Below, piece by piece: positions 1 to 64,000 of a stretch of DNA of 64,000 nucleotides. The position numbers were made by a program, and so were the translations under genes. The notes under the pieces were generated by a model. The model was not told where the DNA came from, searched no databases, and saw only the letters and a program-made list of their open reading frames with translations. This DNA is from Mediterranea massiliensis (GTDB lineage Bacteria; Bacteroidota; Bacteroidia; Bacteroidales; Bacteroidaceae): contig SUYA01000002.1 of the NCBI GenBank assembly GCA_015060695.1, positions 186,001-250,000 of the forward strand. The letters are read 5' to 3'. Position 1 is the first letter of the stretch. Every line of letters begins with the position of its first letter.

Positions 1-1070
1 TTGGCATACTTAATCAGTTCAACCATGCGTTCCCGACCAATGTTTCGATCCCAGAAGTTATCTATCAAAGCATACTCATATCCCATAGCGGCGGCCAAAT
101 CAATGTAACGTATCTGATCGTCGTAATTTATACTACCATCTTGCCATAAAATCCAACTCCATGTACCACGCCCCATCTTATAACTATGCTTTGTCTCGTA
201 AAGTGGTTCAACAACGTCCCAAGGTATGGTTGTCTCCACAATAGGATGCAGTGTTTCTCCCACAGTCAAAGTACGCCAAGGAGTAGAACCCGGTAAAGCA
301 AAAGCCGGTTCAGAAGTACCGTTGCCATTATTCTCTTCCTCCATAGGGAAAGCTATAGTATAAAGACCATCTACCGCATCACTCAATCGTGAGCCACAAT
401 AGCGACTATCCACACCGGTCTCGCTAACCAACACCCAACCATTTTCTCCAACCTTAAACAGACAAGGGAAAGTATATCCACGACCATATTGCGAACGTTC
501 ACTCATTGATGCATCCACTTTATACTCTTCTTCATAGCTGGGTTTAGTGCGTTTCCAACCAATCATCGGATCACTTTGAGGTGTCAAAAATGTAGTGGTT
601 TGCTGAGGGAATTGAAAGCCGGTAGCCTCTTGAGCCACGGTTACGCTGGCACGTTCACCTCGTTTCAATATAGTATAACGGAAAGCCACATCGTTATTGC
701 TGACACGGAAAGTAACTAACATCGGATGCTTCTTTTCGTTCAAGAAGGTACATACCAATTCATTGGCTTCATAATGAATCTCAGAAACCTTGATGCGATC
801 TTGTTTGTACTTTTTGTCAATCTTGTTCTGTTTATGCTCTTTCAGTGTCAGTCCCTTAGTAAAGTCACCAATATTGGTTTGCATGCCCAACGGAGAGGCT
901 TCCAACATCTGCTTGCCATTATAGAGTACCGAATAGGTTGCCTTTCCACCGTCAGCACAAGCCACATCTACCTTTAATTTACCATCCGGGCTGCTCACTG
1001 ATACATTTTGTGCAACCACTGGCAGAGTTGCCACTAGAAATAAAAATGCCAGTTTTAATCTGTTTTTCAT
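1..1070 (-). CDS. GH97 family glycoside hydrolase, N-terminal part (runs off the window)
   Basis: The reading frame is open from the ATG at 1070 to the window edge, giving 356 codons with no stop. It begins with a signal peptide (MKNRLKLAFLFLVATLPVVA) and continues as a GH97 N-terminal beta-sandwich (SPDGKLKVDV near residue 28, later ETGVDSRYCGSR), then the start of the catalytic barrel (ALIDNFWDRN near the edge). GH97 enzymes are periplasmic calcium-dependent alpha-glucosidases (SusB type, inverting) or alpha-galactosidases (retaining). The residues that separate the two classes lie beyond the window, so the substrate is open. It starts 32 bp after the GH43 gene and is probably the distal gene of the same transcript. 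The family call is secure from the N-terminal half; specificity is not. Confidence 0.85.
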   Translation of the reverse strand, partial: MKNRLKLAFLFLVATLPVVAQNVSVSSPDGKLKVDVACADGGKATYSVLYNGKQMLEASPLGMQTNIGDFTKGLTLKEHKQNKIDKKYKQDRIKVSEIHYEANELVCTFLNEKKHPMLVTFRVSNNDVAFRYTILKRGERASVTVAQEATGFQFPQQTTTFLTPQSDPMIGWKRTKPSYEEEYKVDASMSERSQYGRGYTFPCLFKVGENGWVLVSETGVDSRYCGSRLSDAVDGLYTIAFPMEEENNGNGTSEPAFALPGSTPWRTLTVGETLHPIVETTIPWDVVEPLYETKHSYKMGRGTWSWILWQDGSINYDDQIRYIDLAAAMGYEYALIDNFWDRNIGRERMVELIKYA

Positions 1071-1102
1071 ATCACTTATTACTAAACACTAATCATTATA
1101 CT

Positions 1103-3046
1103 TCACTTGGTAGGCACTACCGGCTTGATAGTTCCATCAGCATTAAACTCCAACTTATCTATACAAGTTTCACGGTGATAACCTGGACCATCCTCGCGTT
1201 TCAAGAAGTTCTTATTGATGCGATGATACACAATAATCCATTCATCTTCGGTGCCAGGCAGTTTCAATACCGAATTGTGCGCCGGACCATAAATCTCTTT
1301 CGATGGGTCTTGAATCAACACGATGGGTTGTTTAGCCACTTCAATAGGACCCAATGGTGATTTTGAAGTACCATAAGCCACATGATAATTAGGTGAACCC
1401 GTATCATCTACCGACCACATAAAATAGTAGAGGCCATTACGATAAAACACATAGGGTGCTTCACGGTAATTATAGTCCTTCAAAGTTCCCCCCTTAGGTG
1501 TCATTACCGTAATAGTTTTCTTCTTCAACGACACCATATCCTTGTTCAATTCGGCACCGGCCATATAGCCATTACCCCAATAGAAATAAGTCTTTCCCGA
1601 TACAGGATCTTCAAATACGTCACCATCAATTTGTTGACCACGGCCAGTGGGTGATTCTGTAATAATGGGTTCACCATAATCCACAAACGGCCCAACGGGG
1701 TCGTCACTGATAGCTACACCAATCTGCTTACCACCACCTTTTACAGGATTTCCACTATAATAGAAGTAGTATTTATAGCCGTCTTTAGTCTTCTTTTCGA
1801 TAATACAAGGTGCCCAAGCATTGCCATTAGCCCAAGGCACTTGATCAGATTTAAGGTCTAGCATCACATTCTCAAACTTCCAATGTTTCAAGTCATCTGA
1901 AGAATAAACGGTAAAATACCAACCACCCCATCCTCTGTGACCATCACTGGTAGAATAGATGTAATACTTACCAGTTTTTTCTGAATAAAGGATTTCAGGG
2001 TCGGCATGAAATCCAGGCAATACCGGATTGTTAGGCAACTCTCCCAATTCGGCCGGTTTTCCCCACTTTTCTGTAATACGCATCAATTCATCGCGAGTAA
2101 TAGGGATAATAGTACCGTGACGTGGATGGAAATTCATCTTCACTTCACTATCAATCACCTTGAAGTTTTTCAAATCGGTTGTTTCAGTAAACTGATACTT
2201 ACCACGCATATAGACATCATACATCAATATATATTTGTCTTGTCCTATCAGTTTAAAAGTACCCGACCCCTCTACTGCATCAGTAGTCTGTTGCTTATAG
2301 TCAGGATATTCAGTCCACTTTCCCGAAGTCAAACTTTCAGTAGTAGCCAACTTGATACCATTGCCATGTCCTTCTGTTTTATAGAAGAGGTGGAACAATC
2401 CATCCTTGTACACAATATCACCGTCAATACACGATTTTTTGTTCTCTGGAATAAACAAAGGCTTCGGTTCTCCTTCCAAATCGGTAAAGTCTTCATTGGC
2501 ATAAGCATAGTAGATAACGTCAGCTCCACGTCCATATTGCATTGACCAATACACCATATACTTACCGGCTTGTGGGTCATAAACAGTTTGGGGTGCCCAT
2601 ACACGCTTCAAGCGTTCTTGGTTCTTATAGCGTTTCTGCATGTTGATAACCGAGTGTGTCCAATTAACCAAATCGGTTGATTTCAATAACACCATGGCAC
2701 GGTTCGAATCCCAACCATTATCGCTTACCATATCGGTAACTACCATATAAAAAGTCTTGCCATCCTGACAGCGCAAGATATGCGGGTCACGAACGCCCCC
2801 TGTCGAACTGATTACTTTAGAATCCAATACCGGCTTGCCATCGTTCAATGCCCAGTAGCTATATCCGTCCATACTTACAGCATAGCAAACTTGTTCTTGA
2901 CTGATGTGGTTACCTGTAAAATAAGTAAAGAGATAAGCCACATAATCCTTTTCTGTAATTTTTTCAACTTGCGCAAATGAGTTCAAGACACCCAACAACG
3001 CCACTACAAACAGAGCCATACGCCCCCAAAGAGTCTTTTGTTTCAT
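1103..3046 (-). CDS. Tandem-domain GH43 glycoside hydrolase
   Basis: This 647-residue exported protein has a signal peptide ending near LNSFAQ and two five-bladed GH43-type propellers in series. The first spans about residues 30-330 (GGVRDPHIL, then CIDGDIVYKDG). The second, about 340-640, has a typical GH43 layout: FHADPEIL with the presumed catalytic base Asp, IDGDVFEDP, REAPYVFY with the acid Glu, and GPAHNSVL near the end. GH43 enzymes cleave arabinofuranosides, beta-xylosides or beta-galactosides. In this locus, removal of arabinose or galactose side chains is the natural inference. The first propeller departs more from the usual motifs and may be non-catalytic. A terminator and a separate promoter lie just upstream, so it can be transcribed apart from the GH105 gene. 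Confidence 0.87.
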   Translation of the reverse strand: MKQKTLWGRMALFVVALLGVLNSFAQVEKITEKDYVAYLFTYFTGNHISQEQVCYAVSMDGYSYWALNDGKPVLDSKVISSTGGVRDPHILRCQDGKTFYMVVTDMVSDNGWDSNRAMVLLKSTDLVNWTHSVINMQKRYKNQERLKRVWAPQTVYDPQAGKYMVYWSMQYGRGADVIYYAYANEDFTDLEGEPKPLFIPENKKSCIDGDIVYKDGLFHLFYKTEGHGNGIKLATTESLTSGKWTEYPDYKQQTTDAVEGSGTFKLIGQDKYILMYDVYMRGKYQFTETTDLKNFKVIDSEVKMNFHPRHGTIIPITRDELMRITEKWGKPAELGELPNNPVLPGFHADPEILYSEKTGKYYIYSTSDGHRGWGGWYFTVYSSDDLKHWKFENVMLDLKSDQVPWANGNAWAPCIIEKKTKDGYKYYFYYSGNPVKGGGKQIGVAISDDPVGPFVDYGEPIITESPTGRGQQIDGDVFEDPVSGKTYFYWGNGYMAGAELNKDMVSLKKKTITVMTPKGGTLKDYNYREAPYVFYRNGLYYFMWSVDDTGSPNYHVAYGTSKSPLGPIEVAKQPIVLIQDPSKEIYGPAHNSVLKLPGTEDEWIIVYHRINKNFLKREDGPGYHRETCIDKLEFNADGTIKPVVPTK

Positions 3047-3077
3047 TATTATTTATTTATTAAAGCATTAGAGGGTG

Positions 3078-3108
3078 TAAAAATAACACTTTTGCCCATA
3101 TATACAAA
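3078..3108 (-). promoter_or_regulatory. Bacteroidetes promoter for GH43-GH97
   Basis: On the minus strand, TTTG (3105-3108) and TATTTTTA (3078-3085) are separated by 19 bp. This fits the Bacteroidetes TTTG-N19-21-TAnnTTTG promoter with one mismatch in the last base of the -7 box. It lies about 30 bp upstream of the GH43 start and abuts the T-run of the preceding terminator. Confidence 0.5.
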
Positions 3109-3144
3109 AAAAGGCATACATGTTACATAACATATATGCCTTTT
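3109..3144 (-). terminator. Intrinsic terminator after GH105
   Basis: Arms 3109-3125 and 3128-3144 are complementary over 17 bp with one mismatch and a 2-nt gap, including flanking A and T runs. On the minus strand the hairpin is followed by a run of T, as expected for rho-independent termination after the GH105 stop codon. It may be leaky, because the downstream GH43 belongs to the same locus. Confidence 0.75.
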
Positions 3145-3165
3145 GCTTAATATTTTACAAATCTA

Positions 3166-4293
3166 TTATTGAGCTTGCAAGAAACGAACCATTTCGCATG
3201 AAGCCAACAAGAATGCACCAACACCAAAGTTAGAAGTAGAATTAGCATCTACCACTTGACCCGGAATAGCCTTTTCTCCGATGGGTTGTACATAACCTAC
3301 GCGACCATCTTCTTGCAAAGCCACTGTAGAAAGATAGTTCCAAGCCTTCATCACTACAGGTTTATAAGTAGCTACATCCAAGTATCCGTTATTCATACCC
3401 CACAACAAGCCGTAAGTAAAGAATGCAGTACCACTGGTTTCAGGACCCGGTGCATGTTCAGGGTCAAGCATACTGCGTGTCCAATAACCTTCGGGTTGTT
3501 GGCAAGCGGCTACAGCTGCAGCTTGTTTTTTATAATAGTTGATATATTCCTGACGATGCGCATTGTCTTCGGGAAGGTCTTTCAACACCTTAGCAAATGC
3601 AGCCAACACCCAACCGTCGCCACGTGCCCAGAAGTCCTTCTTTCCGTTCACACTCTTATGCTTGGGATATACATACTTGGCATCACGATAGTAAAGACCA
3701 GTTTCTTCATCATACATAATGCTGTTAGCAAACGACCAATATTCATACAACTTATCCAAGTAAAGCGGATTCTTAGTAATATTATACATCTTAGTCATTA
3801 CCGGCATCACCATATAAAGACCGTCAGCCCACCACCAATAGTCGTTTTGCGGAGTACTCATCTGATATTCCATTACCTCACGAGCACGGGCAATCTTTTG
3901 TGAATCGGGTTCCAAATTATATAAATCCGCATAAGTTTGGAAACAGATTTGGTAATCTCCAAACAACACAAATCTATCACTTTCTCCATAGCTATAACGC
4001 CATTCTTCCTTATTGTCCGACTTAGCACCTTTCCACTCATTGTGCTCAGCCCATGCCTTTGAGAAAGCCAAATAATCAGGATTCTTTGTCAAGAAATAAG
4101 CCTCCATGTTACCAGTATGGTAAGCAGCATTATCCCAAAATGCACGTCCGTGCTTAGGGTTGCTTTCCTGCCAATGCTGATTCACTTTGTCAATAATAGA
4201 CAACACATCTTCTACCTTAGGTTGTGGCTCCGAACAAGAGCTGCCTACCATACAACCCACAAAAGCCAAGGCAGCTACAAAAAATTTCTTCAT
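3166..4293 (-). CDS. GH105 unsaturated uronyl hydrolase, lipoprotein
   Basis: This 375-residue (alpha/alpha)6-barrel protein of the GH105/GH88 group (YteR/YesR type) hydrolyses the unsaturated uronic acid left at the non-reducing end by polysaccharide lyases. Recognisable parts are FGDYQ (Asp113), WWWADGLYM (Asp157, in the position of the YteR catalytic Asp) and FWARGDGW. The N-terminus has a lipoprotein signal with Cys20 (VGSSC followed by Ser), so it is probably membrane anchored and periplasmic. The need for a lyase product implies that a lyase acts in the same pathway; the adjacent BNR_4 proteins are the only candidates in view. The length is normal for the family. Confidence 0.9.
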   Translation of the reverse strand: MKKFFVAALAFVGCMVGSSCSEPQPKVEDVLSIIDKVNQHWQESNPKHGRAFWDNAAYHTGNMEAYFLTKNPDYLAFSKAWAEHNEWKGAKSDNKEEWRYSYGESDRFVLFGDYQICFQTYADLYNLEPDSQKIARAREVMEYQMSTPQNDYWWWADGLYMVMPVMTKMYNITKNPLYLDKLYEYWSFANSIMYDEETGLYYRDAKYVYPKHKSVNGKKDFWARGDGWVLAAFAKVLKDLPEDNAHRQEYINYYKKQAAAVAACQQPEGYWTRSMLDPEHAPGPETSGTAFFTYGLLWGMNNGYLDVATYKPVVMKAWNYLSTVALQEDGRVGYVQPIGEKAIPGQVVDANSTSNFGVGAFLLASCEMVRFLQAQ

Positions 4294-4324
4294 GATAAAC
4301 TAATTATTGATTTTAAATTATTAA

Positions 4325-5623
4325 TTATTGATTTACTTCCAAAACATATACCGGTTGTGGCTCTGCTTCCACGGTACGTTCACCGTCTCCTTGTTTAGTC
4401 CGTTGTACAAACAAGTGCAACTGCTTCTTTTGCTTCCATAACTCTGTATCATGAGAAGGTTCCCAAGCATCTACTGGGAAATCGGTCAAGTCAGTCACTA
4501 CCCAATCCCCATGAACCATGTCAGTTGTATGTGCTACCGACACTTTGCTTCCACGTTCCTGGTCACGAAATACATAATAAACTTCACTGCCATCCACCAC
4601 AATTCGAGGACGTGAAATAGGAATCATTTTAGTACCTCCACCTTTCAAAGAGAAAGGAGTAGTACGTTCAGAAACCTGACGATTATGCCATTCCTTGCCA
4701 TCGTGCCAAACCAAACGATATTGGGGTATTTCACTGTCGGCATCTCGCCAATACGAGGCGATATAGGGATGTCCGTTAGCATCGGCACTCATACTGGTCT
4801 GATTTATCAACTCTGAATTTTGCGGAATGGCACATGCCACTTCAGCATTTTCCAAACGGATGGGGAGTTCATACTTTTCGCCATTCGCCTTATACCAAGT
4901 TACACCGTTGTCGGTAGAACGAGCATAGCATAGGTCGTGATTGGTTTCCACCATCCACGTTTCACGCCATACCCACGACAAATGAATGGTTCCCTTCTCA
5001 TCCACATAAAGTTGCCAATAGGCATTACGTTGGTTTTCACCATCAATCAAGATGTCTTGCACCCGTTGCCATTGCTTATCCTTTACCGAATAACGGTTCA
5101 GTACCAAGTTGCCACGTCCTGACGCTCCCGAACGGTAGGCAAACAACAAATCGCCTCCATTCAGCCAATAGAACTCCGGATAAGTCACATTACCCTCATC
5201 TACACCGGTCATCGGTTCTTTTTCGCCCAATTCCAACGAATAAGGTTCTTTGCTACGACAATAATTCAATGGATGTCCATGATGGTCAAATGCCAAATGC
5301 AGATAGCCATCACCATCCAGCATCATACTGATTATATTATGTGCATCTTTCACATTACCTTTGTATTGAGTACGGTTCAACGTCCACTCTTCAGTACCAA
5401 GTTTGCGTTTTCCCAGCATCAAGTAACCGTCAGAATCATAATAACAGATATATTGCTCACCTTTATGGGTTACAATCGAATTATTACGAAACACCGTTGT
5501 ATTCACCGAAGTTTGACTATAACCTTTACCCACTTCTACCAATTTAGGTTGCACAGTCACAGATTGACAAGCATAAAATAGAGGCATAGCCGCTACCAGC
5601 AGGAACGAGAGAATTTTGTTCAT
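4325..5623 (-). CDS. BNR_4 beta-propeller protein, probable PL25/GH145-type carbohydrate enzyme
   Basis: This 432-residue protein has a lipoprotein-type signal (MPLFYAC, Cys19) and the features of the BNR_4 (PF15892) seven-bladed propeller fold. CAZy families of this fold include ulvan lyases (PL24, PL25) and the GH145 rhamnosidase that acts on rhamnose-capped glucuronate of arabinogalactan. His95 (in DAHN) and His115 (in AFDHHGHPLNY) are 20 residues apart, the same spacing I recall for the two active-site histidines of PL25. YRSGASGRG follows near residue 163. The GH105 gene is 31 bp downstream, as expected for a lyase/unsaturated-uronide pair. Lyase versus rhamnosidase cannot be decided from sequence reading alone. 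Confidence 0.75.
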   Translation of the reverse strand: MNKILSFLLVAAMPLFYACQSVTVQPKLVEVGKGYSQTSVNTTVFRNNSIVTHKGEQYICYYDSDGYLMLGKRKLGTEEWTLNRTQYKGNVKDAHNIISMMLDGDGYLHLAFDHHGHPLNYCRSKEPYSLELGEKEPMTGVDEGNVTYPEFYWLNGGDLLFAYRSGASGRGNLVLNRYSVKDKQWQRVQDILIDGENQRNAYWQLYVDEKGTIHLSWVWRETWMVETNHDLCYARSTDNGVTWYKANGEKYELPIRLENAEVACAIPQNSELINQTSMSADANGHPYIASYWRDADSEIPQYRLVWHDGKEWHNRQVSERTTPFSLKGGGTKMIPISRPRIVVDGSEVYYVFRDQERGSKVSVAHTTDMVHGDWVVTDLTDFPVDAWEPSHDTELWKQKKQLHLFVQRTKQGDGERTVEAEPQPVYVLEVNQ

Positions 5624-5635
5624 ACAATTTATTAT

Positions 5636-8152
5636 TTATTTTTCTAAAAGATTAATCTTTTGGTCAATCAACCCGTTGATATAAGTGGTAAGCACACCCT
5701 CCTTATAAACCAGTTTCAAACGGAAACTGTCATACCGCTTCGGTGTGTACCAATGTCCTGCCGTACCACGACGTTCCTTAGCCCATCCATCCGAAGTAGC
5801 CAAACGGTTGGTACTTTGATACACCTTATCCTTATATCGTACTTCCGGTTTCAATGTTTCACCATTCAACCAATAAGACAAGCTGCCCAATTGCAACAGC
5901 TCCCCTTGATAGGTTTCTTTATCGGGAGTCAATGTCACTTCCATAGCAAACTCTTTTTTCGGATTGAACTTAAAGAGTTTGGCATCATACACCATAGGTA
6001 TGTTTTCTTCCGGGAATCCCTCAAAAGTAGAACGGATAGCCGTATTATATCCCAACGGATGCACCTCACTCACAATCCAATCATAGTAATCGCCATGCAT
6101 CCATGCCAAACGTAGCGGAGACTCTTCCGAACCCGGCAACACAAACGGGCGTGCATTATTCTTCACTGAATGACGGGTAACCGGCCATACCGAGGCCACT
6201 TGTCCGTTTTCGTCAATGACATACTTAATGATTTCATACCTGCGTCCATAGCGTCCGTCAACCGGTACCGAGCAATATAAAGTGTTAGTGTTAGCCGGAT
6301 CAATAGCCATACCACCGCTATAGCACTTCTCTAAATGGAGTGTCTGGTGGAAATGACCATCTGCATTAGCAATAAATGTTTTCATCCACTTACTACCATC
6401 CCAACGAACATAATAATAATCGTGCGACGACTTGTCTTCATTAATGCGCGTCATAGCAATTACCGGACGTTCTTGCTTATCAAGTGCAATTTGCCAAACC
6501 CAGTCTCTTTCGGTCGAATTATCCACCACAGCCCAAGGATATTTTTCAATATATTCCGGCTTCTTGTTTACGCCCAACGGACCATCAGCGATGGTAGAAA
6601 GCACATTACCTTTAATGTCTTCCAATTGCTTTGTCTTAATATTTACCACATTCAGATAAAGGAAGTTCGGACTTTCATTATCCGGATGTCCGGTAGTATA
6701 AGTCACATAAATCTTATCCTTACCGTTCGATGCATACTTTGCATAGGGCCGAGCACCTGTCGATTTAACCATTTGGAAAGGTCCCCACTCTACCTTCACA
6801 TTGTCATTTGCATCGGGCAACGAGAGTTGTGCTATCGTTGGATGCCAACCGATACCTCTCCAGCAGAGGTAAATATGTTCCGGATCATCCGAAAGAATAA
6901 ACGGCGAAGGATAAGTAGTATTCTGCTTGGTTTCAATTCTCTTTTCTTCACCCAAGGTAGTGATGTCACCCGGCAAGCGTGAAACACGATAATAGAAGCA
7001 AGGCTCATCTGTATGACGCGAATAGAATACCATAATACGTTCATCGGGAAGCACCAAGAAAGTTGGATTATTATGGTCATCCGGTTGGAAATAAGAGCGT
7101 ATCAACACCTCTTCCTGCTTCTTGGCATTAAAGTCATATTGCATGGCCTTAATGGCACCGTGAATATCTATATACCCCACATAACTCTTATTGATACTTC
7201 CATCTTCATTTTTATAATGCAATGCACGCGGGTCGGCAAACCAACACCAAGCACCTTCATCGGCAATATTGTACACCTGCTGCGGAGCCGGTTGTTGTTC
7301 AGCCTTTTGATATACACGAACATAGTCAATGTAATACTTCATCGGAATTGCCTTATCATCAATCGGTCCCCCGTTTGTACCTCCCAAAGCCAAATTCAGC
7401 AAGATATATTGCGGCTTATGGAACGGATTTATATTCTGTCCCGGTGCTCCATTGATGGTTTTATCCAAAGGAATTTCATTAATCAGTTCATCATCCAAAT
7501 AGAGTTTAATGCTACGTTCATCCCAATCCATTCGCCACACATGGAACCTATCGGCCCAAGTAGGGTCATCTTTGGTAAAATGCACAAAAGGAATCTTGGC
7601 ATCGTCCCAAACCGATTGTCCTCTTCTTTCTCCACCCCAGCAAGCATTGGCCAAGATATGAGGAATACCATTAATGCGGTAATACTCCATCAAGTCAATT
7701 TCGCCACACGATGGCCAAGGCAATCCACGTCCCAAGAACCAGATAGCGGGCCATGAGCCTCCACCGGTAGGAATCTTGGCACGTACCTCAAAACGTCCAT
7801 ACAAAAATTCCTTCTTGGCAGCTGTAGTTACCGATGATGATGTATATTCTATAAACTCGCGTTCCCGACGCCAGTCCTTACTACCCTTCTGATAGAGTGG
7901 ATTCTTTCTATCCACCTCTTTACGAGCCTCTATCACTAAGTTACCTCCGGTACAATAAGCATTGTCCGGTTGATACCATTGTGCCTCATGGTTTCTGGCA
8001 AACCCTCTTTCATAGTTCCATGCCGTAGAATCGAGGCGTCCCTCTTGATTGAATTCATCGCTCCACACCAATTTCCACTCTTGTGCCTGCAACATTCCGC
8101 TACAGAAAAAGAGCGTGCAAAGAGCCGTAATAATCTTATACTGTTTTTTCAT
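5636..8152 (-). CDS. GH16 endo-glycanase fused to a BNR_4 propeller
   Basis: This 838-residue exported protein (signal peptide ending near MLQAQ) has two unrelated catalytic-type modules. Residues 25-283 are a GH16 jelly roll with GEIDLMEYY, where Glu151 is the nucleophile and Glu156 the acid/base, as in laminarinase and beta-galactanase subfamilies. From about residue 293 a BNR_4-type propeller follows, with PDDHNNP (His360) and later HFHQTLHLE. The last 110 residues look like a small lectin-like beta-sandwich. GH16 members in Bacteroides arabinogalactan loci are endo-beta-1,3-galactanases, which would suit this context. The fusion suggests backbone cleavage coupled to action on uronate-containing branches. 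It is separated from the upstream gene by 4 bp, so the two are cotranscribed. Confidence 0.85.
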   Translation of the reverse strand: MKKQYKIITALCTLFFCSGMLQAQEWKLVWSDEFNQEGRLDSTAWNYERGFARNHEAQWYQPDNAYCTGGNLVIEARKEVDRKNPLYQKGSKDWRREREFIEYTSSSVTTAAKKEFLYGRFEVRAKIPTGGGSWPAIWFLGRGLPWPSCGEIDLMEYYRINGIPHILANACWGGERRGQSVWDDAKIPFVHFTKDDPTWADRFHVWRMDWDERSIKLYLDDELINEIPLDKTINGAPGQNINPFHKPQYILLNLALGGTNGGPIDDKAIPMKYYIDYVRVYQKAEQQPAPQQVYNIADEGAWCWFADPRALHYKNEDGSINKSYVGYIDIHGAIKAMQYDFNAKKQEEVLIRSYFQPDDHNNPTFLVLPDERIMVFYSRHTDEPCFYYRVSRLPGDITTLGEEKRIETKQNTTYPSPFILSDDPEHIYLCWRGIGWHPTIAQLSLPDANDNVKVEWGPFQMVKSTGARPYAKYASNGKDKIYVTYTTGHPDNESPNFLYLNVVNIKTKQLEDIKGNVLSTIADGPLGVNKKPEYIEKYPWAVVDNSTERDWVWQIALDKQERPVIAMTRINEDKSSHDYYYVRWDGSKWMKTFIANADGHFHQTLHLEKCYSGGMAIDPANTNTLYCSVPVDGRYGRRYEIIKYVIDENGQVASVWPVTRHSVKNNARPFVLPGSEESPLRLAWMHGDYYDWIVSEVHPLGYNTAIRSTFEGFPEENIPMVYDAKLFKFNPKKEFAMEVTLTPDKETYQGELLQLGSLSYWLNGETLKPEVRYKDKVYQSTNRLATSDGWAKERRGTAGHWYTPKRYDSFRLKLVYKEGVLTTYINGLIDQKINLLEK

Positions 8153-8156
8153 ATAC

Positions 8157-10160
8157 TTAGAAATTTACAACTTTAGTTTCTTTATTAGCCAATACGACAG
8201 CCACTTGCTTCTTGTCAGCAGAGATTTGTACCGATTCAACCGGATTAAGCTCCTCGTCGGTAAATCCACCTTGCTTCTTCCAAAGTTGCAAAGTAACATA
8301 GATTTCACTATTCTCTACCTTATCCGATGCCATGATTACAGCAGCGTCATCGCTTACCGGATGCAAGCCCTTAGTTTTCACTGTATAAACCTTATCCCAA
8401 CCGGCCAAAGGAATCATAGCCAATTCGTATTCACCATTCGACAAGAGTTGTGCCTCCTTGTCATTCACCTTGCGTTTGCTTTCCTTGAAAGGTTCGTCGA
8501 GCAACGGCAACGAATAGTGACCCAAAGAAACCTCTGTCGGTTCGGGCACAGTCACCTTATCTACACGAAGAATACCATTGGGCAAGCAGATGTCAGCCAA
8601 CTGATACTTCACATTCTCATTGGTTTCCAATACCGCATCACGACGATAGATGTCATTCTCAAAGCTCTGGAAAGTATAGAGTCTGAGCACTTCCCACAAA
8701 GTATCCTTATTCAATGTACCATAGTTCATAGAGATTTCTCCGTTTTCGCCATCAGCCATCCAGGGGAATTCAGTATTGTAAGCCAACTTATTGTAGTTCT
8801 CCGAGCTACGGAATTTCTGCCAATCCTTGGCTACAGTTTCATGACACCATGAACGCATTTCAGAACCGCCACTATTCGGATAGTTGGTAATCAGCAAATT
8901 AGTGGCCGGCTGGAACTTATGATATACATTACCCTCTTTCAAGTCTTCTTCCCACGGGCCATTATTCTCGGTAGCCGACCAATACTGAGAGTCTTCAGGC
9001 AACAACAGTCCCAAGAAAGCCTTTCCACACCAATACACACTACCACGGCAGCTATAAATCTGCACTACCGGAGCAAACGGTCCATAGAATCCCATTGTAG
9101 GAACATTATCCATCAAGAAATCAGGATGTTGCAAGAACTGCAACAAAGTAGCCGAAGCAATGCGGCGCATCCATCCATAATTCACATTTTCATGATTGCC
9201 ATACTCCAACAAAGGAAGTGGAGAAACCGATGCAAAGCGATAGCAGCAACTACGTCCCCACAAATTCATACGTCCATCACGATTGAACATATACGGATAG
9301 TTTTCAATCATATCGCCTTGGTTCTTCATAAATTCAGCCGCCAATTCAGGGAATTGCTTTTTGCCGAACATTTCTGCCCAGAAAGGACCATAAGTCTGGT
9401 AAGCCCACATACTGTAATAGTCGTAAGCCGGTGCATCGTTGTACCAGCCTTCGCCACGATAACGTTTCAGCAACTCAGTCAAGTTAAACTTCAGATACTC
9501 TTCGTTCACCTCATAGCCCTGTTCTTTCAAGAAGCTCATAATAAACACATTGAAGAAACGCCAGTTCGAACCGATAGTAGGACCCTCACCGTAGCTCAAC
9601 AACGTTGCAGCCAACGAATCTTTCTGCGCCTGTGTCAACGGCTCCCACAACACTTCAGGAGCAGCTTGCATCGAGATAGTCAGCGAAGCCAACTCCAACA
9701 ACGTCTGGCTGGCTCCCCCCTTGCGATGCGGAATATAGCTTTTGCTTTCGGGATTGCTGATATTCACCAACTGATGCAAGTAATAATCGGCCACTTTAAT
9801 TCCATTCAGTGTCAAATCCGGATTATTCTTCAACAACGGAGCAGCTACAAAAAGCGTACGTGCCAATCCCTCCAACTTAGCCACGGGAATATCATGTTCA
9901 CCACGAGGATAAGTCTTATCCAACTGTTTCGGGAAATCCATTTGGTCGTCCAATGTCTTGATATAACTGAACGCACCGTTCAGCAGATACTCTCCGGCCT
10001 GAAGCCAGTGTTGACGAGTCATACCGGTGTAAGGACTCTTCTCGTAATCGGGATTTTCTACTACAAAGACATTTTCGTTTTGTACATCCTGCGGTTGATT
10101 ATTACAAGCCGTCAAGAGAAAGATGCTTGTTAAGCAAGCAAAGAAAGCCAACTTTTTCAT
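8157..10160 (-). CDS. DUF2264 lipoprotein, GH154-like glucuronidase candidate
   Basis: This protein of about 667 residues begins with a clear lipoprotein signal ([10 protein letters not shown] from the ATG at 10160). An in-frame ATG 21 bp upstream (10181) is possible, but the inner start gives the normal Lys-Lys signal peptide. The body is an alpha/alpha-barrel of the DUF2264 type (PF10022) with a C-terminal beta domain: [46 protein letters not shown] and [10 protein letters not shown]. To my recollection CAZy GH154 (exo-beta-glucuronidases from Bacteroides arabinogalactan loci) belongs to this group. I infer removal of terminal glucuronate from side chains. It is the first gene of the leftward operon, behind a promoter with phased repeats upstream. 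Confidence 0.8.
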
Positions 10161-10203
10161 GGTAATTATAAATTTATTCAAAATTATATATTATTCAATG
10201 TTG

Positions 10204-10211
10204 CAAATATA
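10204..10211 (-). promoter_or_regulatory. -7 box of the GH154 operon promoter
   Basis: The minus strand reads TATATTTG here, a perfect match to the Bacteroidetes -7 consensus TAnnTTTG, 44 bp upstream of the GH154-like start codon. The -33 element is weak (TATTG about 23 bp upstream), which would suit a promoter that needs an activator. Confidence 0.55.
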
Positions 10212-10239
10212 CAACATTTACCATTAGTAATAGGCAATA

Positions 10240-10311
10240 AATCGGTCAAAATAGGTCTAAAAATCGGTCAAACTATAAAAAAAGTCCCAAATCCATCAAA
10301 AATCAGTCAAA
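10240..10311. repeat. 11-bp phased direct repeats upstream of the GH154 operon
   Basis: Direct copies of AATCGGTCAAA lie at 10240-10250 and 10262-10272, with a degenerate copy (ATAGGTCTAAA) exactly between them at 10251-10261. A second block has AATCCATCAAA at 10290-10300 and AATCAGTCAAA at 10301-10311. Within blocks the spacing is 11 bp, one helical turn. The array covers about -40 to -110 relative to the predicted start, the usual place for an activator of a Bacteroides polysaccharide locus. The regulator is not encoded in this window. Confidence 0.65.
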
Positions 10312-10674
10312 ATACCTACAAAGTAAAAGGGTTAGTCCAAGAATTCTTCATCCTTGTGGCAAAGAAAGTTGCACCCCCAAATGTCACAACAAAACAAACA
10401 GGGGATGCCTTGCGGCGAGGGCACTGAAAGAGGTGTATTTACAATACACTTATGACGCTTATTACTCTTAACTTAGGATTTACCTGCCATTTATATCGCA
10501 ATATATATTACTATTATTTTATTCCGCCAAATATTTCCTCAAAAATTCACATAGTGAAGTACATTTCTATTTAATAAGACATAATCATTAGCTATTTGCA
10601 AAGATAATCATTGTTCCAAGTATCTTATTATATGTGAAGTTAAAATAAATTCACTTTAAAAGTTTTAGATAAAT
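10312..10674. other. Gene-poor spacer between the GH154 promoter and the ATPase remnant
   Basis: No gene is supported. On the minus strand around 10325-10395 a short open stretch reads CNFLCHKDEEFLD before a stop, which could be the tail of a lost gene. At 10401-10415 a 15-mer (GGGGATGCCTTGCGG) is identical to one arm and loop of the susD terminator at 12189-12203, in the same orientation. The rest is AT-rich with no recognisable feature. Confidence 0.4.
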
Positions 10675-11853
10675 TTACTCCGCAAACAAGTCATCAAGTA
10701 CAACTTCGCTTTGTACGGTTCCGCTATACATGTTCTTTTTTAGTCCGTAGGTGGTTACGAATGTTTGATGTATTGCTTTACGAGTTTTGGTTGCAGAACG
10801 GAAAATCTCAGCACGCTCCCTCAGGTGTTCATCATACTGCTTGGTGATTTCAAACTCACTTTGCGAAAATTTCATTTCACAAAGGTTTATGGTTTGATCT
10901 CTGCGGTCAATGAGCAGGTCAATTTGTGCTCCATCACCTTTCCAACCACATATGTCACTTTGCACACCACTAATACCCAACTTTTGCTTAATCTGTCGAA
11001 TATGGTGTAAACTCAACTGTTCGAATGAATAACCACTCCACACTCTACGAGATGGAGAGTCAATCATGTTTTGCCAATGGTTCTCATCTTGGCCACGATA
11101 TCCTTTTACAAAGCGGAGGTGGAACAATGTGAATAAGTCCGTCAATTGATATATTGTACCTCTTTCACTTTTTCCAAAAGCTGTGTACTGACGAATAAAG
11201 TCACAATCGCAGAGGTTGCGGAGTGCTTTTGTCAAGGCTCCTCCATCTTCAATCTTGGCAGCAGCCATGATCTCAATACGCGTAAGTCCAGAAACCTTGT
11301 TTGCCAACACCTCTATGATTTGTTTGTGTAATATAGCTTCGTTGAATAGCGAACGGAACAAGAAGTTATATTCTCGTGAAAGTGGAGCGTTTTGCACAAA
11401 AAATAGATTATCTACATTTTGTGTCAGACTCTTATCTCGTTCAAGCATTTGGAGGTAAAGAGGTGTACCGCCAAATATCATATAACATTCTGCAATCTGG
11501 TAGCGATTCCAATTTATTCCACGTGCTATAAGGTACTGCTCTGTCTCATATAATGAAAATGGAGCGAGATAGATACTTCGAGTGGTTCTATTATACAATC
11601 CACCTTTGTCCGAAAGAACATTCTCTCGCATCCAAGTGGTAGCACTACCACAAACTATAAGCTTTAAGCGATTGTTAGTAGCACCCCAAGAGTTCCAAAA
11701 GTATTCAAATGCTTTAATGAATCGGCTCTTTTGAGTATCCATCCAAGGCAACTCATCAAGAAATACAACAATGGGGCTATCGCAATCATTTAAGTTGTTG
11801 CAAAAATAAGCAAAATCTTCAGATTCTTTATCGGTAACTCCGTTATTTTTCAA
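10675..11853 (-). pseudogene. N-terminally truncated AAA ATPase with DUF234-type C-terminus
   Basis: The 392 codons match the middle and end of the Bacteroidetes ATPase_2/DUF234 family: Walker B (PIVVFLDELPWMD), a sensor region (IVCGSATTWM), a winged-helix part (SGLTRIEIMAAAKI), and a C-terminal nuclease-like block (AQIDLLIDR then NLCEMKFS). The P-loop segment, normally about 100 residues further upstream, is absent. There is no ATG: the frame is open only back to a TAG near 11920 and the first possible start is TTG at 11853. An ATPase without Walker A should not hydrolyse ATP, so this is most likely a decayed gene. It sits alone between susD and the GH154 operon and breaks the locus. Confidence 0.75.
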
Positions 11854-12183
11854 CTTACCGACGTAAAATATAATATTTATTGCAAAATTAGGACATACAA
11901 TGTTCTTGTAGATTTGTGACTATCATATTCAGTTATAGCTAATTGTGTAACAACTACCCAATAATACAAAAAAGTTGTTACCATTCTCTTTTCGCTTGCA
12001 AATTCCCTCCAACACCTTTTGTCTTATCCTGCTGCCTCATAAGTCGTTGAACATCAGTGCTACCGTCATTATTTCCCCTCACTCGTTAGATTTTTCCAAA
12101 GATAACAATTAATTTTAAAACAGATAACGTTGTTGATAAGATTCTTGTTTATCGGCAAAGAGGGATGCAAATAGTTATACAAA
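11854..12183. other. Spacer between ATPase remnant and susD terminator
   Basis: The minus-strand frame of the ATPase stays open for about 22 more codons (CPNFAINIIFYVGK) and then meets TAG. No P-loop motif (GxxGxGKT/S) was found further upstream in any minus-strand frame I read. No other gene, repeat or promoter is evident; the DNA is AT-rich. Confidence 0.45.
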
Positions 12184-12216
12184 AAAATGGGGATGCCTTG
12201 CGGGCATCCCCATTTT
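12184..12216 (-). terminator. Intrinsic terminator after susD
   Basis: A perfect 14-bp stem (12184-12197 with 12203-12216) encloses a 5-nt loop. On the minus strand it is followed by a run of seven T. It starts 30 bp after the SusD stop codon and ends the susCD transcript. The GC core makes it one of the strongest terminators in the window. Confidence 0.9.
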
Positions 12217-12245
12217 AATATTATCAAGTAATTAGTTGTTTATCA

Positions 12246-14273
12246 TTACTTGGTTGCAGGCTTATCTGCTTCGAGCGGCCAATAGGGGTTCTGATAGATT
12301 ACAGAAGTAGAAGGATTAGCCGGATCTGTAGCAGTCAATTGGAATTGCTTAATCATGATCGGTGACAGATAGTGAGCCATGTTCCAAGTACAGCCATCGT
12401 ATGCTGCTTGGTCAGGATAACGTTCAAACGGACGGAGATATTCGCTCTTTTCCTTAGATGAAACGTTTGCATTACTTGTATTGTCAGCAACCAAATTGGT
12501 GTACCAAGCTTCCATCGGAGTATTCCACAAGTGCATACCTTCCAAGTGAGCAGGGGTAGTAATCAATTGATCCATAGAACGCCAGCGACGGAGGTCAAGG
12601 TAACGAAGACCTTCAGCCATATATTCGCAACGACGTTCGCGACGGATGTTGTACAAAGTCTTGTCTGTCAATACTTGACCTGCGGTGTAAGCACCCCAGT
12701 CGTTTTCAGCTTCCTTAGCCATATCGGTCAACGCAATGGTGTTGTCGATGTCTGTGCTTACATGGGCACGAGCACGGAGAGCTTCCCAATAAGAACGAGC
12801 TGTGCTGTTCAAAGATCCTTCATCCAAGTAGCTTGCTTCCATGTAGTTCAGCAAAGCTTCGGCTGCACGGAACATCGGAGCTGCAGTCCAACCACCACCG
12901 TTGGCATAATGCTTACGGTTGAATGAACCACCCTTACGAAGTGCATAACCTGTTGAATAACCACGTTCGCCATCACCGTTGGTAATGTCAGGATTTGGTT
13001 CTACGAATACCACTTCCGAACCTTCGTTGTTATCCAATTCATACAATACGTTCTTTTGTCCGGGCAACTTCAAGAATACCGAGAGGCGAGTATCACGGTT
13101 AACCACTACATTGGCAATTTCCTTGTCACCCATATAGTAACCGTCACCGTCGGCATAAGTTCCGTGAGTATAAACCGGAGAACCGTCGGCCATCAAGAAG
13201 TTTTGTACAAAACCACGTGTCAAACCAGTACGGTAGTTACCACGACCGGCAGCCGAGTTTACGTTATGAGTAACCAAACCACGTCCATAAGCACGCCACA
13301 TCAATACTTCGGGATAAGAAGAAAGATTTTCAGTAGCAAACATTTCGTGGAACGGATTAGGATCTTGTGCTGCATCTTGTTGTACATAACCGGTATTTTC
13401 AGTCAACTGACCTACATACTTATCAGCTACATACTTAGCAGCTTCCTTGGCAACACCCAAGAAGTACTTGATTTCGCTGTCAATGCTACCAGAAGCATAG
13501 GTGTAAGAACCACCGGGCCAACCGTCACCACCGGGAACAAATGCAGTACCCTTGAAGTTTTGCAACCAAGTAGCTTCGAACAAAGCCACGCGTGAAGACA
13601 TCAACTTAGCTACGTCCTTGTTGATACGGTAAGTTTCCAAATCGGTATCGCTCATGTACTTGTAAGCCAAGTCCAAATCACCAAGAATAAAACGAGCCAC
13701 TTCGTTACGCGGTGAACGCTTAGAAGCTTCGGTCAATGCTGCTGCATCATCAGGTAATGGCTCAGTAATAATAGGAAAGTCACCTACACCCAAATATCTC
13801 TTATAATAAGCATACGCACGGAGGAAATACATTTCACCGATGTAGTGCTTAATCTTAGCCAAGTCACCACCAATAGTGTTTTGTGAACCGTTGATGTCAT
13901 CACCAAACTTCGGCAAAACTTGTTGGAAGAAATAGTTGATGTGATAAATACGTCCGAAATCCCAATAGCTATCGCTGCTATGAGAAGTTTTCCAACGATC
14001 TTTTGTCCAACGGTCATTGGCATTCACACCAATTTGGTTATCGGTACCGGCATCATTGCCAAAAATACCGTAACTCCAGTTGCTATGTGCATCCAAAATA
14101 TTTGGATATTCAGTCATCAAAATCGCTTCAAGCTGGTTTGCAGAGGAGTAATATGACTCCGGTGCAATGGTTGACATTGGCTCACGATCGAGGAAGTCTT
14201 CACAAGAAGTCATTCCCACAGTTGCGACTGCAGCCATCATCAGACCAAAAAGATATTTATTGTTTGTTTTCAT
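12246..14273 (-). CDS. susD: SusD/RagB family outer-membrane glycan-binding lipoprotein
   Basis: About 675 residues from the ATG at 14273; a start 30 bp upstream would spoil the signal peptide. The N-terminus is a lipoprotein signal (ATVGMTSC), followed directly by EDFLDREPMSTIAPESYY, the standard opening of SusD proteins. Helical TPR-like segments include KIKHYIGEMYFLRAYAYYKRY and the C-terminal IRRERRCEYMAEGLRYLDLRRW. SusD lids the SusC transporter at the cell surface and helps capture oligosaccharide. It follows susC by 40 bp. At the C-terminal side it ends in IYQNPYWPLEADKPATK. SusD sequences diverge too much to read the ligand, but the flanking enzymes suggest an acidic galactan. Confidence 0.95.
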   Translation of the reverse strand: MKTNNKYLFGLMMAAVATVGMTSCEDFLDREPMSTIAPESYYSSANQLEAILMTEYPNILDAHSNWSYGIFGNDAGTDNQIGVNANDRWTKDRWKTSHSSDSYWDFGRIYHINYFFQQVLPKFGDDINGSQNTIGGDLAKIKHYIGEMYFLRAYAYYKRYLGVGDFPIITEPLPDDAAALTEASKRSPRNEVARFILGDLDLAYKYMSDTDLETYRINKDVAKLMSSRVALFEATWLQNFKGTAFVPGGDGWPGGSYTYASGSIDSEIKYFLGVAKEAAKYVADKYVGQLTENTGYVQQDAAQDPNPFHEMFATENLSSYPEVLMWRAYGRGLVTHNVNSAAGRGNYRTGLTRGFVQNFLMADGSPVYTHGTYADGDGYYMGDKEIANVVVNRDTRLSVFLKLPGQKNVLYELDNNEGSEVVFVEPNPDITNGDGERGYSTGYALRKGGSFNRKHYANGGGWTAAPMFRAAEALLNYMEASYLDEGSLNSTARSYWEALRARAHVSTDIDNTIALTDMAKEAENDWGAYTAGQVLTDKTLYNIRRERRCEYMAEGLRYLDLRRWRSMDQLITTPAHLEGMHLWNTPMEAWYTNLVADNTSNANVSSKEKSEYLRPFERYPDQAAYDGCTWNMAHYLSPIMIKQFQLTATDPANPSTSVIYQNPYWPLEADKPATK

Positions 14274-14313
14274 ATTTATTCTTTTTTTCAATTGTGAATT
14301 CAATTCCTTTTTA

Positions 14314-17300
14314 TTAGAGAGTCAAGCTCAAACCAAATGACCAAGTACTTGTCAACGGATAAGAGTTACCGTATGATGAGTAACCACCGGTTGCAGTTTC
14401 AGGGTCAAATGTTCTGTTCAAGCTGGTACCTGTCCAGAGGTTTTCACCAGAAACGAAGATACGGCAGTTTTCAAAGCCGGCTTTCTTCACCAATTGCTTC
14501 GGCAATGTGTAACCGAACTGTAAGTTCTTCAGACGGATGTAAGAAGCATCTTGCAAGTAGCGAGTTTGTACTTGTTGGTTACGGCTGGTATCAAATACCG
14601 GACGTGGATAGTATGCATCAGTATTAGCAGGAATTTCATGACCCGGCAAACCAAGCGGTTGATCGTGCCAGAAGTCGCCGTGTTCCTTAAAGCCGGCAGA
14701 CCACCACATGCTGCTGGTAACACCCCAGAACATCGGAGAACCAATCCACAAATCACGCTTCATTACGCCTTGGAAGAAGGCACGTACATCGAAGCCCTTC
14801 CAGCTTGCATTCAAGTCGATACCAAAGTGCAGACGCGGAGTGTTGTTACCAATCACTGACAAGTCACCGTGATCATCAATAGTGCGTGCACCTGCATTAA
14901 TGCCCGGCTCGTTGTCCAAATCCTTATACATGATATCACCGGCACCCCATTCATTACCAAGAGCTGATTGTCCACCAACGGCTGCCAAGTGAGCATCCAT
15001 TTCAGCTTGTGTTTGAGCGATACCTACGGTTGTGTAACCCCAGATTTCACCGGTTTCACGTCCTTCAAGATATTTATCCAACGAATTTGTCGGGTTGTCC
15101 GGATAACGTTCGATATAAGTACGTGCGTCAGAGAGGTTCAAACGAGCGCTGTATCTGAAACCGTTATCCAATCTGTCTTGCCATGCAACTGTCAATTCCC
15201 AACCTTTAGTCTTCAAGTCACTATTATTGGTTGCTGGTACGCTAACACCCAATACAGCGGGTAATTCGATAGCCGGACCTACCATGTTGTCAGTGTAACG
15301 GATGAAGTAGTCGAAGCTACCGGTCAAACGGTTGTTGAAGAGACCGAAGTCGAGACCCACGTTCCAAGAACGTACCTTTTCCCAAGTCAAAGCGGTAGAA
15401 ATCAAGCCACCTACGTTAGCAGTATTCGGGCGAGTCGGGCTTGACGGATTGTATAACCAAGAACCGTTAGCAGAACCCAAAGACATATTACGGTAAGTAG
15501 GATACCAACCGGTAGTGTTCATGTTACCCAATACACCGTAAGAGAGACGGAGTTTCAATTGGTTACATACCTTTTCAAAATCTTTCCAGAAGCTTTCTTG
15601 AGCAATGTTCCAACCCAAAGAGAATGAAGGAGACCATTGCCAACGGCTACCGCGACGGAAACGAGAAGTACCGTCGTAACGGAGGTTAGCTTCAGCCATG
15701 TAACGACCTTGGTAGTCATAGTTCAAACGACCGAAGAAACCGGCAGATGCCCATTCGTTGCGAGAACCACCTACAGAAGGTGCTCGATAGTTACCATTAC
15801 CTTGTGTATTAGAAATCAAATTCAATTCCGGAAGATCTTCTACTTGTAAACCGTAACCGGTAGCATTGAAAGCATTTTGGCGTTGTTCTTCTGATTGGAA
15901 ACCAAGCATTGCTTTGAAGTTGTGTACTTCGTCCAATGTCAACGAGTAGTTGGTATAGATGTTCCAGTTGGCATAGTTGTTCTTTGTGAAGCTCTGAGAC
16001 AAGCTGGAAGTACCGTTAGTATTGATTTCGTTACCATTAACATCGTGGTTGTAGTAAGGAATAGATGTAGAACGAGTATCGGTTGTATTGGTACTGTAGT
16101 TGAACTCTACGTGAGTGATCCAATTCTTGATAGGCTCGATAATGAAAGCACCTTGGTGATAGATACGGTCGTTTTGGCTACCATATACACCACCCAAAGC
16201 CAACTGCATAGCCGGAGTGTCGGCATTACCGTTGTGGTAGTAACCGTTTTCGTCATAAACCGGCAAGTTAGGCCATGTTTGGCGACCAATCTTTTCGTAC
16301 AAACCGCTACCAAATCTTGAAGGACGGCTGTTGTCTTGACGAGTGTAACGCATGCTATAGTTGAACTTCAACCAACTTGTCAAGTTGGCATTCAACTTGG
16401 CAGTAATGTTGAAACGTTGCTTGGTATCTTCACCGTGACGGAGCAAACCGTTTTGATCCAAGAAGCCTAAAGAAGCGTAGTAGCTAACGCGTTCGTTACC
16501 ACCGCTCATGCTCAAGTTATGTTCTTGAGAGAAAGCTGATTCCTTATAGATTTCCTTGTACCAGTCCACATTGGCATAACCGGTTGTAAAGGGGTCACCG
16601 GCAGGCTTACCCCATACCTTACCGTCGGTCAACAAACCACCTACATTTGAATTACCGGCAGCTTGGTAATCGAGCATACGTTGCAAAGTTGCTTGGCTGA
16701 ATTGATCACCCCATTTAGCATTCTTAGCAGCGTAGTTGTAATAGTTAGCAAATGTGTAAGAGTCCATTTGCTCAGGCATACGAATCGGAGAGCTGAAACG
16801 GAAGTTGTTGTTGTAGTTGATGGTAGTCTTACCGGCAGAACCCTTCTTGGTAGTAACCAAGATTACACCGAACGGAGCGCGAGAACCGTAGATAGAAGCG
16901 GCAGCAGCATCCTTCAATACAGAGATGTTTTCGATGTCTTGCGGGTTAACGGTATTCAAGTCACCTTCCATACCGTCAATCAAAATCAACGGAGAACCGC
17001 TTGAACCTTGACCGATGGTACCGTTACCACGAATGTTGATAGACATGTTCTTGTCCAACTCACCGGTATTGGTAGTAATGTTCAAACCCGGAACCAAACC
17101 CTGCAAAGCTTGAGTAGCGGTAGAAACCGGACGAGACTCCAATTCCTTAGAAGTGGTTACGCCCACCGAACCTGTCAAGTTCACTTTCTTTTGAGTACCG
17201 AAACCTACAACTACTACTTCGTCCAACATTTCGTTGTCTTCTTGCAAAGTAACAGAAATTGTAGTTTTTCCGGCTACAGGCACGTCCACTGTCTTGTAAC

Positions 17301-17565
17301 CCACGTAGCTGATGGTCAGCGTAGCGTTAGAAGGAACTGTTAAAACAAAATCACCGTCGATACCGGTGATTACACCATTGGTGGTACCCTTTTCAACAAC
17401 ACTGGCACCGATAACGGGACCCATTGCATCGTTTACCACACCTTTCACTGTAATTGCATTTTGCGCATTCAGGAACGGAACGTTCAGAAAGAATGCCATG
17501 CAAATAGCCAAAATAGAAAGCACTCGGCTTCCTGTAGGCATAGAGGAAATTTTTCGTTTTTCCAT
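14314..17565 (-). CDS. susC: SusC/RagA family TonB-dependent outer-membrane transporter
   Basis: About 1083 residues from the ATG at 17565 (another ATG lies 9 bp upstream). Order of parts: signal peptide (AICMAFFLNVPFLNAQ), a carboxypeptidase-regulatory-like domain (ITVKGVVNDAMGPVIGASV to about residue 110), the TonB-interaction segment DEVVVVGFGTQKK, the plug (SVLKDAAAASIYGSRAPFGV) and a 22-strand barrel ending in a C-terminal aromatic-containing strand (TWSFGLSLTL). It imports oligosaccharides made at the surface, powered by TonB-ExbBD. Its promoter at 17610-17641 is one of the best consensus matches here. No N-terminal anti-sigma extension (STN domain) is present, so sigma/anti-sigma control is unlikely for this pair. 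Confidence 0.96.
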   Translation of the reverse strand: MEKRKISSMPTGSRVLSILAICMAFFLNVPFLNAQNAITVKGVVNDAMGPVIGASVVEKGTTNGVITGIDGDFVLTVPSNATLTISYVGYKTVDVPVAGKTTISVTLQEDNEMLDEVVVVGFGTQKKVNLTGSVGVTTSKELESRPVSTATQALQGLVPGLNITTNTGELDKNMSINIRGNGTIGQGSSGSPLILIDGMEGDLNTVNPQDIENISVLKDAAAASIYGSRAPFGVILVTTKKGSAGKTTINYNNNFRFSSPIRMPEQMDSYTFANYYNYAAKNAKWGDQFSQATLQRMLDYQAAGNSNVGGLLTDGKVWGKPAGDPFTTGYANVDWYKEIYKESAFSQEHNLSMSGGNERVSYYASLGFLDQNGLLRHGEDTKQRFNITAKLNANLTSWLKFNYSMRYTRQDNSRPSRFGSGLYEKIGRQTWPNLPVYDENGYYHNGNADTPAMQLALGGVYGSQNDRIYHQGAFIIEPIKNWITHVEFNYSTNTTDTRSTSIPYYNHDVNGNEINTNGTSSLSQSFTKNNYANWNIYTNYSLTLDEVHNFKAMLGFQSEEQRQNAFNATGYGLQVEDLPELNLISNTQGNGNYRAPSVGGSRNEWASAGFFGRLNYDYQGRYMAEANLRYDGTSRFRRGSRWQWSPSFSLGWNIAQESFWKDFEKVCNQLKLRLSYGVLGNMNTTGWYPTYRNMSLGSANGSWLYNPSSPTRPNTANVGGLISTALTWEKVRSWNVGLDFGLFNNRLTGSFDYFIRYTDNMVGPAIELPAVLGVSVPATNNSDLKTKGWELTVAWQDRLDNGFRYSARLNLSDARTYIERYPDNPTNSLDKYLEGRETGEIWGYTTVGIAQTQAEMDAHLAAVGGQSALGNEWGAGDIMYKDLDNEPGINAGARTIDDHGDLSVIGNNTPRLHFGIDLNASWKGFDVRAFFQGVMKRDLWIGSPMFWGVTSSMWWSAGFKEHGDFWHDQPLGLPGHEIPANTDAYYPRPVFDTSRNQQVQTRYLQDASYIRLKNLQFGYTLPKQLVKKAGFENCRIFVSGENLWTGTSLNRTFDPETATGGYSSYGNSYPLTSTWSFGLSLTL

Positions 17566-17609
17566 TGCAAACATTTAAGAGTTAATAAATAGGTTGTTTA
17601 AATCGGGGA

Positions 17610-17641
17610 CAAATTTAGAAAAGAAAAACAATATATACAAA
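17610..17641 (-). promoter_or_regulatory. susCD promoter
   Basis: On the minus strand TTTG (17638-17641), a 20-bp spacer and TAAATTTG (17610-17617) match the Bacteroidetes promoter consensus exactly. Transcription should begin near 17605, leaving a leader of about 40 nt before the susC ATG. Confidence 0.8.
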
Positions 17642-17690
17642 TATTAGCAAAGAAAAATCGAAACAAAATATAAAAAAATACCCCTTTGCT

Positions 17691-17830
17691 CGGTTCTCGT
17701 TCGTTTCTCGCTCGGTTTCGGGTCGGTGTCTCTTCGGTGTTTGTTCGGTGTTTCTTCGGTCGTTCTTCGGTCCTATAGAGAGCGAACAAACACCGAACAA
17801 ACACCGAAGAACGACCGAACAACGCGCGTA
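17691..17830. repeat. TTCGGTGTTTG repeat cluster with a large inverted repeat
   Basis: A non-coding stretch, richer in G+C than its surroundings, is built from units such as TTCGGTGTTTG and its complement. Arms 17732-17758 and 17783-17809 are complementary over 27 bp with one mismatch, around a 24-nt loop. A second pairing is possible between 17755-17768 and 17806-17819 (14 bp), which excludes the first. It lies about 120-200 bp upstream of the predicted susC start site, so susC transcription would not include it. Function is unknown. Confidence 0.75.
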
Positions 17831-18020
17831 CGCGTAGCGAGGATGGTGCGACGCAGATACGAGGGAAAGGGGAAAAAGAGGCTATAGCGCATCTTTTGTA
17901 TAGTATTTTCAATCTGAGTCTGCCATAAAACAGAAGTTTCAAATAGCAAAATTATTTATCGTTTATTTACCATACAACTATAAGCGACGCTTATTTATTT
18001 ATCAACCTTCGAAAGTATAG

Positions 18021-18164
18021 GAATCGGGTGGGTTAAAGCAGAAGTTCATCGGCAGCATTGGAAACATTCTGAAAGAACATAACGTAGTAGATGGGCATAT
18101 ATACTATTTTTCCGAACAAGGTGCGTTTTCCGATTTCTGTTATCAAGATTTTCCAAACAAATAA
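18021..18164 (+). pseudogene. Possible C-terminal remnant of an unidentified gene
   Basis: One forward frame is open for 47 codons and ends in TAA at 18162-18164. The translation looks like a real protein tail (FIGSIGNILKEHNVVDGHIY, then FSEQGAFSDFCYQDFPN). It is preceded in frame by TAG and has no ATG. The composition differs from the AT-rich spacer around it. I do not recognise the family. It may be debris from a gene displaced when the ATPase gene arrived. Confidence 0.35.
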
Positions 18165-18218
18165 ATTGTCTTAAAAATGAAAAATCCAAAGAAATGATTG
18201 TTTTTTAACCAACCTTAT

Positions 18219-19565
18219 CTACAAGAACATTGTCATATAGACCGGTATATAATCTACGCCATTTTCTCGTTTGTAATCCTTTGTATAAATCACATATTTA
18301 TTCATTATGCGGTCGGAGAACTTAGTACAAAACTCGTCCAATGATTTGTGCGACTTATATCCAGATGATTTAACTTCAATAGGCGAAATTTTGTGTTTTT
18401 CTGTGATGATAAAATCAACCTCATAATACTTCTTGCCATCAGCATATGGTATGGTATGATAGAACAGGTCTTTACCACTGGCAACAAACATTTGAGCAAT
18501 TATATTTTCATATACATATCCAAGGTTTGCACTTAACTTATCACTCAGCAATTTTTCGTAAATAATATTTTCCGTTATATCACTATCCTTGAATGCAAGA
18601 GTAATAAACAAACCCGTATCTGATGTATACATCTTAAAATATTCCATGTTTTTCGTTAGAGCTAAACCTACATTCGGGTCATCGGAATGAAACGCTACAT
18701 TAGTTGTCATAGAGTCTTCCATATCCCTTATAATATTTATTACACGTTCTGCCCTTTCTTCAGGTATGGCCTTGCTAACTTGGTAGCGCATTGCATTTTT
18801 GTTTAATTGTGCTGGGATAGCATCATACATCGCCTTTGCTCTTCCTGAGTCATCAATTTTACCGAAATCCTCCTCGTACAAAGCAATTATATCACGCTTA
18901 GCCAAATCCACCGCAGTAAAATTGTTGGTTTTAATGTATGCTGCAACGGCTTGTGGCATACCCCCAACAAGCATATACAAACGAAAATCGCGCATAAGTT
19001 TCCTGTGAGTAGCATCACCAAGTGACATTTTTTTCTCAAATGCACTACGCAACAGGGCTATGGTTGTAGTATCGCCTAATGCCCACCTAAACTCCTCGTA
19101 ATCCATAGGATACATATTGACTTTTGTTTCTTCACTAGGAATAATAATATTCTTACTCTTAGACCTTACGGAAATTAAAGAGCCTGTTTCTATATAGTCA
19201 TATCTGCAATCTTTAACTAAATGCTTGATTGCTTGTCTTGCCATTGGCTGCAACTGCACCTCATCGAATATAATAACTGACTCCCTCTCATGTAATTCTA
19301 CCTGAAAGATAAATTGCAACCTGAGAAAAAGGTAATTCAAATCAGACACATCATTAAACAAGTCGCTTACATCCTTTGAGACTTTTGAGAAATCAATCAA
19401 TATGTATGACTTATACTCATTGCGTGCAAACTCCTCGGCAATAGTTGATTTGCCAACACGACGAGCACCTTGTATGAGCAATGCAGTATCACCGTTACGC
19501 TCATGTTTCCATTTGAGCATTGTGTCATACATCTTTCTTTTGAAACGAATTATATCCTCTGCCAT
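18219..19565 (-). CDS. AAA ATPase with DUF4143-type C-terminus
   Basis: About 448 residues from the ATG at 19565. The open frame runs 144 bp further upstream, but that part crosses the promoter and a tandem repeat, so the inner start is preferred. It has Walker A (LLIQGARRVGKSTIAEEF), Walker B (SVIIFDEVQLQP), the family motif GGMPQAVAAYI in the middle, and a C-terminal nuclease-like block (YYEVDFIITEKH then PIEVKSSG). Proteins of this kind are numerous in Bacteroidales and sit alone at scattered sites; their role is not established, and links to mobile elements or toxin-like functions are only suggestions. It interrupts the locus between susC and the exo-galactanase. Confidence 0.9.
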   Translation of the reverse strand: MAEDIIRFKRKMYDTMLKWKHERNGDTALLIQGARRVGKSTIAEEFARNEYKSYILIDFSKVSKDVSDLFNDVSDLNYLFLRLQFIFQVELHERESVIIFDEVQLQPMARQAIKHLVKDCRYDYIETGSLISVRSKSKNIIIPSEETKVNMYPMDYEEFRWALGDTTTIALLRSAFEKKMSLGDATHRKLMRDFRLYMLVGGMPQAVAAYIKTNNFTAVDLAKRDIIALYEEDFGKIDDSGRAKAMYDAIPAQLNKNAMRYQVSKAIPEERAERVINIIRDMEDSMTTNVAFHSDDPNVGLALTKNMEYFKMYTSDTGLFITLAFKDSDITENIIYEKLLSDKLSANLGYVYENIIAQMFVASGKDLFYHTIPYADGKKYYEVDFIITEKHKISPIEVKSSGYKSHKSLDEFCTKFSDRIMNKYVIYTKDYKRENGVDYIPVYMTMFL

Positions 19566-19582
19566 AGTCTTTAATTTTGATG

Positions 19583-19614
19583 CAAAAATAAAACTTCTTC
19601 GTTCTTCCACCAAA
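19583..19614 (-). promoter_or_regulatory. Promoter of the DUF4143 ATPase gene
   Basis: On the minus strand TTTG (19611-19614), a 20-bp spacer and TATTTTTG (19583-19590) match the Bacteroidetes consensus exactly. Transcription would start about 14 nt before the ATG at 19565. The -33 element is embedded in TTTGGTGGA, the same 9-mer found in each 33-bp repeat upstream. Confidence 0.75.
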
Positions 19615-19627
19615 TGTTTTACAGGCA

Positions 19628-19710
19628 ATTTGTCAATATCCACCAAATTTAATCCGCATGATTTGTCAATATCCACCAAATTTAATCCGCATGATTTGTC
19701 AATATCCACC
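19628..19710. repeat. 33-bp tandem repeat upstream of the DUF4143 ATPase
   Basis: Two identical 33-bp units (19628-19660 and 19661-19693) are followed by 17 bp of a third (19694-19710). The shared 9-mer TCCACCAAA occurs at 19606, 19639 and 19672, exactly 33 bp apart; the first of these contains the promoter -33 box. 33 bp is three helical turns, so the copies face the same side of the DNA. In one frame the repeat encodes an 11-residue repeat, but this is upstream of the promoter and probably untranslated. Confidence 0.85.
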
Positions 19711-19728
19711 GATTTTTAGAACAAAAGA

Positions 19729-19760
19729 AGCCGTGTGCTGCACGATTGCAACACACGGCT
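19729..19760 (-). terminator. Terminator after the GH43_24-like gene
   Basis: Arms 19729-19741 and 19748-19760 pair over 13 bp with one G-T wobble and a 6-nt loop. On the minus strand a T-rich tract (TTCTTTTGTTCT) follows. It begins 26 bp after the stop codon of the GH43 gene. Confidence 0.8.
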
Positions 19761-19785
19761 CTTGACAAATCAGAGTTGTTAGGGT

Positions 19786-20913
19786 TTATTTTTCTAAATA
19801 GGGAGTTCCGTTTTCGTCGAATTGGATGGGAATCCACATGTGACCTGAATACATCAAGCTACGCGGTTTCCATACGTCGGCCATAAAGATGTAATGGTCG
19901 CCCGGCAATGTCAGCACATAAGTACCTTGACCACCGAATGTTTTGTCAGCACCTTCGCCACGGCAAGGATTTTCGTGTTGTGTCCAAGGACCCCAGATTG
20001 AAGGAGCCGAAAACATGCGAGCTGCATTAGGATCCCAACCGGTACAGCCGGAGGTAATCATCCAATAGGTATCGCCTTTCTTGAAGATTGTAGGAGCTTC
20101 GTTGTGTCCGGCCGGAGCGATGCGGATGTACTTACCGGTGTGCGATAGGAAGTCGTCGCTTAATTCGGCAATATTCAATGTAAGGTTTTCTTCAGCTGCA
20201 TAGATGTGATATGCCTTGCCATCGGTATCAATATAAATTGTCATATCGCGAGACATCTGACCACCTTCTACATAGAGCTTATTCAACAAGCCCTTGTTCA
20301 CAGCTTCATACCATGTAGGGGTCCACCATTCCTTGAGTTCTTTTTCGAAATCCCATTCGATAGCTTGATCTTCGGCTGACATGTTTTGCGGATATTTTCC
20401 GGGGTTTACACGACCTGATGATACTAATTGGAAGGGGCCTGTAGGCGAATCGCTGACTGCTACACCGGCACGAGCTGCGGTATAGCCACGACCTTTCAGC
20501 TCTAAGTGGAACCACAGTACAAACTTACCGGTCTTTTCATTGAACACCACCTTGGGACGTTCCATGATACAACCACGTTCGATAACATTACCCGGTTCTG
20601 AAGATACAGGCAGCACAATGCCTTCGCACTTCCAGTTCTTCAAGTCGGTAGATGAGTAGCAGTTAATACCTTCTTGGGTAGAGAATCCTTTATCGGGACG
20701 ATGTTCACCATACCAATAATAGGTTCCGTTGTGGAACATGATGTTACCACCGTGGGCGTTAATGTAGTTTCCATCTACATCGTTACGGTTTTCATTGAAA
20801 GCGATGGCTTTCACCTCTTCGGCCGAATACTGCTTCGGCGATTGGCTACATGAAGATAATGCCGCTACTGTCAAGCACAATCCTCCTACTAAAATCTGCA
20901 AATTCTTTTTCAT
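19786..20913 (-). CDS. GH43 subfamily 24-like exo-beta-1,3-galactanase lipoprotein
   Basis: This 375-residue protein has a lipoprotein signal (LTVAALSSC, Cys22) and one five-bladed GH43 propeller. The opening INAHGGNIMFHNGTYYWYGE is characteristic of the beta-1,3-galactanase subfamily (GH43_24), and MERPKVVFNEKTGKFVLWFH and GHNEAPTIFKKGDTYWMITS follow in the expected order. Members release galactose from the beta-1,3-galactan backbone and tolerate branch points, so this is the best pointer to an arabinogalactan-type substrate for the locus. It has its own promoter and terminator and is separated from susC by the ATPase gene. Subfamily assignment is from motif memory and not from a tree. Confidence 0.85.
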   Translation of the reverse strand: MKKNLQILVGGLCLTVAALSSCSQSPKQYSAEEVKAIAFNENRNDVDGNYINAHGGNIMFHNGTYYWYGEHRPDKGFSTQEGINCYSSTDLKNWKCEGIVLPVSSEPGNVIERGCIMERPKVVFNEKTGKFVLWFHLELKGRGYTAARAGVAVSDSPTGPFQLVSSGRVNPGKYPQNMSAEDQAIEWDFEKELKEWWTPTWYEAVNKGLLNKLYVEGGQMSRDMTIYIDTDGKAYHIYAAEENLTLNIAELSDDFLSHTGKYIRIAPAGHNEAPTIFKKGDTYWMITSGCTGWDPNAARMFSAPSIWGPWTQHENPCRGEGADKTFGGQGTYVLTLPGDHYIFMADVWKPRSLMYSGHMWIPIQFDENGTPYLEK

Positions 20914-20976
20914 GGTATTTAAAATAAAAAATAAGTTTCAAAAGTGCGATAATTGACTAAAACAAGAGTTTTGGGA

Positions 20977-20984
20977 CAAAAATA
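20977..20984 (-). promoter_or_regulatory. -7 box for the GH43_24-like gene
   Basis: The minus strand reads TATTTTTG (TAnnTTTG). A CTTG lies 20 bp upstream as a near-match to the -33 element. It is 64 bp from the start codon and divergent from the hemW promoter. Confidence 0.5.
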
Positions 20985-21026
20985 GGTTTTTTCGTCTATA
21001 ATTACAAGCGTTTTTTATAAAATTAT

Positions 21027-21034
21027 TACTTTTG
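21027..21034 (+). promoter_or_regulatory. -7 box for hemW
   Basis: TACTTTTG matches TAnnTTTG and ends only 10 bp before the hemW ATG at 21045. The leader would be just a few nucleotides long, and an upstream in-frame GTG at 21036 would lie at or before the transcription start, which supports the ATG as the real start. Confidence 0.5.
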
Positions 21035-21044
21035 TGTGAATTTT

Positions 21045-22172
21045 ATGGCAGGTATCTATCTACATATCCCGTTTTGCAAGGTGCGATGTGCCTACTGCGA
21101 TTTCTTTTCGACCACGCGCGAAGCATGGAGGGGACGTTATGTAAAGGCTCTTTGCAAAGAGCTTCGCACCCGAAAGGGGTATCTGCAAGGAGAAGAGGTA
21201 AACACCCTCTACTTTGGAGGCGGCACTCCGTCGCAACTGCAGGAGGAGGATTTCCGTCTGATTTTTTCAACCCTCGAAAATACGTTCGGCATGAACAGGT
21301 GTGAGGAAATCACTTTGGAGGCCAATCCGGATGATTTGACGGAAGCCTACGTGGAGATGCTGAGCCGCCTGCCCTTCAACCGAATCAGCATGGGTATTCA
21401 AACTTTTCATGACCCAACGTTACGAATGCTGAACAGACGACACAATGCCGAGCAAGCCCGTAAGGCCGTGGGGTTGCTGCGAGAAGCGGGATTTCAAAAC
21501 ATCAGCATCGACCTGATTTACGGATTGCCGGGACTGACGCCCGACCGTTGGGAAGAAGACTTGAAAGAGGCTATCGCTTTAAAAGTGGAGCACATTTCGG
21601 CTTACCACTTGACGTATGAAGAGGGTACACCGCTATATAATCTACTAAAAAGTGGAGAGATAGAAGAGGTAACTGAGGATTGGAGTCTGCTGTTTTTCTC
21701 TATGTTGACCGAGCAACTAACCCGTGCCGGCTATGAACACTACGAGATTTCCAACTTCTGCCTGCCGGGAAAATATTCGCGACACAACAGTGCCTACTGG
21801 CAAGGCATTCCCTATTTGGGATGTGGACCTTCGGCTCATTCGTTCGACCGTCGTTCCAGAGAATGGAACGTAGCTTCGTTGGAAGCGTATGTAGAAGGGG
21901 TAGAACAAGACAAACGCCCGTCGGAGATGGAGGTTTTGGACGATGATACCCGATACAACGAGTTTATAATGACCGGATTGCGTACAGCCAAAGGGGTGAA
22001 AATGGATGATTTAGAGAACCTTTTTGGCTTGAAGAAGAGAAATTATTGCATGAAAAATGCCGCTCCCTACATAGAAAGCGGCAAGTTATCGTTAAACAAG
22101 GGATGCTTGAAGCTGACGCAGGAGGGCATATTCCTAAGCGACGGCATCATCAGCGACTTGATGTATATTTAA
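21045..22172 (+). CDS. hemW: HemW-like radical SAM heme chaperone
   Basis: About 375 residues from the ATG at 21045. The N-terminus GIYLHIPFCKVRCAYCDF carries the radical SAM CxxxCxxC cluster motif with the extra HemW Phe/Asp context. FGGGTPSQL, the SAM-binding GGGTP motif, follows. ISMGIQTFHDPTLRMLNRRH and YHLTYEEGTPL are typical of HemW and distinguish it from HemN, which has a longer N-terminus. HemW binds heme and is thought to deliver it to respiratory enzymes; older annotations call it coproporphyrinogen oxidase. The C-terminal HemN_C domain is present. Convergent with the Smr gene. Confidence 0.92.
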   Translation: MAGIYLHIPFCKVRCAYCDFFSTTREAWRGRYVKALCKELRTRKGYLQGEEVNTLYFGGGTPSQLQEEDFRLIFSTLENTFGMNRCEEITLEANPDDLTEAYVEMLSRLPFNRISMGIQTFHDPTLRMLNRRHNAEQARKAVGLLREAGFQNISIDLIYGLPGLTPDRWEEDLKEAIALKVEHISAYHLTYEEGTPLYNLLKSGEIEEVTEDWSLLFFSMLTEQLTRAGYEHYEISNFCLPGKYSRHNSAYWQGIPYLGCGPSAHSFDRRSREWNVASLEAYVEGVEQDKRPSEMEVLDDDTRYNEFIMTGLRTAKGVKMDDLENLFGLKKRNYCMKNAAPYIESGKLSLNKGCLKLTQEGIFLSDGIISDLMYI

Positions 22173-22204
22173 TTATTCGGAAAGATAACCCCTGATTCAG
22201 CACT

Positions 22205-23323
22205 TTATTTAATGGTAACCATGGTTGCCCCGAAGCCATATTCCTGAAAAGAGGCATCTTGATGACGGCAAGTGGGATACTTCCGCTTCAGTTCGTCGAG
22301 AATGGCCTTGCGTAGTACGCCATCGCCTTTGCCGTGGATGAAGACGATGCGTTGTTCGCGTTTGTGCTTGTATTGATTCATTACTTCCCGAAATTTATCC
22401 AACTGATAGTTCAGCATTTCGGAATTGCTCATACCGCGCGTATCGTCGAGCAGTTCGGCAATGTGTAAATCGACCTCTACGATGTTGTTCTTCTGCCCTC
22501 CTTTTTTCTGTATGGTTTGTGGCTTTTGTGGTCTATCGGCTGCTTGTTTTTGATGTAGAGCGGCTTGCAGGTCATCGGCCGACACATAGATTTGCTTGGT
22601 TGCCTGATCGTTGGTTACCACTTCGTACATTAGTGCCGGTGTTTCGAAAAAGTCAGTGGACTGGAAAGTATGCAATTTATAAAATTTCACTACATCAATG
22701 CGCATTTCGGTGCTGACGGGACTCTTCAACCAGAAGGAGCGATTGTCTTTGAAGGCTATCAGTTGCACGGCCACCCGTTCGTGTTCGGTGAGTTCCACTT
22801 TTTCAAATTCCTCTAAAAAGAGTTTGGTATTAGGCTCTAAGATGCCGTGCGAGCGAGTTGTCCAAGCCTTGCCTTCGGCTATTGAGTAGGTGTAGTAGAA
22901 GTAATAGTTACTGTCGTTCACCAAGTAGGTTTCAAAAGGAGTGGTAGTGACGGCCTTGATGTCAACGGGTACAAAAGCGAGGAATACATTCAGTACGTCG
23001 CCACCTCGTGTTTCGGGTTGGCGGTACACAGATATTTGGGGCTTTTCAATGCGACGTTGCAAGTGGCTATCGTCGGCAGCCGGCATTGCTGTGCGGGCCG
23101 GTTGCTCGTCGTGACGTTTTTTCTCGGCAGCCTTGGCTGCCTTAGCTGCCGGTGTGGGGATGTTATAGTCATCGGTTTCTATTGCCACACATTCTCTGAC
23201 AGCCATCGGGATTTCGAATCCATCGGCATCCTCCACCAACACAATGTCTTTTCCGCGGAATCCGGTTACCGTTCCGCCCCCTACTTCACTTAAAAAGCGT
23301 ACTCTATCGCCAATCTTTATCAT
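22205..23323 (-). CDS. DUF2027 domain protein with C-terminal Smr domain
   Basis: This 372-residue cytoplasmic protein starts with a small KOW/SH3-like segment ([21 protein letters not shown]). A low-complexity Ala/Lys linker near residues 55-75, the Bacteroidetes DUF2027 beta domain (about 95-260), a second linker rich in Gln and Lys, and a C-terminal Smr domain follow. The Smr signature is complete: [10 protein letters not shown] and [17 protein letters not shown]. Smr domains in MutS2 and related proteins cut nucleic acids or act in ribosome rescue, so a role in nucleic-acid processing is plausible. The function of this Bacteroidales arrangement has not been established to my knowledge. 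Confidence 0.88.
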
Positions 23324-23454
23324 ATCTTTTCACATTTAATTATCTATCATTGAGGTTTTACAAACTCTACTTTCTGCATCTAAAGAAGTTATCGGCTCTT
23401 TGAACTTAGCTGTTAGAGTCAATAGTTTCCTGACAAGAAGCAGTTTAGCCGATG

Positions 23455-23462
23455 CAAAGATA
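23455..23462 (-). promoter_or_regulatory. -7 box for the DUF2027-Smr gene
   Basis: The minus strand reads TATCTTTG, identical to the divergent queA box at 23484-23491. It lies 132 bp upstream of the Smr-protein start. No good -33 element is seen. Confidence 0.4.
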
Positions 23463-23483
23463 GAAAAAGCCGATAAATATACG

Positions 23484-23491
23484 TATCTTTG
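23484..23491 (+). promoter_or_regulatory. -7 box for queA
   Basis: TATCTTTG matches TAnnTTTG. It overlaps an in-frame TTG at 23489, so translation should begin downstream at the ATG pair 23516/23519 with a leader of about 23 nt. Confidence 0.5.
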
Positions 23492-23518
23492 CGCTCAATA
23501 AGTTTCAAGAAGATTATG

Positions 23519-24739
23519 ATGGAAGATCCTAAACACATACGAATCAGCGAGTTTAACTATCCCCTGCCCGATGAGCGCATCGCTAAGTTTCCGTTGCCTG
23601 TTCGAGATGAATCGAAGTTATTGATTTATAGACAAGGTACAGTTGAGCAAGATGTTTTCACCTCATTGCCTAACCACTTGCCGAAAGATGCACTGATGGT
23701 ATTCAACAACACCAAGGTGATTCAGGCACGCCTTCATTTCCGCAAGGAGACAGGGGCATTGATAGAGGTGTTCTGCTTAGAGCCGATTGCTCCTAACGAT
23801 TACGCCCTAAACTTCCAGCAGACGGCTCACAGTGCCTGGCTTTGCATGGTGGGCAACTTGAAAAAGTGGAAGGGAGAGGCCTTACATCGGGAAATGATGG
23901 TGAAAGGACGTCCGTTGACGTTGACCGCCGAGCGGGGTGAATGTCGTGGTACCAGTCATTGGGTTGACTTCAGTTGGGACAATCCGGAGGTTACTTTTGC
24001 CGACATATTGGAGGTATTCGGTGAATTGCCCATTCCTCCTTATTTAAATAGGGAAACGCAAGAGAGTGATAAGGAGACCTATCAAACGGTTTACTCGAAG
24101 ATAAAAGGTTCGGTAGCCGCCCCTACTGCCGGTTTGCATTTTACGCCTCGCGTATTGGAGGCTCTGCAGCAGAAAGGGATGGCGCTGGAAGAGGTGACGT
24201 TGCACGTGGGTGCAGGAACCTTCAAGCCGGTGAAGAGCGAAGAAATTGAAGGGCACGAAATGCATACCGAATACATATCGGTAGGGAAACAAACCATCGA
24301 AAAGCTATTGGCCCACGATGGGAAGGCCATTGCGGTAGGTACCACCTCGGTACGCACTTTAGAAAGCCTCTACCACATGGGGGCTGCTTTACTAAAAAAT
24401 CCTGCCCTGACTGAAGAGGAACTGCACGTGAAACAGTGGCAGCCCTACGAAGAGAGGGGAAATGCTCCTTCGACCATAGAAGCTCTGCAGGCTTTATACG
24501 AATACATGGAGCAACATGGGTTGGAGACCTTACATAGTAGCACACAAATCATTATTGCGCCCGGCTATGAATATAAGGTTGTAAAAGCTATTGTGACCAA
24601 CTTCCACCAACCACAAAGTACGTTGTTGCTACTTGTATCGGCTTTTGTCAAAGGAGATTGGCGTACCATCTACGACTATGCCTTGGCACACGATTTTCGT
24701 TTCTTGAGTTACGGGGACTCTTCTCTATTAATACCATAA
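23519..24739 (+). CDS. queA: S-adenosylmethionine:tRNA ribosyltransferase-isomerase
   Basis: About 406 residues. QueA transfers and isomerises the ribosyl part of SAM onto preQ1 in tRNA to form epoxyqueuosine. Family landmarks are FNYPLPDERIAKFPL at the N-terminus, MVFNNTKVIQARL, SVAAPTAGLHFTPRVLEAL, LHVGAGTFKPV and IAPGYEYKVVKAIVTNFHQP. The ATG at 23519 is preferred; an adjacent ATG is at 23516. The enzyme is slightly longer than the Escherichia coli form, which is usual for Bacteroidales. No preQ1 riboswitch was recognised in the short leader. The Nudix gene follows after 4 bp and is probably cotranscribed. Confidence 0.95.
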   Translation: MEDPKHIRISEFNYPLPDERIAKFPLPVRDESKLLIYRQGTVEQDVFTSLPNHLPKDALMVFNNTKVIQARLHFRKETGALIEVFCLEPIAPNDYALNFQQTAHSAWLCMVGNLKKWKGEALHREMMVKGRPLTLTAERGECRGTSHWVDFSWDNPEVTFADILEVFGELPIPPYLNRETQESDKETYQTVYSKIKGSVAAPTAGLHFTPRVLEALQQKGMALEEVTLHVGAGTFKPVKSEEIEGHEMHTEYISVGKQTIEKLLAHDGKAIAVGTTSVRTLESLYHMGAALLKNPALTEEELHVKQWQPYEERGNAPSTIEALQALYEYMEQHGLETLHSSTQIIIAPGYEYKVVKAIVTNFHQPQSTLLLLVSAFVKGDWRTIYDYALAHDFRFLSYGDSSLLIP

Positions 24740-24743
24740 AGCT

Positions 24744-25250
24744 ATGAATCAAGACAACATGAATGAGATGTTTCCTATTGTAGATGAAGAGGGAAACATT
24801 GTGGGTGCCGCCTCGCGAGGCGAATGTCATAACGGAAGCCGATTGCTACATCCGGTAGTTCATCTGCATGTATTCAACTCGAAGGGGGAACTCTACCTGC
24901 AAAAACGTCCTGAATGGAAAGAAATACAACCGGGGAAATGGGACACGGCCGTAGGAGGACACATGGATTTGGGAGAAAATGTGGAAATGGCTCTGCAACG
25001 TGAAGTACGCGAAGAATTGGGCATTACGGATTTTGTACCCGAAAAGATAAAGCACTACCTATATGACTCTCAACGCGAACGTGAATTGGTCTTTGTATAT
25101 AAAACAACCTACGATGGCACAATCATTCCCAGCGATGAGACTGACGGTGGCCGTTTTTGGAGCCTCAACGAGGTGAAAGAGAATTTGGGGAAAGGAGTCT
25201 TTACCCCTAATTTTGAAAGCGAAATCGTTGAGACAGGAATCTTAAAGTAA
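24744..25250 (+). CDS. Nudix hydrolase, IDI/YfcD-like
   Basis: This 168-residue protein has a complete Nudix box at residues 72-94: Gly72, Glu78, then REVREELG (Arg86-Glu87, Glu90-Glu91). The N-terminal MFPIVDEEGNIVGAASRGECHNGSRLLHPVVHL resembles the YfcD/isopentenyl-diphosphate isomerase-like Nudix subgroup. It should hydrolyse a nucleoside diphosphate-linked or other diphosphate compound using magnesium; the substrate is unknown. It is cytoplasmic. It starts 4 bp after queA and ends 3 bp before the convergent transporter gene. Confidence 0.9.
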   Translation: MNQDNMNEMFPIVDEEGNIVGAASRGECHNGSRLLHPVVHLHVFNSKGELYLQKRPEWKEIQPGKWDTAVGGHMDLGENVEMALQREVREELGITDFVPEKIKHYLYDSQRERELVFVYKTTYDGTIIPSDETDGGRFWSLNEVKENLGKGVFTPNFESEIVETGILK

Positions 25251-25253
25251 ACC

Positions 25254-26615
25254 CTACTTGCTAAAATATTCCTTCATTTTCTGCTTGACACGAGGGGCCA
25301 ACAGCAACAAGGAGGTCATGGTAGGTACAGCCATCAGAGCAAAGGCTAAATCCATGACAGCCACTACTACGCCCAACGGTATCATGGCAGCAACCACAAT
25401 CATCACCAAATAGAAATAATTGTAGTATTTGGCATTGTGGGCACCAAACAGGTAGTTGGTACACTTTAATCCGTAATAGGAGTATGAAAACATGGTAGAG
25501 AAAGCAAAGAAGAAAACAATGACCATGAGCAGATAATGGCCATATCCCGGCAACAATTTCTCAAAAGAATTTAATGCTATATACAAACCCTTAATACCGT
25601 CGGAAGAGGCATATTCGCCTGCAATCAAGATAGGCAAAGCGGTAAGCGTACAAACCAATCCGGAATCGATAGCGGGACCTATCATTGCCACCAGCCCTTC
25701 ACGAATAGGGTTGTCGTTGCGCGAAGCTCCGTGCATCATGGAAGCGGTACCAACACCGGCTTCGTTGACATAAGCTGCACGACGGGCACCAATCAGAGCA
25801 GTGCCTAATATACCTCCTATACCGGCCTCCCAATTGAATGCCGAATGGAAGATGGAATAGAATACGCCCGGAAGTTTATCGAAATTCAATATGATTATGA
25901 CGAAAACCAGAATCATGTAACAAGCCACCATTACGGGAACTATCTTTTCGGAGATAATTGATATACGCTGAATGCCGCCCAATATCACAATGCCTACAAT
26001 CAGGCTGATTACAACGCCCATAATAAAGCGTAGCATCAAGGTGTTTTCAATACCCATAGGAGTGGTAAATACGGTGGTGACAGATTCTACTAATTGATTG
26101 GCTTGCATCACACAGAGTGTACCAACTAAGCCGACAACCGCAAAGAATAGTGCCAACGGCTTCCAACGCTTTCCTAATCCGTGCTGCAGGATATACATGG
26201 TACCTCCTTGAGGCTGACCGGCTGAATCATGACCTTTGTACATGATGGCTAAAGTGCCTTCGAAAAACTTAGTGGACATGCCTACAATGGCACTGACCCA
26301 CATCCAAAAGATGGCACCGGGACCTCCAACCGTAATGGCTATGGCTACACCGGCAATGTTGCCCATACCTACTGTAGAGGCAATGGCACTCATCAATGCT
26401 TGGAAAGAGGTGATTTGTCCCTCACCGGAGATTTCCGATTTATAACGCAATGCTTTCATTGAATCGCCTATGTGGCGCAATGAGACTGCTCCTGAATAGA
26501 AAAACAAAAACAATCCACCACCTATCAAGAGTATAAATAGGGGATAGCCACAAACAAAATCACTTACAGCCGTTATTCCGGCATTTAACGCATTTAAAAA
26601 ATCGGTCATAATCAT
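25254..26615 (-). CDS. AGCS family sodium:alanine-type symporter
   Basis: About 453 residues with roughly ten hydrophobic segments. Family signatures are SFQALMSAIASTVGMGNIAGVAIAI (positions 75-105), KFFEGTLAIMYKG and GARRAAYVNEAGVGTASMMHG. AGCS proteins carry alanine, glycine or related amino acids into the cell with sodium. An ATG two codons in (MTDFLNAL) is an equally good start. It lies between a hairpin shared with glmM and the convergent Nudix gene, so it is probably monocistronic. Confidence 0.92.
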   Translation of the reverse strand: MIMTDFLNALNAGITAVSDFVCGYPLFILLIGGGLFLFFYSGAVSLRHIGDSMKALRYKSEISGEGQITSFQALMSAIASTVGMGNIAGVAIAITVGGPGAIFWMWVSAIVGMSTKFFEGTLAIMYKGHDSAGQPQGGTMYILQHGLGKRWKPLALFFAVVGLVGTLCVMQANQLVESVTTVFTTPMGIENTLMLRFIMGVVISLIVGIVILGGIQRISIISEKIVPVMVACYMILVFVIIILNFDKLPGVFYSIFHSAFNWEAGIGGILGTALIGARRAAYVNEAGVGTASMMHGASRNDNPIREGLVAMIGPAIDSGLVCTLTALPILIAGEYASSDGIKGLYIALNSFEKLLPGYGHYLLMVIVFFFAFSTMFSYSYYGLKCTNYLFGAHNAKYYNYFYLVMIVVAAMIPLGVVVAVMDLAFALMAVPTMTSLLLLAPRVKQKMKEYFSK

Positions 26616-26624
26616 GTATAATTT

Positions 26625-26657
26625 AGAGGATGTGCTATAAGGAATAGCACATCCTCT
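26625..26657 (-). terminator. Hairpin between glmM and the AGCS gene
   Basis: A perfect 14-bp stem (26625-26638 with 26644-26657) and a 5-nt loop lie 22 bp after the glmM stop. The T-run on the minus strand is poor, so termination efficiency is uncertain, but the position and stem strength fit a terminator for glmM. Confidence 0.65.
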
Positions 26658-26678
26658 CTAATGGTATTCAACATCTGC

Positions 26679-28067
26679 TTATCCGGCAAGTTCGGCAATC
26701 ACTTTCATAATCTGCCGACCAATCTCTTCGGCAGCTTCGGGAGTTGCCGCTTCGCTATAGACACGGATTATCGGTTCGGTGTTGCTTTTCCGCAAATGCA
26801 CCCACTTGTCTGGGAAATCAATTTTCACTCCATCAATGTCGTTGATTTCTTCGTCTTTATAAATCTCTTTTACTTTCTGCAAAATGGCATCTACATCAGT
26901 GTCGGGAGTTAAATCGACACGGTTCTTTGCCATGAAGTATGCCGGATATTGTGCACGCAACTGACTCACTTTCTTTCCTTCATGTGCTAAATGGCTAAGG
27001 AAAAGAGCTATACCAACCAAGGCATCACGACCATAGTGGCTGGCCGGATAGATAACGCCGCCATTGCCTTCACCACCAATTACGGCACCTACTTCTTTCA
27101 TTTTGGTAGTTACGTTCACTTCGCCTACGGCTGAAGCGGCATATTCTTGACCATATTGACGAGTAACATCGCGCAAGGCACGGGTTGAACTAAGGTTTGA
27201 GACTGTATTTCCCGGCGTGTGTTTCAACACATAGTCGGCTACAGTTACCAATGTGTATTCTTCACCGTACATCTTACCGTCTTCACAAATCATTGCCAAA
27301 CGATCGACATCGGGGTCAACAACGAAAGCTACATCGGCTTTGCCGCCTTTCATCAATTCCATAATATCTCCCAGATTTTTCTCTAACGGTTCGGGATTGT
27401 GCTGAAAGTCGCCGGTAGGCTCGCAATATAACTTTTCTACATGTTCTACCCCCAATGCTTCGAGCAATGAAGGCAAAATGATGCCACCCACTGAATTGAC
27501 ACAATCGATGGCCACACGGAAATGAGCCTTCTTTATGGCCTCAACATCAACTAAATCGAGTGCTAATACGCTATCAATGTGTTTTTGGTTATAACTCAAA
27601 TCTTGACGATAAGAGCCTAATTTATCGACTTCGACATATTCAAATTCTTCTGCTTCGGCAATGCGCAACACTTCATTTCCCTCGGCTGCATTTAAAAATT
27701 CGCCTTTTTCATTCAGCAATTTCAATGCATTCCATTGTTTGGGATTATGTGAAGCCGTTAAAATAATACCGCCATCGGCACCTTCCATAGTTACGGCCAA
27801 TTCGGTGGTGGGAGTAGAAGCCAAATCGATATCAACAACATCCCAACCCATACCCATCAGGGTACCTACTACAACGTTTTTTACCATCTCACCTGAAAGA
27901 CGAGCGTCGCGGCCTACTATAATCTTATTGCTTTTTACCGTAGAGGTTTTACGAATAAGCGTAGCATAAGCAGAGGTAAACTTTACGATATCCAAAGGAT
28001 TTAAGCCTTCGCCTACCCGTCCTCCGATAGTGCCACGAATACCGGAGATAGATTTAATCAATGTCAT
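26679..28067 (-). CDS. glmM: Phosphoglucosamine mutase / phosphohexomutase
   Basis: This 462-residue alpha-D-phosphohexomutase interconverts sugar 1- and 6-phosphates; the likely reaction is glucosamine-6-P to glucosamine-1-P for peptidoglycan and LPS precursors. The four functional loops are present: the phosphoserine loop TASHNPKQWN with Ser106, the magnesium loop DPDVDRLA near residue 245, the sugar loop GGEGNGGVIYP near 335, and the phosphate loop RKSNTEPIIRVYSEA near 435. The start MTLIKSISGIRGTIGG is typical of the Bacteroidales protein. Members of this group can also act on mannose phosphates, so the exact substrate is inferred. The DUF4827 gene upstream is probably cotranscribed. Confidence 0.9.
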   Translation of the reverse strand: MTLIKSISGIRGTIGGRVGEGLNPLDIVKFTSAYATLIRKTSTVKSNKIIVGRDARLSGEMVKNVVVGTLMGMGWDVVDIDLASTPTTELAVTMEGADGGIILTASHNPKQWNALKLLNEKGEFLNAAEGNEVLRIAEAEEFEYVEVDKLGSYRQDLSYNQKHIDSVLALDLVDVEAIKKAHFRVAIDCVNSVGGIILPSLLEALGVEHVEKLYCEPTGDFQHNPEPLEKNLGDIMELMKGGKADVAFVVDPDVDRLAMICEDGKMYGEEYTLVTVADYVLKHTPGNTVSNLSSTRALRDVTRQYGQEYAASAVGEVNVTTKMKEVGAVIGGEGNGGVIYPASHYGRDALVGIALFLSHLAHEGKKVSQLRAQYPAYFMAKNRVDLTPDTDVDAILQKVKEIYKDEEINDIDGVKIDFPDKWVHLRKSNTEPIIRVYSEAATPEAAEEIGRQIMKVIAELAG

Positions 28068-28097
28068 AATGTAATGATTTAGTATTCAAGATTTAAA

Positions 28098-28712
28098 TTA
28101 ACGCCAGAATTGTATCTTCACCATATCGTAGAAGTAGGGTGCAACGCTTGTCATTGCATTATCATGGCCCATCTTGTGTGGTACAATCAATTTAACATGC
28201 GCCCCACTGCGGATATATGCCAAAGCAGCCAACCAACCAGCCGGCACTGTAGTAGATGAATAGTAATAATACATGGCTCCGTAAGGAGTGGTACTGAAAA
28301 TACCGGCTATGGAAGAAGAGGTAACCGTATAGCGGAATTCATCGACCAAATTGGGCACTTCCAAATTGGAAACGGTTATCATTTTATCAAAAAGGCTAAA
28401 TTCAGAGAAGCGCACCAACACTACTTCGTTGGGGCGAATGGTATCGGCCAAATTTTCAGAACCTTTATCGACAATCTGCATATAAACACCGCTCGCCAGA
28501 TGCACATATTCGTTTTTGCTGACATCTGTCATCGAATCTTGTGCATAGAATTCGGTTTGCGAAATTACAGTAATGTTACTGTCTTTGATAAATGCCTCGA
28601 TGGCATCGTCTTCTTCTTGCATCAATTCGGCATAAGTCTTATGGTCATCGCATGCATTGAAAAAAACACCCAATGTTATCAGTGAGATAAAAAATAAAAT
28701 AAGTTTCTTCAT
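28098..28712 (-). CDS. DUF4827 family lipoprotein, FKBP-like
   Basis: This 204-residue protein has a lipoprotein signal (LGVFFNACDD, Cys21). The mature part fits the Bacteroidales DUF4827 family, a group with an FKBP-type peptidyl-prolyl isomerase-like fold (GVYMQIVDKGS, DTIRPNEVVLVRF, then GWLAALAYIRSGAHVKLIVP). Whether it has isomerase activity is unknown. The product would sit in the periplasm or outer membrane. It lies 30 bp upstream of glmM on the same strand, with a possible -7 box (TACTTTTG on the minus strand) at 28738-28745. Confidence 0.82.
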   Translation of the reverse strand: MKKLILFFISLITLGVFFNACDDHKTYAELMQEEDDAIEAFIKDSNITVISQTEFYAQDSMTDVSKNEYVHLASGVYMQIVDKGSENLADTIRPNEVVLVRFSEFSLFDKMITVSNLEVPNLVDEFRYTVTSSSIAGIFSTTPYGAMYYYYSSTTVPAGWLAALAYIRSGAHVKLIVPHKMGHDNAMTSVAPYFYDMVKIQFWR

Positions 28713-28800
28713 TGTTTTGTTTGTTCGTATTTTCGTGCAAAAGTATCTGATTTCATTGAAATTAAAAAAACATCGGTCGAAAGTTCGTATCTTTTAACCT

Positions 28801-29859
28801 TTAACGGCCGTTTTTTTGCGCTCCATAGCACTCTTTGAGCAATGATTTGTATTTCTCCAGGCCTTCTTCGAAAATTTTCTTGGCCTCTTCCATCGTTCCA
28901 TAGAACTCACCACCCGAAGCATTCAAATGCCCCCCGCCATTAAAGAACTCGGCTGCAAACTGATTGCAAGGAAATGTTCCCACCGACCTCAGGGATATTT
29001 TTATCATGGGCTTTTCAGTATCTTCGCGCAAGAAGCATGAAAAAACAACATTGCGGATACTCAACGGGATATTGACAAAGCCCTCACTATCGCCACGAAT
29101 ATAATTGAAACGGCTTTGTTCTTTCTCCGTCAATGATATAAGTGCCGAATGAGCGTCACGATACACCCACATATGAGACAAGACATATCCCATCAATCGC
29201 AAGCGACTCTCAGAATAGGTATTGAAAACTTTACGATAGATTGCATCCTTATCTATACCTTTCGATAACAATTCACTGATTATAAAGTATATTTCCTTGC
29301 TATTGGAATTGAAAGTGAATCCTCCTGTATCTGTCATCATACCGGTATAGATACACTCGGCGCACTCTTTTGTCACATCGTCGACACCACCCAACTTGCA
29401 AATCAAACGGAATATCAGTTCTGAAGTAGATGATATGTCGGGATGAGAGATGATAATCTTACAGAAATCTTCCGGATTCAAGTGATGATCGATAAGCACT
29501 TTGCGAGCCGGAGAGGACAAAACTGATTCGCCCATAAAATCAATACGATTGATGGCATTGAAATCGAGGCAACAAATGACATCGGCTTCGGAAATCAATT
29601 TATCAGCAAATTCCTTGTAGCGATCATAAAACAAAACATTCTTACTGCCCGGCATCCAACGCAAGAAATCGGGAAAGGCATTGGGTACAATGACATGCAC
29701 CTCTTTTTCTTGTGACTCCAAATAATGAGCCAATCCTAACGAAGAGCCTATGGCATCCCCGTCTGGAGATATATGAGAAACAATCACCACCTTTTCGGCT
29801 TTAGAAAACCATTTAGCCAAATGGTCAATCTTTGATTGGTCTAAAACGTTTGTCAACAT
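28801..29859 (-). CDS. DHH/DHHA1 family phosphoesterase, NrnA-like
   Basis: This 352-residue protein has the DHH metal motifs SHISPDGDAIGSS, CLDFNAINR and LIDHHLNPEDF, and a C-terminal DHHA1 domain ending in FNGGGHLNASGG. This layout is that of NrnA, which degrades short RNA oligonucleotides (nanoRNA) and can dephosphorylate pAp; some relatives cleave c-di-AMP or pApA. It is cytoplasmic. It lies downstream of comEC, separated by 95 bp. A minus-strand TACTTTTG at 29880-29887 could be its own promoter. Confidence 0.9.
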   Translation of the reverse strand: MLTNVLDQSKIDHLAKWFSKAEKVVIVSHISPDGDAIGSSLGLAHYLESQEKEVHVIVPNAFPDFLRWMPGSKNVLFYDRYKEFADKLISEADVICCLDFNAINRIDFMGESVLSSPARKVLIDHHLNPEDFCKIIISHPDISSTSELIFRLICKLGGVDDVTKECAECIYTGMMTDTGGFTFNSNSKEIYFIISELLSKGIDKDAIYRKVFNTYSESRLRLMGYVLSHMWVYRDAHSALISLTEKEQSRFNYIRGDSEGFVNIPLSIRNVVFSCFLREDTEKPMIKISLRSVGTFPCNQFAAEFFNGGGHLNASGGEFYGTMEEAKKIFEEGLEKYKSLLKECYGAQKNGR

Positions 29860-29954
29860 ATTCTTTTTATTATGAAGCGCAAAAGTACAAAAAAAGTTTC
29901 AGTAAAGAGGTATATCACCCGGTAATTATTAGGAAACAAAAGTTTTAAAGGAAA

Positions 29955-32009
29955 TCAGTGCATAATTTCAGCCGAAAAACATCCTGTTTCAGACAACAAA
30001 ACACATGGAACAGAGAGAATGTTGCATTCATCCACCCACTGCCGGGAAAGATATTGCGGCAAAGAAGAGTCGAGTACAACCTTTCGTATCGTAAAAAGCG
30101 AAGTAGCTTCTTTCAACGTGCCATAGTAACCTTTTGAAACATATAAAAAATCTATGGTTAATTTTTCGTCAGCATACTTTCCCCACCAACTATCATCAGC
30201 AAGCAAAGCAATGCGATGGCCATGATAAGTAACAATATCGTCGTAAATAGAGAAATCAGGAAGAATCGTATCAGCCTTAAAAGAAATGTAGTGAGGCTCA
30301 TCTAATTGCATACTATTCCAATAACGCTTCAATGAACGAGAAATAGGATTATTTTCTGTTTCTACCGACGGTAGCAAAAGCCATGATTCTGCATTGTCAG
30401 TCAACAGATGTAACGAGGGGGTGGCATAATGGTTATAGAAAACTATTGATGTGTGAGGTGCATGTATTTGGATGGCAACAAAATGGTATCCGAGTGCTAA
30501 CAAGGCTGTAATGAGAAGTATGTAAAACGAACGTAATAAAGGGCGATGCCAGCAATAAAAAAGTAGCCATAATAACAAGTAGCAGAACAAGACATCTACT
30601 TTATCCATCCAAAGGTGTGAGAGAGAAGAGCCCGGCAACTGCTCTATCCAACGCAACATAGCATGTTGGTAAGTCAACATACCATCTACGGTTTGTGCCA
30701 AAAATGTTTGTAAACATGGAACTGGGGTAAGCAACAACATGAACAACGTCAGAGACAAGAGTATTGCAATCCATGCAAGAATCCAAATGTTGGCCAATAA
30801 AAAATAAACCGGAAAACTTGAAAAATAATACACCACCAAAGGAGCCGTCATAATTTGTGCCGAAAGAGTGACACATATTCCGCTCCACAAATATTGTAAG
30901 AATACAGAAGTTGGCTTCCAAAAAGAAGAAAAACGAGCATAAAAAAATATGATACCGACCACTGCCATAAAAGAGAGTTGAAAGCCTACATCAAATAGCC
31001 AAACAGGGTGTATAATCAACATCAAGAATGCGGTAGCTGCCAACAAGTTCAAAGAAAGTTTTTGTGGAGAATATATTCCGGCCAATGCCAACAGGGAGAA
31101 CATCAATACCGAGCGAACAACCGAAGGAGAAAGACCGGTAAAAAAAGCATAAATGGAAAGTAGAAATATTGTTAAGAGCAAAGAAAAAGGCCTTAAAACT
31201 GGAAGACGATACACAATCGGTTTCCAAAACAGCAGTAAAAGCCAAGTTAACAGACCAATATGTAAACCAGATAGTGCCAATACATGACTAACACCTGCGA
31301 CAGAATATGTTTCTCGAAGTTCTTCATCTATCAAAGTCTTATCACCAAGTGTCAATGCGACCAAAACAGCCAATGCATCATCTTTTAAGCCTATCTGAGT
31401 ATATAAATCGATAATTTTTTGGCGGCAATCATCTGCTTTCTGCCTCCAACTCTGGGTATTGCAATTTCCGATTTTCACCCAACAACCTGTGGGTACATAA
31501 GCACTTCCTACAATCCCCTTTCGATATAGATAACGAGCATAATCAAATTCATAAGGATTTCCATTGTTTTGAGGAGAAGTCAATTGGGTATAAACAATCA
31601 GTTTATCACCTCTTTTAATTGTATAAGATAATGAATCTTTAGGAAAATAGAGCAAAAAATCTTTATCAGAAATAACACTTTTACACAATAACGAGCGTTC
31701 TTTTTCCTCCGGATGTTCTGATACAATTGCCTGATAAAAATCTTCCTGCCCAATGTATGGAAATGAGTATGAATCATGGTAACGATTCATTAAATGGATT
31801 CCGAGAATAAAAAAGAATACATAGGCTATTGAAGTAAATAACCTGGAAAAATATTTGTATGCTACAAGTAAACAAAGAAAAACGAACAGTAGCGAGTAAA
31901 GATAAGATAAAGAAGAAAATGTTGGATTAACATATTCTCCAAAAACGATACCGCATAGTAATGGCAACAACACATGCAGAAATGGATGTTGTTGCCATTT
32001 TACATTCAT
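29955..32009 (-). CDS. comEC: ComEC/Rec2 family membrane protein
   Basis: This 684-residue polytopic protein has an N-terminal DUF4131-like part (PLLCGIVFGEYVNP, then an OB-like region to about residue 190) and a Competence domain (HVLALSGLHIGLLTWLLLLFWKP, GLSPSVVRSVLMFSLLALAGIY). ComEC forms the inner-membrane channel for single-stranded DNA during natural transformation. The C-terminal 150 residues do not show the HxHxDH motif of the metallo-beta-lactamase domain found in long ComEC proteins. It begins 3 bp after the rpe stop, so it is translated from the rpe transcript. Competence has not been inferred from this gene alone. Confidence 0.9.
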   Translation of the reverse strand: MNVKWQQHPFLHVLLPLLCGIVFGEYVNPTFSSLSYLYSLLFVFLCLLVAYKYFSRLFTSIAYVFFFILGIHLMNRYHDSYSFPYIGQEDFYQAIVSEHPEEKERSLLCKSVISDKDFLLYFPKDSLSYTIKRGDKLIVYTQLTSPQNNGNPYEFDYARYLYRKGIVGSAYVPTGCWVKIGNCNTQSWRQKADDCRQKIIDLYTQIGLKDDALAVLVALTLGDKTLIDEELRETYSVAGVSHVLALSGLHIGLLTWLLLLFWKPIVYRLPVLRPFSLLLTIFLLSIYAFFTGLSPSVVRSVLMFSLLALAGIYSPQKLSLNLLAATAFLMLIIHPVWLFDVGFQLSFMAVVGIIFFYARFSSFWKPTSVFLQYLWSGICVTLSAQIMTAPLVVYYFSSFPVYFLLANIWILAWIAILLSLTLFMLLLTPVPCLQTFLAQTVDGMLTYQHAMLRWIEQLPGSSLSHLWMDKVDVLFCYLLLWLLFYCWHRPLLRSFYILLITALLALGYHFVAIQIHAPHTSIVFYNHYATPSLHLLTDNAESWLLLPSVETENNPISRSLKRYWNSMQLDEPHYISFKADTILPDFSIYDDIVTYHGHRIALLADDSWWGKYADEKLTIDFLYVSKGYYGTLKEATSLFTIRKVVLDSSLPQYLSRQWVDECNILSVPCVLLSETGCFSAEIMH

Positions 32010-32012
32010 CCA

Positions 32013-32663
32013 TCAAAGGTTTTTCAGTGACTGAATCATTTCTTGAGGATTAGAAGCCTTAAATACAGCATTTCCTGCAACCAAGACATCGGCACCGGCT
32101 TCAACCAATCGGGCACCGGTTTCCAGATTAACCCCACCATCTACTTCAATCAATGCCGACGAACCGGTTTCTTTTATCAATTGGCGCAACTCACGCACTT
32201 TATCGACAGTGTGCTCTATAAACTTTTGGCCACCGAATCCAGGATTAACTCCCATCAGCAAGACCATATACAGTTCGTTGATAACATCTTTCAACATGAC
32301 TATCGGAGTGGCCGGATTGATAGTAACTGCCGGCCGCATACCTGCATCACGAATTTGTTGAATAACCCGATGCAAATGAGGACATGCTTCATAATGCACA
32401 TTCATAATATATGCACCTATTTCTTTGACTTCTGAAATAAATTTTTCAGGCTGTACAATCATAAGATGCACATCCAATGGCTTTTGTGCAACTTTAGCGA
32501 CAGACCTCAATACAGGAAAGCCAAATGATATATTAGGTACAAACACGCCATCCATTATATCTATATGAATCCAATCGGCCACACTTTTATTCAGCATTTC
32601 CACATCATGTGCTAAATTACCGAAATCGGCAGATAAGATTGAAGGTGAAATCATTGTTTTCAT
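32013..32663 (-). CDS. rpe: Ribulose-phosphate 3-epimerase
   Basis: This 216-residue TIM barrel interconverts ribulose 5-phosphate and xylulose 5-phosphate in the pentose phosphate pathway. All the family motifs are visible: ISPSILSADFGNLAHDVEML, HIDIMDGVFVPNISFG with the metal-binding His and Asp, VHLMIVQPEKF, MGVNPGFGGQKF and IEVDGGVNLETG near the C-terminus. An ATG two codons in (MISPSILS) is equally plausible. Length is normal. It heads a group with comEC and possibly the DHH gene, behind a -7 box at 32683-32690. Confidence 0.95.
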   Translation of the reverse strand: MKTMISPSILSADFGNLAHDVEMLNKSVADWIHIDIMDGVFVPNISFGFPVLRSVAKVAQKPLDVHLMIVQPEKFISEVKEIGAYIMNVHYEACPHLHRVIQQIRDAGMRPAVTINPATPIVMLKDVINELYMVLLMGVNPGFGGQKFIEHTVDKVRELRQLIKETGSSALIEVDGGVNLETGARLVEAGADVLVAGNAVFKASNPQEMIQSLKNL

Positions 32664-32682
32664 AAGCCCTTATTTTATGCCA

Positions 32683-32690
32683 CAAATATA
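32683..32690 (-). promoter_or_regulatory. -7 box for rpe-comEC
   Basis: The minus strand reads TATATTTG, a perfect TAnnTTTG box 19 bp upstream of the rpe start codon. No convincing -33 element was found, and the region overlaps the gap after fmt. Confidence 0.45.
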
Positions 32691-32702
32691 GCGAAAAAGA
32701 TT

Positions 32703-33671
32703 TTATTTCATATAAGAATCATCGGTCAACTTAAATCCTCGCAACAATTCATCACACTGCAAACGTTTTTTCCCTGGTAATTGCAATGATTTTATAGAAA
32801 TAAATCCATCTGATACAGCTACATGTATATAACTTTTTCCATCTGTTTGAAGCGTACCCGGACGCAATTCATGGCGTTTATAGAGTTTCTCTGTTTCGAA
32901 AACTTTTAATGTCAATACATCTCCAGAAGGTTGTACCAACTCTGTCCATGCTGACGGATACGGTGAAAGTCCACGAACGAAATCATACACTTTTTTGACA
33001 GGAAGTTCCCAATTGATGCGGCAAGTTTCCTTGAAAATTTTAGGAGCAGGCCGCAATTCCTCTCCAACTATCATCTTTTCTTGAGGGATTCTTTCTACTG
33101 TGCCCGCAATAATGGCATCTACTGTTTCTAATACCAGACGACCGCCAAGCATCATTAACTTATCATGTACAACACCAACATTATCGGTATCGTTTATTGG
33201 AACTTTTACTTGTTGAATAACTTCACCAGTATCTATTTCATGTTGCAAAAAGAAGGTTGTAATTCCGGTTTCAACATCTCCATTCATAACAGCCCAATTG
33301 ATAGGGGCCGCTCCTCTATATTGAGGTAATAAAGAGGCATGAAGATTGAATGTACCCAGAGGAGGCATATTCCAAACGACTTCAGGAAGCATTCTGAATG
33401 CCACTACAATTTGCAAATCGGCTTTCCATGCACGCAGAGAGTCAAGAAAGTCTTCATCTTTCAATTTTTCCGGCTGCAGCAATGGTAGATTCTTCTCTAA
33501 GGCATATTGTTTCACAGGAGAATACTGTAATTTATGTCCACGACCAGCCGGTTTATCTGGCATGGTTATAACTCCAACTACATTATATCCGCCTTCAACC
33601 AAACAACGAAGAGACTCCACAGCAAAATCGGGAGTACCCATATAGACAATACGCAAATCTTTTTTTTCCAT
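32703..33671 (-). CDS. fmt: Methionyl-tRNA formyltransferase
   Basis: This 322-residue enzyme formylates initiator Met-tRNA. The catalytic domain has IVYMGTPDFAVESLRCL, VITMPDKPAGRGHKL and the formyl-transfer motif FNLHASLLPQYRGAAPINWA with the catalytic Asn/His. EIDTGEVI and a C-terminal OB-type tRNA-binding domain (from about residue 205) follow. Length and order are standard. It starts 10 bp after the stop of the ClC channel gene, so the two are probably cotranscribed with tsaC further upstream. Confidence 0.96.
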   Translation of the reverse strand: MEKKDLRIVYMGTPDFAVESLRCLVEGGYNVVGVITMPDKPAGRGHKLQYSPVKQYALEKNLPLLQPEKLKDEDFLDSLRAWKADLQIVVAFRMLPEVVWNMPPLGTFNLHASLLPQYRGAAPINWAVMNGDVETGITTFFLQHEIDTGEVIQQVKVPINDTDNVGVVHDKLMMLGGRLVLETVDAIIAGTVERIPQEKMIVGEELRPAPKIFKETCRINWELPVKKVYDFVRGLSPYPSAWTELVQPSGDVLTLKVFETEKLYKRHELRPGTLQTDGKSYIHVAVSDGFISIKSLQLPGKKRLQCDELLRGFKLTDDSYMK

Positions 33672-33681
33672 ATATCAATTA

Positions 33682-35475
33682 TCAATCTTCTGAAAAATGT
33701 ACTAACACTTGACGATACGAATTAAATATCTTTGACTTGGAGACAAAACCTAAGTATTTGCCATCTTCATCTACTACAGGCAGATTCCACGCTTTAGTAT
33801 CATCGAATTTCTGCATGACACGTTCCATGCTGTCAGTGCTCAACAAACGAGCAGGAGCAGATGTCATAAAACGACTAACATTAAAACGATGGTATAACTC
33901 CTGCCGGAACATTATATTACGAATATCATCCAACAACACAATACCTATCAACTTGTTTTCTTTATCCGTAACCGGAAAAATATTTCTTCGAGACGAAGAT
34001 ATGGCTTTCACAACATCTCCTAAGTCCATTTCCGGATGTACGGTCACAAAGTCTGTTTCCACAACATTTTCAACTTTCATCAGTGTTAAAACAGCCTTGT
34101 CTTTATGGTGAGTCAATAGTTCACCTTTTTTGGCCAAACGCATAGAGTAAATGCTATGAGGCTCAAAAACAATGATTGTCAGATAAGAACTTACAGAAAC
34201 TATCATTAATGGCAAAAACAGATCGTAACCACCAGTTAATTCGGCTATCAAGAAAACTCCTGTCAGAGGGGCATGCATAACACCACTCATCACACCAGCC
34301 ATACCCATTAACGCAAAATTCTTTTCCGGTAAATAGGTTGTAGTCATCATTTCGTTACTGAAATGCGAAAAAACAAAACCTGCTATACATCCTAAGAACA
34401 ATGAAGGAGCAAAAATACCGCCACAACCTCCACCGCCATTAGTTGCACTTGTAGCAAAAACTTTAAACAAGACTATCAGCAACAGGTAAACCAGCAACAA
34501 CTCGCTATATCCATAAAACAATGAATTATTCATTACTGATTCCCAATGCTCATTAGTAGTACCATTCAACAACATCTCTATCGTATCGTAACCTTCACCA
34601 TAAAGAGGGGGGAAAATAAATATTAAGATACTTAACATGATGCCACCAGCTACCAATTTATTGGTCGAAGTACGTAATTTGGCAAAAAAACTTTCAGCCT
34701 TATTCATAGCTCGTGTAAAATAGAGAGATACTAAGCCACAAAAGATGCCAAGTAAAATCACATAAGGGATGCGCTCTAATAAAAAGGCTTCGTCCATATG
34801 AAATTTAAACATAGCTTCTGTACCAGTCGTAATATACGATACAGTAGCAGCGGTTACCGCTGATATCAATAAAGGGAGTAAGGATGACATGGTTAAATCT
34901 ATCATTAATACCTCTAACGTAAATACCAGTCCTGCAATGGGTGCTTTAAAGATACCTGCTACCGCACCAGCAGCTCCACATCCTACTAAAAGCATCAAAG
35001 TACGATGCTCCATTTTAAACAGACTACCTAAATTAGAACCAATGGCTGAACCAGTCAATACAATAGGAGCCTCAGCACCCACCGAACCACCAAAACCAAT
35101 AGTGATAGAACTAGCAAAAATAGAAGACCAAGTGTTATGTCTTTTGATTCGACTTTTGCGACTTGATATAGCATAAAGTATTTTAGTTACTCCATGACCT
35201 ATATCATCTTTTACTATGTATCGAACGAAGATTCCAGTAAAGAAAATTCCGACTACTGGATATAGTAAATAAAGATAGTTTGCTTCCGTTACATTAAAGT
35301 TTTCAGTTAAGAAATTTTGAATAAAATGTATCAATGTTTTCAATAGAAGTGCCGCTAATGCCGTCAACACCCCCACCATAAAACTTAACACTAAAATAAA
35401 ATGTTTTTCTTTGATGTTTTTCTCACGCCATACGATAAAACGTTGCATCAGATTTTTCTTATCTTGTGTTGCCAT
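33682..35475 (-). CDS. ClC-type chloride channel/antiporter with two CBS domains
   Basis: This 597-residue membrane protein has the ClC core up to about residue 430: IGFGGSVGAEAPIVLTGSAIG, where the Glu in GAEAP is at the gating-glutamate position, and GGGGCGGIFAPSLFLG (GIFAP filter motif). A C-terminal CBS pair follows (VHPEMDLGDVVKAISSS and RFMTSAPARLL). ClC proteins move chloride or other small anions, as channels or proton exchangers; the gating Glu suggests exchange is possible. The CBS domains may bind adenine nucleotides. It lies 9 bp downstream of tsaC. Confidence 0.93.
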   Translation of the reverse strand: MATQDKKNLMQRFIVWREKNIKEKHFILVLSFMVGVLTALAALLLKTLIHFIQNFLTENFNVTEANYLYLLYPVVGIFFTGIFVRYIVKDDIGHGVTKILYAISSRKSRIKRHNTWSSIFASSITIGFGGSVGAEAPIVLTGSAIGSNLGSLFKMEHRTLMLLVGCGAAGAVAGIFKAPIAGLVFTLEVLMIDLTMSSLLPLLISAVTAATVSYITTGTEAMFKFHMDEAFLLERIPYVILLGIFCGLVSLYFTRAMNKAESFFAKLRTSTNKLVAGGIMLSILIFIFPPLYGEGYDTIEMLLNGTTNEHWESVMNNSLFYGYSELLLVYLLLIVLFKVFATSATNGGGGCGGIFAPSLFLGCIAGFVFSHFSNEMMTTTYLPEKNFALMGMAGVMSGVMHAPLTGVFLIAELTGGYDLFLPLMIVSVSSYLTIIVFEPHSIYSMRLAKKGELLTHHKDKAVLTLMKVENVVETDFVTVHPEMDLGDVVKAISSSRRNIFPVTDKENKLIGIVLLDDIRNIMFRQELYHRFNVSRFMTSAPARLLSTDSMERVMQKFDDTKAWNLPVVDEDGKYLGFVSKSKIFNSYRQVLVHFSED

Positions 35476-35484
35476 AACTCTTCC

Positions 35485-36048
35485 TTATTCTCGAATAATT
35501 TTTATAACACCACCTGCATCCAATTTCAAGATGCTGCTCGGTTTCGGCTTAATGGTATCGTCTTGTCGATAGTTAACTATATAATCTACAGATGCTTTGA
35601 TTTCTTCGCTAATTTCAAAGAAACAAGATGGAGAAGGTTTTCCACTTATGTTAGCAGAAGTAGAAACAATTGCCTTTCGGAATTGCTGACAAAGTCGCTG
35701 AGAAAAGGGCTCGTTTGTAACTCTAATTCCTACACTTCCATCTTCAGCCAAAAGATTGGGAGCCAAATTACGCGCATCGGCATATATAATTGTCAAAGGT
35801 TTATCACTTAATTCTATCAAATCCCACGCTATACCAGGTACATCCCGAACATAGTAATCTACCTTGACAGGTGAATCGACCAAAACCAGCATAGCCTTAC
35901 TATCTGCCCGTTGTTTTATTTCATAAACCCGACGTACAGCATTTTCATTAGTAGCATCACAACCTATGCCCCAAATCGTATCTGTAGGATAAAGAATAAC
36001 TCCTCCTTCACGCATCACTTGGCAAGCTTTTTTTATCTCTTCTATCAT
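35485..36048 (-). CDS. tsaC: Threonylcarbamoyl-AMP synthase
   Basis: This 187-residue Sua5/YrdC family protein makes threonylcarbamoyl-adenylate for the t6A modification of ANN-decoding tRNAs. Motifs are GGVILYPTDTIWGIGCDATNENAV at the nucleotide site, KQRADSKAMLVLVDS and VGIRVTNEPF, then STSANISGKPSP. It is the short, TsaC-like form without the C-terminal Sua5 domain. It is first in a leftward group with the ClC and fmt genes and is divergent from the thioesterase gene. Confidence 0.95.
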   Translation of the reverse strand: MIEEIKKACQVMREGGVILYPTDTIWGIGCDATNENAVRRVYEIKQRADSKAMLVLVDSPVKVDYYVRDVPGIAWDLIELSDKPLTIIYADARNLAPNLLAEDGSVGIRVTNEPFSQRLCQQFRKAIVSTSANISGKPSPSCFFEISEEIKASVDYIVNYRQDDTIKPKPSSILKLDAGGVIKIIRE

Positions 36049-36067
36049 TTTCTTAGGTCATATATTC

Positions 36068-36097
36068 TTTGAATCACACGCAAAAGTAGTATTTTTG
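36068..36097 (+). promoter_or_regulatory. Promoter of the thioesterase gene
   Basis: TTTG (36068-36071), an 18-bp spacer and TATTTTTG (36090-36097) match the Bacteroidetes promoter, 32 bp upstream of the start codon. Confidence 0.6.
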
Positions 36098-36129
36098 CGG
36101 CGATTAAAAACAAAGTTTCAAAGAAAACA

Positions 36130-36573
36130 ATGGAAGATTTTAAATTTCGCCACACTCTACCCATACAATTACGCTTTAATGACGTAGATAAATTCGGACA
36201 TGTCAACAATACCGTTTACTTTTGTTATTACGACCTAGGCAAAACAGAATACTTTGCTTCCGTATGTCCTCATGTTAATTGGGAAGAAGTAGGTATAGTT
36301 GTAGTTCATATAGATGCTGATTTCACTTCACAAATACATGGTTCGGAACATATAGCTGTACAAACTGCTATTACAGAAATTGGAACTAAAAGTTTTCACC
36401 TTCTGCAACGAGTTATTGACACTGATACGGAAGAAGTAAAATGCGTTTGCCGTTCGGTTATGGTAACATTCAATCTTATCAAACATGAGTCTATGCCCCT
36501 TACAGAAGAGTGGATTGAAGCCATTTGTGCTTACGAAGGGCGTGATTTGCGAAAGAAGAAGCAAGAAAAATAG
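36130..36573 (+). CDS. 4HBT hotdog-fold acyl-CoA thioesterase
   Basis: This 147-residue protein has the hotdog signature RFNDVDKFGHVNNTVYFCYYD near the N-terminus, where the Asp and the GHVNN segment form the active site in 4-hydroxybenzoyl-CoA thioesterase relatives. IHGSEHIAVQTAITEIGTKSF forms the central strands. It should hydrolyse an acyl-CoA in the cytoplasm; chain specificity is unknown. A basic tail (RDLRKKKQEK) ends the protein. About 130 bp separate it from recJ on the same strand. Confidence 0.88.
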   Translation: MEDFKFRHTLPIQLRFNDVDKFGHVNNTVYFCYYDLGKTEYFASVCPHVNWEEVGIVVVHIDADFTSQIHGSEHIAVQTAITEIGTKSFHLLQRVIDTDTEEVKCVCRSVMVTFNLIKHESMPLTEEWIEAICAYEGRDLRKKKQEK

Positions 36574-36703
36574 CCTTCTTTACATTATTTTATAAGGAAA
36601 GTGAGTCTTTTTCAATAGTTTTTTCATACCTTTACCGCTTGTTGGAGGAATAGGTATATTCTTCAGCATACAAGAGAAGAAAAAAGAAAAAAAAATATAT
36701 ATA

Positions 36704-38425
36704 ATGACTCACAAATGGAACTATTTACCCATTACACCCGAACAGGAAGAAGCAAGCCAACAATTGGCCCAAGAATTAGGGATTAACCCCATATTGGGAA
36801 GATTGTTAGTAGAACGCGGAATAACAACAGCCACCTTAGCTAAAAAGTTTTTCCGTCCCCAACTTCCTGAGTTACACGATCCTTTCTTAATGAAGGATAT
36901 GGATGTAGCCGTAGAGCGCCTTAATCAGGCAATGGGAAGAAAAGAACGCATCTTAGTTTATGGAGACTATGATGTTGATGGAACTACGGCTGTAGCCTTA
37001 GTTTATAAGTTTATCCAACAATTTTATTCGAACATCGATTACTACATTCCTGACCGTTACAATGAAGGATACGGAGTATCGATAAAAGGAGTAGATTATG
37101 CCGCCGAAAATGACGTAAAGTTAGTTATTGTTTTGGATTGCGGCATAAAAGCCGTTGACGAGATCGCTTATGCCAAAGAAAAAGGCATCGACTTCATCAT
37201 CTGCGACCATCATGTACCCGATGAAGAATTACCTCCAGCAGTTGCCATTTTAAATGCCAAACGTGAAGACAATACCTATCCCTACGAGCACTTATCTGGA
37301 TGTGGCGTAGGATTCAAGTTTATGCAAGCATTTGCTATCAGTAATGGCATAGAATTTCATCATTTGATTCCACTGCTTGATTTAGTAGCCGTAAGTATTG
37401 CATCGGACATAGTACCCATTATGGGAGAAAACCGAATATTAGCATTTCACGGTTTGAAACAACTGAATACGAATGCAAGCGTCGGTTTAAAGGCTATTAT
37501 TGATGTGTGCGGATTAACTGATAAAGAAATAACAGTAGGTGACATTGTTTTCAAAATAGGTCCTCGAATAAACGCTTCTGGCCGCATCCAAAATGGCAAA
37601 GAAGCTGTTGACTTATTGACAGAAAAAGACTTTTCTCTTGCATTAGAAAAAGCCGGACAAATCAATCAATACAATGAAACTCGGAAGGACTTAGACAAGA
37701 GTATGACAGAGGAAGCTAACAAGATTGTGGAAGAATTGGAGGGATTGGCAGATAGACGCTCTATCGTGCTATTTAACAAAGATTGGCACAAAGGTGTGAT
37801 TGGCATTGTTGCTTCCCGATTGACAGAAATCTATTATCGGCCAGCCGTTGTATTGACACGAACAGAAAATATGGCCACTGGTTCTGCCCGTTCAGTTTCT
37901 GGTTTTGATGTCTATAAAGCAATAGAATATTGCCGTGATTTATTGGAGAATTTTGGTGGACATACTTATGCTGCCGGACTTTCGATGAAAGTAGAAAATG
38001 TAGAAGCATTTACTAAACGTTTTGAAGAATATGTAGCTAACCATATTCTGCCAGAGCAAACTTGTGCTATTATCGACATCAATGCAGAAATAGATTTCAA
38101 GGACATATCTCCAAAATTTTTCAATGACTTGAAAAGATTCAATCCTTTTGGCCCGGACAATCTCAAGCCAATCTTCTGCACACACAACGTTTATGATTAT
38201 GGAACAAGCAAAGTTGTAGGCAGAGAGCAGGAACATATCAAATTGGAATTGGTGGACAACAAATCAAACAACGTGATGAATGGTATTGCTTTTGGACAAA
38301 GTTCGCATGTACGTTTTATAAAATCAAAGCGTTCGTTCGACATTTGCTACACTATCGAGGAAAACACTCATAAACGCGGTGAAGTACAATTACAGATTGA
38401 GGATATAAAACCGAACGAAAAATAA
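36704..38425 (+). CDS. recJ: Single-stranded-DNA-specific exonuclease RecJ
   Basis: This 573-residue nuclease degrades single-stranded DNA 5' to 3' in recombination and mismatch repair. The metal-binding motifs are RILVYGDYDVDGTTAVAL, VLDCGIKA and ICDHHVPDEELPPA (the DHH motif). DHHA1 contains NFGGHTYAAGLSMK, and an OB-fold tail starts near residue 460 with INAEIDF. Length is typical. It is followed after 64 bp by a RecQ-type helicase gene, an arrangement that fits the RecJ-RecQ partnership at stalled forks. Confidence 0.95.
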   Translation: MTHKWNYLPITPEQEEASQQLAQELGINPILGRLLVERGITTATLAKKFFRPQLPELHDPFLMKDMDVAVERLNQAMGRKERILVYGDYDVDGTTAVALVYKFIQQFYSNIDYYIPDRYNEGYGVSIKGVDYAAENDVKLVIVLDCGIKAVDEIAYAKEKGIDFIICDHHVPDEELPPAVAILNAKREDNTYPYEHLSGCGVGFKFMQAFAISNGIEFHHLIPLLDLVAVSIASDIVPIMGENRILAFHGLKQLNTNASVGLKAIIDVCGLTDKEITVGDIVFKIGPRINASGRIQNGKEAVDLLTEKDFSLALEKAGQINQYNETRKDLDKSMTEEANKIVEELEGLADRRSIVLFNKDWHKGVIGIVASRLTEIYYRPAVVLTRTENMATGSARSVSGFDVYKAIEYCRDLLENFGGHTYAAGLSMKVENVEAFTKRFEEYVANHILPEQTCAIIDINAEIDFKDISPKFFNDLKRFNPFGPDNLKPIFCTHNVYDYGTSKVVGREQEHIKLELVDNKSNNVMNGIAFGQSSHVRFIKSKRSFDICYTIEENTHKRGEVQLQIEDIKPNEK

Positions 38426-38489
38426 TTCGACGATAAGAACGACAATAAGGAGAGACTTCCGTTTTTTCGTTTTTCAAGGCATACCAATT

Positions 38490-40388
38490 ATGTATATAGA
38501 ATTATTAAAGCAGTATTGGGGATATAATACCTTTCGAGGCATTCAGAAAGAAATTATTGAAAGTGTCATTCAAAAGAAAGACACTTTAGGGTTAATGCCT
38601 ACCGGAGGGGGAAAATCCATAACCTTCCAATTGCCAACCATGGCAATGGAAGGCCTTTGCTTAGTCATCACTCCACTTATCGCTTTAATGAAAGACCAAG
38701 TACAAAATCTTAAAAAACGAGGAATCAAAGCATTATCTATTCACTCCGGCATGACACGCCAGGAAATCGTCACAACATTAGAGAATTGCATATTTGGGAA
38801 TTACAAGTTTCTATACATCTCACCCGAACGGATTGACACCGAAATTTTCCAAACGAAATTGCGCAAAATGCGCATTTGCTTAATAACTGTTGATGAAAGT
38901 CATTGCATATCACAATGGGGGTATGATTTTCGACCAGCCTATTTAAAAATTGCAGAAATCCGTAAGCTACTACCAGACGTACCTATATTAGCATTAACAG
39001 CTACGGCAACTCCCGAAGTTGTTAAAGATATTCAGGCTAAATTACACTTTAAAAAAGAGAACGTATTCCGCATGAGCTTTGAGCGTACTAACTTAGCCTA
39101 TATAGTACGGAAGACAGAAAATAAACTGGGAGAATTATTGAACATCCTACGAAATTTGAACGGTAGTTCCATTGTATATGTTCGGAATAGACGCCGTACA
39201 AAAGAAGTAGCCGAGTTTTTGAACAAAGAATCAATCAGAGCTGAATTTTATCACGCAGGACTTGATGATGCCACCAAAGACATCCGTCAACATTTATGGC
39301 AAACTGGAAAAAGCAGAGTTATGGTAGCAACTAATGCATTTGGCATGGGTATTGACAAATCTGACGTACAACTTGTTGTACACATAGATCTCCCCGATTC
39401 AATAGAAGCCTATTTTCAGGAAGCAGGACGTGCCGGAAGAAATGGAGAAAAGGCCTATGCCGTTATTCTTTATTCAAACTCTGATAAGACTACATTACAA
39501 AAACGCATACCAGACACATTTCCTGAGAAAAGCTATATAAAAGATGTATATGAAAAGTTGCAATATTATTATCAAATGGCAATGGGAGATGGGAAAGGAT
39601 GCATTAAAGAATTCAATATTGAAGATTTCTGTCGCAAATTCAAATTTTTCCCAGTGCAGGTAGATAGTGCTTTGAAAATCCTTACACAAGCAGGGTATTT
39701 AGAGTACACTGATGAGCAAAACAATGCATCACGCATACTTTTCACACTCAACCGCGAAGAATTGTATAAGCTACATGAAATGGGAGATGACATGGAATTG
39801 CTTATCCAAACATTATTGCGTTCATACACCGGTTTATTTACAGATTATACCTTTATAAACGAAGAATCGTTAGCCGTTCGCACAGGTTTTTCGCGACAAA
39901 AAGTTTATGAGTTATTAATTCGGTTAAGTAAAATGCGTATTCTTAATTATATCCCCAAGAAAAAAACACCTTATATATTATACGCTCAGGAACGAGTAGA
40001 AAAAAAGAATATACATATTTCTAAAGATATTTACGAGGAACGCAAAGAGCGTTACATCAAACGTATGAATTCTATTTTGGACTATACAACAACAGAAGTT
40101 GCATGCCGAAGCCGTATCCTTCTACATTATTTCGGAGAATACAATGAACACAATTGTGGCTTTTGTGACACTTGTATAGCTCTGCGCAAAGGAGAGAAAA
40201 TGTATTCATCGCTAAATCAAACGGATATCGAAGATAAAATACTTACTTTGGTAGCAAAACAATCTATCACTCCTAATGTTCTAGCTGAGCATATTGCTTG
40301 TGATAAGGAAGAGATTGTTAAAGTACTACACCAGCTTCTAGATATTCAAAAATTAAGAATGAGAGATGGAATAATAACCTTACAATAA
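38490..40388 (+). CDS. recQ: RecQ family ATP-dependent DNA helicase
   Basis: This 632-residue 3' to 5' helicase has Walker A LMPTGGGKSITFQLP near residue 35, the DEAH-variant VDESHCISQWGYDFRPAY, and QEAGRAGRNG in the second RecA domain. The zinc-binding region near residue 545 has CRSRILLHYFGEYN and CGFCDTC. A winged-helix part lies between these. No clear HRDC domain is seen; the C-terminus is a short helical domain (SITPNVLAEHIACDKEEIVKVL). It lies just downstream of recJ and upstream of a TPR gene, all in the same direction. Bacteroidales often encode a second RecQ, so the symbol is a family name here. Confidence 0.92.
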   Translation: MYIELLKQYWGYNTFRGIQKEIIESVIQKKDTLGLMPTGGGKSITFQLPTMAMEGLCLVITPLIALMKDQVQNLKKRGIKALSIHSGMTRQEIVTTLENCIFGNYKFLYISPERIDTEIFQTKLRKMRICLITVDESHCISQWGYDFRPAYLKIAEIRKLLPDVPILALTATATPEVVKDIQAKLHFKKENVFRMSFERTNLAYIVRKTENKLGELLNILRNLNGSSIVYVRNRRRTKEVAEFLNKESIRAEFYHAGLDDATKDIRQHLWQTGKSRVMVATNAFGMGIDKSDVQLVVHIDLPDSIEAYFQEAGRAGRNGEKAYAVILYSNSDKTTLQKRIPDTFPEKSYIKDVYEKLQYYYQMAMGDGKGCIKEFNIEDFCRKFKFFPVQVDSALKILTQAGYLEYTDEQNNASRILFTLNREELYKLHEMGDDMELLIQTLLRSYTGLFTDYTFINEESLAVRTGFSRQKVYELLIRLSKMRILNYIPKKKTPYILYAQERVEKKNIHISKDIYEERKERYIKRMNSILDYTTTEVACRSRILLHYFGEYNEHNCGFCDTCIALRKGEKMYSSLNQTDIEDKILTLVAKQSITPNVLAEHIACDKEEIVKVLHQLLDIQKLRMRDGIITLQ

Positions 40389-40407
40389 ATTATAATTATA
40401 TATAGCC

Positions 40408-41367
40408 ATGGGATTTTTATCATCTATATTTGGACATAACCGTAAGGAAAATGCTCACGAAGATAAACAAAACGTTCAAAAGAAATTTGAAATTTTCAAA
40501 TACGACGGTATGAGAGCACAACGTATGGGTCGTATGGATTATGCAATCCAATGCTTCTGTGAAGCACTAAAAATAGAAGAAGATTTTGAAACAATGACTT
40601 ACTTGTCTCAAACCTACATACAGACAGGGAAGTTAAAGAGAGCTCACCAACTGCTTCATCAAATGAAAGAAAAAGAACCAACTCACATTCCTACCCTCTT
40701 AACATTGGGACACATCTGTTACCTGCTCGAAGAATATAAAGAGATGGCCGAAGTTGCCCAAAAAGCTATCGCCATAGAAGAAGGTAATGCAATGGCCCAC
40801 TATTTATTAGGGAAAGCTACTGACGGACTTGGAGATAGCATTATGAGTATAGCCCATCTGACCAAGTCTATCATTCTGAAAGAGGATTTCATAGAAGCAC
40901 GATTGATGCGAGCCGAAGCTTTACTTAAATTAAACCAGCCTACAGAGGCTATGGAAGACATTAATGCCATTTTGAGTTATAACCCCGATGACGAAAACGC
41001 CTTATTACTAAAAGGAAAAATATCAGAAGTTGCTGGTAAAGAAGAAAAGGCTGAACAGATATACAAACATATCACAGAGTTAAACCCTTTCAATGAACAA
41101 GCTTTTCTCTACTTGGGAAATTTATTTATCATACAAGGAAAATATTCTGAAGCTATCACATTATTCGACGAAGCCATTGAATTTAATCCAAATTCATCGA
41201 ATGCTTTCCATGAACGTGGCCGTGCAAAGCTATTGAACGGAGATAAAGTAGGCTCATTCGAAGATATGAAAAAAGCAGTAGAATTAGCCCCACAGGAAAT
41301 GGAAAATTTGAACGGGCAATTCAACAATCAAACCTTAGGCAATCAATCCAATGTATTAGGACTATGA
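40408..41367 (+). CDS. Tetratricopeptide repeat protein
   Basis: This 319-residue protein has about six TPR units from residue 30 on (RAQRMGRMDYAIQCFCEALK, then AEQIYKHITELNPFNEQAFL and ITLFDEAIEFNPNSSNAFHE). There is no signal peptide, so it is cytoplasmic or membrane-associated through other proteins. TPR arrays bind protein partners; nothing in the sequence names the partner. It follows the helicase gene by 19 bp, and its stop overlaps the ATG of the EEP hydrolase gene (ATGA), which indicates translational coupling. Confidence 0.88.
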   Translation: MGFLSSIFGHNRKENAHEDKQNVQKKFEIFKYDGMRAQRMGRMDYAIQCFCEALKIEEDFETMTYLSQTYIQTGKLKRAHQLLHQMKEKEPTHIPTLLTLGHICYLLEEYKEMAEVAQKAIAIEEGNAMAHYLLGKATDGLGDSIMSIAHLTKSIILKEDFIEARLMRAEALLKLNQPTEAMEDINAILSYNPDDENALLLKGKISEVAGKEEKAEQIYKHITELNPFNEQAFLYLGNLFIIQGKYSEAITLFDEAIEFNPNSSNAFHERGRAKLLNGDKVGSFEDMKKAVELAPQEMENLNGQFNNQTLGNQSNVLGL

Positions 41368-42107
41368 CAACAAAAATACTTTTTCCCCTATGTTTGTTAG
41401 CCATATTGGTATGCAGTTGTCAACCTCGCCAACTGAATATACTAACTTACAACGTACACCATTGCGTTGGATTAGACAAAAAACAAAATTATGAGCGAAT
41501 AGCTAAAATCATTAATCACGCCTCACCCGATGTGGTTGCCCTCCAAGAACTAGATAGTCTAACCCAACGAAGTAACGGAGCCTGCGACATTGATAGCTTA
41601 CAACGCTTGACCAACATGCATGCAATTTATGCTGCCGCTATACCTTATCAAGGAGGAAGTTATGGTATTGGTATCTTATCTAAAGAAAAGGCTATAGGCT
41701 ATCAAATCATACCAATGCCCGGCCGTGAAGAAAAAAGAACCATGATTGTTGCTGAATACAAGAATTATGTTTTCTGTTGTACACACCAATCACTCACCGC
41801 AGAAGATCAATCCCTTTCTGTCCGTCATATACTTGAAGCCCTCAAAGGAATAGAAAAGCCTATTTTCTTAGCTGGTGACATGAATTCACACCCAATCGAT
41901 ACGCCACAAGAACTTCTCCGAAATAGCTTTATCACATTAAGCGACACAGCAAATCATACATTTCCAGCTAATCAACCCAACAGATGTATAGATTATATTT
42001 ATGCTTATAGTCGAAACGGATATTACTTCAAAGTTAGAAAAAAAGAGGTTATTGCTGATACGATAGCCTCCGACCATAGACCGGTACAAGTAATCGTTGA
42101 GTTTTAA
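41364..42107 (+). CDS. Endonuclease/exonuclease/phosphatase family lipoprotein
   Basis: This 247-residue protein has a lipoprotein signal (LLAILVCSC, Cys18), and the EEP fold motifs follow: LNILTYNVHHCVG, DVVALQELDSL with the metal-binding Glu, AGDMNSHP, and the C-terminal IASDHRPVQVIVEF with the catalytic Asp-His pair. The family includes metal-dependent nucleases, phosphodiesterases and phosphatases. Export and lipidation point to a periplasmic or surface substrate, such as a sugar phosphate or phospholipid. The start overlaps the TPR stop by 4 bp. Confidence 0.88.
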   Translation: MTTKILFPLCLLAILVCSCQPRQLNILTYNVHHCVGLDKKQNYERIAKIINHASPDVVALQELDSLTQRSNGACDIDSLQRLTNMHAIYAAAIPYQGGSYGIGILSKEKAIGYQIIPMPGREEKRTMIVAEYKNYVFCCTHQSLTAEDQSLSVRHILEALKGIEKPIFLAGDMNSHPIDTPQELLRNSFITLSDTANHTFPANQPNRCIDYIYAYSRNGYYFKVRKKEVIADTIASDHRPVQVIVEF

Positions 42108-42154
42108 TATTATTGAATGGAACAAAATAGAATACAAAATTTTATTATTTTTTA

Positions 42155-42187
42155 TTTGAAGGAAACAATTATTTTTCACTACATTTG
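42155..42187 (+). promoter_or_regulatory. Promoter of the GH31 gene
   Basis: TTTG (42155-42158), a 21-bp spacer and TACATTTG (42180-42187) match the Bacteroidetes consensus, 28 bp upstream of the ATG at 42216. Confidence 0.7.
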
Positions 42188-42215
42188 TGAATAAATATTT
42201 TAAATACAGAAAACT

Positions 42216-44651
42216 ATGAAGAACCTTGTCCTAATTTTATGCACAATGTCCCTATCCCTACTTTCTGCCTCGGCACAGCAAGTAGAAATTACCCAACAAG
42301 GAGCAAGAATTAAAGCCCAAGAGACCTCTTTTACAACAGAAGTAACATTCTATACTCCCGAAATAGTCAGAGTTACCAAAATACCTAATAACAGCACATA
42401 TATAGCAGAGAAGGGGTTATCTGTAATCATTGAACCGGAAGTAAAAATCCATATAAAATCTTCACAAAACAGTCATTCACTGATACTAAAAAGTAACTCT
42501 TTACAAATAAGTATCAATAAACTAAATGGAAATATCTGTTTTTCAGATTTACAAGGAAAGACACTCCTAAAAGAAAAAGATGCCACCTTTACTCCCCGCA
42601 AATCGGGTAGCGACAAAGATGCCTATATAGTTAAACAGGCATATCTGCTTGATAAAGAAGAAGCCATCTATGGTTTAGGAATCATGCAAACAGGAAAATT
42701 GAATCTACGCGGAGAGAAAATAAAAATGCTACAATCAAATCTAGAAGATTATGCACATGTAATGCAATCCATCAAAGGATATGGCCTTTTTTGGGATAAC
42801 TACTCTCCGACAGACTTTACAGATACAGAAAACGAAACATCTTTCACCTCGGAAGTTGGTGATTGCATCAATTACTATTTCTTATGGGGGAAAAACGCTG
42901 ACGGTGTAATTGCTGAACTACGCCAACTTACCGGAGATGTCCCCATGATGCCTTTATGGAGTTATGGTTTCTGGCAATCTCGTGAACGATACAAATCACA
43001 AGAAGAAACCGTAGGAGTTGTTCGCAAACACAGAGAATTAGGAGTACCATTAGATGGTATTATTCAAGATTGGCAATATTGGGGAAGCAATTATTTATGG
43101 AATTCTATGGAATTCTTGAACGATGAATTTCCAAATCCCCAAAGGATGATAAAAGAAATTAAAGATTTAAATGCCCACACAATGATTTCTATTTGGTCAT
43201 CATTTGGTCCTGAAACCAAACCCTATCGTGAATTAAATGCCAAAGGGCACCTTTTGGAAGATGTAGAAACCTGGCCACGAAGTGGAGTAGGTTTTTGGCC
43301 ACCTCGTATGGATTATCCTTCCGGTGTAAGAATATACGATGCTTATAGCAGTGAAGCACGGGATATCTATTGGAAATATTTAAAGAATCTCTACGACATG
43401 GGAATAGACACTTGGTGGATGGATTCAACCGACCCCGACCATCATGAAATAAAAGATAAAGATTATGAAAGTGCAACAGCATTAGGTTCATGGCGTAGTG
43501 TACGTAATGCATATCCGCTGATGGCTGTAAGTGGTGTTTACGATCACATTAGACAACAGCCCAATGCCAAACGCGTATTCATTTTAACCCGCTCTTATTT
43601 TGCTGGTCAACAACGATATGCATCAAATGTCTGGTCAGGAGACATCGGTTCTTCATGGGAGGACTTTCGAAAACAAATCCCAGCCGGATTAAATTACACC
43701 CTTACAGGTGCTCCGCATTTCAATACTGATATCGGTGGATTCTTTGCTAATCGATACAATAAACATAGCAACGATGGTTCAGCTACTCAAAATCCACGTT
43801 ATCAAGAATTATATGTACGTTGGCTACAATATGGTATATATAGTCCCATGATGCGTTCCCACGGCACTGAAATAAAACGTGAAATCTATTATTTCGGGAA
43901 ACCCGGTGAAACCATTTATGATGCTATTCATAGTGGTATCAAACAACGCTATGCCCTTATCCCCTACATTTACTCAACCTCTTGGGACGTAAGCAAAAAT
44001 CGTAAAAGTTTTTTGCGTGCACTATTTATGGATTTCCCCAATGACAAGCAAACTTGGGATTGCAAAGATCAATTCCTCTTCGGAAAAAGTTTATTAATAG
44101 CCCCAATACTCCATCCACAATACACTGATGAAAAGTCAACGTATAGTGAGGATAAAGTCGATTTTACACTTCCAAAAACCGAGCAAGTATATCTACCGAA
44201 AGGAACGAAATGGTATGATATATGGAAAAACACCTGCCATGAAGGAGGACAAATCCTCTCTATCCAAACCTTTATTGACAAAGCCCCGGTTTACGTGCGC
44301 CAAGGTAGCATATTACCTGTAGGTCCAGATGTCCAATGGGTAACACAAAAAACTTGGAATAATTTAGAAATTCGAATTTATCCAGGTGCAGATGCAACAT
44401 TTACACTCTATGAAGATGATGGTGAAAGTTACGATTATGAGGAAGGTAAGTACAGCACAATCAAATTCCAATGGAATGATAAAGCAAAACGACTGACTAT
44501 CCATACCCGTGTAGGTGAATTTGAAGGAATGATTAACCAACGTATATTCAAAATCGTTATCGTAGATGAAAACACTCCTGCCTTTGGCGTTCCTGCAACA
44601 AATGTTAAAGAAATAACATATACAGGCAAAAAAATCAACCTAAAATGGTAA
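42216..44651 (+). CDS. GH31 family alpha-glycosidase, exported
   Basis: This 811-residue protein has a signal peptide ending in SASAQ, a GH31 N-terminal beta domain (about 25-235, with EAIYGLGIMQTGKLNLRG), and a catalytic barrel (PLDGIIQDWQYWG). DTWWMDSTDPDHHE contains the presumed nucleophile Asp and VWSGDIGSSWEDF the presumed acid/base Asp. A DUF5110-like beta domain closes the protein (ATFTLYEDDGESYDYEEGKY). GH31 enzymes act on alpha-glucosides, alpha-xylosides or alpha-galactosides; the QDWQYWG form is common in alpha-xylosidase-like members. It has its own promoter and no adjacent SusCD, so it may serve a general periplasmic role. Confidence 0.92.
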   Translation: MKNLVLILCTMSLSLLSASAQQVEITQQGARIKAQETSFTTEVTFYTPEIVRVTKIPNNSTYIAEKGLSVIIEPEVKIHIKSSQNSHSLILKSNSLQISINKLNGNICFSDLQGKTLLKEKDATFTPRKSGSDKDAYIVKQAYLLDKEEAIYGLGIMQTGKLNLRGEKIKMLQSNLEDYAHVMQSIKGYGLFWDNYSPTDFTDTENETSFTSEVGDCINYYFLWGKNADGVIAELRQLTGDVPMMPLWSYGFWQSRERYKSQEETVGVVRKHRELGVPLDGIIQDWQYWGSNYLWNSMEFLNDEFPNPQRMIKEIKDLNAHTMISIWSSFGPETKPYRELNAKGHLLEDVETWPRSGVGFWPPRMDYPSGVRIYDAYSSEARDIYWKYLKNLYDMGIDTWWMDSTDPDHHEIKDKDYESATALGSWRSVRNAYPLMAVSGVYDHIRQQPNAKRVFILTRSYFAGQQRYASNVWSGDIGSSWEDFRKQIPAGLNYTLTGAPHFNTDIGGFFANRYNKHSNDGSATQNPRYQELYVRWLQYGIYSPMMRSHGTEIKREIYYFGKPGETIYDAIHSGIKQRYALIPYIYSTSWDVSKNRKSFLRALFMDFPNDKQTWDCKDQFLFGKSLLIAPILHPQYTDEKSTYSEDKVDFTLPKTEQVYLPKGTKWYDIWKNTCHEGGQILSIQTFIDKAPVYVRQGSILPVGPDVQWVTQKTWNNLEIRIYPGADATFTLYEDDGESYDYEEGKYSTIKFQWNDKAKRLTIHTRVGEFEGMINQRIFKIVIVDENTPAFGVPATNVKEITYTGKKINLKW

Positions 44652-44677
44652 TTTCATAAAAAAAAGACATAATTTCA

Positions 44678-44707
44678 TTTGCATATAAAAGAAAAGTGTT
44701 ACATTTG
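44678..44707 (+). promoter_or_regulatory. Promoter of the aromatic amino acid operon
   Basis: TTTG (44678-44681), an 18-bp spacer and TACATTTG (44700-44707) match the Bacteroidetes promoter. Transcription would start near 44711, about 26 nt before the leader-peptide ATG, so the transcript includes the whole attenuator. Confidence 0.7.
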
Positions 44708-44736
44708 CGCAGAATTTAAAAAAACAAAACGATAGT

Positions 44737-44823
44737 ATGAATTTGTCCACTTATGCATATTATTTTTTCTTTTACTTTTACTTTAGCCACAAAGTAAAGC
44801 GGGAAATTGTATGTGTAAATTGA
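44737..44823 (+). CDS. Tyr/Phe-rich leader peptide of the aromatic operon
   Basis: A 28-codon reading frame runs from ATG at 44737 to TGA at 44821-44823. Residues 6-16 are YAYYFFFYFYF: five Tyr and five Phe among eleven residues. It begins about 26 nt after the predicted transcription start. The last aromatic codons (44776-44784) lie in arm 1 of a hairpin whose other arm also pairs with the terminator. A ribosome stalled there for lack of charged tRNA-Phe or tRNA-Tyr would block arm 1 and favour read-through. The peptide itself probably has no function. The frame was read directly from the sequence; the role is inferred from position and from classical pheA/trp attenuators. Confidence 0.9.
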   Translation: MNLSTYAYYFFFYFYFSHKVKREIVCVN

Positions 44824-44875
44824 TAGATGACATTAAGATTTGAAAAATAAAAAACAGAATATAAATCCCGCTTTA
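44776..44875 (+). promoter_or_regulatory. Attenuator arms 1, 2 and 3 (anti-terminator)
   Basis: Arm 1 (44777-44784) pairs with 44791-44798 over 8 bp with a 6-nt loop, extended by one G-U pair (44776 with 44799). Arm 2 (44795-44804, TAAAGCGGGA) is perfectly complementary to arm 3 (44866-44875, TCCCGCTTTA) over 10 bp. Because 1:2 and 2:3 share bases, they exclude each other, and 2:3 excludes the 3:4 terminator. This is the arrangement of amino-acid-responsive attenuators. Confidence 0.85.
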
Positions 44876-44900
44876 TTATGAAAGTGGGATTTTTTCTTTT
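44863..44900 (+). terminator. Attenuator terminator before pheA
   Basis: A 12-bp stem with one G-U pair (44863-44874 with 44881-44892) and a 6-nt loop is followed by a T-rich run through 44900. It ends 12 bp before the pheA start, too close for a terminator of the GH31 transcript and in the right place for an attenuator. Confidence 0.9.
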
Positions 44901-44911
44901 AAAAAAGAGCG

Positions 44912-45763
44912 ATGAAAAAAATAGCCATTCAAGGAACGTTAGGTTCATTTCACGACATTGCAGCCCATCAATATTACGAGGGCGAAGAAATAGAACTAAT
45001 ATGCTGCTCTACTTTCGAAGAAGTTTTTGAAGCAGCACAACACGATAGTCAAATTATAGCCTTAGCCGCTATAGAAAATACTATTGCTGGTAGTTTATTA
45101 CATAACTATGAATTATTAAAGCAGAGTAATTTACAAATTATAGGCGAACACAAACTACGCATTTCGCATTGTATATGTTGCCTCCCTGAAGAAAGTTGGG
45201 AGAACATCACAGAAGTAAATTCGCACCCCATCGCATTAATGCAATGCCGCGATTTTTTGAATCGCCACCCACAAATAAAAGTGGTAGAAACCGAAGACAC
45301 TGCCCTCAGTGCCGAAAATATTAAGAAAAAACAATTAAAAGGCCATGCTGCTATTTGTTCAACTTCTGCCGCTCAGATGTATGGAATGAAAATATTAGAA
45401 GAAGGCATTGAAACTAATAAGCACAATTATACACGCTTTTTAGTGTTAGCTGACCCTTGGCAAGTTGACGAACATATTCGATATAAAAACACCCAACTCA
45501 ACAAAGCCAGTATGGTATTCACATTGCCTCACGTAGAAGGAAGCTTATCACAGGTATTGTCCATTTTATCGTTTTATCGCATCAACCTGAGCAAAATTCA
45601 ATCACTACCTATTATCGGACGTGAATGGGAATATCAGTTTTACGTTGATGTAGTTTATGACAACATTTTAAGATACAAACAATCCATTACAGCAATAACT
45701 CCACTTACCAAAGAACTTAAAATTTTAGGAGAATATGAAGATGGCAAATCAACTTATCAATAA
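44912..45763 (+). CDS. pheA: Prephenate dehydratase
   Basis: This 283-residue enzyme converts prephenate to phenylpyruvate, the committed step to phenylalanine. The PDT domain shows KIAIQGTLGSFHDIAAHQYY, AAIENTIAGSLLHNY and the catalytic Thr-Arg-Phe in HNYTRFLVL near residue 170. A C-terminal ACT domain (MVFTLPHVEGSLSQVLSILS, then KIQSLPI) should bind phenylalanine for feedback inhibition, although the common ESRP motif is changed to QSLP. There is no chorismate mutase domain; that activity is fused to DAHP synthase two genes downstream. It overlaps the aminotransferase gene by about 23 bp and is preceded by the attenuator. Confidence 0.94.
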   Translation: MKKIAIQGTLGSFHDIAAHQYYEGEEIELICCSTFEEVFEAAQHDSQIIALAAIENTIAGSLLHNYELLKQSNLQIIGEHKLRISHCICCLPEESWENITEVNSHPIALMQCRDFLNRHPQIKVVETEDTALSAENIKKKQLKGHAAICSTSAAQMYGMKILEEGIETNKHNYTRFLVLADPWQVDEHIRYKNTQLNKASMVFTLPHVEGSLSQVLSILSFYRINLSKIQSLPIIGREWEYQFYVDVVYDNILRYKQSITAITPLTKELKILGEYEDGKSTYQ

Positions 45764-46922
45764 AATACGTCCCGCTGATCGTTTAGCAGGAGTAAGTGAA
45801 TACTACTTCTCTAAAAAGTTGAAAGAAGTAGCCCAAATGAATGCTGAAGGGAAAAATGTAATCAGTTTAGGAATAGGAAGTCCAGATATGCCTCCCTCTG
45901 AAGCATCAATCAGCAGACTATGTCATGAAGCACAAAACCCTGATGGGCATGGATATATGCCATATATAGGTATCCCAGAACTGCGCCAGGCTTTTGCCAA
46001 TTGGTATAAGAAATGGTACAATGTAGAACTCGATGCCAAAAGTGAAATTCAACCTCTAATTGGATCGAAAGAGGGGATTCTACATGTAACATTGGCTTTC
46101 GTGAATCCCGGCGATCAAGTATTAGTACCCAATCCAGGATATCCCACTTACACATCGCTTAGTCGTATTTTGGGTGCAGAAGTTATTCACTACGATTTAA
46201 AAGAAGAAAACGGATGGATGCCAGACTTCGAGGTATTAGAAAAGATGGATATGAGTAGAGTAAAATTAATGTGGACGAATTATCCCAATATGCCTACAGG
46301 AGCCAATGCTACACCAGAACTTTATAAAAAGCTTGTCGATTTGGCCCAGCGCAAAGGAATAGTCATTGTCAATGATAATCCATATAGTTTTATTTTAAAC
46401 GACAAACCGTTAAGTATTCTCAGTATCAACGGAGCTAAAGAATGTTGCATAGAATTCAATTCTATGAGTAAAAGCCATAACATGCCTGGATGGCGAATTG
46501 GCATGTTAGCTTCTAATGCCGATTTTGTACAATGGATTTTAAAAGTGAAAAGCAACATAGATAGTGGTATGTTTCGTGCCATGCAATTGGCGGCAGCAAC
46601 TGCATTAGAAGCTGAAAAAAATTGGTATGAGAGTAACAATCGTAACTATCTCAATCGCCGTCGTATTGCTGGAGAAATCATGGATACACTGGGGTGTACT
46701 TACGATGAGAAGCAGGTTGGAATGTTCCTTTGGGGACGTATCCCCGACACATGCGACAATGTGGAAGAACTGACCGAGCAAGTATTACATAAAGCTCGTG
46801 TATTCATCACACCGGGATTCATCTTTGGTAGCAATGGAAACCGATATATTCGAATTTCACTTTGTTGTAAAGATGAAAAGTTAGCCGAAGCCCTTAAGCG
46901 TATAAAAGAAATGAATAAATAA
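45741..46922 (+). CDS. Class I/II aminotransferase (aromatic or LL-DAP type)
   Basis: About 393 residues from the ATG at 45741; an ATG 6 bp upstream is also in frame. Fold-type I PLP features are visible: LGIGSPDMPPSEASI, a substrate-loop GHGYMPYIGIPELRQAFA, NYPNMPTGANAT, and the PLP-binding Lys in EFNSMSKSHNMPGWRIGM. Sequence resembles the LL-diaminopimelate/aspartate aminotransferase group. Its position between pheA and DAHP synthase argues that it transaminates phenylpyruvate and hydroxyphenylpyruvate in the last step to Phe and Tyr. The start overlaps pheA, so translation is probably coupled. Confidence 0.9.
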   Translation: MANQLINKIRPADRLAGVSEYYFSKKLKEVAQMNAEGKNVISLGIGSPDMPPSEASISRLCHEAQNPDGHGYMPYIGIPELRQAFANWYKKWYNVELDAKSEIQPLIGSKEGILHVTLAFVNPGDQVLVPNPGYPTYTSLSRILGAEVIHYDLKEENGWMPDFEVLEKMDMSRVKLMWTNYPNMPTGANATPELYKKLVDLAQRKGIVIVNDNPYSFILNDKPLSILSINGAKECCIEFNSMSKSHNMPGWRIGMLASNADFVQWILKVKSNIDSGMFRAMQLAAATALEAEKNWYESNNRNYLNRRRIAGEIMDTLGCTYDEKQVGMFLWGRIPDTCDNVEELTEQVLHKARVFITPGFIFGSNGNRYIRISLCCKDEKLAEALKRIKEMNK

Positions 46923-46943
46923 TAAACATAAAGTAAAATTCGT

Positions 46944-48011
46944 ATGGAACTCGAATTAGAACCCATCAAACTGGAAGGCGTAGAAGATAAACGCCCGTTG
47001 GTAATAGCCGGACCGTGTAGTGCCGAAACAGAAGAACAAGTAATGGATACAGCTCGCCAATTAGCTAGTAAGGGAATTAAAATTTTCCGCGCTGGAATTT
47101 GGAAGCCCCGTACTAAACCTGGAGGCTTCGAAGGCATTGGTGTTGACGGTTTGGCGTGGATGAAAAAAGTGAAACAAGAAACCGGAATGTACACCGCCAC
47201 CGAAGTAGCTACAGCCAAGCATGTATTCGAAGCATTAAAAGCCGGGATTGATATTTTGTGGATTGGTGCCCGCACTACCGCAAATCCTTTTGCCGTACAA
47301 GAAATTGCTGATGCTGTTAAAGGTGTAGACATCCCGGTCTTGGTGAAAAATCCGGTAAATCCTGATTTGGAATTATGGATTGGTGCCATGGAACGCATCA
47401 ACCAAGCCGGTATCAAAAAGATTGGTGCCATCCATCGTGGTTTTAGTAATTATGACAAAACCATTTATCGTAATCTTCCTCAATGGCATATTCCCATTGA
47501 ATTGCGTCGCCGTATTCCTAATCTGTCTATAATTTGTGACCCTAGTCATATAGGAGGAAGACGCGAATTGATAGCTTCATTGTCTCAACAAGCCATGGAT
47601 CTAGGTTTCAATGGACTTATAATTGAGAGCCATTGCAATCCAGATTCGGCATGGAGTGACGCAAAACAACAAGTAACACCCGATATTTTAGACTACATAC
47701 TTAATCTACTTGTGATACGTAAAGATACTCATACTACCGAAAACTTAAGCGAGTTACGAAAACAAATCGATGAATGTGACAATAAATTAATACAAGAACT
47801 TTCAAAGCGTATGCGAGTAGCACGAGAAATAGGTACTTTCAAAAAAGAGCACAACATGACCATTCTGCAAACCGGACGTTACAATGAAATTTTGGACAAA
47901 CGTGCTGCACAAGGGGTTCTTTGTGGTATGGATAGTGACTTCATCAAGAAAGTTTTCGAGGCTATCCATGAAGAGAGTGTACGTCAACAGATGGAAATCA
48001 TCAACAAATAA
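46944..48011 (+). CDS. Bifunctional DAHP synthase / chorismate mutase
   Basis: This 355-residue fusion joins the first shikimate-pathway enzyme to chorismate mutase. Residues 1-260 are a type I-beta DAHP synthase barrel (RPLVIAGPCSAETEEQVM, GIKIFRAGIWKPRTKPGGFEG, IGARTTANPFAVQEIA, IICDPSHIGGRRE). Residues about 265-355 are an AroQ-type helical chorismate mutase (NLSELRKQIDECDNKLIQEL, RMRVAREIGTFKKEHN, then a C-terminal helix). In related fusions the mutase domain mediates feedback by prephenate on DAHP synthase. In this operon the mutase supplies prephenate to both pheA and tyrA. Type I-beta/AroQ fusions are typical for Bacteroidales. Confidence 0.95.
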   Translation: MELELEPIKLEGVEDKRPLVIAGPCSAETEEQVMDTARQLASKGIKIFRAGIWKPRTKPGGFEGIGVDGLAWMKKVKQETGMYTATEVATAKHVFEALKAGIDILWIGARTTANPFAVQEIADAVKGVDIPVLVKNPVNPDLELWIGAMERINQAGIKKIGAIHRGFSNYDKTIYRNLPQWHIPIELRRRIPNLSIICDPSHIGGRRELIASLSQQAMDLGFNGLIIESHCNPDSAWSDAKQQVTPDILDYILNLLVIRKDTHTTENLSELRKQIDECDNKLIQELSKRMRVAREIGTFKKEHNMTILQTGRYNEILDKRAAQGVLCGMDSDFIKKVFEAIHEESVRQQMEIINK

Positions 48012-48020
48012 AAAAGAAGG

Positions 48021-48794
48021 ATGAGAATTTTAATAGTAGGAGCCGGTAAAATGGGCTCCTTTTTTACCGATGTTTTAAGTTTTCAGCACGAAACAGCCGT
48101 TTTCGATATCGACCCCAAACGGCTACGTTTTGTCTATAACACCTACCGATTTACCTCGTTGGAAGAGATTGCAGAATTCAAGCCCGAATTAGTTATCAAT
48201 GCTGTTACCGTAAAATATACCTTAGAGGCTTTCCGACAAGTATTACCCGTATTACCAAAAGATTGCATTCTAAGTGATATTGCCTCTGTTAAAACTGGAT
48301 TAAAAGATTTTTATGAAGGATGTGGATTTAGATATGTCTCTACCCACCCTATGTTTGGTCCAACATTCGCTAACTTGGACAAACTGAGTACAGAAAATGC
48401 CATCATCATCAGCGAAGGCGATCATTTAGGACGCATATTCTTCAAAGATTTGTATCAGAATTTAGGGTTGAATATATTTGAATACACATTCGATGAACAT
48501 GATGAAACGGTGGCATACTCTCTTTCTATACCATTTGTATCGACCTTCGTATTTGCCGCAGTCATGAAACATCAAGATGCTCCCGGTACAACTTTCAAGA
48601 GACACATGGCTATTGCTCGCGGTGTCTTGAATGAAGATGACTATCTGCTCCAAGAAATATTATTTAATCCACGCACACCGGCACAAGTGGAAGGTATCCG
48701 CACCGAATTACACGAGTTGCTCGACATTATAACTCGAAAAGATGCCGAAGGAATGAAGAAGTATTTAAATAAAATACGGAAGAAGATAAAATAA
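48021..48794 (+). CDS. tyrA: Prephenate dehydrogenase
   Basis: This 257-residue enzyme oxidises prephenate to hydroxyphenylpyruvate using NAD. The Rossmann fingerprint is MRILIVGAGKMGSFFTDVLS with the acidic residue in VFDIDPKRL at the end of the second strand. YVSTHPMFGPTF holds the family's catalytic His and AYSLSIPFVSTFVFA begins the helical dimerisation domain. No ACT domain is present, so regulation by Tyr may rest on the attenuator. It is 9 bp after the DAHP synthase gene and closes the operon, with a hairpin 25 bp beyond its stop. Confidence 0.93.
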   Translation: MRILIVGAGKMGSFFTDVLSFQHETAVFDIDPKRLRFVYNTYRFTSLEEIAEFKPELVINAVTVKYTLEAFRQVLPVLPKDCILSDIASVKTGLKDFYEGCGFRYVSTHPMFGPTFANLDKLSTENAIIISEGDHLGRIFFKDLYQNLGLNIFEYTFDEHDETVAYSLSIPFVSTFVFAAVMKHQDAPGTTFKRHMAIARGVLNEDDYLLQEILFNPRTPAQVEGIRTELHELLDIITRKDAEGMKKYLNKIRKKIK

Positions 48795-48818
48795 AGTCGA
48801 AAGTTGTACAAAAAAGGT

Positions 48819-48860
48819 TGTGCCATTACCTAGGCAAGGCTTTGCCATCGTAATGGCACA
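48819..48860 (+). terminator. Hairpin after tyrA
   Basis: Outer arms 48819-48829 and 48850-48860 are perfectly complementary over 11 bp, with a second inner stem (GGCAA with TTGCC). The hairpin is followed by an AT-rich tract with scattered T. It probably ends the aromatic operon, although the T-run is imperfect. Confidence 0.65.
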
Positions 48861-48875
48861 GATTATTATTACTAT

Positions 48876-48906
48876 TTTGTTGTTTATAATATTTTATGTA
48901 CATTTG
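48876..48906 (+). promoter_or_regulatory. Promoter of the S9 peptidase gene
   Basis: TTTG (48876-48879), a 19-bp spacer and TACATTTG (48899-48906) match the Bacteroidetes consensus, 31 bp upstream of the ATG at 48938. Confidence 0.75.
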
Positions 48907-48937
48907 CCTCAATGTAATCACATAATTTATAATAGAA

Positions 48938-51385
48938 ATGAAAAATACACTATTCACCTTTTGGCTGATTTCAAGCCTATTTATGGCCACAGTCATTACA
49001 ACAAATGCACAAGAAAGACTCCCAGAGTATTTGCAAGCAGAAAAATTTACGCAAGAGAAATTAAAAACCATGCTGTTTTCTACATTAGTAGATCCGCATT
49101 GGTTTCAACAAGGTAACAACTTTTGGTTTGAATACAAAACAAGTGAAGGTACTTTTTGGTATGTAGTAAACCCTACGGCACGCACCAAGAACCTGCTTTT
49201 CGACCGAGATGAACTTGCAGCCCAATTGACAGAGATTGTCAAAGATCCGTTTGAAGCACGCCAACTGCCTATAAGAAACTTGAAGGCTAAAGAAGACGGC
49301 CGTACCTTTACGTTCGAAGTAACCTCAACACGTGATGCCAAACCTAAAAAAGAAGACAAAGAAAAGAAAGAAAAAAACAAGAACAAGAAGGAAGTCTTCT
49401 ACTTCTCATACGATTATCCAACCCGTACACTAACTCATCTGAAAGACAAAGAAGAAGAACCCAAACGCTTGTCATGGGGTTCTATCTCTCCCGACAAAAA
49501 GACCGTCGTATATGCTAAAGATTTGAACCTTTACAAAATGAGTTATGAAGATTATCAGAAAGCAAGAAAGAATGAAAAAGACTCTACTATCGTAGAAATC
49601 CAACTAACAACAGACGGCATGGAAGATTTCGGTTATGGCATACCCTACACCATGCTGAATACAGATACCCTTTGTAATGGGAAACGCCGCAGAGTTTATG
49701 TCGCTTGGTCACCTGACTCACGCCACTTCGTAACAACTGTATCAGACAATCGTGCTGTTAAGGATTTATGGGTAATCAATGTAATGGCACAACCACGTCC
49801 TACTTTGGAAACCTATAAATACCAAATGCCTGGGGAAAAAGAAGCGCCAATTGAGCATCTATATCTATTTGATATGCGAACAGATACCTATAAAGAAATT
49901 AAGACAAATGCATACAAGGATCAAACATTGGATTTACAATACAAACCCATGTTACAAAAACAACGCGACATGGAAGAACAGCCTTTGATTTGGCAAGGAG
50001 ACAACAACCGCTTTTTCCTCGCACGCAGCAGCCGTGATTTATACCGCATAGACATTTGTTCTTATACTATAGGGCAAGATTCTATTGTTCCCATCATCAA
50101 AGAGCGTATGAATACTTATCAGGAAACACGCCCTTTGCAAATCGTAAATCAAGGAAAAGAACTTATTCAATGGAGCGAACGGGATGGTTGGGCACACCTT
50201 TATCTATATGACGAAACCGGAAATTTGAAGAACAGAATAACCAAAGGTCCATGGCATGTTGAGCAGATTCTGAAAGTAGATGAAAAAAATCGCGTTATCT
50301 ATTTCACAGCCAATGCTAAAAACAAAAATGAGAATCCCTATTATGAACATTTGTACCGGGTAAACTTAGATGGTAGTGGATTAAAGCAAATCACCAAAGG
50401 GGATTTCTTCCACCAAACCGAAGTAGACGATGATGCCCGATACATTGTTGACAACTATTCACGTGTCAACACCATCCCTACCGCTGTACTACTTGACAAC
50501 AATGGGAACAAAATTATGGATATTCAAGAAAGTGACTTCTCACAACTATTTGCCAATGGATATAAATTCCCCGAACTCTTCACGGTAAAAGCTGCCGATG
50601 GAGTAACCGACCTTTATGGAGTAATGTATAAGCCTTTTAATTTTGATTCTACCAAAGTTTACCCCATCGTTGACTATGTATATCCCGGTCCTCAAGTAGA
50701 AGCCGTCAACTATCCGTTTACTCGCATGACTCCTCGTACCGACCGCTTGGCACAAGCCGGTTTCATTGTAATCTCTGTGGGACAACGTGGTGGACACCCT
50801 AGTCGTTCCAAATGGTATCATAATTGGGGGTATGGAAATATGCGCGACTATCCATTGGCCGACCATAAATATGCCATCGAACAATTAGCCAATCGACATT
50901 CATTCATCGACATAGACAAGGTAGGTATTCACGGACATTCAGGAGGTGGTTTCATGAGTACCGCAGCTATTTGCCAATATCCTGATTTCTTTAAGGTTGC
51001 CGTATCATGCGCTGGCAACCACGACAACAACATTTATAATCGTTGGTGGAGTGAAACACATCACGGTGTAAAAGAACAAGTCAATGAACAAGGCGATACG
51101 ACCTTTGTATATAAAATTGCCACCAACCCACAAATTGCCAAGCAATTAAAGGGGCACCTTTTGTTGATACACGGAGACATTGACAATAATGTACATCCTG
51201 GAAACACTATGCGAGTAGTGGATGCGCTCATTCGTGCCGGTAAACGTTTTGATATGCTAATGCTTCCTCAACAACGTCATAGCTTTGGAGACATGAATGA
51301 ATACTTTTATTGGCGATTAGTTGACTATTTCTCGGAACACTTGCGTGGCAAGAGCGAAAAATTCGTGGATATCCCTAAAAGATAA
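48938..51385 (+). CDS. S9 family peptidase (DPP IV-like)
   Basis: This 815-residue exported serine peptidase has a signal peptide ending near TTNAQ. Residues about 80-560 form the DPP IV N-terminal propeller, including a lysine-rich low-complexity stretch near residues 130-150 (KKEDKEKKEKNKNKKE). The alpha/beta hydrolase domain holds the catalytic triad: Ser in GIHGHSGGGFMSTA, Asp in IHGDIDNNVHPGN and His in QQRHSFGD. S9 enzymes in the Bacteroidales periplasm remove dipeptides, often after proline, for peptide use; this one resembles the S9B group, but the exact cleavage preference is not readable. It has its own promoter. Confidence 0.93.
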   Translation: MKNTLFTFWLISSLFMATVITTNAQERLPEYLQAEKFTQEKLKTMLFSTLVDPHWFQQGNNFWFEYKTSEGTFWYVVNPTARTKNLLFDRDELAAQLTEIVKDPFEARQLPIRNLKAKEDGRTFTFEVTSTRDAKPKKEDKEKKEKNKNKKEVFYFSYDYPTRTLTHLKDKEEEPKRLSWGSISPDKKTVVYAKDLNLYKMSYEDYQKARKNEKDSTIVEIQLTTDGMEDFGYGIPYTMLNTDTLCNGKRRRVYVAWSPDSRHFVTTVSDNRAVKDLWVINVMAQPRPTLETYKYQMPGEKEAPIEHLYLFDMRTDTYKEIKTNAYKDQTLDLQYKPMLQKQRDMEEQPLIWQGDNNRFFLARSSRDLYRIDICSYTIGQDSIVPIIKERMNTYQETRPLQIVNQGKELIQWSERDGWAHLYLYDETGNLKNRITKGPWHVEQILKVDEKNRVIYFTANAKNKNENPYYEHLYRVNLDGSGLKQITKGDFFHQTEVDDDARYIVDNYSRVNTIPTAVLLDNNGNKIMDIQESDFSQLFANGYKFPELFTVKAADGVTDLYGVMYKPFNFDSTKVYPIVDYVYPGPQVEAVNYPFTRMTPRTDRLAQAGFIVISVGQRGGHPSRSKWYHNWGYGNMRDYPLADHKYAIEQLANRHSFIDIDKVGIHGHSGGGFMSTAAICQYPDFFKVAVSCAGNHDNNIYNRWWSETHHGVKEQVNEQGDTTFVYKIATNPQIAKQLKGHLLLIHGDIDNNVHPGNTMRVVDALIRAGKRFDMLMLPQQRHSFGDMNEYFYWRLVDYFSEHLRGKSEKFVDIPKR

Positions 51386-51406
51386 TATTCTTATAAAAGA
51401 AATAAC

Positions 51407-51414
51407 TAGCTTTG
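51407..51414 (+). promoter_or_regulatory. Possible -7 box immediately before dnaG
   Basis: TAGCTTTG fits TAnnTTTG and ends 4 bp before the dnaG ATG at 51419, so transcription from it would start at or next to the start codon. There is no good -33 element, so this may be chance; dnaG could also be transcribed from the S9 peptidase promoter. Confidence 0.3.
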
Positions 51415-51418
51415 CGGA

Positions 51419-53509
51419 ATGATTGATCAAGCCACCATAGATAGAATTATGGATGCAGCACAGATTTATGATGTGGTATCCGATTTTATTACCCTACGAA
51501 AGCGTGGAGTAAACTATGTTGGCTTGTGCCCATTCCACGACGACAAAACTCCTTCATTCTACGTTTCACCAGCCAAAGGTCTTTGCAAATGCTTTGCTTG
51601 TGGAAAGGGGGGGAATGCTGTGCATTTCATTATGGAACACGAACAGCTTACCTATCCTGAAGCATTGAGATTTCTTGCCAAAAAATATGGTATAGAAATC
51701 AAAGAAAAGGAACTGACTGACGAACAAAAACAGGCGCAAAGCGAACGCGAAAGCCTATTCATTGTTAACCAATATGCCCGCGATTTCTTTCAAGATGTAC
51801 TACGCAATCACATAGATGGGCGTAGTATCGGGCAAGCATATTTCCGCCAGCGTGGTATTCGGGACGATATTGTTGAAAAGTTTCAATTAGGTTATTGCCC
51901 CAATGAACGCGACTTGTTTGCACAAACAACCTTGAAAAAAGGGTATAAGAAAGAATACTTAGTAAAAACCGGCCTCTGTTATGAAACAGATGACCATAAA
52001 TTGCGCGACCGATTTTGGGGACGTGTTATCTTTCCTTGGCATAGCATCAGTGGAAAAGTTGTTGGTTTCGGGGGGCGTGTTTTAGACAGCCGTACCAAAG
52101 GCGTCAACCAAAAATATATCAATTCTCCGGAATCAGAAATTTTCAGCAAAGGAAGAGAACTTTATGGTATTTATCAAGCCAAAAGCGCCATTGTTAAAAA
52201 AGATTGCGTTTATATGGTAGAAGGTTATACCGATGTAATAGCCATGCATCAATGTGGGTTGGAGAATGTAGTGGCCAATTCAGGTACAGCCTTGAGCGAA
52301 TTTCAGATACGATTGCTACATCGCTTCACCTCCAACATCACCCTACTTTATGATGGAGACTCTGCCGGTATAAAGGCTTCTCTACGTGGTATTGATATGT
52401 TGCTTGAAGAAGGAATGAACATCAAAGTTTGTTTGCTCCCTGACGGTGAAGACCCCGACTCATTTGCCCGTCAACACAATGCTTCAGAGTTTCAAACATT
52501 CATCAAAGAAAACGAAAACGACTTTATACGTTTCAAGACCAATCTTCTTTTGGAAGAAGCAGGTCGAGACCCCATAAAAAGGGCAGAACTAATTGGAAGT
52601 TTAGTACAAAGCATCGCCGTAATTCCCGAAGCAATTGTGCGCGATGTATATATCAAAGAATGTGCCCAATTGCTCCATGTTGAAGACCGTTTATTGGTAA
52701 GTGAAGTAGCTAAACGCCGGGAAAAGCAAGCTGAAAATCGTGCAGAACAAGCCGAACGAGACCGCCAACGCGCTCAACGTCTTGCTCAACAAAAGGAAAT
52801 AGAGAACAATCCTCTAGAGAGCACAAAAGGGGAAATTCCTCTTCCACCAATCTACACAAAAGAAACAATTCTCCCCCCAACAAATAATGATTACTCGAAT
52901 CAAAAGGATAACTATATCTCTTACATTCCTCAAGAAGGGAAAGAGGATCATTTATTTTATATCTACGAACAACAAATATTACAAATGGTAGTGCGCTATG
53001 GTGAAAGAGAAATGTATAAAATGGAAGATGAAGAAGGAAATATCCAATCTGTAAGTGTATTAGAATATATTATCAATGACTTGAAAGAGGACGAAATATC
53101 ATTTCACACTCCCCTACATAGGCAACTACTATCTGAAGCATCAGCCCATGTAAATGAGAAGCATTTTATAGCAGAACGCTTTTTCTTGACTCATCCTGAT
53201 CCTGCAATCAGCCGATTGAGTATAGACTTAATAAACGAACGCTACCAATTAAGTAAATACCATTCGAAAGGTCAAAGAATCGTACCCGATGAAGAACGTC
53301 TGTACGAATTAGTACCCACGCTTATGGTAAATTTCAAGTACGCCATCATCAATGAAGAACTGAAACATTTATTGCGTGCCTTGCAAGATCCTGTTACCAT
53401 AAACGATGCAAAAAAATGCGACGAAATCATGAAACGTTACAGTGAACTACGAAACACTCAAAACAAGATGGCCAAACACTTAGGCGATCGTGTTGTGTTA
53501 AAATCTTAG
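51419..53509 (+). CDS. dnaG: DNA primase
   Basis: This 696-residue primase makes RNA primers at the replication fork. The zinc-binding domain has CPFHDDKTPSFYVSPAKGLC with the CHC2 ligands and CFACGKGGN. The Toprim core contains KDCVYMVEGYTDVIAMHQCG and LLYDGDSAGIKASLRGID. A Gln/Glu/Arg-rich coiled stretch near residues 440-460 and a Bacteroidetes-type C-terminal helicase-interaction region follow. The domain order is standard. It is convergent with folE, 8 bp apart. Confidence 0.96.
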   Translation: MIDQATIDRIMDAAQIYDVVSDFITLRKRGVNYVGLCPFHDDKTPSFYVSPAKGLCKCFACGKGGNAVHFIMEHEQLTYPEALRFLAKKYGIEIKEKELTDEQKQAQSERESLFIVNQYARDFFQDVLRNHIDGRSIGQAYFRQRGIRDDIVEKFQLGYCPNERDLFAQTTLKKGYKKEYLVKTGLCYETDDHKLRDRFWGRVIFPWHSISGKVVGFGGRVLDSRTKGVNQKYINSPESEIFSKGRELYGIYQAKSAIVKKDCVYMVEGYTDVIAMHQCGLENVVANSGTALSEFQIRLLHRFTSNITLLYDGDSAGIKASLRGIDMLLEEGMNIKVCLLPDGEDPDSFARQHNASEFQTFIKENENDFIRFKTNLLLEEAGRDPIKRAELIGSLVQSIAVIPEAIVRDVYIKECAQLLHVEDRLLVSEVAKRREKQAENRAEQAERDRQRAQRLAQQKEIENNPLESTKGEIPLPPIYTKETILPPTNNDYSNQKDNYISYIPQEGKEDHLFYIYEQQILQMVVRYGEREMYKMEDEEGNIQSVSVLEYIINDLKEDEISFHTPLHRQLLSEASAHVNEKHFIAERFFLTHPDPAISRLSIDLINERYQLSKYHSKGQRIVPDEERLYELVPTLMVNFKYAIINEELKHLLRALQDPVTINDAKKCDEIMKRYSELRNTQNKMAKHLGDRVVLKS

Positions 53510-53517
53510 AATGTAAA

Positions 53518-54105
53518 CTAGGAGTTATGACGAATCAGATTCATAAATTCCTCGCGCGTCTTAGCTTGATTGAAAGCACCGGTAAAGTCAGAAGTTGTCG
53601 TAATAGAATTTTGTTTTTCTACCCCTCTCATCTGCATACACATGTGTTTGGCCTCGATAACAACCATCACCCCTAACGGATTAAGCGTTTCTTGGATACA
53701 TTCTTTTATCTGAAAAGTCATGCGTTCCTGTACCTGCAAACGATGAGAAAAAATATCAACTACCCTCGCTATTTTACTTAATCCTGTAATATATCCGTTA
53801 GGAATATATGCCACATGAGCCTTACCATAAAAAGGTAACATATGATGCTCACAAAGCGAAAAGAAATCAATATCTTTAACAATAACCATTTGGCTGTATT
53901 CTTCCTTGAATTTAGCTGAGCGCAACACCTCATGAGGATCCATGGAGTAGCCTTTCGTCAAAGTTAACATCGCTTTTGCGACTCTTTCGGGAGTTTTCAA
54001 TAAGCCTTCTCTATCAGAATCTTCACCCAACAACGAAATGATTTGTCGATAATGTCCTTGCAAATCGTCTAATACCGGCGACAATATTTCTTCTTTTCCT
54101 AACAT
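53518..54105 (-). CDS. folE: GTP cyclohydrolase I
   Basis: About 195 residues from the ATG at 54105 (an upstream ATG at 54126 overlaps the SPOR gene by 4 bp and is possible). The enzyme opens GTP to dihydroneopterin triphosphate for folate or queuosine. The T-fold motifs are complete: [37 protein letters not shown] with the zinc-binding Cys and His, [20 protein letters not shown] and [16 protein letters not shown] with the second zinc Cys. It is zinc-dependent FolE1, not FolE2. It ends a leftward group with the SPOR and tpiA genes. Confidence 0.95.
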
Positions 54106-54122
54106 CTTCTTACCTTTAAGAA

Positions 54123-54581
54123 TCAAAAACTAATATTTATATAGTCTTTTACAATAGCCACTTCCTTAAATTCTCCAGTTGCCCGCAGTTGTCTCATCAT
54201 GGCATCGGCCTCTTCTATACTGCGAAAATCACCTACCCGACACAACCAACGCGGCGGATTGAAAGTGGTATAAATTGTCAATTGCGGAAACAATTTACGC
54301 ACTAGTTCCCCCATTTCATGAGCTTCACTCTTGGCTTGGCGTGTATTATTACCTGCATAAAGTTGCACCCTATAACCGTTGCTTTTTATCACTCTCTTCT
54401 CGCCTGTATCTGAAGATATATATTCAGAACCCAATAATGAGGTTATTCGGGCATCTTGATGAATCGTCACTTTCCCTTGTCCAGGAATAGTTGCTTCCAA
54501 GCTCTTTACTATATTGTTTTGAGCCGAAACTATTAAAACAAAAAACAAGGAAAAAAATGACAAACAATAGAAACGTTTCAT
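54123..54581 (-). CDS. SPOR domain protein, exported
   Basis: This 152-residue protein has a signal peptide ([12 protein letters not shown]). The C-terminal part, about residues 70-150, is a SPOR domain ([20 protein letters not shown], then [21 protein letters not shown]). SPOR domains bind glycan strands of peptidoglycan lacking stem peptides, usually at division sites. The protein is therefore likely to be periplasmic. It lies directly upstream of folE. A hairpin separates it from tpiA upstream. Confidence 0.85.
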
Positions 54582-54605
54582 TGTTACTTTATAAAAGGAT
54601 CAAGA

Positions 54606-54647
54606 AGTCAAGAAGTTTGAAAGAGCTTTCATTTCAACTTCTTGACT
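54606..54647 (-). terminator. Terminator after tpiA
   Basis: Outer arms 54606-54617 and 54636-54647 pair over 12 bp and an inner stem (TGAAAG with CTTTCA) extends the hairpin, with a 4-nt bulge. It begins 29 bp after the tpiA stop and is followed on the minus strand by TTCTTGATCCTTTT. Confidence 0.65.
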
Positions 54648-54676
54648 CTCTTGATTTCTTGTTTATTTATTTTGAA

Positions 54677-55432
54677 TTAGTTAAAAGCGTCGATGATACC
54701 TTTAAAATCAGCTACTTTCAAAGCAGCACCACCAATCAAACCACCATCAACATCAGGATTAGCAAACAATTCCTTCGCATTCGAAGGCTTGCAGCTACCG
54801 CCATAAAGGATTGAGCAGTTTTCTGCTACTTCATTACCATACTTTTCTGCAACCAATGAACGGATAAAGGCATGAATTTCCTGAGCTTGTTCAGGAGTAG
54901 CTGTTTTACCTGTACCGATAGCCCAAACCGGTTCATAAGCCAATACAATCTTAGAGAAATCTTCTGCCGACAAAGAGAACACAGACTCCATTTGGGCAGC
55001 AACTACTTCATTTTGCTTATTTGCTTCACGTTCTTCCAACACCTCACCGATACAAAAGATAGGAGTCAATCCGTGAGCCAAAGCTAACTTTACCTTTTCA
55101 TCCAAGATTTCAACGGTTTCACCATAATAAGCACGACGTTCAGAGTGGCCCAAAATGACATATTTAGCACCTGTAGAAGCAACCATTGCAGCCGACACCT
55201 CACCGGTATAAGCACCCGATTCCTTGTCTGCACAATTTTCTGCTCCAACACCAATCTTAGCGGAGTCAACTAACGGAGTAACCGATGCCAAATGAATAAA
55301 AGGTGTACAAATGATTACATCACAATTAGGCTTTTCATTAGCCAAGGCTTCATTCAATTCTTTTGCCAATGCAATACCCTCTTGAAGGGTTTTGTTCATT
55401 TTCCAGTTTCCAGCAACAATGTTTTTTCTCAT
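54677..55432 (-). CDS. tpiA: Triose-phosphate isomerase
   Basis: This 251-residue TIM barrel interconverts dihydroxyacetone phosphate and glyceraldehyde 3-phosphate. It has [11 protein letters not shown] with the catalytic Lys, [14 protein letters not shown] with the electrophilic His, [19 protein letters not shown] with the catalytic Glu and loop 6, and [14 protein letters not shown] and [11 protein letters not shown] at the phosphate site. Length and order are standard for a glycolytic enzyme. It follows the BT_3928-like gene by 39 bp. Confidence 0.97.
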
Positions 55433-55471
55433 TTTACTTTAATTTTTATTAGTTAAATATTTTGTTAAAAA

Positions 55472-56704
55472 TCATTCTCCACTTATTTCTGCTACTTTTT
55501 TGCTTCTTCTTTTCAAAAGTTGAGTATTTCGCCTTCTGACAAACACAACATCAAATACAATCAGTATGAGTTGAGGTACAAAAAACCAAAGCAAGACTTT
55601 TGCTAATGTTCTTTTGTCATCGACATTTTTCTGCTGTCCAAGTGCCAATTTATCCAAGTCATCTACCAAGACATATTCATCGGGCAACTCCTCATTACTC
55701 CATTTGTTTACAATAATTCCTTTCTTCAGCAACATAAATCCCGGATTAGAGCGAACCATTGTTTTTAATGTAACATCCTCTGCTTGTAGAAATGAATATT
55801 CAGCACCGGTTCTATCACTCCAATAAGCCACTGCTTCATCATTTGAAGCTGTTAAAGCATAGAATTTATAACCCTTATTTTGGGCATATTCAAACAACTC
55901 GTTTATCAAATCTATATTCGAATCGTCTGTATTTTGCAGATGAGGTGCAATCATCAGGAAGGTATAATTCTCATCATTCAGTACCTGATATGTCCTATCC
56001 TCACCCGTTTCCATATCAGCTAGCCAAAAGTCATTAATTTCCGGCATATCATTTACGTCTGCATCGGGAGGTAATTGCATCGCAACGTTTATGTCCGTTC
56101 CTACCTTATAAGGACGAAAATCAATAATAGGCAAATACCAAGAACAATAAGAAGAGAGGGCTATAATAAAAAGAATGGTATATGTAGAGACTAACCATTC
56201 TAACTTTTCTGTTACAAAACGCTTTATCTGATTGACATGTGTCGCTACAACAATGGCTGCACTCAACAACAAAACATTCTTAGCAAAAGTCTCCCAATTG
56301 GTTAATACCCATGCGTCACCAAAACAACCGCAATCGGGCACCGGATTGGCAATTGCCAAATAAAGTGTCAAAGGAGTCATAAAGAGCATGATGGCCAAAG
56401 CCATCGTGGTAGCAATTTTTCTTCGTATACCTATCAACAGATAGATACCTATGGTAAATTCTATAGCAGCCAACAATACGGCCGTCATCATAATTACATA
56501 ATCTGGCAACCATTCAATAAGTCCGAATGCTGTCAGATAATCTTGTATCTTATAATAAGAGCCTAATGGGTCAATTGCTTTTACAAAGCCAGAAAAGACA
56601 AAAGCCACAGCCAACAAAAAGCGGCAGCTATTTGTCCATACACTTTTGATAATATGTAGCTTTTCAACTTCCAAATTGCACGAATCTACCTTTATACTGT
56701 GCAA
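55472..56704 (-). CDS. BT_3928-like DoxX/MauE membrane protein with thioredoxin-like domain
   Basis: About 410 residues if the TTG at 56704 is used. A -7 box (56702-56709) overlaps that codon, so the true start is probably a few codons further in. Residues about 25-190 form four to five membrane segments of the DoxX/MauE type (AFVFSGFVKAIDPLGSYYKI, then NPVPDCGCFGD with a Cys-x-Cys pair). A periplasmic or cytoplasmic segment of about 150 residues resembles a thioredoxin fold (FYALTASNDEAVAYW, PGFMLLKKGIIVNKW) without a CxxC. A last membrane helix and a basic tail close the protein. It resembles the BT_3928 family of Bacteroidales next to tpiA; a redox role is suggested by the fold only. Confidence 0.78.
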   Translation of the reverse strand: MHSIKVDSCNLEVEKLHIIKSVWTNSCRFLLAVAFVFSGFVKAIDPLGSYYKIQDYLTAFGLIEWLPDYVIMMTAVLLAAIEFTIGIYLLIGIRRKIATTMALAIMLFMTPLTLYLAIANPVPDCGCFGDAWVLTNWETFAKNVLLLSAAIVVATHVNQIKRFVTEKLEWLVSTYTILFIIALSSYCSWYLPIIDFRPYKVGTDINVAMQLPPDADVNDMPEINDFWLADMETGEDRTYQVLNDENYTFLMIAPHLQNTDDSNIDLINELFEYAQNKGYKFYALTASNDEAVAYWSDRTGAEYSFLQAEDVTLKTMVRSNPGFMLLKKGIIVNKWSNEELPDEYVLVDDLDKLALGQQKNVDDKRTLAKVLLWFFVPQLILIVFDVVFVRRRNTQLLKRRSKKVAEISGE

Positions 56705-56709
56705 AGGTA
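56702..56709 (-). promoter_or_regulatory. -7 box for the BT_3928-like gene
   Basis: The minus strand reads TACCTTTG, matching TAnnTTTG. It overlaps the most upstream possible start codon, which argues for a downstream start. It may drive the BT_3928-like gene, tpiA and the genes after it. Confidence 0.45.
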
Positions 56710-56755
56710 AGAATAATTACATAAAGATAGCTGTTTTTGGGATAGAAAGTTTCAC

Positions 56756-57610
56756 TTACGAGCATCTCAGCACCTGACCAGGGCGTAATATTGTCTTACG
56801 AGTGATACCATTCAGTTTACACAATTGAGAAACCGTAGTACCTTGACGAGCAGCTATACGCCCTAAAGTATCACCCTTTCTGACTTTGTAATATATGTCT
56901 CCACTAGCCTTCGCACCTTTTTTGGCCTTGGTATAAGTATATGAATCGGCTAAAATATCTTGCTTTTCAAAATCGAACATTAGAGCCGGATTGATGGGTT
57001 GTCCCAAAAAACGAGTTTCAAAATGAAGATGTGATCCTGTTGAACGTCCGGTATTACCACCCAAACCGATAGGCTCTCCAGCCTTTACCAGCTGTTCCTC
57101 TTTTACCAACCACTTCGACAAGTGACCATAAACAGTTTCCAAACCATTATCGTGACGGATTACAATGTACTTGCCATAACCACGACGACGGCCTTGATTT
57201 TTCACTATACGCACTTTACCGCTAAATGCCGCACGAATGGTATCGCCGATATAGACTTTGATATCCAACCCGTTATGTACACGGCGACGACGGGGACGAT
57301 AACCAAATACATCGGTAATACGGGTATTAGTTGTAGGCATACAGAATTCGGTCAAGTCAAATGTATAGCTGTCAGGCATTTTGACATCCTTATAAGAATT
57401 CACCATGGCATTTGTCCAATTAGGATAGATGTCATCGGCAGGGAAAAGCGATTGTACGGGTCGAATATGCTTATGCAAAGCCAACGAATCAATGTCTTTC
57501 AACTTATGATCTATAGGAGCTTGACGTGCTATCAAGTCTTGCGCAAAAATATTCACGCTAATCATTGAAAACAATGCAAACAATACGGCTTTTCCAGTGT
57601 TCAATATCAT
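56756..57610 (-). CDS. M23 family metallopeptidase with LysM domain
   Basis: This 284-residue exported protein has a signal peptide ending near VNIFAQ. The M23 domain spans about residues 100-215, with the zinc ligands in RRVHNGLDIKVYIGD and GSHLHFETR, and GLETVYGHLSKW. A C-terminal LysM domain (YYKVRKGDTLGRIAARQGTT, LRPGQVLRC) binds peptidoglycan. Such enzymes cut peptide cross-links in the cell wall during growth or division. A minus-strand TATCTTTG box lies at 57655-57662, and the gene appears monocistronic. Confidence 0.92.
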   Translation of the reverse strand: MILNTGKAVLFALFSMISVNIFAQDLIARQAPIDHKLKDIDSLALHKHIRPVQSLFPADDIYPNWTNAMVNSYKDVKMPDSYTFDLTEFCMPTTNTRITDVFGYRPRRRRVHNGLDIKVYIGDTIRAAFSGKVRIVKNQGRRRGYGKYIVIRHDNGLETVYGHLSKWLVKEEQLVKAGEPIGLGGNTGRSTGSHLHFETRFLGQPINPALMFDFEKQDILADSYTYTKAKKGAKASGDIYYKVRKGDTLGRIAARQGTTVSQLCKLNGITRKTILRPGQVLRCS

Positions 57611-57654
57611 GGGTATATCTTTGTCTTATTAGAGATTTCTACAAAAATTCGCCC

Positions 57655-57662
57655 AAAGATAC
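57655..57662 (-). promoter_or_regulatory. -7 box for the M23 peptidase gene
   Basis: The minus strand reads TATCTTTG, matching TAnnTTTG, 44 bp upstream of the start codon. No -33 TTTG lies at the expected distance. Confidence 0.4.
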
Positions 57663-57799
57663 GCTTTCTTACTGATATAGAATGACTTTCGTTAACTATT
57701 TTTTCTTTTTAATCTTCCAATTTCCCCAAAGAATACAATACAACCTATTAATTTACAACACATTAATGCGTAATATGTTATACAACACATCATTCCTTT

Positions 57800-59896
57800 T
57801 TAACTAATTGCCGCCCAATTTACATTAGTTTTTCGCAAAGCTTTTAGTTGTCTCCAAAGCAATTCGTTCTCCGGAGATTCGCCTGTGGGGTCTTGTTCTA
57901 CTATCTGTTGTGCTATCTCTCTGACGTATTGCAACAACTGCCCATCGCGGGCAATGTCGGCAATTTTCAAATCGAAAGCCAAGCCACTCTGTTGGGTACC
58001 TTCCAAATCGCCAGGGCCCCGAAGTTTCAAGTCAGCCTCGGCAATCTCAAAACCATCGTTACTACGCACCATGATTTCCAAACGTTTACGGGTATCTTCA
58101 GCCAGTTTATAACCGGTCACCAAGATGCAATACGACTGCTCGGCTCCACGTCCCACCCTACCTCGTAGCTGATGCAATTGCGAAAGTCCGAATCGCTCGG
58201 CATTTTCAATAACCATTACCGAGGCATTAGGAACATTCACCCCCACCTCTATCACCGTTGTGGCAACCATAATCTGTGCTTCTCCCGCAACAAATCGCCT
58301 CATCTGCTCATCCTTATCGGCCGGTTTCATTTGCCCATGCACTTTACACACCTTACAGCCGGGAAAATCTTCGCAAACATGCAGATAGCCTTCTTCCAGA
58401 TTTTTCAAGTCAATCTTTTCACTCTCTTTAATCAGTGGATAAACGATATAAATCTGCCGCCCTTCGTCAATCTGCTTTCTTATCGAGGCATTCAAACTCT
58501 TTCGATGGGCGTCATACTGGTGAATGGTTTGTATCGGTTTCCGACCAGGTGGCAATTCGTCTATTACCGAGACATCTAAATCACCATAGAGTGTCATAGC
58601 TAATGTGCGGGGAATGGGGGTAGCCGTCATCACAAGGACATGTGGCGGCCGAATGTTTTTTGTCCATAAACGAGCACGCTGAGCCACCCCAAAACGGTGT
58701 TGTTCATCAATAATCACCATCCCCAAGGCGGAAAAGTTTACCGTATCTTCTATTACAGCATGAGTGCCAACCAGTATTTGCACCTCACCTGTCAGCAAGC
58801 CTTGCAGGATAGTCTCACGGCGTTTTCCCTTAACCGATCCAGTCAGCAACTCCACTTTGACATTCATACCAAAAAGCAACGAGCAGATGGTTTCGTAATG
58901 CTGGTGGGCCAATATTTCTGTAGGTGCCATCATGCAGGCTTGAAATTGGTTATCTAAAGCCATCAACATGGTCATCAATGCCACCAACGTCTTTCCACTA
59001 CCCACATCACCCTGCAACAAACGATTCATTTGGCGTCCGCTACCCACATCCTTACGAATCTCTTTCAGCACCCGTTTCTGCGCACCGGTCAATTCAAAAG
59101 GAAGATTCTGTGTATAGAAAGTATTGAACACCTCTCCCACTCTACTGAACAGATAGCCTTGATATTTGTGTTGACGTTCTTTGGCATAGCGCAGGATGTT
59201 AAGCTGAATATAAAACAGTTCTTCAAACTTTAAGCGATATTCTGCCCGACGCAACAAGTCGGGACCTGTAGGAAAATGGATTTGTTGCAAGGCTTCAGCC
59301 AACGGCATTAAGTGATGTTGCACCAACAGGGAGGTTGTCAACGTTTCAGGAAGCGGTTCTTTCAGTTGCGAAAGCAAGGTGGTCATCAGTTTTTCAATGG
59401 CCCGCGAGTTCAACCCACTTCGTTTCATCTTTTCAGAAGTATTGTAATAGGGTTGAAGTCCTCGCGTGGTGGGTTTCTCTTCCGACAGTTCGTCCACGTC
59501 GGGGTGGGCTATATTTATCCGTCCGTTAAAGAGAGTAGGTTTACCAAACACCAAGTATTCACGGCGCAGTTTATACTTTCCGGCTAAGAATTTGATACCC
59601 TGAAACCAAACCAAATCGACCACGCCTGTACCGTCCGAAAAGTGGGCAATCATTCTTCGTCCTCGTCCCTCACCCACCGTTTCGAAGCCTAGAATCTGTC
59701 CCCTTAACTGAATATAAGGCATATTTCCGTCTATCTCGCGAATAAGATAGACGCGACTTCTATCTACATATTTATAAGGAAAGTAGTAGAGCAGGTCGTG
59801 AAACGAGCGTATTCCTAACTCCTTCTCCAACAAGGCGGCCCGTTGCGGCCCTACACCCGGCAGATACTTTATGTCGCGCGTCGTTAAGTCGAACAT
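57800..59896 (-). CDS. recG: ATP-dependent DNA helicase RecG
   Basis: This 698-residue helicase remodels stalled forks and Holliday junctions. The N-terminal wedge/OB domain (YLPGVGPQRAALLEKELGI, then GRGRRMIAHFSDGTGVVDLV) precedes the helicase core: Walker A RLLQGDVGSGKTLVALMT, DEQH in VIIDEQHRFGVAQRA, TATPIPRTLAMTLYGD, and SQLHQLRGRVGRGAEQSYC. The domain order is complete and the length normal. It starts directly after ispD (the two coding regions are adjacent with no gap), so they are cotranscribed. Confidence 0.96.
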   Translation of the reverse strand: MFDLTTRDIKYLPGVGPQRAALLEKELGIRSFHDLLYYFPYKYVDRSRVYLIREIDGNMPYIQLRGQILGFETVGEGRGRRMIAHFSDGTGVVDLVWFQGIKFLAGKYKLRREYLVFGKPTLFNGRINIAHPDVDELSEEKPTTRGLQPYYNTSEKMKRSGLNSRAIEKLMTTLLSQLKEPLPETLTTSLLVQHHLMPLAEALQQIHFPTGPDLLRRAEYRLKFEELFYIQLNILRYAKERQHKYQGYLFSRVGEVFNTFYTQNLPFELTGAQKRVLKEIRKDVGSGRQMNRLLQGDVGSGKTLVALMTMLMALDNQFQACMMAPTEILAHQHYETICSLLFGMNVKVELLTGSVKGKRRETILQGLLTGEVQILVGTHAVIEDTVNFSALGMVIIDEQHRFGVAQRARLWTKNIRPPHVLVMTATPIPRTLAMTLYGDLDVSVIDELPPGRKPIQTIHQYDAHRKSLNASIRKQIDEGRQIYIVYPLIKESEKIDLKNLEEGYLHVCEDFPGCKVCKVHGQMKPADKDEQMRRFVAGEAQIMVATTVIEVGVNVPNASVMVIENAERFGLSQLHQLRGRVGRGAEQSYCILVTGYKLAEDTRKRLEIMVRSNDGFEIAEADLKLRGPGDLEGTQQSGLAFDLKIADIARDGQLLQYVREIAQQIVEQDPTGESPENELLWRQLKALRKTNVNWAAIS

Positions 59897-60562
59897 TTAT
59901 TTATCAGTTATCAGTGTTTCAGCAATCTTCAAGTCAAAAGGAGTAGTCAGTTTGATGTTCTCACGATTTCCTTCCGTCAGCCACACGTTGCATCCCATGG
60001 CTTCCACCACCGATGCATCGTCAGTAAACATCGGTGTATAGGTTTGTTCGTAGGCCTGCTTCAGCAAAGCAGCATCGAAAACTTGCGGGGTTTGTACCAA
60101 CTTATAGTCATCTCGACAGACGGTAATGCTTCCTCCTTCTTGCAAACGGCGAACGGTTTCCACCACCCCTATGACCGGTATCACAGCTTTATGCAATGCG
60201 GCCTCGGAATAACAACGACGTATAACCTCGGCCGATACAAAGGGGCGTACTCCGTCGTGTACTCCCACCAATGCCGGTGTCTCTACTTGTGCTAAGCCGT
60301 TCTTCACCGAATGGAAGCGCGTCTCTCCTCCGTCGGCCACCCGATGGGGCAGGCCGAAAGCGTGCTTCCGGCACAACTCCCTCCAAAACGTTTGTTGGCT
60401 TGGGGGCAGCACCAATATGGGTTTTATGTCGGGAATAGCGGCATGAAATGCTTCAAGGGTATGCATCAGCACCGGCCGGCCACCAATGGGCAGAAACTGC
60501 TTGGGCAGGTCGCCTCCCATGCGCAAGCCTTTCCCACCGGCTACGATTATCACATAATTCAT
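59897..60562 (-). CDS. ispD: 2-C-methyl-D-erythritol 4-phosphate cytidylyltransferase
   Basis: About 221 residues from the ATG at 60562 (60565 also possible; an upstream start at 60589 would overlap the DJ-1 gene). IspD links MEP to CTP in the non-mevalonate isoprenoid pathway. The nucleotide-binding loop is [20 protein letters not shown], followed by [16 protein letters not shown] and [10 protein letters not shown] with catalytic Arg and Asp. [16 protein letters not shown] and [19 protein letters not shown] complete the fold. It is followed immediately by recG. Confidence 0.95.
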
Positions 60563-60581
60563 CATAAGTGGCTCTTTGCCT

Positions 60582-61130
60582 TTATCCAATCATCATACCT
60601 GCTTCCAACTCATGGCGCATCTGTTTGCCAACCAACAGTTCTACTATAGCCAACGCAAACGGGATGGCGGCACCGGGACCTTTACCGGTAATAATGTTAG
60701 CGTCTTGCTCCACCAGATTAGCGGTATAGTCGGCACCCTCCAAGTATTCCTCAAAACCCGGATAACAAGTAGCCTTCTTACCACGCAACAAGCCCAATTT
60801 TCCTAACACCATCGGTGCGGCACAGATGGCAGCCAACGGTTTACCGGCTTCGGCCTGCCGAAGCAATGCTTTGCGAAGCGGTTCCGATTCGCCTAATGTA
60901 GCGGCTCCCGGCATACCTCCGGGCAACAGCAACAGTTCGGCATCGCTAAAATCACAATTCACGATATTGACATCGCAGAACATCGACACTCCGTGGGCAC
61001 CGGTCACTATCTCGTCGGGAGTAACCGACACCATTTCCACTTCCAAACCTGCACGACGTAACACGTCCACCGAAGCCAAAGCTTCAATCTCTTCGAAGCC
61101 GTCGGCAAAAAACACATATACTTTCTTCAT
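60582..61130 (-). CDS. DJ-1/PfpI family protein
   Basis: About 182 residues from the ATG at 61130; the open frame extends 66 bp further, but the extension is AT-rich and does not align with the family. The fold begins [20 protein letters not shown], and the nucleophile Cys lies in [37 protein letters not shown] near the C-terminus completes the site. Relatives include YajL and human DJ-1, with proposed deglycase or stress-protective roles that are debated. It is 19 bp upstream of ispD and probably shares its transcript. Confidence 0.9.
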
Positions 61131-61186
61131 ATCATCAATTTTATTTAAGTTTGCAAATATAATAAACAGTAAGGTATTGGCAAAGT

Positions 61187-61615
61187 TTATGGCCAATCAA
61201 ACTCTTCGGTAAATCGCTCGTAGCAAGGTGTTGCCTCCAATCCGTACTTCTTGAAAGCAGCGGCGATAAACTGTTGGTCGTCAGGCAACAGACCTTGTTC
61301 CATGCGGTAACAACGATAATAGCGTGTGCGGCCTATGTGGGAAATCACCTGCTTCTTCAACGAATAGAGTTGTTTGGCCGGCACCTCGTCAAATAGGTGT
61401 TTCACTCCCCAAGCCACGCGCCGAATCTGTATCGGATAAAAGTGGGGACACTTTGAGGCATCTTCAGGAATAAGGCGAGGATTAACGATAGACAAACTGG
61501 GAGCATCGGTTTCTTCGTTTTGAGCCACGTAGTAGCGCAAGCATTTTTCTTTCAACGGACAATGTGCCTGAAAGCAACGTACAAATCCAAAAGGTACAAT
61601 CATGTCATTCTTCAT
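61187..61615 (-). CDS. DUF6078-like protein
   Basis: This 142-residue soluble protein is rich in Cys, His and aromatic residues: VRCFQAHCPLKEKCLRYYVA, then SKCPHFYPIQIRRVAWG and TRYYRCYRMEQGLL. The paired Cys suggest a metal site. I recognise it as the Bacteroidales DUF6078 family, whose function is unknown to me. An ATG four codons in (MIVPFGF) is an alternative start. It lies between the DJ-1 gene and a small hypothetical gene on the same strand. Confidence 0.7.
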   Translation of the reverse strand: MKNDMIVPFGFVRCFQAHCPLKEKCLRYYVAQNEETDAPSLSIVNPRLIPEDASKCPHFYPIQIRRVAWGVKHLFDEVPAKQLYSLKKQVISHIGRTRYYRCYRMEQGLLPDDQQFIAAAFKKYGLEATPCYERFTEEFDWP

Positions 61616-61646
61616 TTTTCAATTCTCCATTTTTAAATTATGCAAA

Positions 61647-61856
61647 TCAGGTGATAAAGTGTCCCGTAGCGACTATGGCGCAAAGGCAACTTGTGTTTGG
61701 CCAACGTTCGCCCCGTTCCAATTCGCACATGGCTTGGGCATAGAGCTGTTCGTAGTCTATGGGCGGTGTCTCTATCAGCTCGATTACCTCCACGCAGATG
61801 AGCCGGCGGCTTTCACTGGAATCTGTCAACCAATCTTCCATCGCCAATACACTCAT
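61647..61856 (-). CDS. Small hypothetical protein, 69 residues
   Basis: This short frame starts MSVLAMEDWLTDSSESRRLI and has a mixed, non-repetitive, acidic composition typical of a real small protein, with a helical middle (YEQLYAQAMCELERGERW). It lies 31 bp upstream of the DUF6078 gene on the same strand, as in a two-gene unit. I do not recognise the family. Its own promoter was not found. The opposite strand holds a longer frame (61602-61982) that I regard as a shadow. Confidence 0.45.
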   Translation of the reverse strand: MSVLAMEDWLTDSSESRRLICVEVIELIETPPIDYEQLYAQAMCELERGERWPNTSCLCAIVATGHFIT

Positions 61857-61972
61857 AGTTGTCTTACCATCTTTCTTTATTTCTTGTCTGCGTTATTTTC
61901 ATATAGTCACGTCTCCTTTTTATTTGTAAATATACAAAAAAAATGTCCGAAAGTCAAGAGTACACAATTGAA

Positions 61973-61994
61973 AAAATGTTAAAGCTAACATTTT
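61973..61994 (-). terminator. Terminator of the exbB-exbD-tonB operon
   Basis: A perfect 9-bp stem (61973-61981 with 61986-61994) with a 4-nt loop is followed on the minus strand by a T-run. It lies 210 bp after the tonB stop codon, so the palindrome array between them would be part of the tonB 3' untranslated region. Confidence 0.7.
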
Positions 61995-62034
61995 CAGCAC
62001 CTAAAAATGGTTGTAATACATCTATTTTGTGCGC

Positions 62035-62163
62035 TGAAACTATCCGTTTCTCCCCATGAAACAAACTGTTTCAAGGCGTGAAACAAAGTGTTTCAGCGTA
62101 CGAAACAAACTGTTTCACCCCATTGAAACAAAGAGTTTCATAGCGATGAAACAGATAGTAGTT
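62035..62163. repeat. Array of six 17-bp palindromes at 22-23 bp spacing
   Basis: Units begin at 62035, 62057, 62079, 62101, 62124 and 62147. The central four read TGAAACAAACTGTTTCA or close variants: the third has C for T at position 1, and the second and fourth differ in the centre. The first is imperfect (TGAAACTATCCGTTTCT) and the last keeps only the left half. Each unit has 7-bp arms around a 3-nt centre. The 5-6 nt between units is not conserved. The spacing is two helical turns. The array lies in the 3' untranslated region of tonB, upstream of the small gene at 61856. No known element was recognised. Confidence 0.85.
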
Positions 62164-62203
62164 GCAATGTAAATAGGTATCAATATAGAATAAAGCCTCC
62201 GAT

Positions 62204-63028
62204 TTACTTCAAATTGAAATAATAAGTAATGGTTCCTTGCTGATTGTTCAAGCCACCGACACTATTGAAGCGAGCCTTCTTAGCTGCCTCTTCGGCTGCG
62301 CGACGCAAAGCGGTGCTGACCGTATTGGTTTGACGATTGATAGCGGTTGAAATGACTTCGCCTTGAGGATTGACAATGATGGTTACAACCACACGACCTT
62401 CTTCCTGTACATTGTAGGTAGGTTTAGGAAGACCACCGGGACCTAACGAGCGACCATCTAAATTAAATGAACCATATCCACCAACACCGGTAGGCATTCC
62501 AGCAGGTGCATTACCTGTAGGGCTACCCTGTACTCCTTGTCCGGTAGTAGTACCTTTATCACCCATCTGCGCCCCTCGGCCGAAAGCATTGGCCACCCGA
62601 CGACGAGCGGCTTCTTCGGCGGCTTTCCGTTCGCGTTCGGCTTTTTCGGCTTCCAAGCGTTGCTTTTCGGCCGCAATCTCTTCGGCACTCTTTTCAGGTT
62701 TCTTCACCTCTTCTTTTTTAGGTGTAGGTGGAGTTTTAGGAGGAATTGCCACCGTTTCTTCTACCTCTTGCGTAATCATCTCTTGTTCCACTACTTCCTC
62801 GACCGGTGGTATCGGTTGCTGTTGGGGCATTACATCTACCTTCACCAAAGTAGGATCTGCCGCACCGAACGCATCAGGCATTTCTCCCAACAAAACAGAA
62901 ACTCCTCCCTCTTCTTCCGGCTTGGGCACAGTAAATCCCACTAAGAGTAAAAGCAATAACAGGGCAAGATGCACCAACAATGCACCTGCCAATCCCATGT
63001 ATTTACTTCTCTTCTTCGGATTCATCAT
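62204..63028 (-). CDS. tonB: TonB family energy transducer
   Basis: This 274-residue protein is anchored by one N-terminal membrane helix (AGALLVHLALLLLLLLVGF) and has a long Pro/Lys/Glu-rich periplasmic spacer (PPTPKKEEVKKPEKSAEE), a Gly-rich stretch and a C-terminal TonB domain (about 200-274, with GRVVVTIIVNPQGEVISTAI). The C-terminal domain lacks the long YPxxA segment of proteobacterial TonB, as often in Bacteroidetes, so the exact partner is uncertain. It transmits proton-motive energy from ExbBD to SusC-like transporters. It follows exbD by 1 bp. Confidence 0.88.
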   Translation of the reverse strand: MMNPKKRSKYMGLAGALLVHLALLLLLLLVGFTVPKPEEEGGVSVLLGEMPDAFGAADPTLVKVDVMPQQQPIPPVEEVVEQEMITQEVEETVAIPPKTPPTPKKEEVKKPEKSAEEIAAEKQRLEAEKAERERKAAEEAARRRVANAFGRGAQMGDKGTTTGQGVQGSPTGNAPAGMPTGVGGYGSFNLDGRSLGPGGLPKPTYNVQEEGRVVVTIIVNPQGEVISTAINRQTNTVSTALRRAAEEAAKKARFNSVGGLNNQQGTITYYFNLK

Positions 63029-63029
63029 G

Positions 63030-63440
63030 TTATTTCTCCGGGGGACGAGTAGCCAACACCATCTTGAACTGATTTTCGTTGGCGATATTGAGTACTTTCA
63101 CTATTTCTCTGTAAGGAACCGATTCATCGGCATAGAGGGCCACATACATCTCCGGCTCACGAGTGGCACAAGCCCGAAGAAAATCGGGCAACTCATCGAG
63201 CGACAGAGATTGTTCCTTATCGTTGCCGAAAGCTGCATAAAAGTTCAACTCTTTATCAATGATGACACGCGTCAATGGCTTGGCCGATGTCTGCTGTTTT
63301 CCTTGAGGCAACAACACCTTTATGGCATTAGGTGACACCATGGTAGAGGTAATCATAAAGAATATCAGCAACAGGAATATGACATCTGTCATAGATGCCA
63401 TACTGAATGCAGGCGATATTTTGGCTCTTCGCTTTAACAT
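63030..63440 (-). CDS. exbD: ExbD/TolR family biopolymer transporter
   Basis: This 136-residue protein has the ExbD N-terminal segment with the membrane-embedded, proton-carrying Asp in ASMTDVIFLLLIFFMIT (Asp19), followed by the periplasmic domain (IKVLLPQGKQQ, YVALYADESVPYREIVKVL). It forms the stator with ExbB. Its start overlaps the ExbB stop by 7 bp and its stop abuts the tonB start, so the three genes are translated together. Confidence 0.95.
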   Translation of the reverse strand: MLKRRAKISPAFSMASMTDVIFLLLIFFMITSTMVSPNAIKVLLPQGKQQTSAKPLTRVIIDKELNFYAAFGNDKEQSLSLDELPDFLRACATREPEMYVALYADESVPYREIVKVLNIANENQFKMVLATRPPEK

Positions 63441-64000
63441 GGCTCGTTCAACATATCCATGAATGCCATGGTTTTGGCTTCCATCTTGTTAACTACTCCA
63501 TCGACCAATGTTACCAAATAATTGTAGGCAAACATAGCAATGATACCAACCACCAAACCACCCACGGTAGTAATCATAGCCTCGTAAATACCACCGGAAA
63601 GCAGTGTAATATCTATGTTATTTCCGGCATTGGCCATCTCGAAGAAAGCTCGCACCATACCGGTTACTGTCCCTAAAAAACCAATCATAGGCGCACCGCT
63701 GGAAATGGTAGCCATAATGGTTAAACCCTTTTCTAATTTTGCCACTTCTATGTTTCCAGCATTCTCAATAGCTGCCTGCACATCTTGGGTTGAACGTCCC
63801 AAACGACTGATACCTTTTTCAATCATACGAGCCGCAGGGGTGTTGACACCGCGACAATAAGAAACAGCTGCTTTTACTTCACCCGACTTGATGTAGTCTT
63901 TTATCTTATCCATAAACATTGGGTCTTCCTTAGCTGCCGCACGAATTACAAAGATGCGTTCGAAAAGAATGTAAAAGCAAACTACCGACAACAATGCCAA
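63434..64000 (-). CDS. exbB: ExbB/TolQ/MotA family proton channel, C-terminal part
   Basis: The frame is open to the right edge, so the N-terminus lies outside the window. The visible 188 residues hold one membrane helix at the edge (LLSVVCFYILFERIFVI) and the conserved core ATISSGAPMIGFLGTVTGMVRAFFEMA, then SGGIYEAMITTVGGLVVGIIAMFAYNYL, typical of the MotA_ExbB family. ExbB pentamers form the proton channel with ExbD. This copy is first of the exbB-exbD-tonB operon in view; whether other genes precede it cannot be seen. Confidence 0.93.
   Translation of the reverse strand: MALLSVVCFYILFERIFVIRAAAKEDPMFMDKIKDYIKSGEVKAAVSYCRGVNTPAARMIEKGISRLGRSTQDVQAAIENAGNIEVAKLEKGLTIMATISSGAPMIGFLGTVTGMVRAFFEMANAGNNIDITLLSGGIYEAMITTVGGLVVGIIAMFAYNYLVTLVDGVVNKMEAKTMAFMDMLNEPC

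What the first reader, a model, noticed from the sequence alone, without database searches (positions are those of the whole stretch)
44678..44900. Complete Tyr/Phe leader-peptide attenuator in front of pheA-aminotransferase-DAHP synthase/CM-tyrA
Seen directly: a Bacteroidetes promoter, a 28-codon frame with YAYYFFFYFYF, a 1:2 hairpin whose first arm overlaps the last aromatic codons, a perfect 10-bp 2:3 pairing, and a 3:4 intrinsic terminator 12 bp before pheA. The 1:2/2:3/3:4 exclusion is the logic of enterobacterial pheA and trp attenuators, but here one leader senses both Phe and Tyr and controls an operon that makes both. The single leader would couple the two branches. I do not know whether this element has been described in Bacteroidales; the mechanism usually needs tight coupling of transcription and translation, which makes it informative in this phylum.
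Basis: partly seen in the sequence, partly recalled or inferred. Interest (0 to 1): 0.92.

Follow-up and report, generated by a model that had tools for sequence, protein, structure and literature searches.

The report
Aromatic leader-peptide attenuator of Bacteroidota
In front of this bacterium's genes for making phenylalanine and tyrosine, the DNA encodes a tiny peptide packed with those two amino acids plus an RNA predicted to fold in two mutually exclusive ways, so a ribosome stalling for lack of either amino acid would likely switch the genes on; the same arrangement recurs in most of the relatives examined, sometimes twice in a row.

Summary
A 28-codon frame (44737-44823; 5 Tyr, 5 Phe codons) precedes an intrinsic terminator whose left arm also pairs over 10 bp with the leader's 3' part, ahead of pheA-aminotransferase-DAHP synthase/chorismate mutase-tyrA. 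It is not chance: 141 of 154 usable pheA upstream regions have an aromatic leader plus terminator (2 of 770 shuffles); helices 2:3 and 3:4 covary; a covariance model hits 117 of 151 family genomes. The best mechanistic evidence is a ruler: the last aromatic codon lies a median 14 nt before the antiterminator (72 of 81 diverse elements within 10-18 nt; 26% in shuffles), about a ribosome's reach, while the stop codon's position drifts. Best reading: ribosome-mediated transcription attenuation sensing Phe and Tyr. The 1:2 protector hairpin is the weak part. Elements recur outside the order (27 of 29 fetched loci); 15 of 154 loci carry two units in tandem; 24 of 81 diverse leaders hold Trp. The kind is known (pheL, trpL, hisL), and a 2021 Flavobacterium paper already noted conserved 5' elements of pheA and hisG; so this is a new member with informative variants. 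Nothing was tested at the bench.

The parts
44678..44707 (+). Predicted promoter: TTTG (44678-44681) and TACATTTG (44700-44707)
   Evidence: TAnnTTTG in 125 of 140 loci within 90 nt upstream of the first leader against 108 of 1400 shuffles; box names recalled
44737..44823 (+). Leader peptide frame, 28 codons plus stop, MNLSTYAYYFFFYFYFSHKVKREIVCVN
   Evidence: aromatic leader in 143 of 154 usable upstream regions
44752..44784 (+). Aromatic codon run (codons 6-16: Y A Y Y F F F Y F Y F), predicted stall zone; also holds inner arm 1 (44770-44778)
   Evidence: composition by frame; ribosome-masking model; distance to arm 2
44795..44804 (+). Arm 2, left strand of the antiterminator; extended pairing at 44807-44812
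   Evidence: covariation; duplex z -5.3
44866..44875 (+). Arm 3, shared by antiterminator (2:3) and terminator (3:4)
44863..44900 (+). Intrinsic terminator: stem 44863-44892 (12 pairs) and T-rich tail
   Evidence: -14.8 kcal/mol; covariation
44912..45763 (+). pheA, prephenate dehydratase
   Evidence: PF00800, E 3.8e-56; NCBIfam best model below its cut-off
45735..46922 (+). Class I/II aminotransferase (specificity not shown; context suggests aromatic)
   Evidence: PF00155; best NCBIfam models below their cut-offs
46944..48011 (+). DAHP synthase fused to chorismate mutase; the only PF00793 hit in the genome held
   Evidence: PF00793 and PF01817
48021..48794 (+). tyrA, prephenate dehydrogenase family
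   Evidence: PF02153; NCBIfam hits below cut-offs

Best explanation
This is most likely a leader-peptide transcription attenuator, in which a ribosome slowed at the leader's Tyr or Phe codons would keep RNA polymerase going into the pheA-aminotransferase-DAHP synthase/chorismate mutase-tyrA operon. Inferred steps: transcription starts near 44714. With enough charged tRNA-Phe and tRNA-Tyr the ribosome runs past codon 16 onto arm 2 (44795-44804), so arm 3 pairs with arm 4 and transcription ends near 44897. When either tRNA is short, a ribosome held with one of the last aromatic codons in its A site reaches just short of arm 2, about 14 nt on. Arm 2 then pairs with arm 3, the terminator cannot form, and the operon is read. 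Shown by sequence: the frame, the codons, the two alternative pairings and their covariation, the near-fixed spacing, and the operon. Not shown: translation of the leader, termination, and the response to Phe or Tyr.
For: Leader plus terminator in 141 of 154 usable pheA upstream regions against 2 of 770 shuffles. Antiterminator duplex z below -2 in 143 of 156 leader-terminator pairs and in 68 of the 81 diverse ones. Cells changed on both sides: 2:3 34 against 7-22 in slid controls, 3:4 65 against 6-19; for these two counts none of 500 shuffles reached the observed value (48 elements chosen by me out of 156). Ruler: last aromatic codon to arm 2, median 14 nt, SD 2.4 in the 68 diverse elements with z of -2 or lower, against SD 13.7 for arm 2 to stop codon; within 10-18 nt in 72 of 81 against 25.7% for shuffles, and in 24 of 28 elements of the separate phylum sample against 25.9%. 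Masking model: in the window P(2:3) is 0.8-0.9 for every A-site position up to F16, 0.73 at S17 and 0 from H18 to V27. Aromatic fraction 0.42 in frame against 0.16 and 0.15 in the other frames. Same genome: a His leader (MRIVVAHIHHHHHPNEYTVG) and an Ile/Val leader, each with terminator and antiterminator, offsets 17 and 13 nt.
Against: No expression, term-seq or ribosome data were available. In the equilibrium model the no-ribosome state of the window favours 2:3 (0.79) instead of the terminator, and in the window and two Bacteroides loci a ribosome at the stop codon leaves 2:3 near 0.5. Over all 156 elements only 55 have an aromatic stall exceeding both the no-ribosome and the stop state by 0.2; 136 exceed the stop state. 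2:3 covariation is weaker by two other measures: pairs with a change on both sides were reached by 15 of 500 shuffles and further pair types by 99 of 500; the outer two of the window's 10 pairs are unpaired in 20 and 42 of 48 elements. 11 of 154 loci show no ATG leader; L098 and L124 have a leader but no terminator by my detector. 13 of 156 pairs have antiterminator z not below -2. 34 of 151 family genomes have no model hit.
Confidence: 0.9

Rival explanations
1. Translational instead of transcriptional control: the 3:4 hairpin, which ends 19 nt before the pheA start, would hide the pheA ribosome-binding region, and leader stalling would expose it.
For: In the window the stem ends at 44892 and the pheA ATG is at 44912.
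Against: The hairpins are followed by a T-tract (required by my scan, so this is not independent evidence), and in several relatives they end far from the aligned pheA start: L014 134 nt, L028 130, L125 167, L129 125, L149 122. In the tandem loci listed the first hairpin ends about 146-282 nt away.
Confidence: 0.05
2. The frame is a real small-protein gene (acting in trans or a membrane peptide) and the terminator simply ends its transcript.
For: The peptide is strongly conserved within Bacteroides.
Against: Outside Bacteroides and its close kin the aromatic run is what is kept, with Phe and Tyr (and at times Trp) interchanging and the ends differing. The conserved C-terminus coincides with RNA pairing. 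Antiterminator pairing and ruler are unexplained by this.
Confidence: 0.03
3. The terminator belongs to the upstream glycoside hydrolase gene and the aromatic frame is a by-product of T-rich DNA.
For: The region is T-rich and the upstream gene (PF01055) reads in the same direction.
Against: A homologue of that upstream gene was found in only 2 of the 80 named loci (flanks up to 5 kb, some shorter), while the leader persists. A promoter box precedes the leader in 125 of 140. Shuffles with the same dinucleotides give leader plus terminator in 2 of 770.
Confidence: 0.02

Closest known systems
Enterobacterial pheA attenuator (pheL; Rfam RF01859 Phe_leader)
   Same: Phe-codon leader, alternative hairpins, intrinsic terminator in front of pheA (pheL details recalled)
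   Different: No model match: 16.6 bits against a gathering score of 55. Here Tyr codons are as many as Phe codons, and the operon also holds an aminotransferase, DAHP synthase/chorismate mutase and tyrA.
trpL and hisL leader attenuators of Proteobacteria
   Same: 2:3 against 3:4 exclusion set by ribosome position on codons of the end product (recalled)
   Different: Arm 2 starts before the end of the leader frame in 142 of 156 pairs, and in the model the protector 1:2 keeps 2:3 from forming without a ribosome in the two Bacteroides loci printed but not in the window. The window's weak Trp_leader match is 16.3 bits against 41.
5' elements upstream of pheA and hisG in Flavobacteriaceae (PMC9723704, section 19 read)
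   Same: Same phylum, same gene, no Rfam match, clues for leader-peptide attenuation at amino-acid operons
   Different: That section gives no anatomy, codons, covariation, spacing, tandem arrangement or spread beyond the family; the rest of the paper was seen only as passages and its supplement not at all.
Tandem attenuators of Salmonella mgtCBR (PMC3641672, abstract read)
   Same: Two leader frames with attenuation in series before one operon
   Different: There the two sense different signals (ATP and proline); here both units of a tandem carry aromatic codons.
ilvGMEDA and thrABC leaders of E. coli (recalled)
   Same: One leader with codons of several amino acids
   Different: Different amino acids: branched-chain, and Thr/Ile.

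Membership tests
Ribosome-mediated (leader-peptide) transcription attenuator | Short upstream frame with a run of codons for the operon's own product | tested here: met
   Leader in 143 of 154 regions; 133 of 154 have at least 8 aromatics in 11 residues, 0 of 770 shuffles
Ribosome-mediated (leader-peptide) transcription attenuator | Intrinsic terminator between leader and first gene | tested here: met
   By sequence:
Ribosome-mediated (leader-peptide) transcription attenuator | Antiterminator exclusive with the terminator and placed so that a stalled ribosome spares it | tested here: met
   By sequence and model only:
Ribosome-mediated (leader-peptide) transcription attenuator | Protector hairpin 1:2 | tested here: inconclusive
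   Predicted; covariation mixed; no-ribosome P(2:3) 0.79 in the window, 0.05 and 0.07 in two Bacteroides loci
Ribosome-mediated (leader-peptide) transcription attenuator | Premature termination relieved by starvation for the amino acid | not testable with these tools
   Needs RNA or reporter data
Rfam RF01859 Phe_leader | Score at or above the family's gathering threshold | tested here: not met
   16.6 bits against 55
T-box riboswitch or other Rfam leader | Match to an Rfam model at gathering score | tested here: not met
   0 matches in the window and in 10 related loci

The most novel reading that the evidence does not exclude
Aromatic amino-acid synthesis across the Bacteroidota is run by one ancient, Rfam-unlisted attenuator whose logic is a ribosome ruler: the last Phe/Tyr/Trp codon is held about 14 nt from the antiterminator while everything else drifts. 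Some lineages doubled it into two aromatic checkpoints in series, or added Trp codons so that one leader reads all three aromatic amino acids. Its persistence would mean that RNA polymerase and the leading ribosome stay coupled in a phylum that largely lacks Shine-Dalgarno initiation.
Probability: 0.55. Interest if true: 0.75.

Novelty: new member of a known kind. Interest (0 to 1): 0.55.

Why it matters
It gives one cis element that predicts how Bacteroidota set Phe and Tyr synthesis from charged-tRNA levels, with the only DAHP synthase gene found in this genome behind it (genome 86.6% complete). It makes a general question testable: whether transcription and translation are coupled in a phylum that mostly lacks Shine-Dalgarno sites (recalled). 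The codon-to-antiterminator ruler is a quantitative, annotation-free signature for finding such attenuators elsewhere; the His and Ile/Val leaders of the same genome fit it at 17 and 13 nt. Tandem and Trp-bearing variants are natural experiments in combining signals.

Tried and rejected
Rejected: a known Rfam leader; terminator of the upstream gene; T-rich chance frame. First attempts that failed: the script had a wrong tblastn option, so it examined only the 50 loci L111-L160 and the window, with positions shifted by about 10-17 nt; positions are taken instead. One search used a truncated arm 3 and gave weak antiterminator scores (70 of 156 below z -3); corrected. Searching for a Trp leader in the same genome led nowhere because no trpE was found (genome 86.6% complete). 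A Thr-rich frame precedes the homoserine dehydrogenase gene, but no terminator was detected. Rows dropped: 6 of 160 upstream regions shorter than 180 nt (L027, L036, L054, L055, L139, L155) and one chance frame in L011. The phylum search had pheA hits in 128 of 148 genomes, window's included, of which only the 29 fetched loci were examined, the best-scoring ones. Gene context of the model hits was not checked. Sampled genomes and named contigs overlap in species (the L003, L106 and L107 leaders are identical), so counts are not independent.

Full report
WHAT IS THERE. The window is part of a 2.53 Mb, 28-contig genome whose closest named pheA matches are Bacteroides and Mediterranea. The stretch 44678-44911 holds promoter-like boxes, a 28-codon frame with 5 Tyr and 5 Phe codons, and an intrinsic terminator directly before pheA. 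Arm 2 (44795-44804) and arm 3 (44866-44875) form 10 perfect pairs; arm 3 also forms the terminator stem with arm 4. The genes behind are pheA (PF00800), an aminotransferase (PF00155), DAHP synthase fused to chorismate mutase (PF00793, PF01817) and tyrA (PF02153). Of 80 named loci, 70 reach at least 3.2 kb downstream of pheA and all 70 keep the order. Only one PF00793 gene was found in the genome held, which is 86.6% complete.

IS IT MORE THAN CHANCE. I collected pheA upstream regions from 80 named contigs, 79 genomes of a 198-genome draw from the order and the window: 160, of which 154 are long enough. 143 have a frame with at least 6 aromatics in 11 residues and 141 also have a terminator behind it; of 770 dinucleotide shuffles (five per region, last 450 nt) 20 and 2 do. 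133 of 154 reach 8 of 11; no shuffle does. By group: 66 of 77 usable genome loci (window included) and 75 of 77 named ones have leader plus terminator. Two leader-bearing loci lack a detected terminator (L098, L124). Of the 11 without an ATG leader, L114 and L137 have GTG-started aromatic frames and L156 a short one, each before a terminator; L097 has lost the ATG while keeping codons and terminator; for L017, L020, L022, L154, L158, L159 and L160 the scan found none. A covariance model built from 48 elements hits 117 of 151 family genomes at E up to 0.001, once in the window's genome; the window and two of the family genomes were in its training set.

HELICES. On the 48-element alignment (my choice from 156) 2:3 with its extension has 9 of 16 pairs and 34 cells changed on both sides; slid controls give 7-22 cells. 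By shuffles the cell count is never reached (0 of 500), but pairs with double change (15 of 500) and further pair types (99 of 500) are. The outermost two of the window's 10 pairs are not general. 3:4 has 9 of 12 pairs and 65 cells against 6-19 slid. 1:2 is mixed: 74.7% of cells paired against at most 53.4% slid, 68 double-changed cells against at most 60, but 18 double-changed pairs against 14-22 slid. Over all 156 leader-terminator pairs the antiterminator duplex has a median z of -4.7; 143 are below -2; of the 81 diverse ones (genome draw plus window) 68 are. In distant species the arms differ in letters and still match.

THE RULER. If a stalled ribosome sets the choice, the last control codon must sit a ribosome's reach before arm 2. 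It does: median 14 nt (SD 2.4) in the 68 diverse elements with z of -2 or lower, while the distance from arm 2 to the stop codon has SD 13.7 and even changes sign. Over all 81 diverse elements the SD is 5.7. In a search restricted to sequence after the last aromatic codon, 72 of 81 fall within 10-18 nt against 25.7% of 3240 shuffled placements; in a separate phylum sample 24 of 28 (median 12) against 25.9%. That a ribosome covers about 13 nt beyond the A site's first base is recalled. The masking model (footprint -15 to +13 around the A site) agrees: in the window P(2:3) is 0.8-0.9 for every A-site position up to Phe16, 0.73 at Ser17, 0 from His18 to Val27, then 0.34 and 0.48 at the last codon and stop. 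The model's weak point: with no ribosome it leaves 2:3 formed in the window (0.79; median 0.71 over 156) but not in two named Bacteroides loci (0.05, 0.07). So termination without translation is predicted only for some lineages, or depends on folding order, which the model ignores.

CODING. In-frame aromatic fraction is 0.416 against 0.163 and 0.151 in the other frames, which hold 1.7 and 1.1 stops per leader. Outside Bacteroides and close kin, Phe and Tyr swap and the ends differ, as expected for codon sensing. The frames were picked for aromatic density, so these fractions are biased upward.

SPREAD AND VARIANTS. Of 29 loci fetched from a phylum sample (the best-scoring of 128 genomes with hits), 27 have leader plus terminator, including three labelled same phylum but not same class (L184, L197, L207). 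15 of 154 loci have two leader-terminator units in series; L138 is doubtful, since its units have z -1.5 and 0.3. L181 of the phylum set is also double. 24 of 81 diverse leaders contain Trp, 19 of them next to Phe or Tyr. In the window's own genome there are a His leader (G000:C2:169766, terminator at 169867) and an Ile/Val leader (G000:C4:44941-45036, minus), each with an antiterminator, 17 and 13 nt after the last control codon. No trpE was found, in keeping with the lack of Trp codons here, but the genome is incomplete.

WHAT IS KNOWN. PMC9723704 (section 19 read whole; [quoted passage not shown] PMC7366714 (passages) mentions B. thetaiotaomicron upstream frames reminiscent of leader peptides, naming BT_4401. 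[quoted passage not shown] PMC3766115 (passages) suggests that the amino-acid attenuator motifs it could search arose in gamma-proteobacteria. Lopatovskaya et al. 2010 was seen only as a reference and is not held; I recall that it predicted attenuation in Bacteroidetes/Chlorobi, which would lower novelty further. PMC3641672 (abstract) is the precedent for tandem attenuators. Searches for Bacteroides with leader peptide and aromatic or prephenate terms found nothing, nor did leader peptide with tyrosine codons; the library holds open-licence papers only.

VERDICT. A conserved ribosome-mediated attenuator, by all sequence evidence, canonical in its 2:3/3:4 logic, with codons for two and at times three aromatic amino acids and recurrent tandem copies, and present well beyond the order. 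New member of a known kind; the ruler and the tandem forms are what I would show a specialist.

Noticed in passing
L005, L007, L010, L011, L012, L026, L126, L127, L135, L138, L142, L145, L147, L151, L153 (and L181): Two aromatic leaders, each with its own terminator, in series before pheA (L138 doubtful).
   Followed up: partly
G000:C2:169766-169895 (L214): His-rich leader MRIVVAHIHHHHHPNEYTVG with terminator and antiterminator ahead of hisG in the window's genome; no Rfam match.
   Followed up: partly
G000:C4:44880-45036, minus strand (L215): Leader MLYAAVNLSSNAIIHVVVVGHRGEKGCCMSL with terminator ahead of ilvD; the GTG start listed for ilvD lies inside the terminator, so the real start is probably the ATG just downstream.
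   Followed up: partly
G000:C3, upstream of the homoserine dehydrogenase gene (L213): A short frame ending MGTTTTLRG, a possible Thr leader; no terminator detected.
   Followed up: no
window 44821-44845 and A1 columns about 100-125: In Bacteroides-type elements the stretch GTGACAGTGATGCTTAAGAACTGA from the leader stop on is strongly conserved but unpaired in 2:3 and 3:4; it is degenerate in the window and not recognisable in distant elements. Its start may pair with the leader's 5' part; the CTTAAGAAC part is unexplained (pause site?).
   Followed up: no
L097 (named contig CASDXF010000002.1): The leader ATG seems deleted between two TTACTTT-like repeats (promoter box and leader) while codons and terminator remain; real loss or assembly error.
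   Followed up: no
window 45735-45763: The listed aminotransferase start overlaps the end of pheA by 29 nt, suggesting translational coupling (a second ATG lies at 45741).
   Followed up: no
L113, L115, L117, L118, L121, L126-L128, L131, L142-L145, L147-L149, L152 and some phylum loci (L183, L189, L192, L196, L202, L205, L209): Trp codons next to Phe or Tyr codons in the leader, as if one leader read all three aromatic amino acids.
   Followed up: partly
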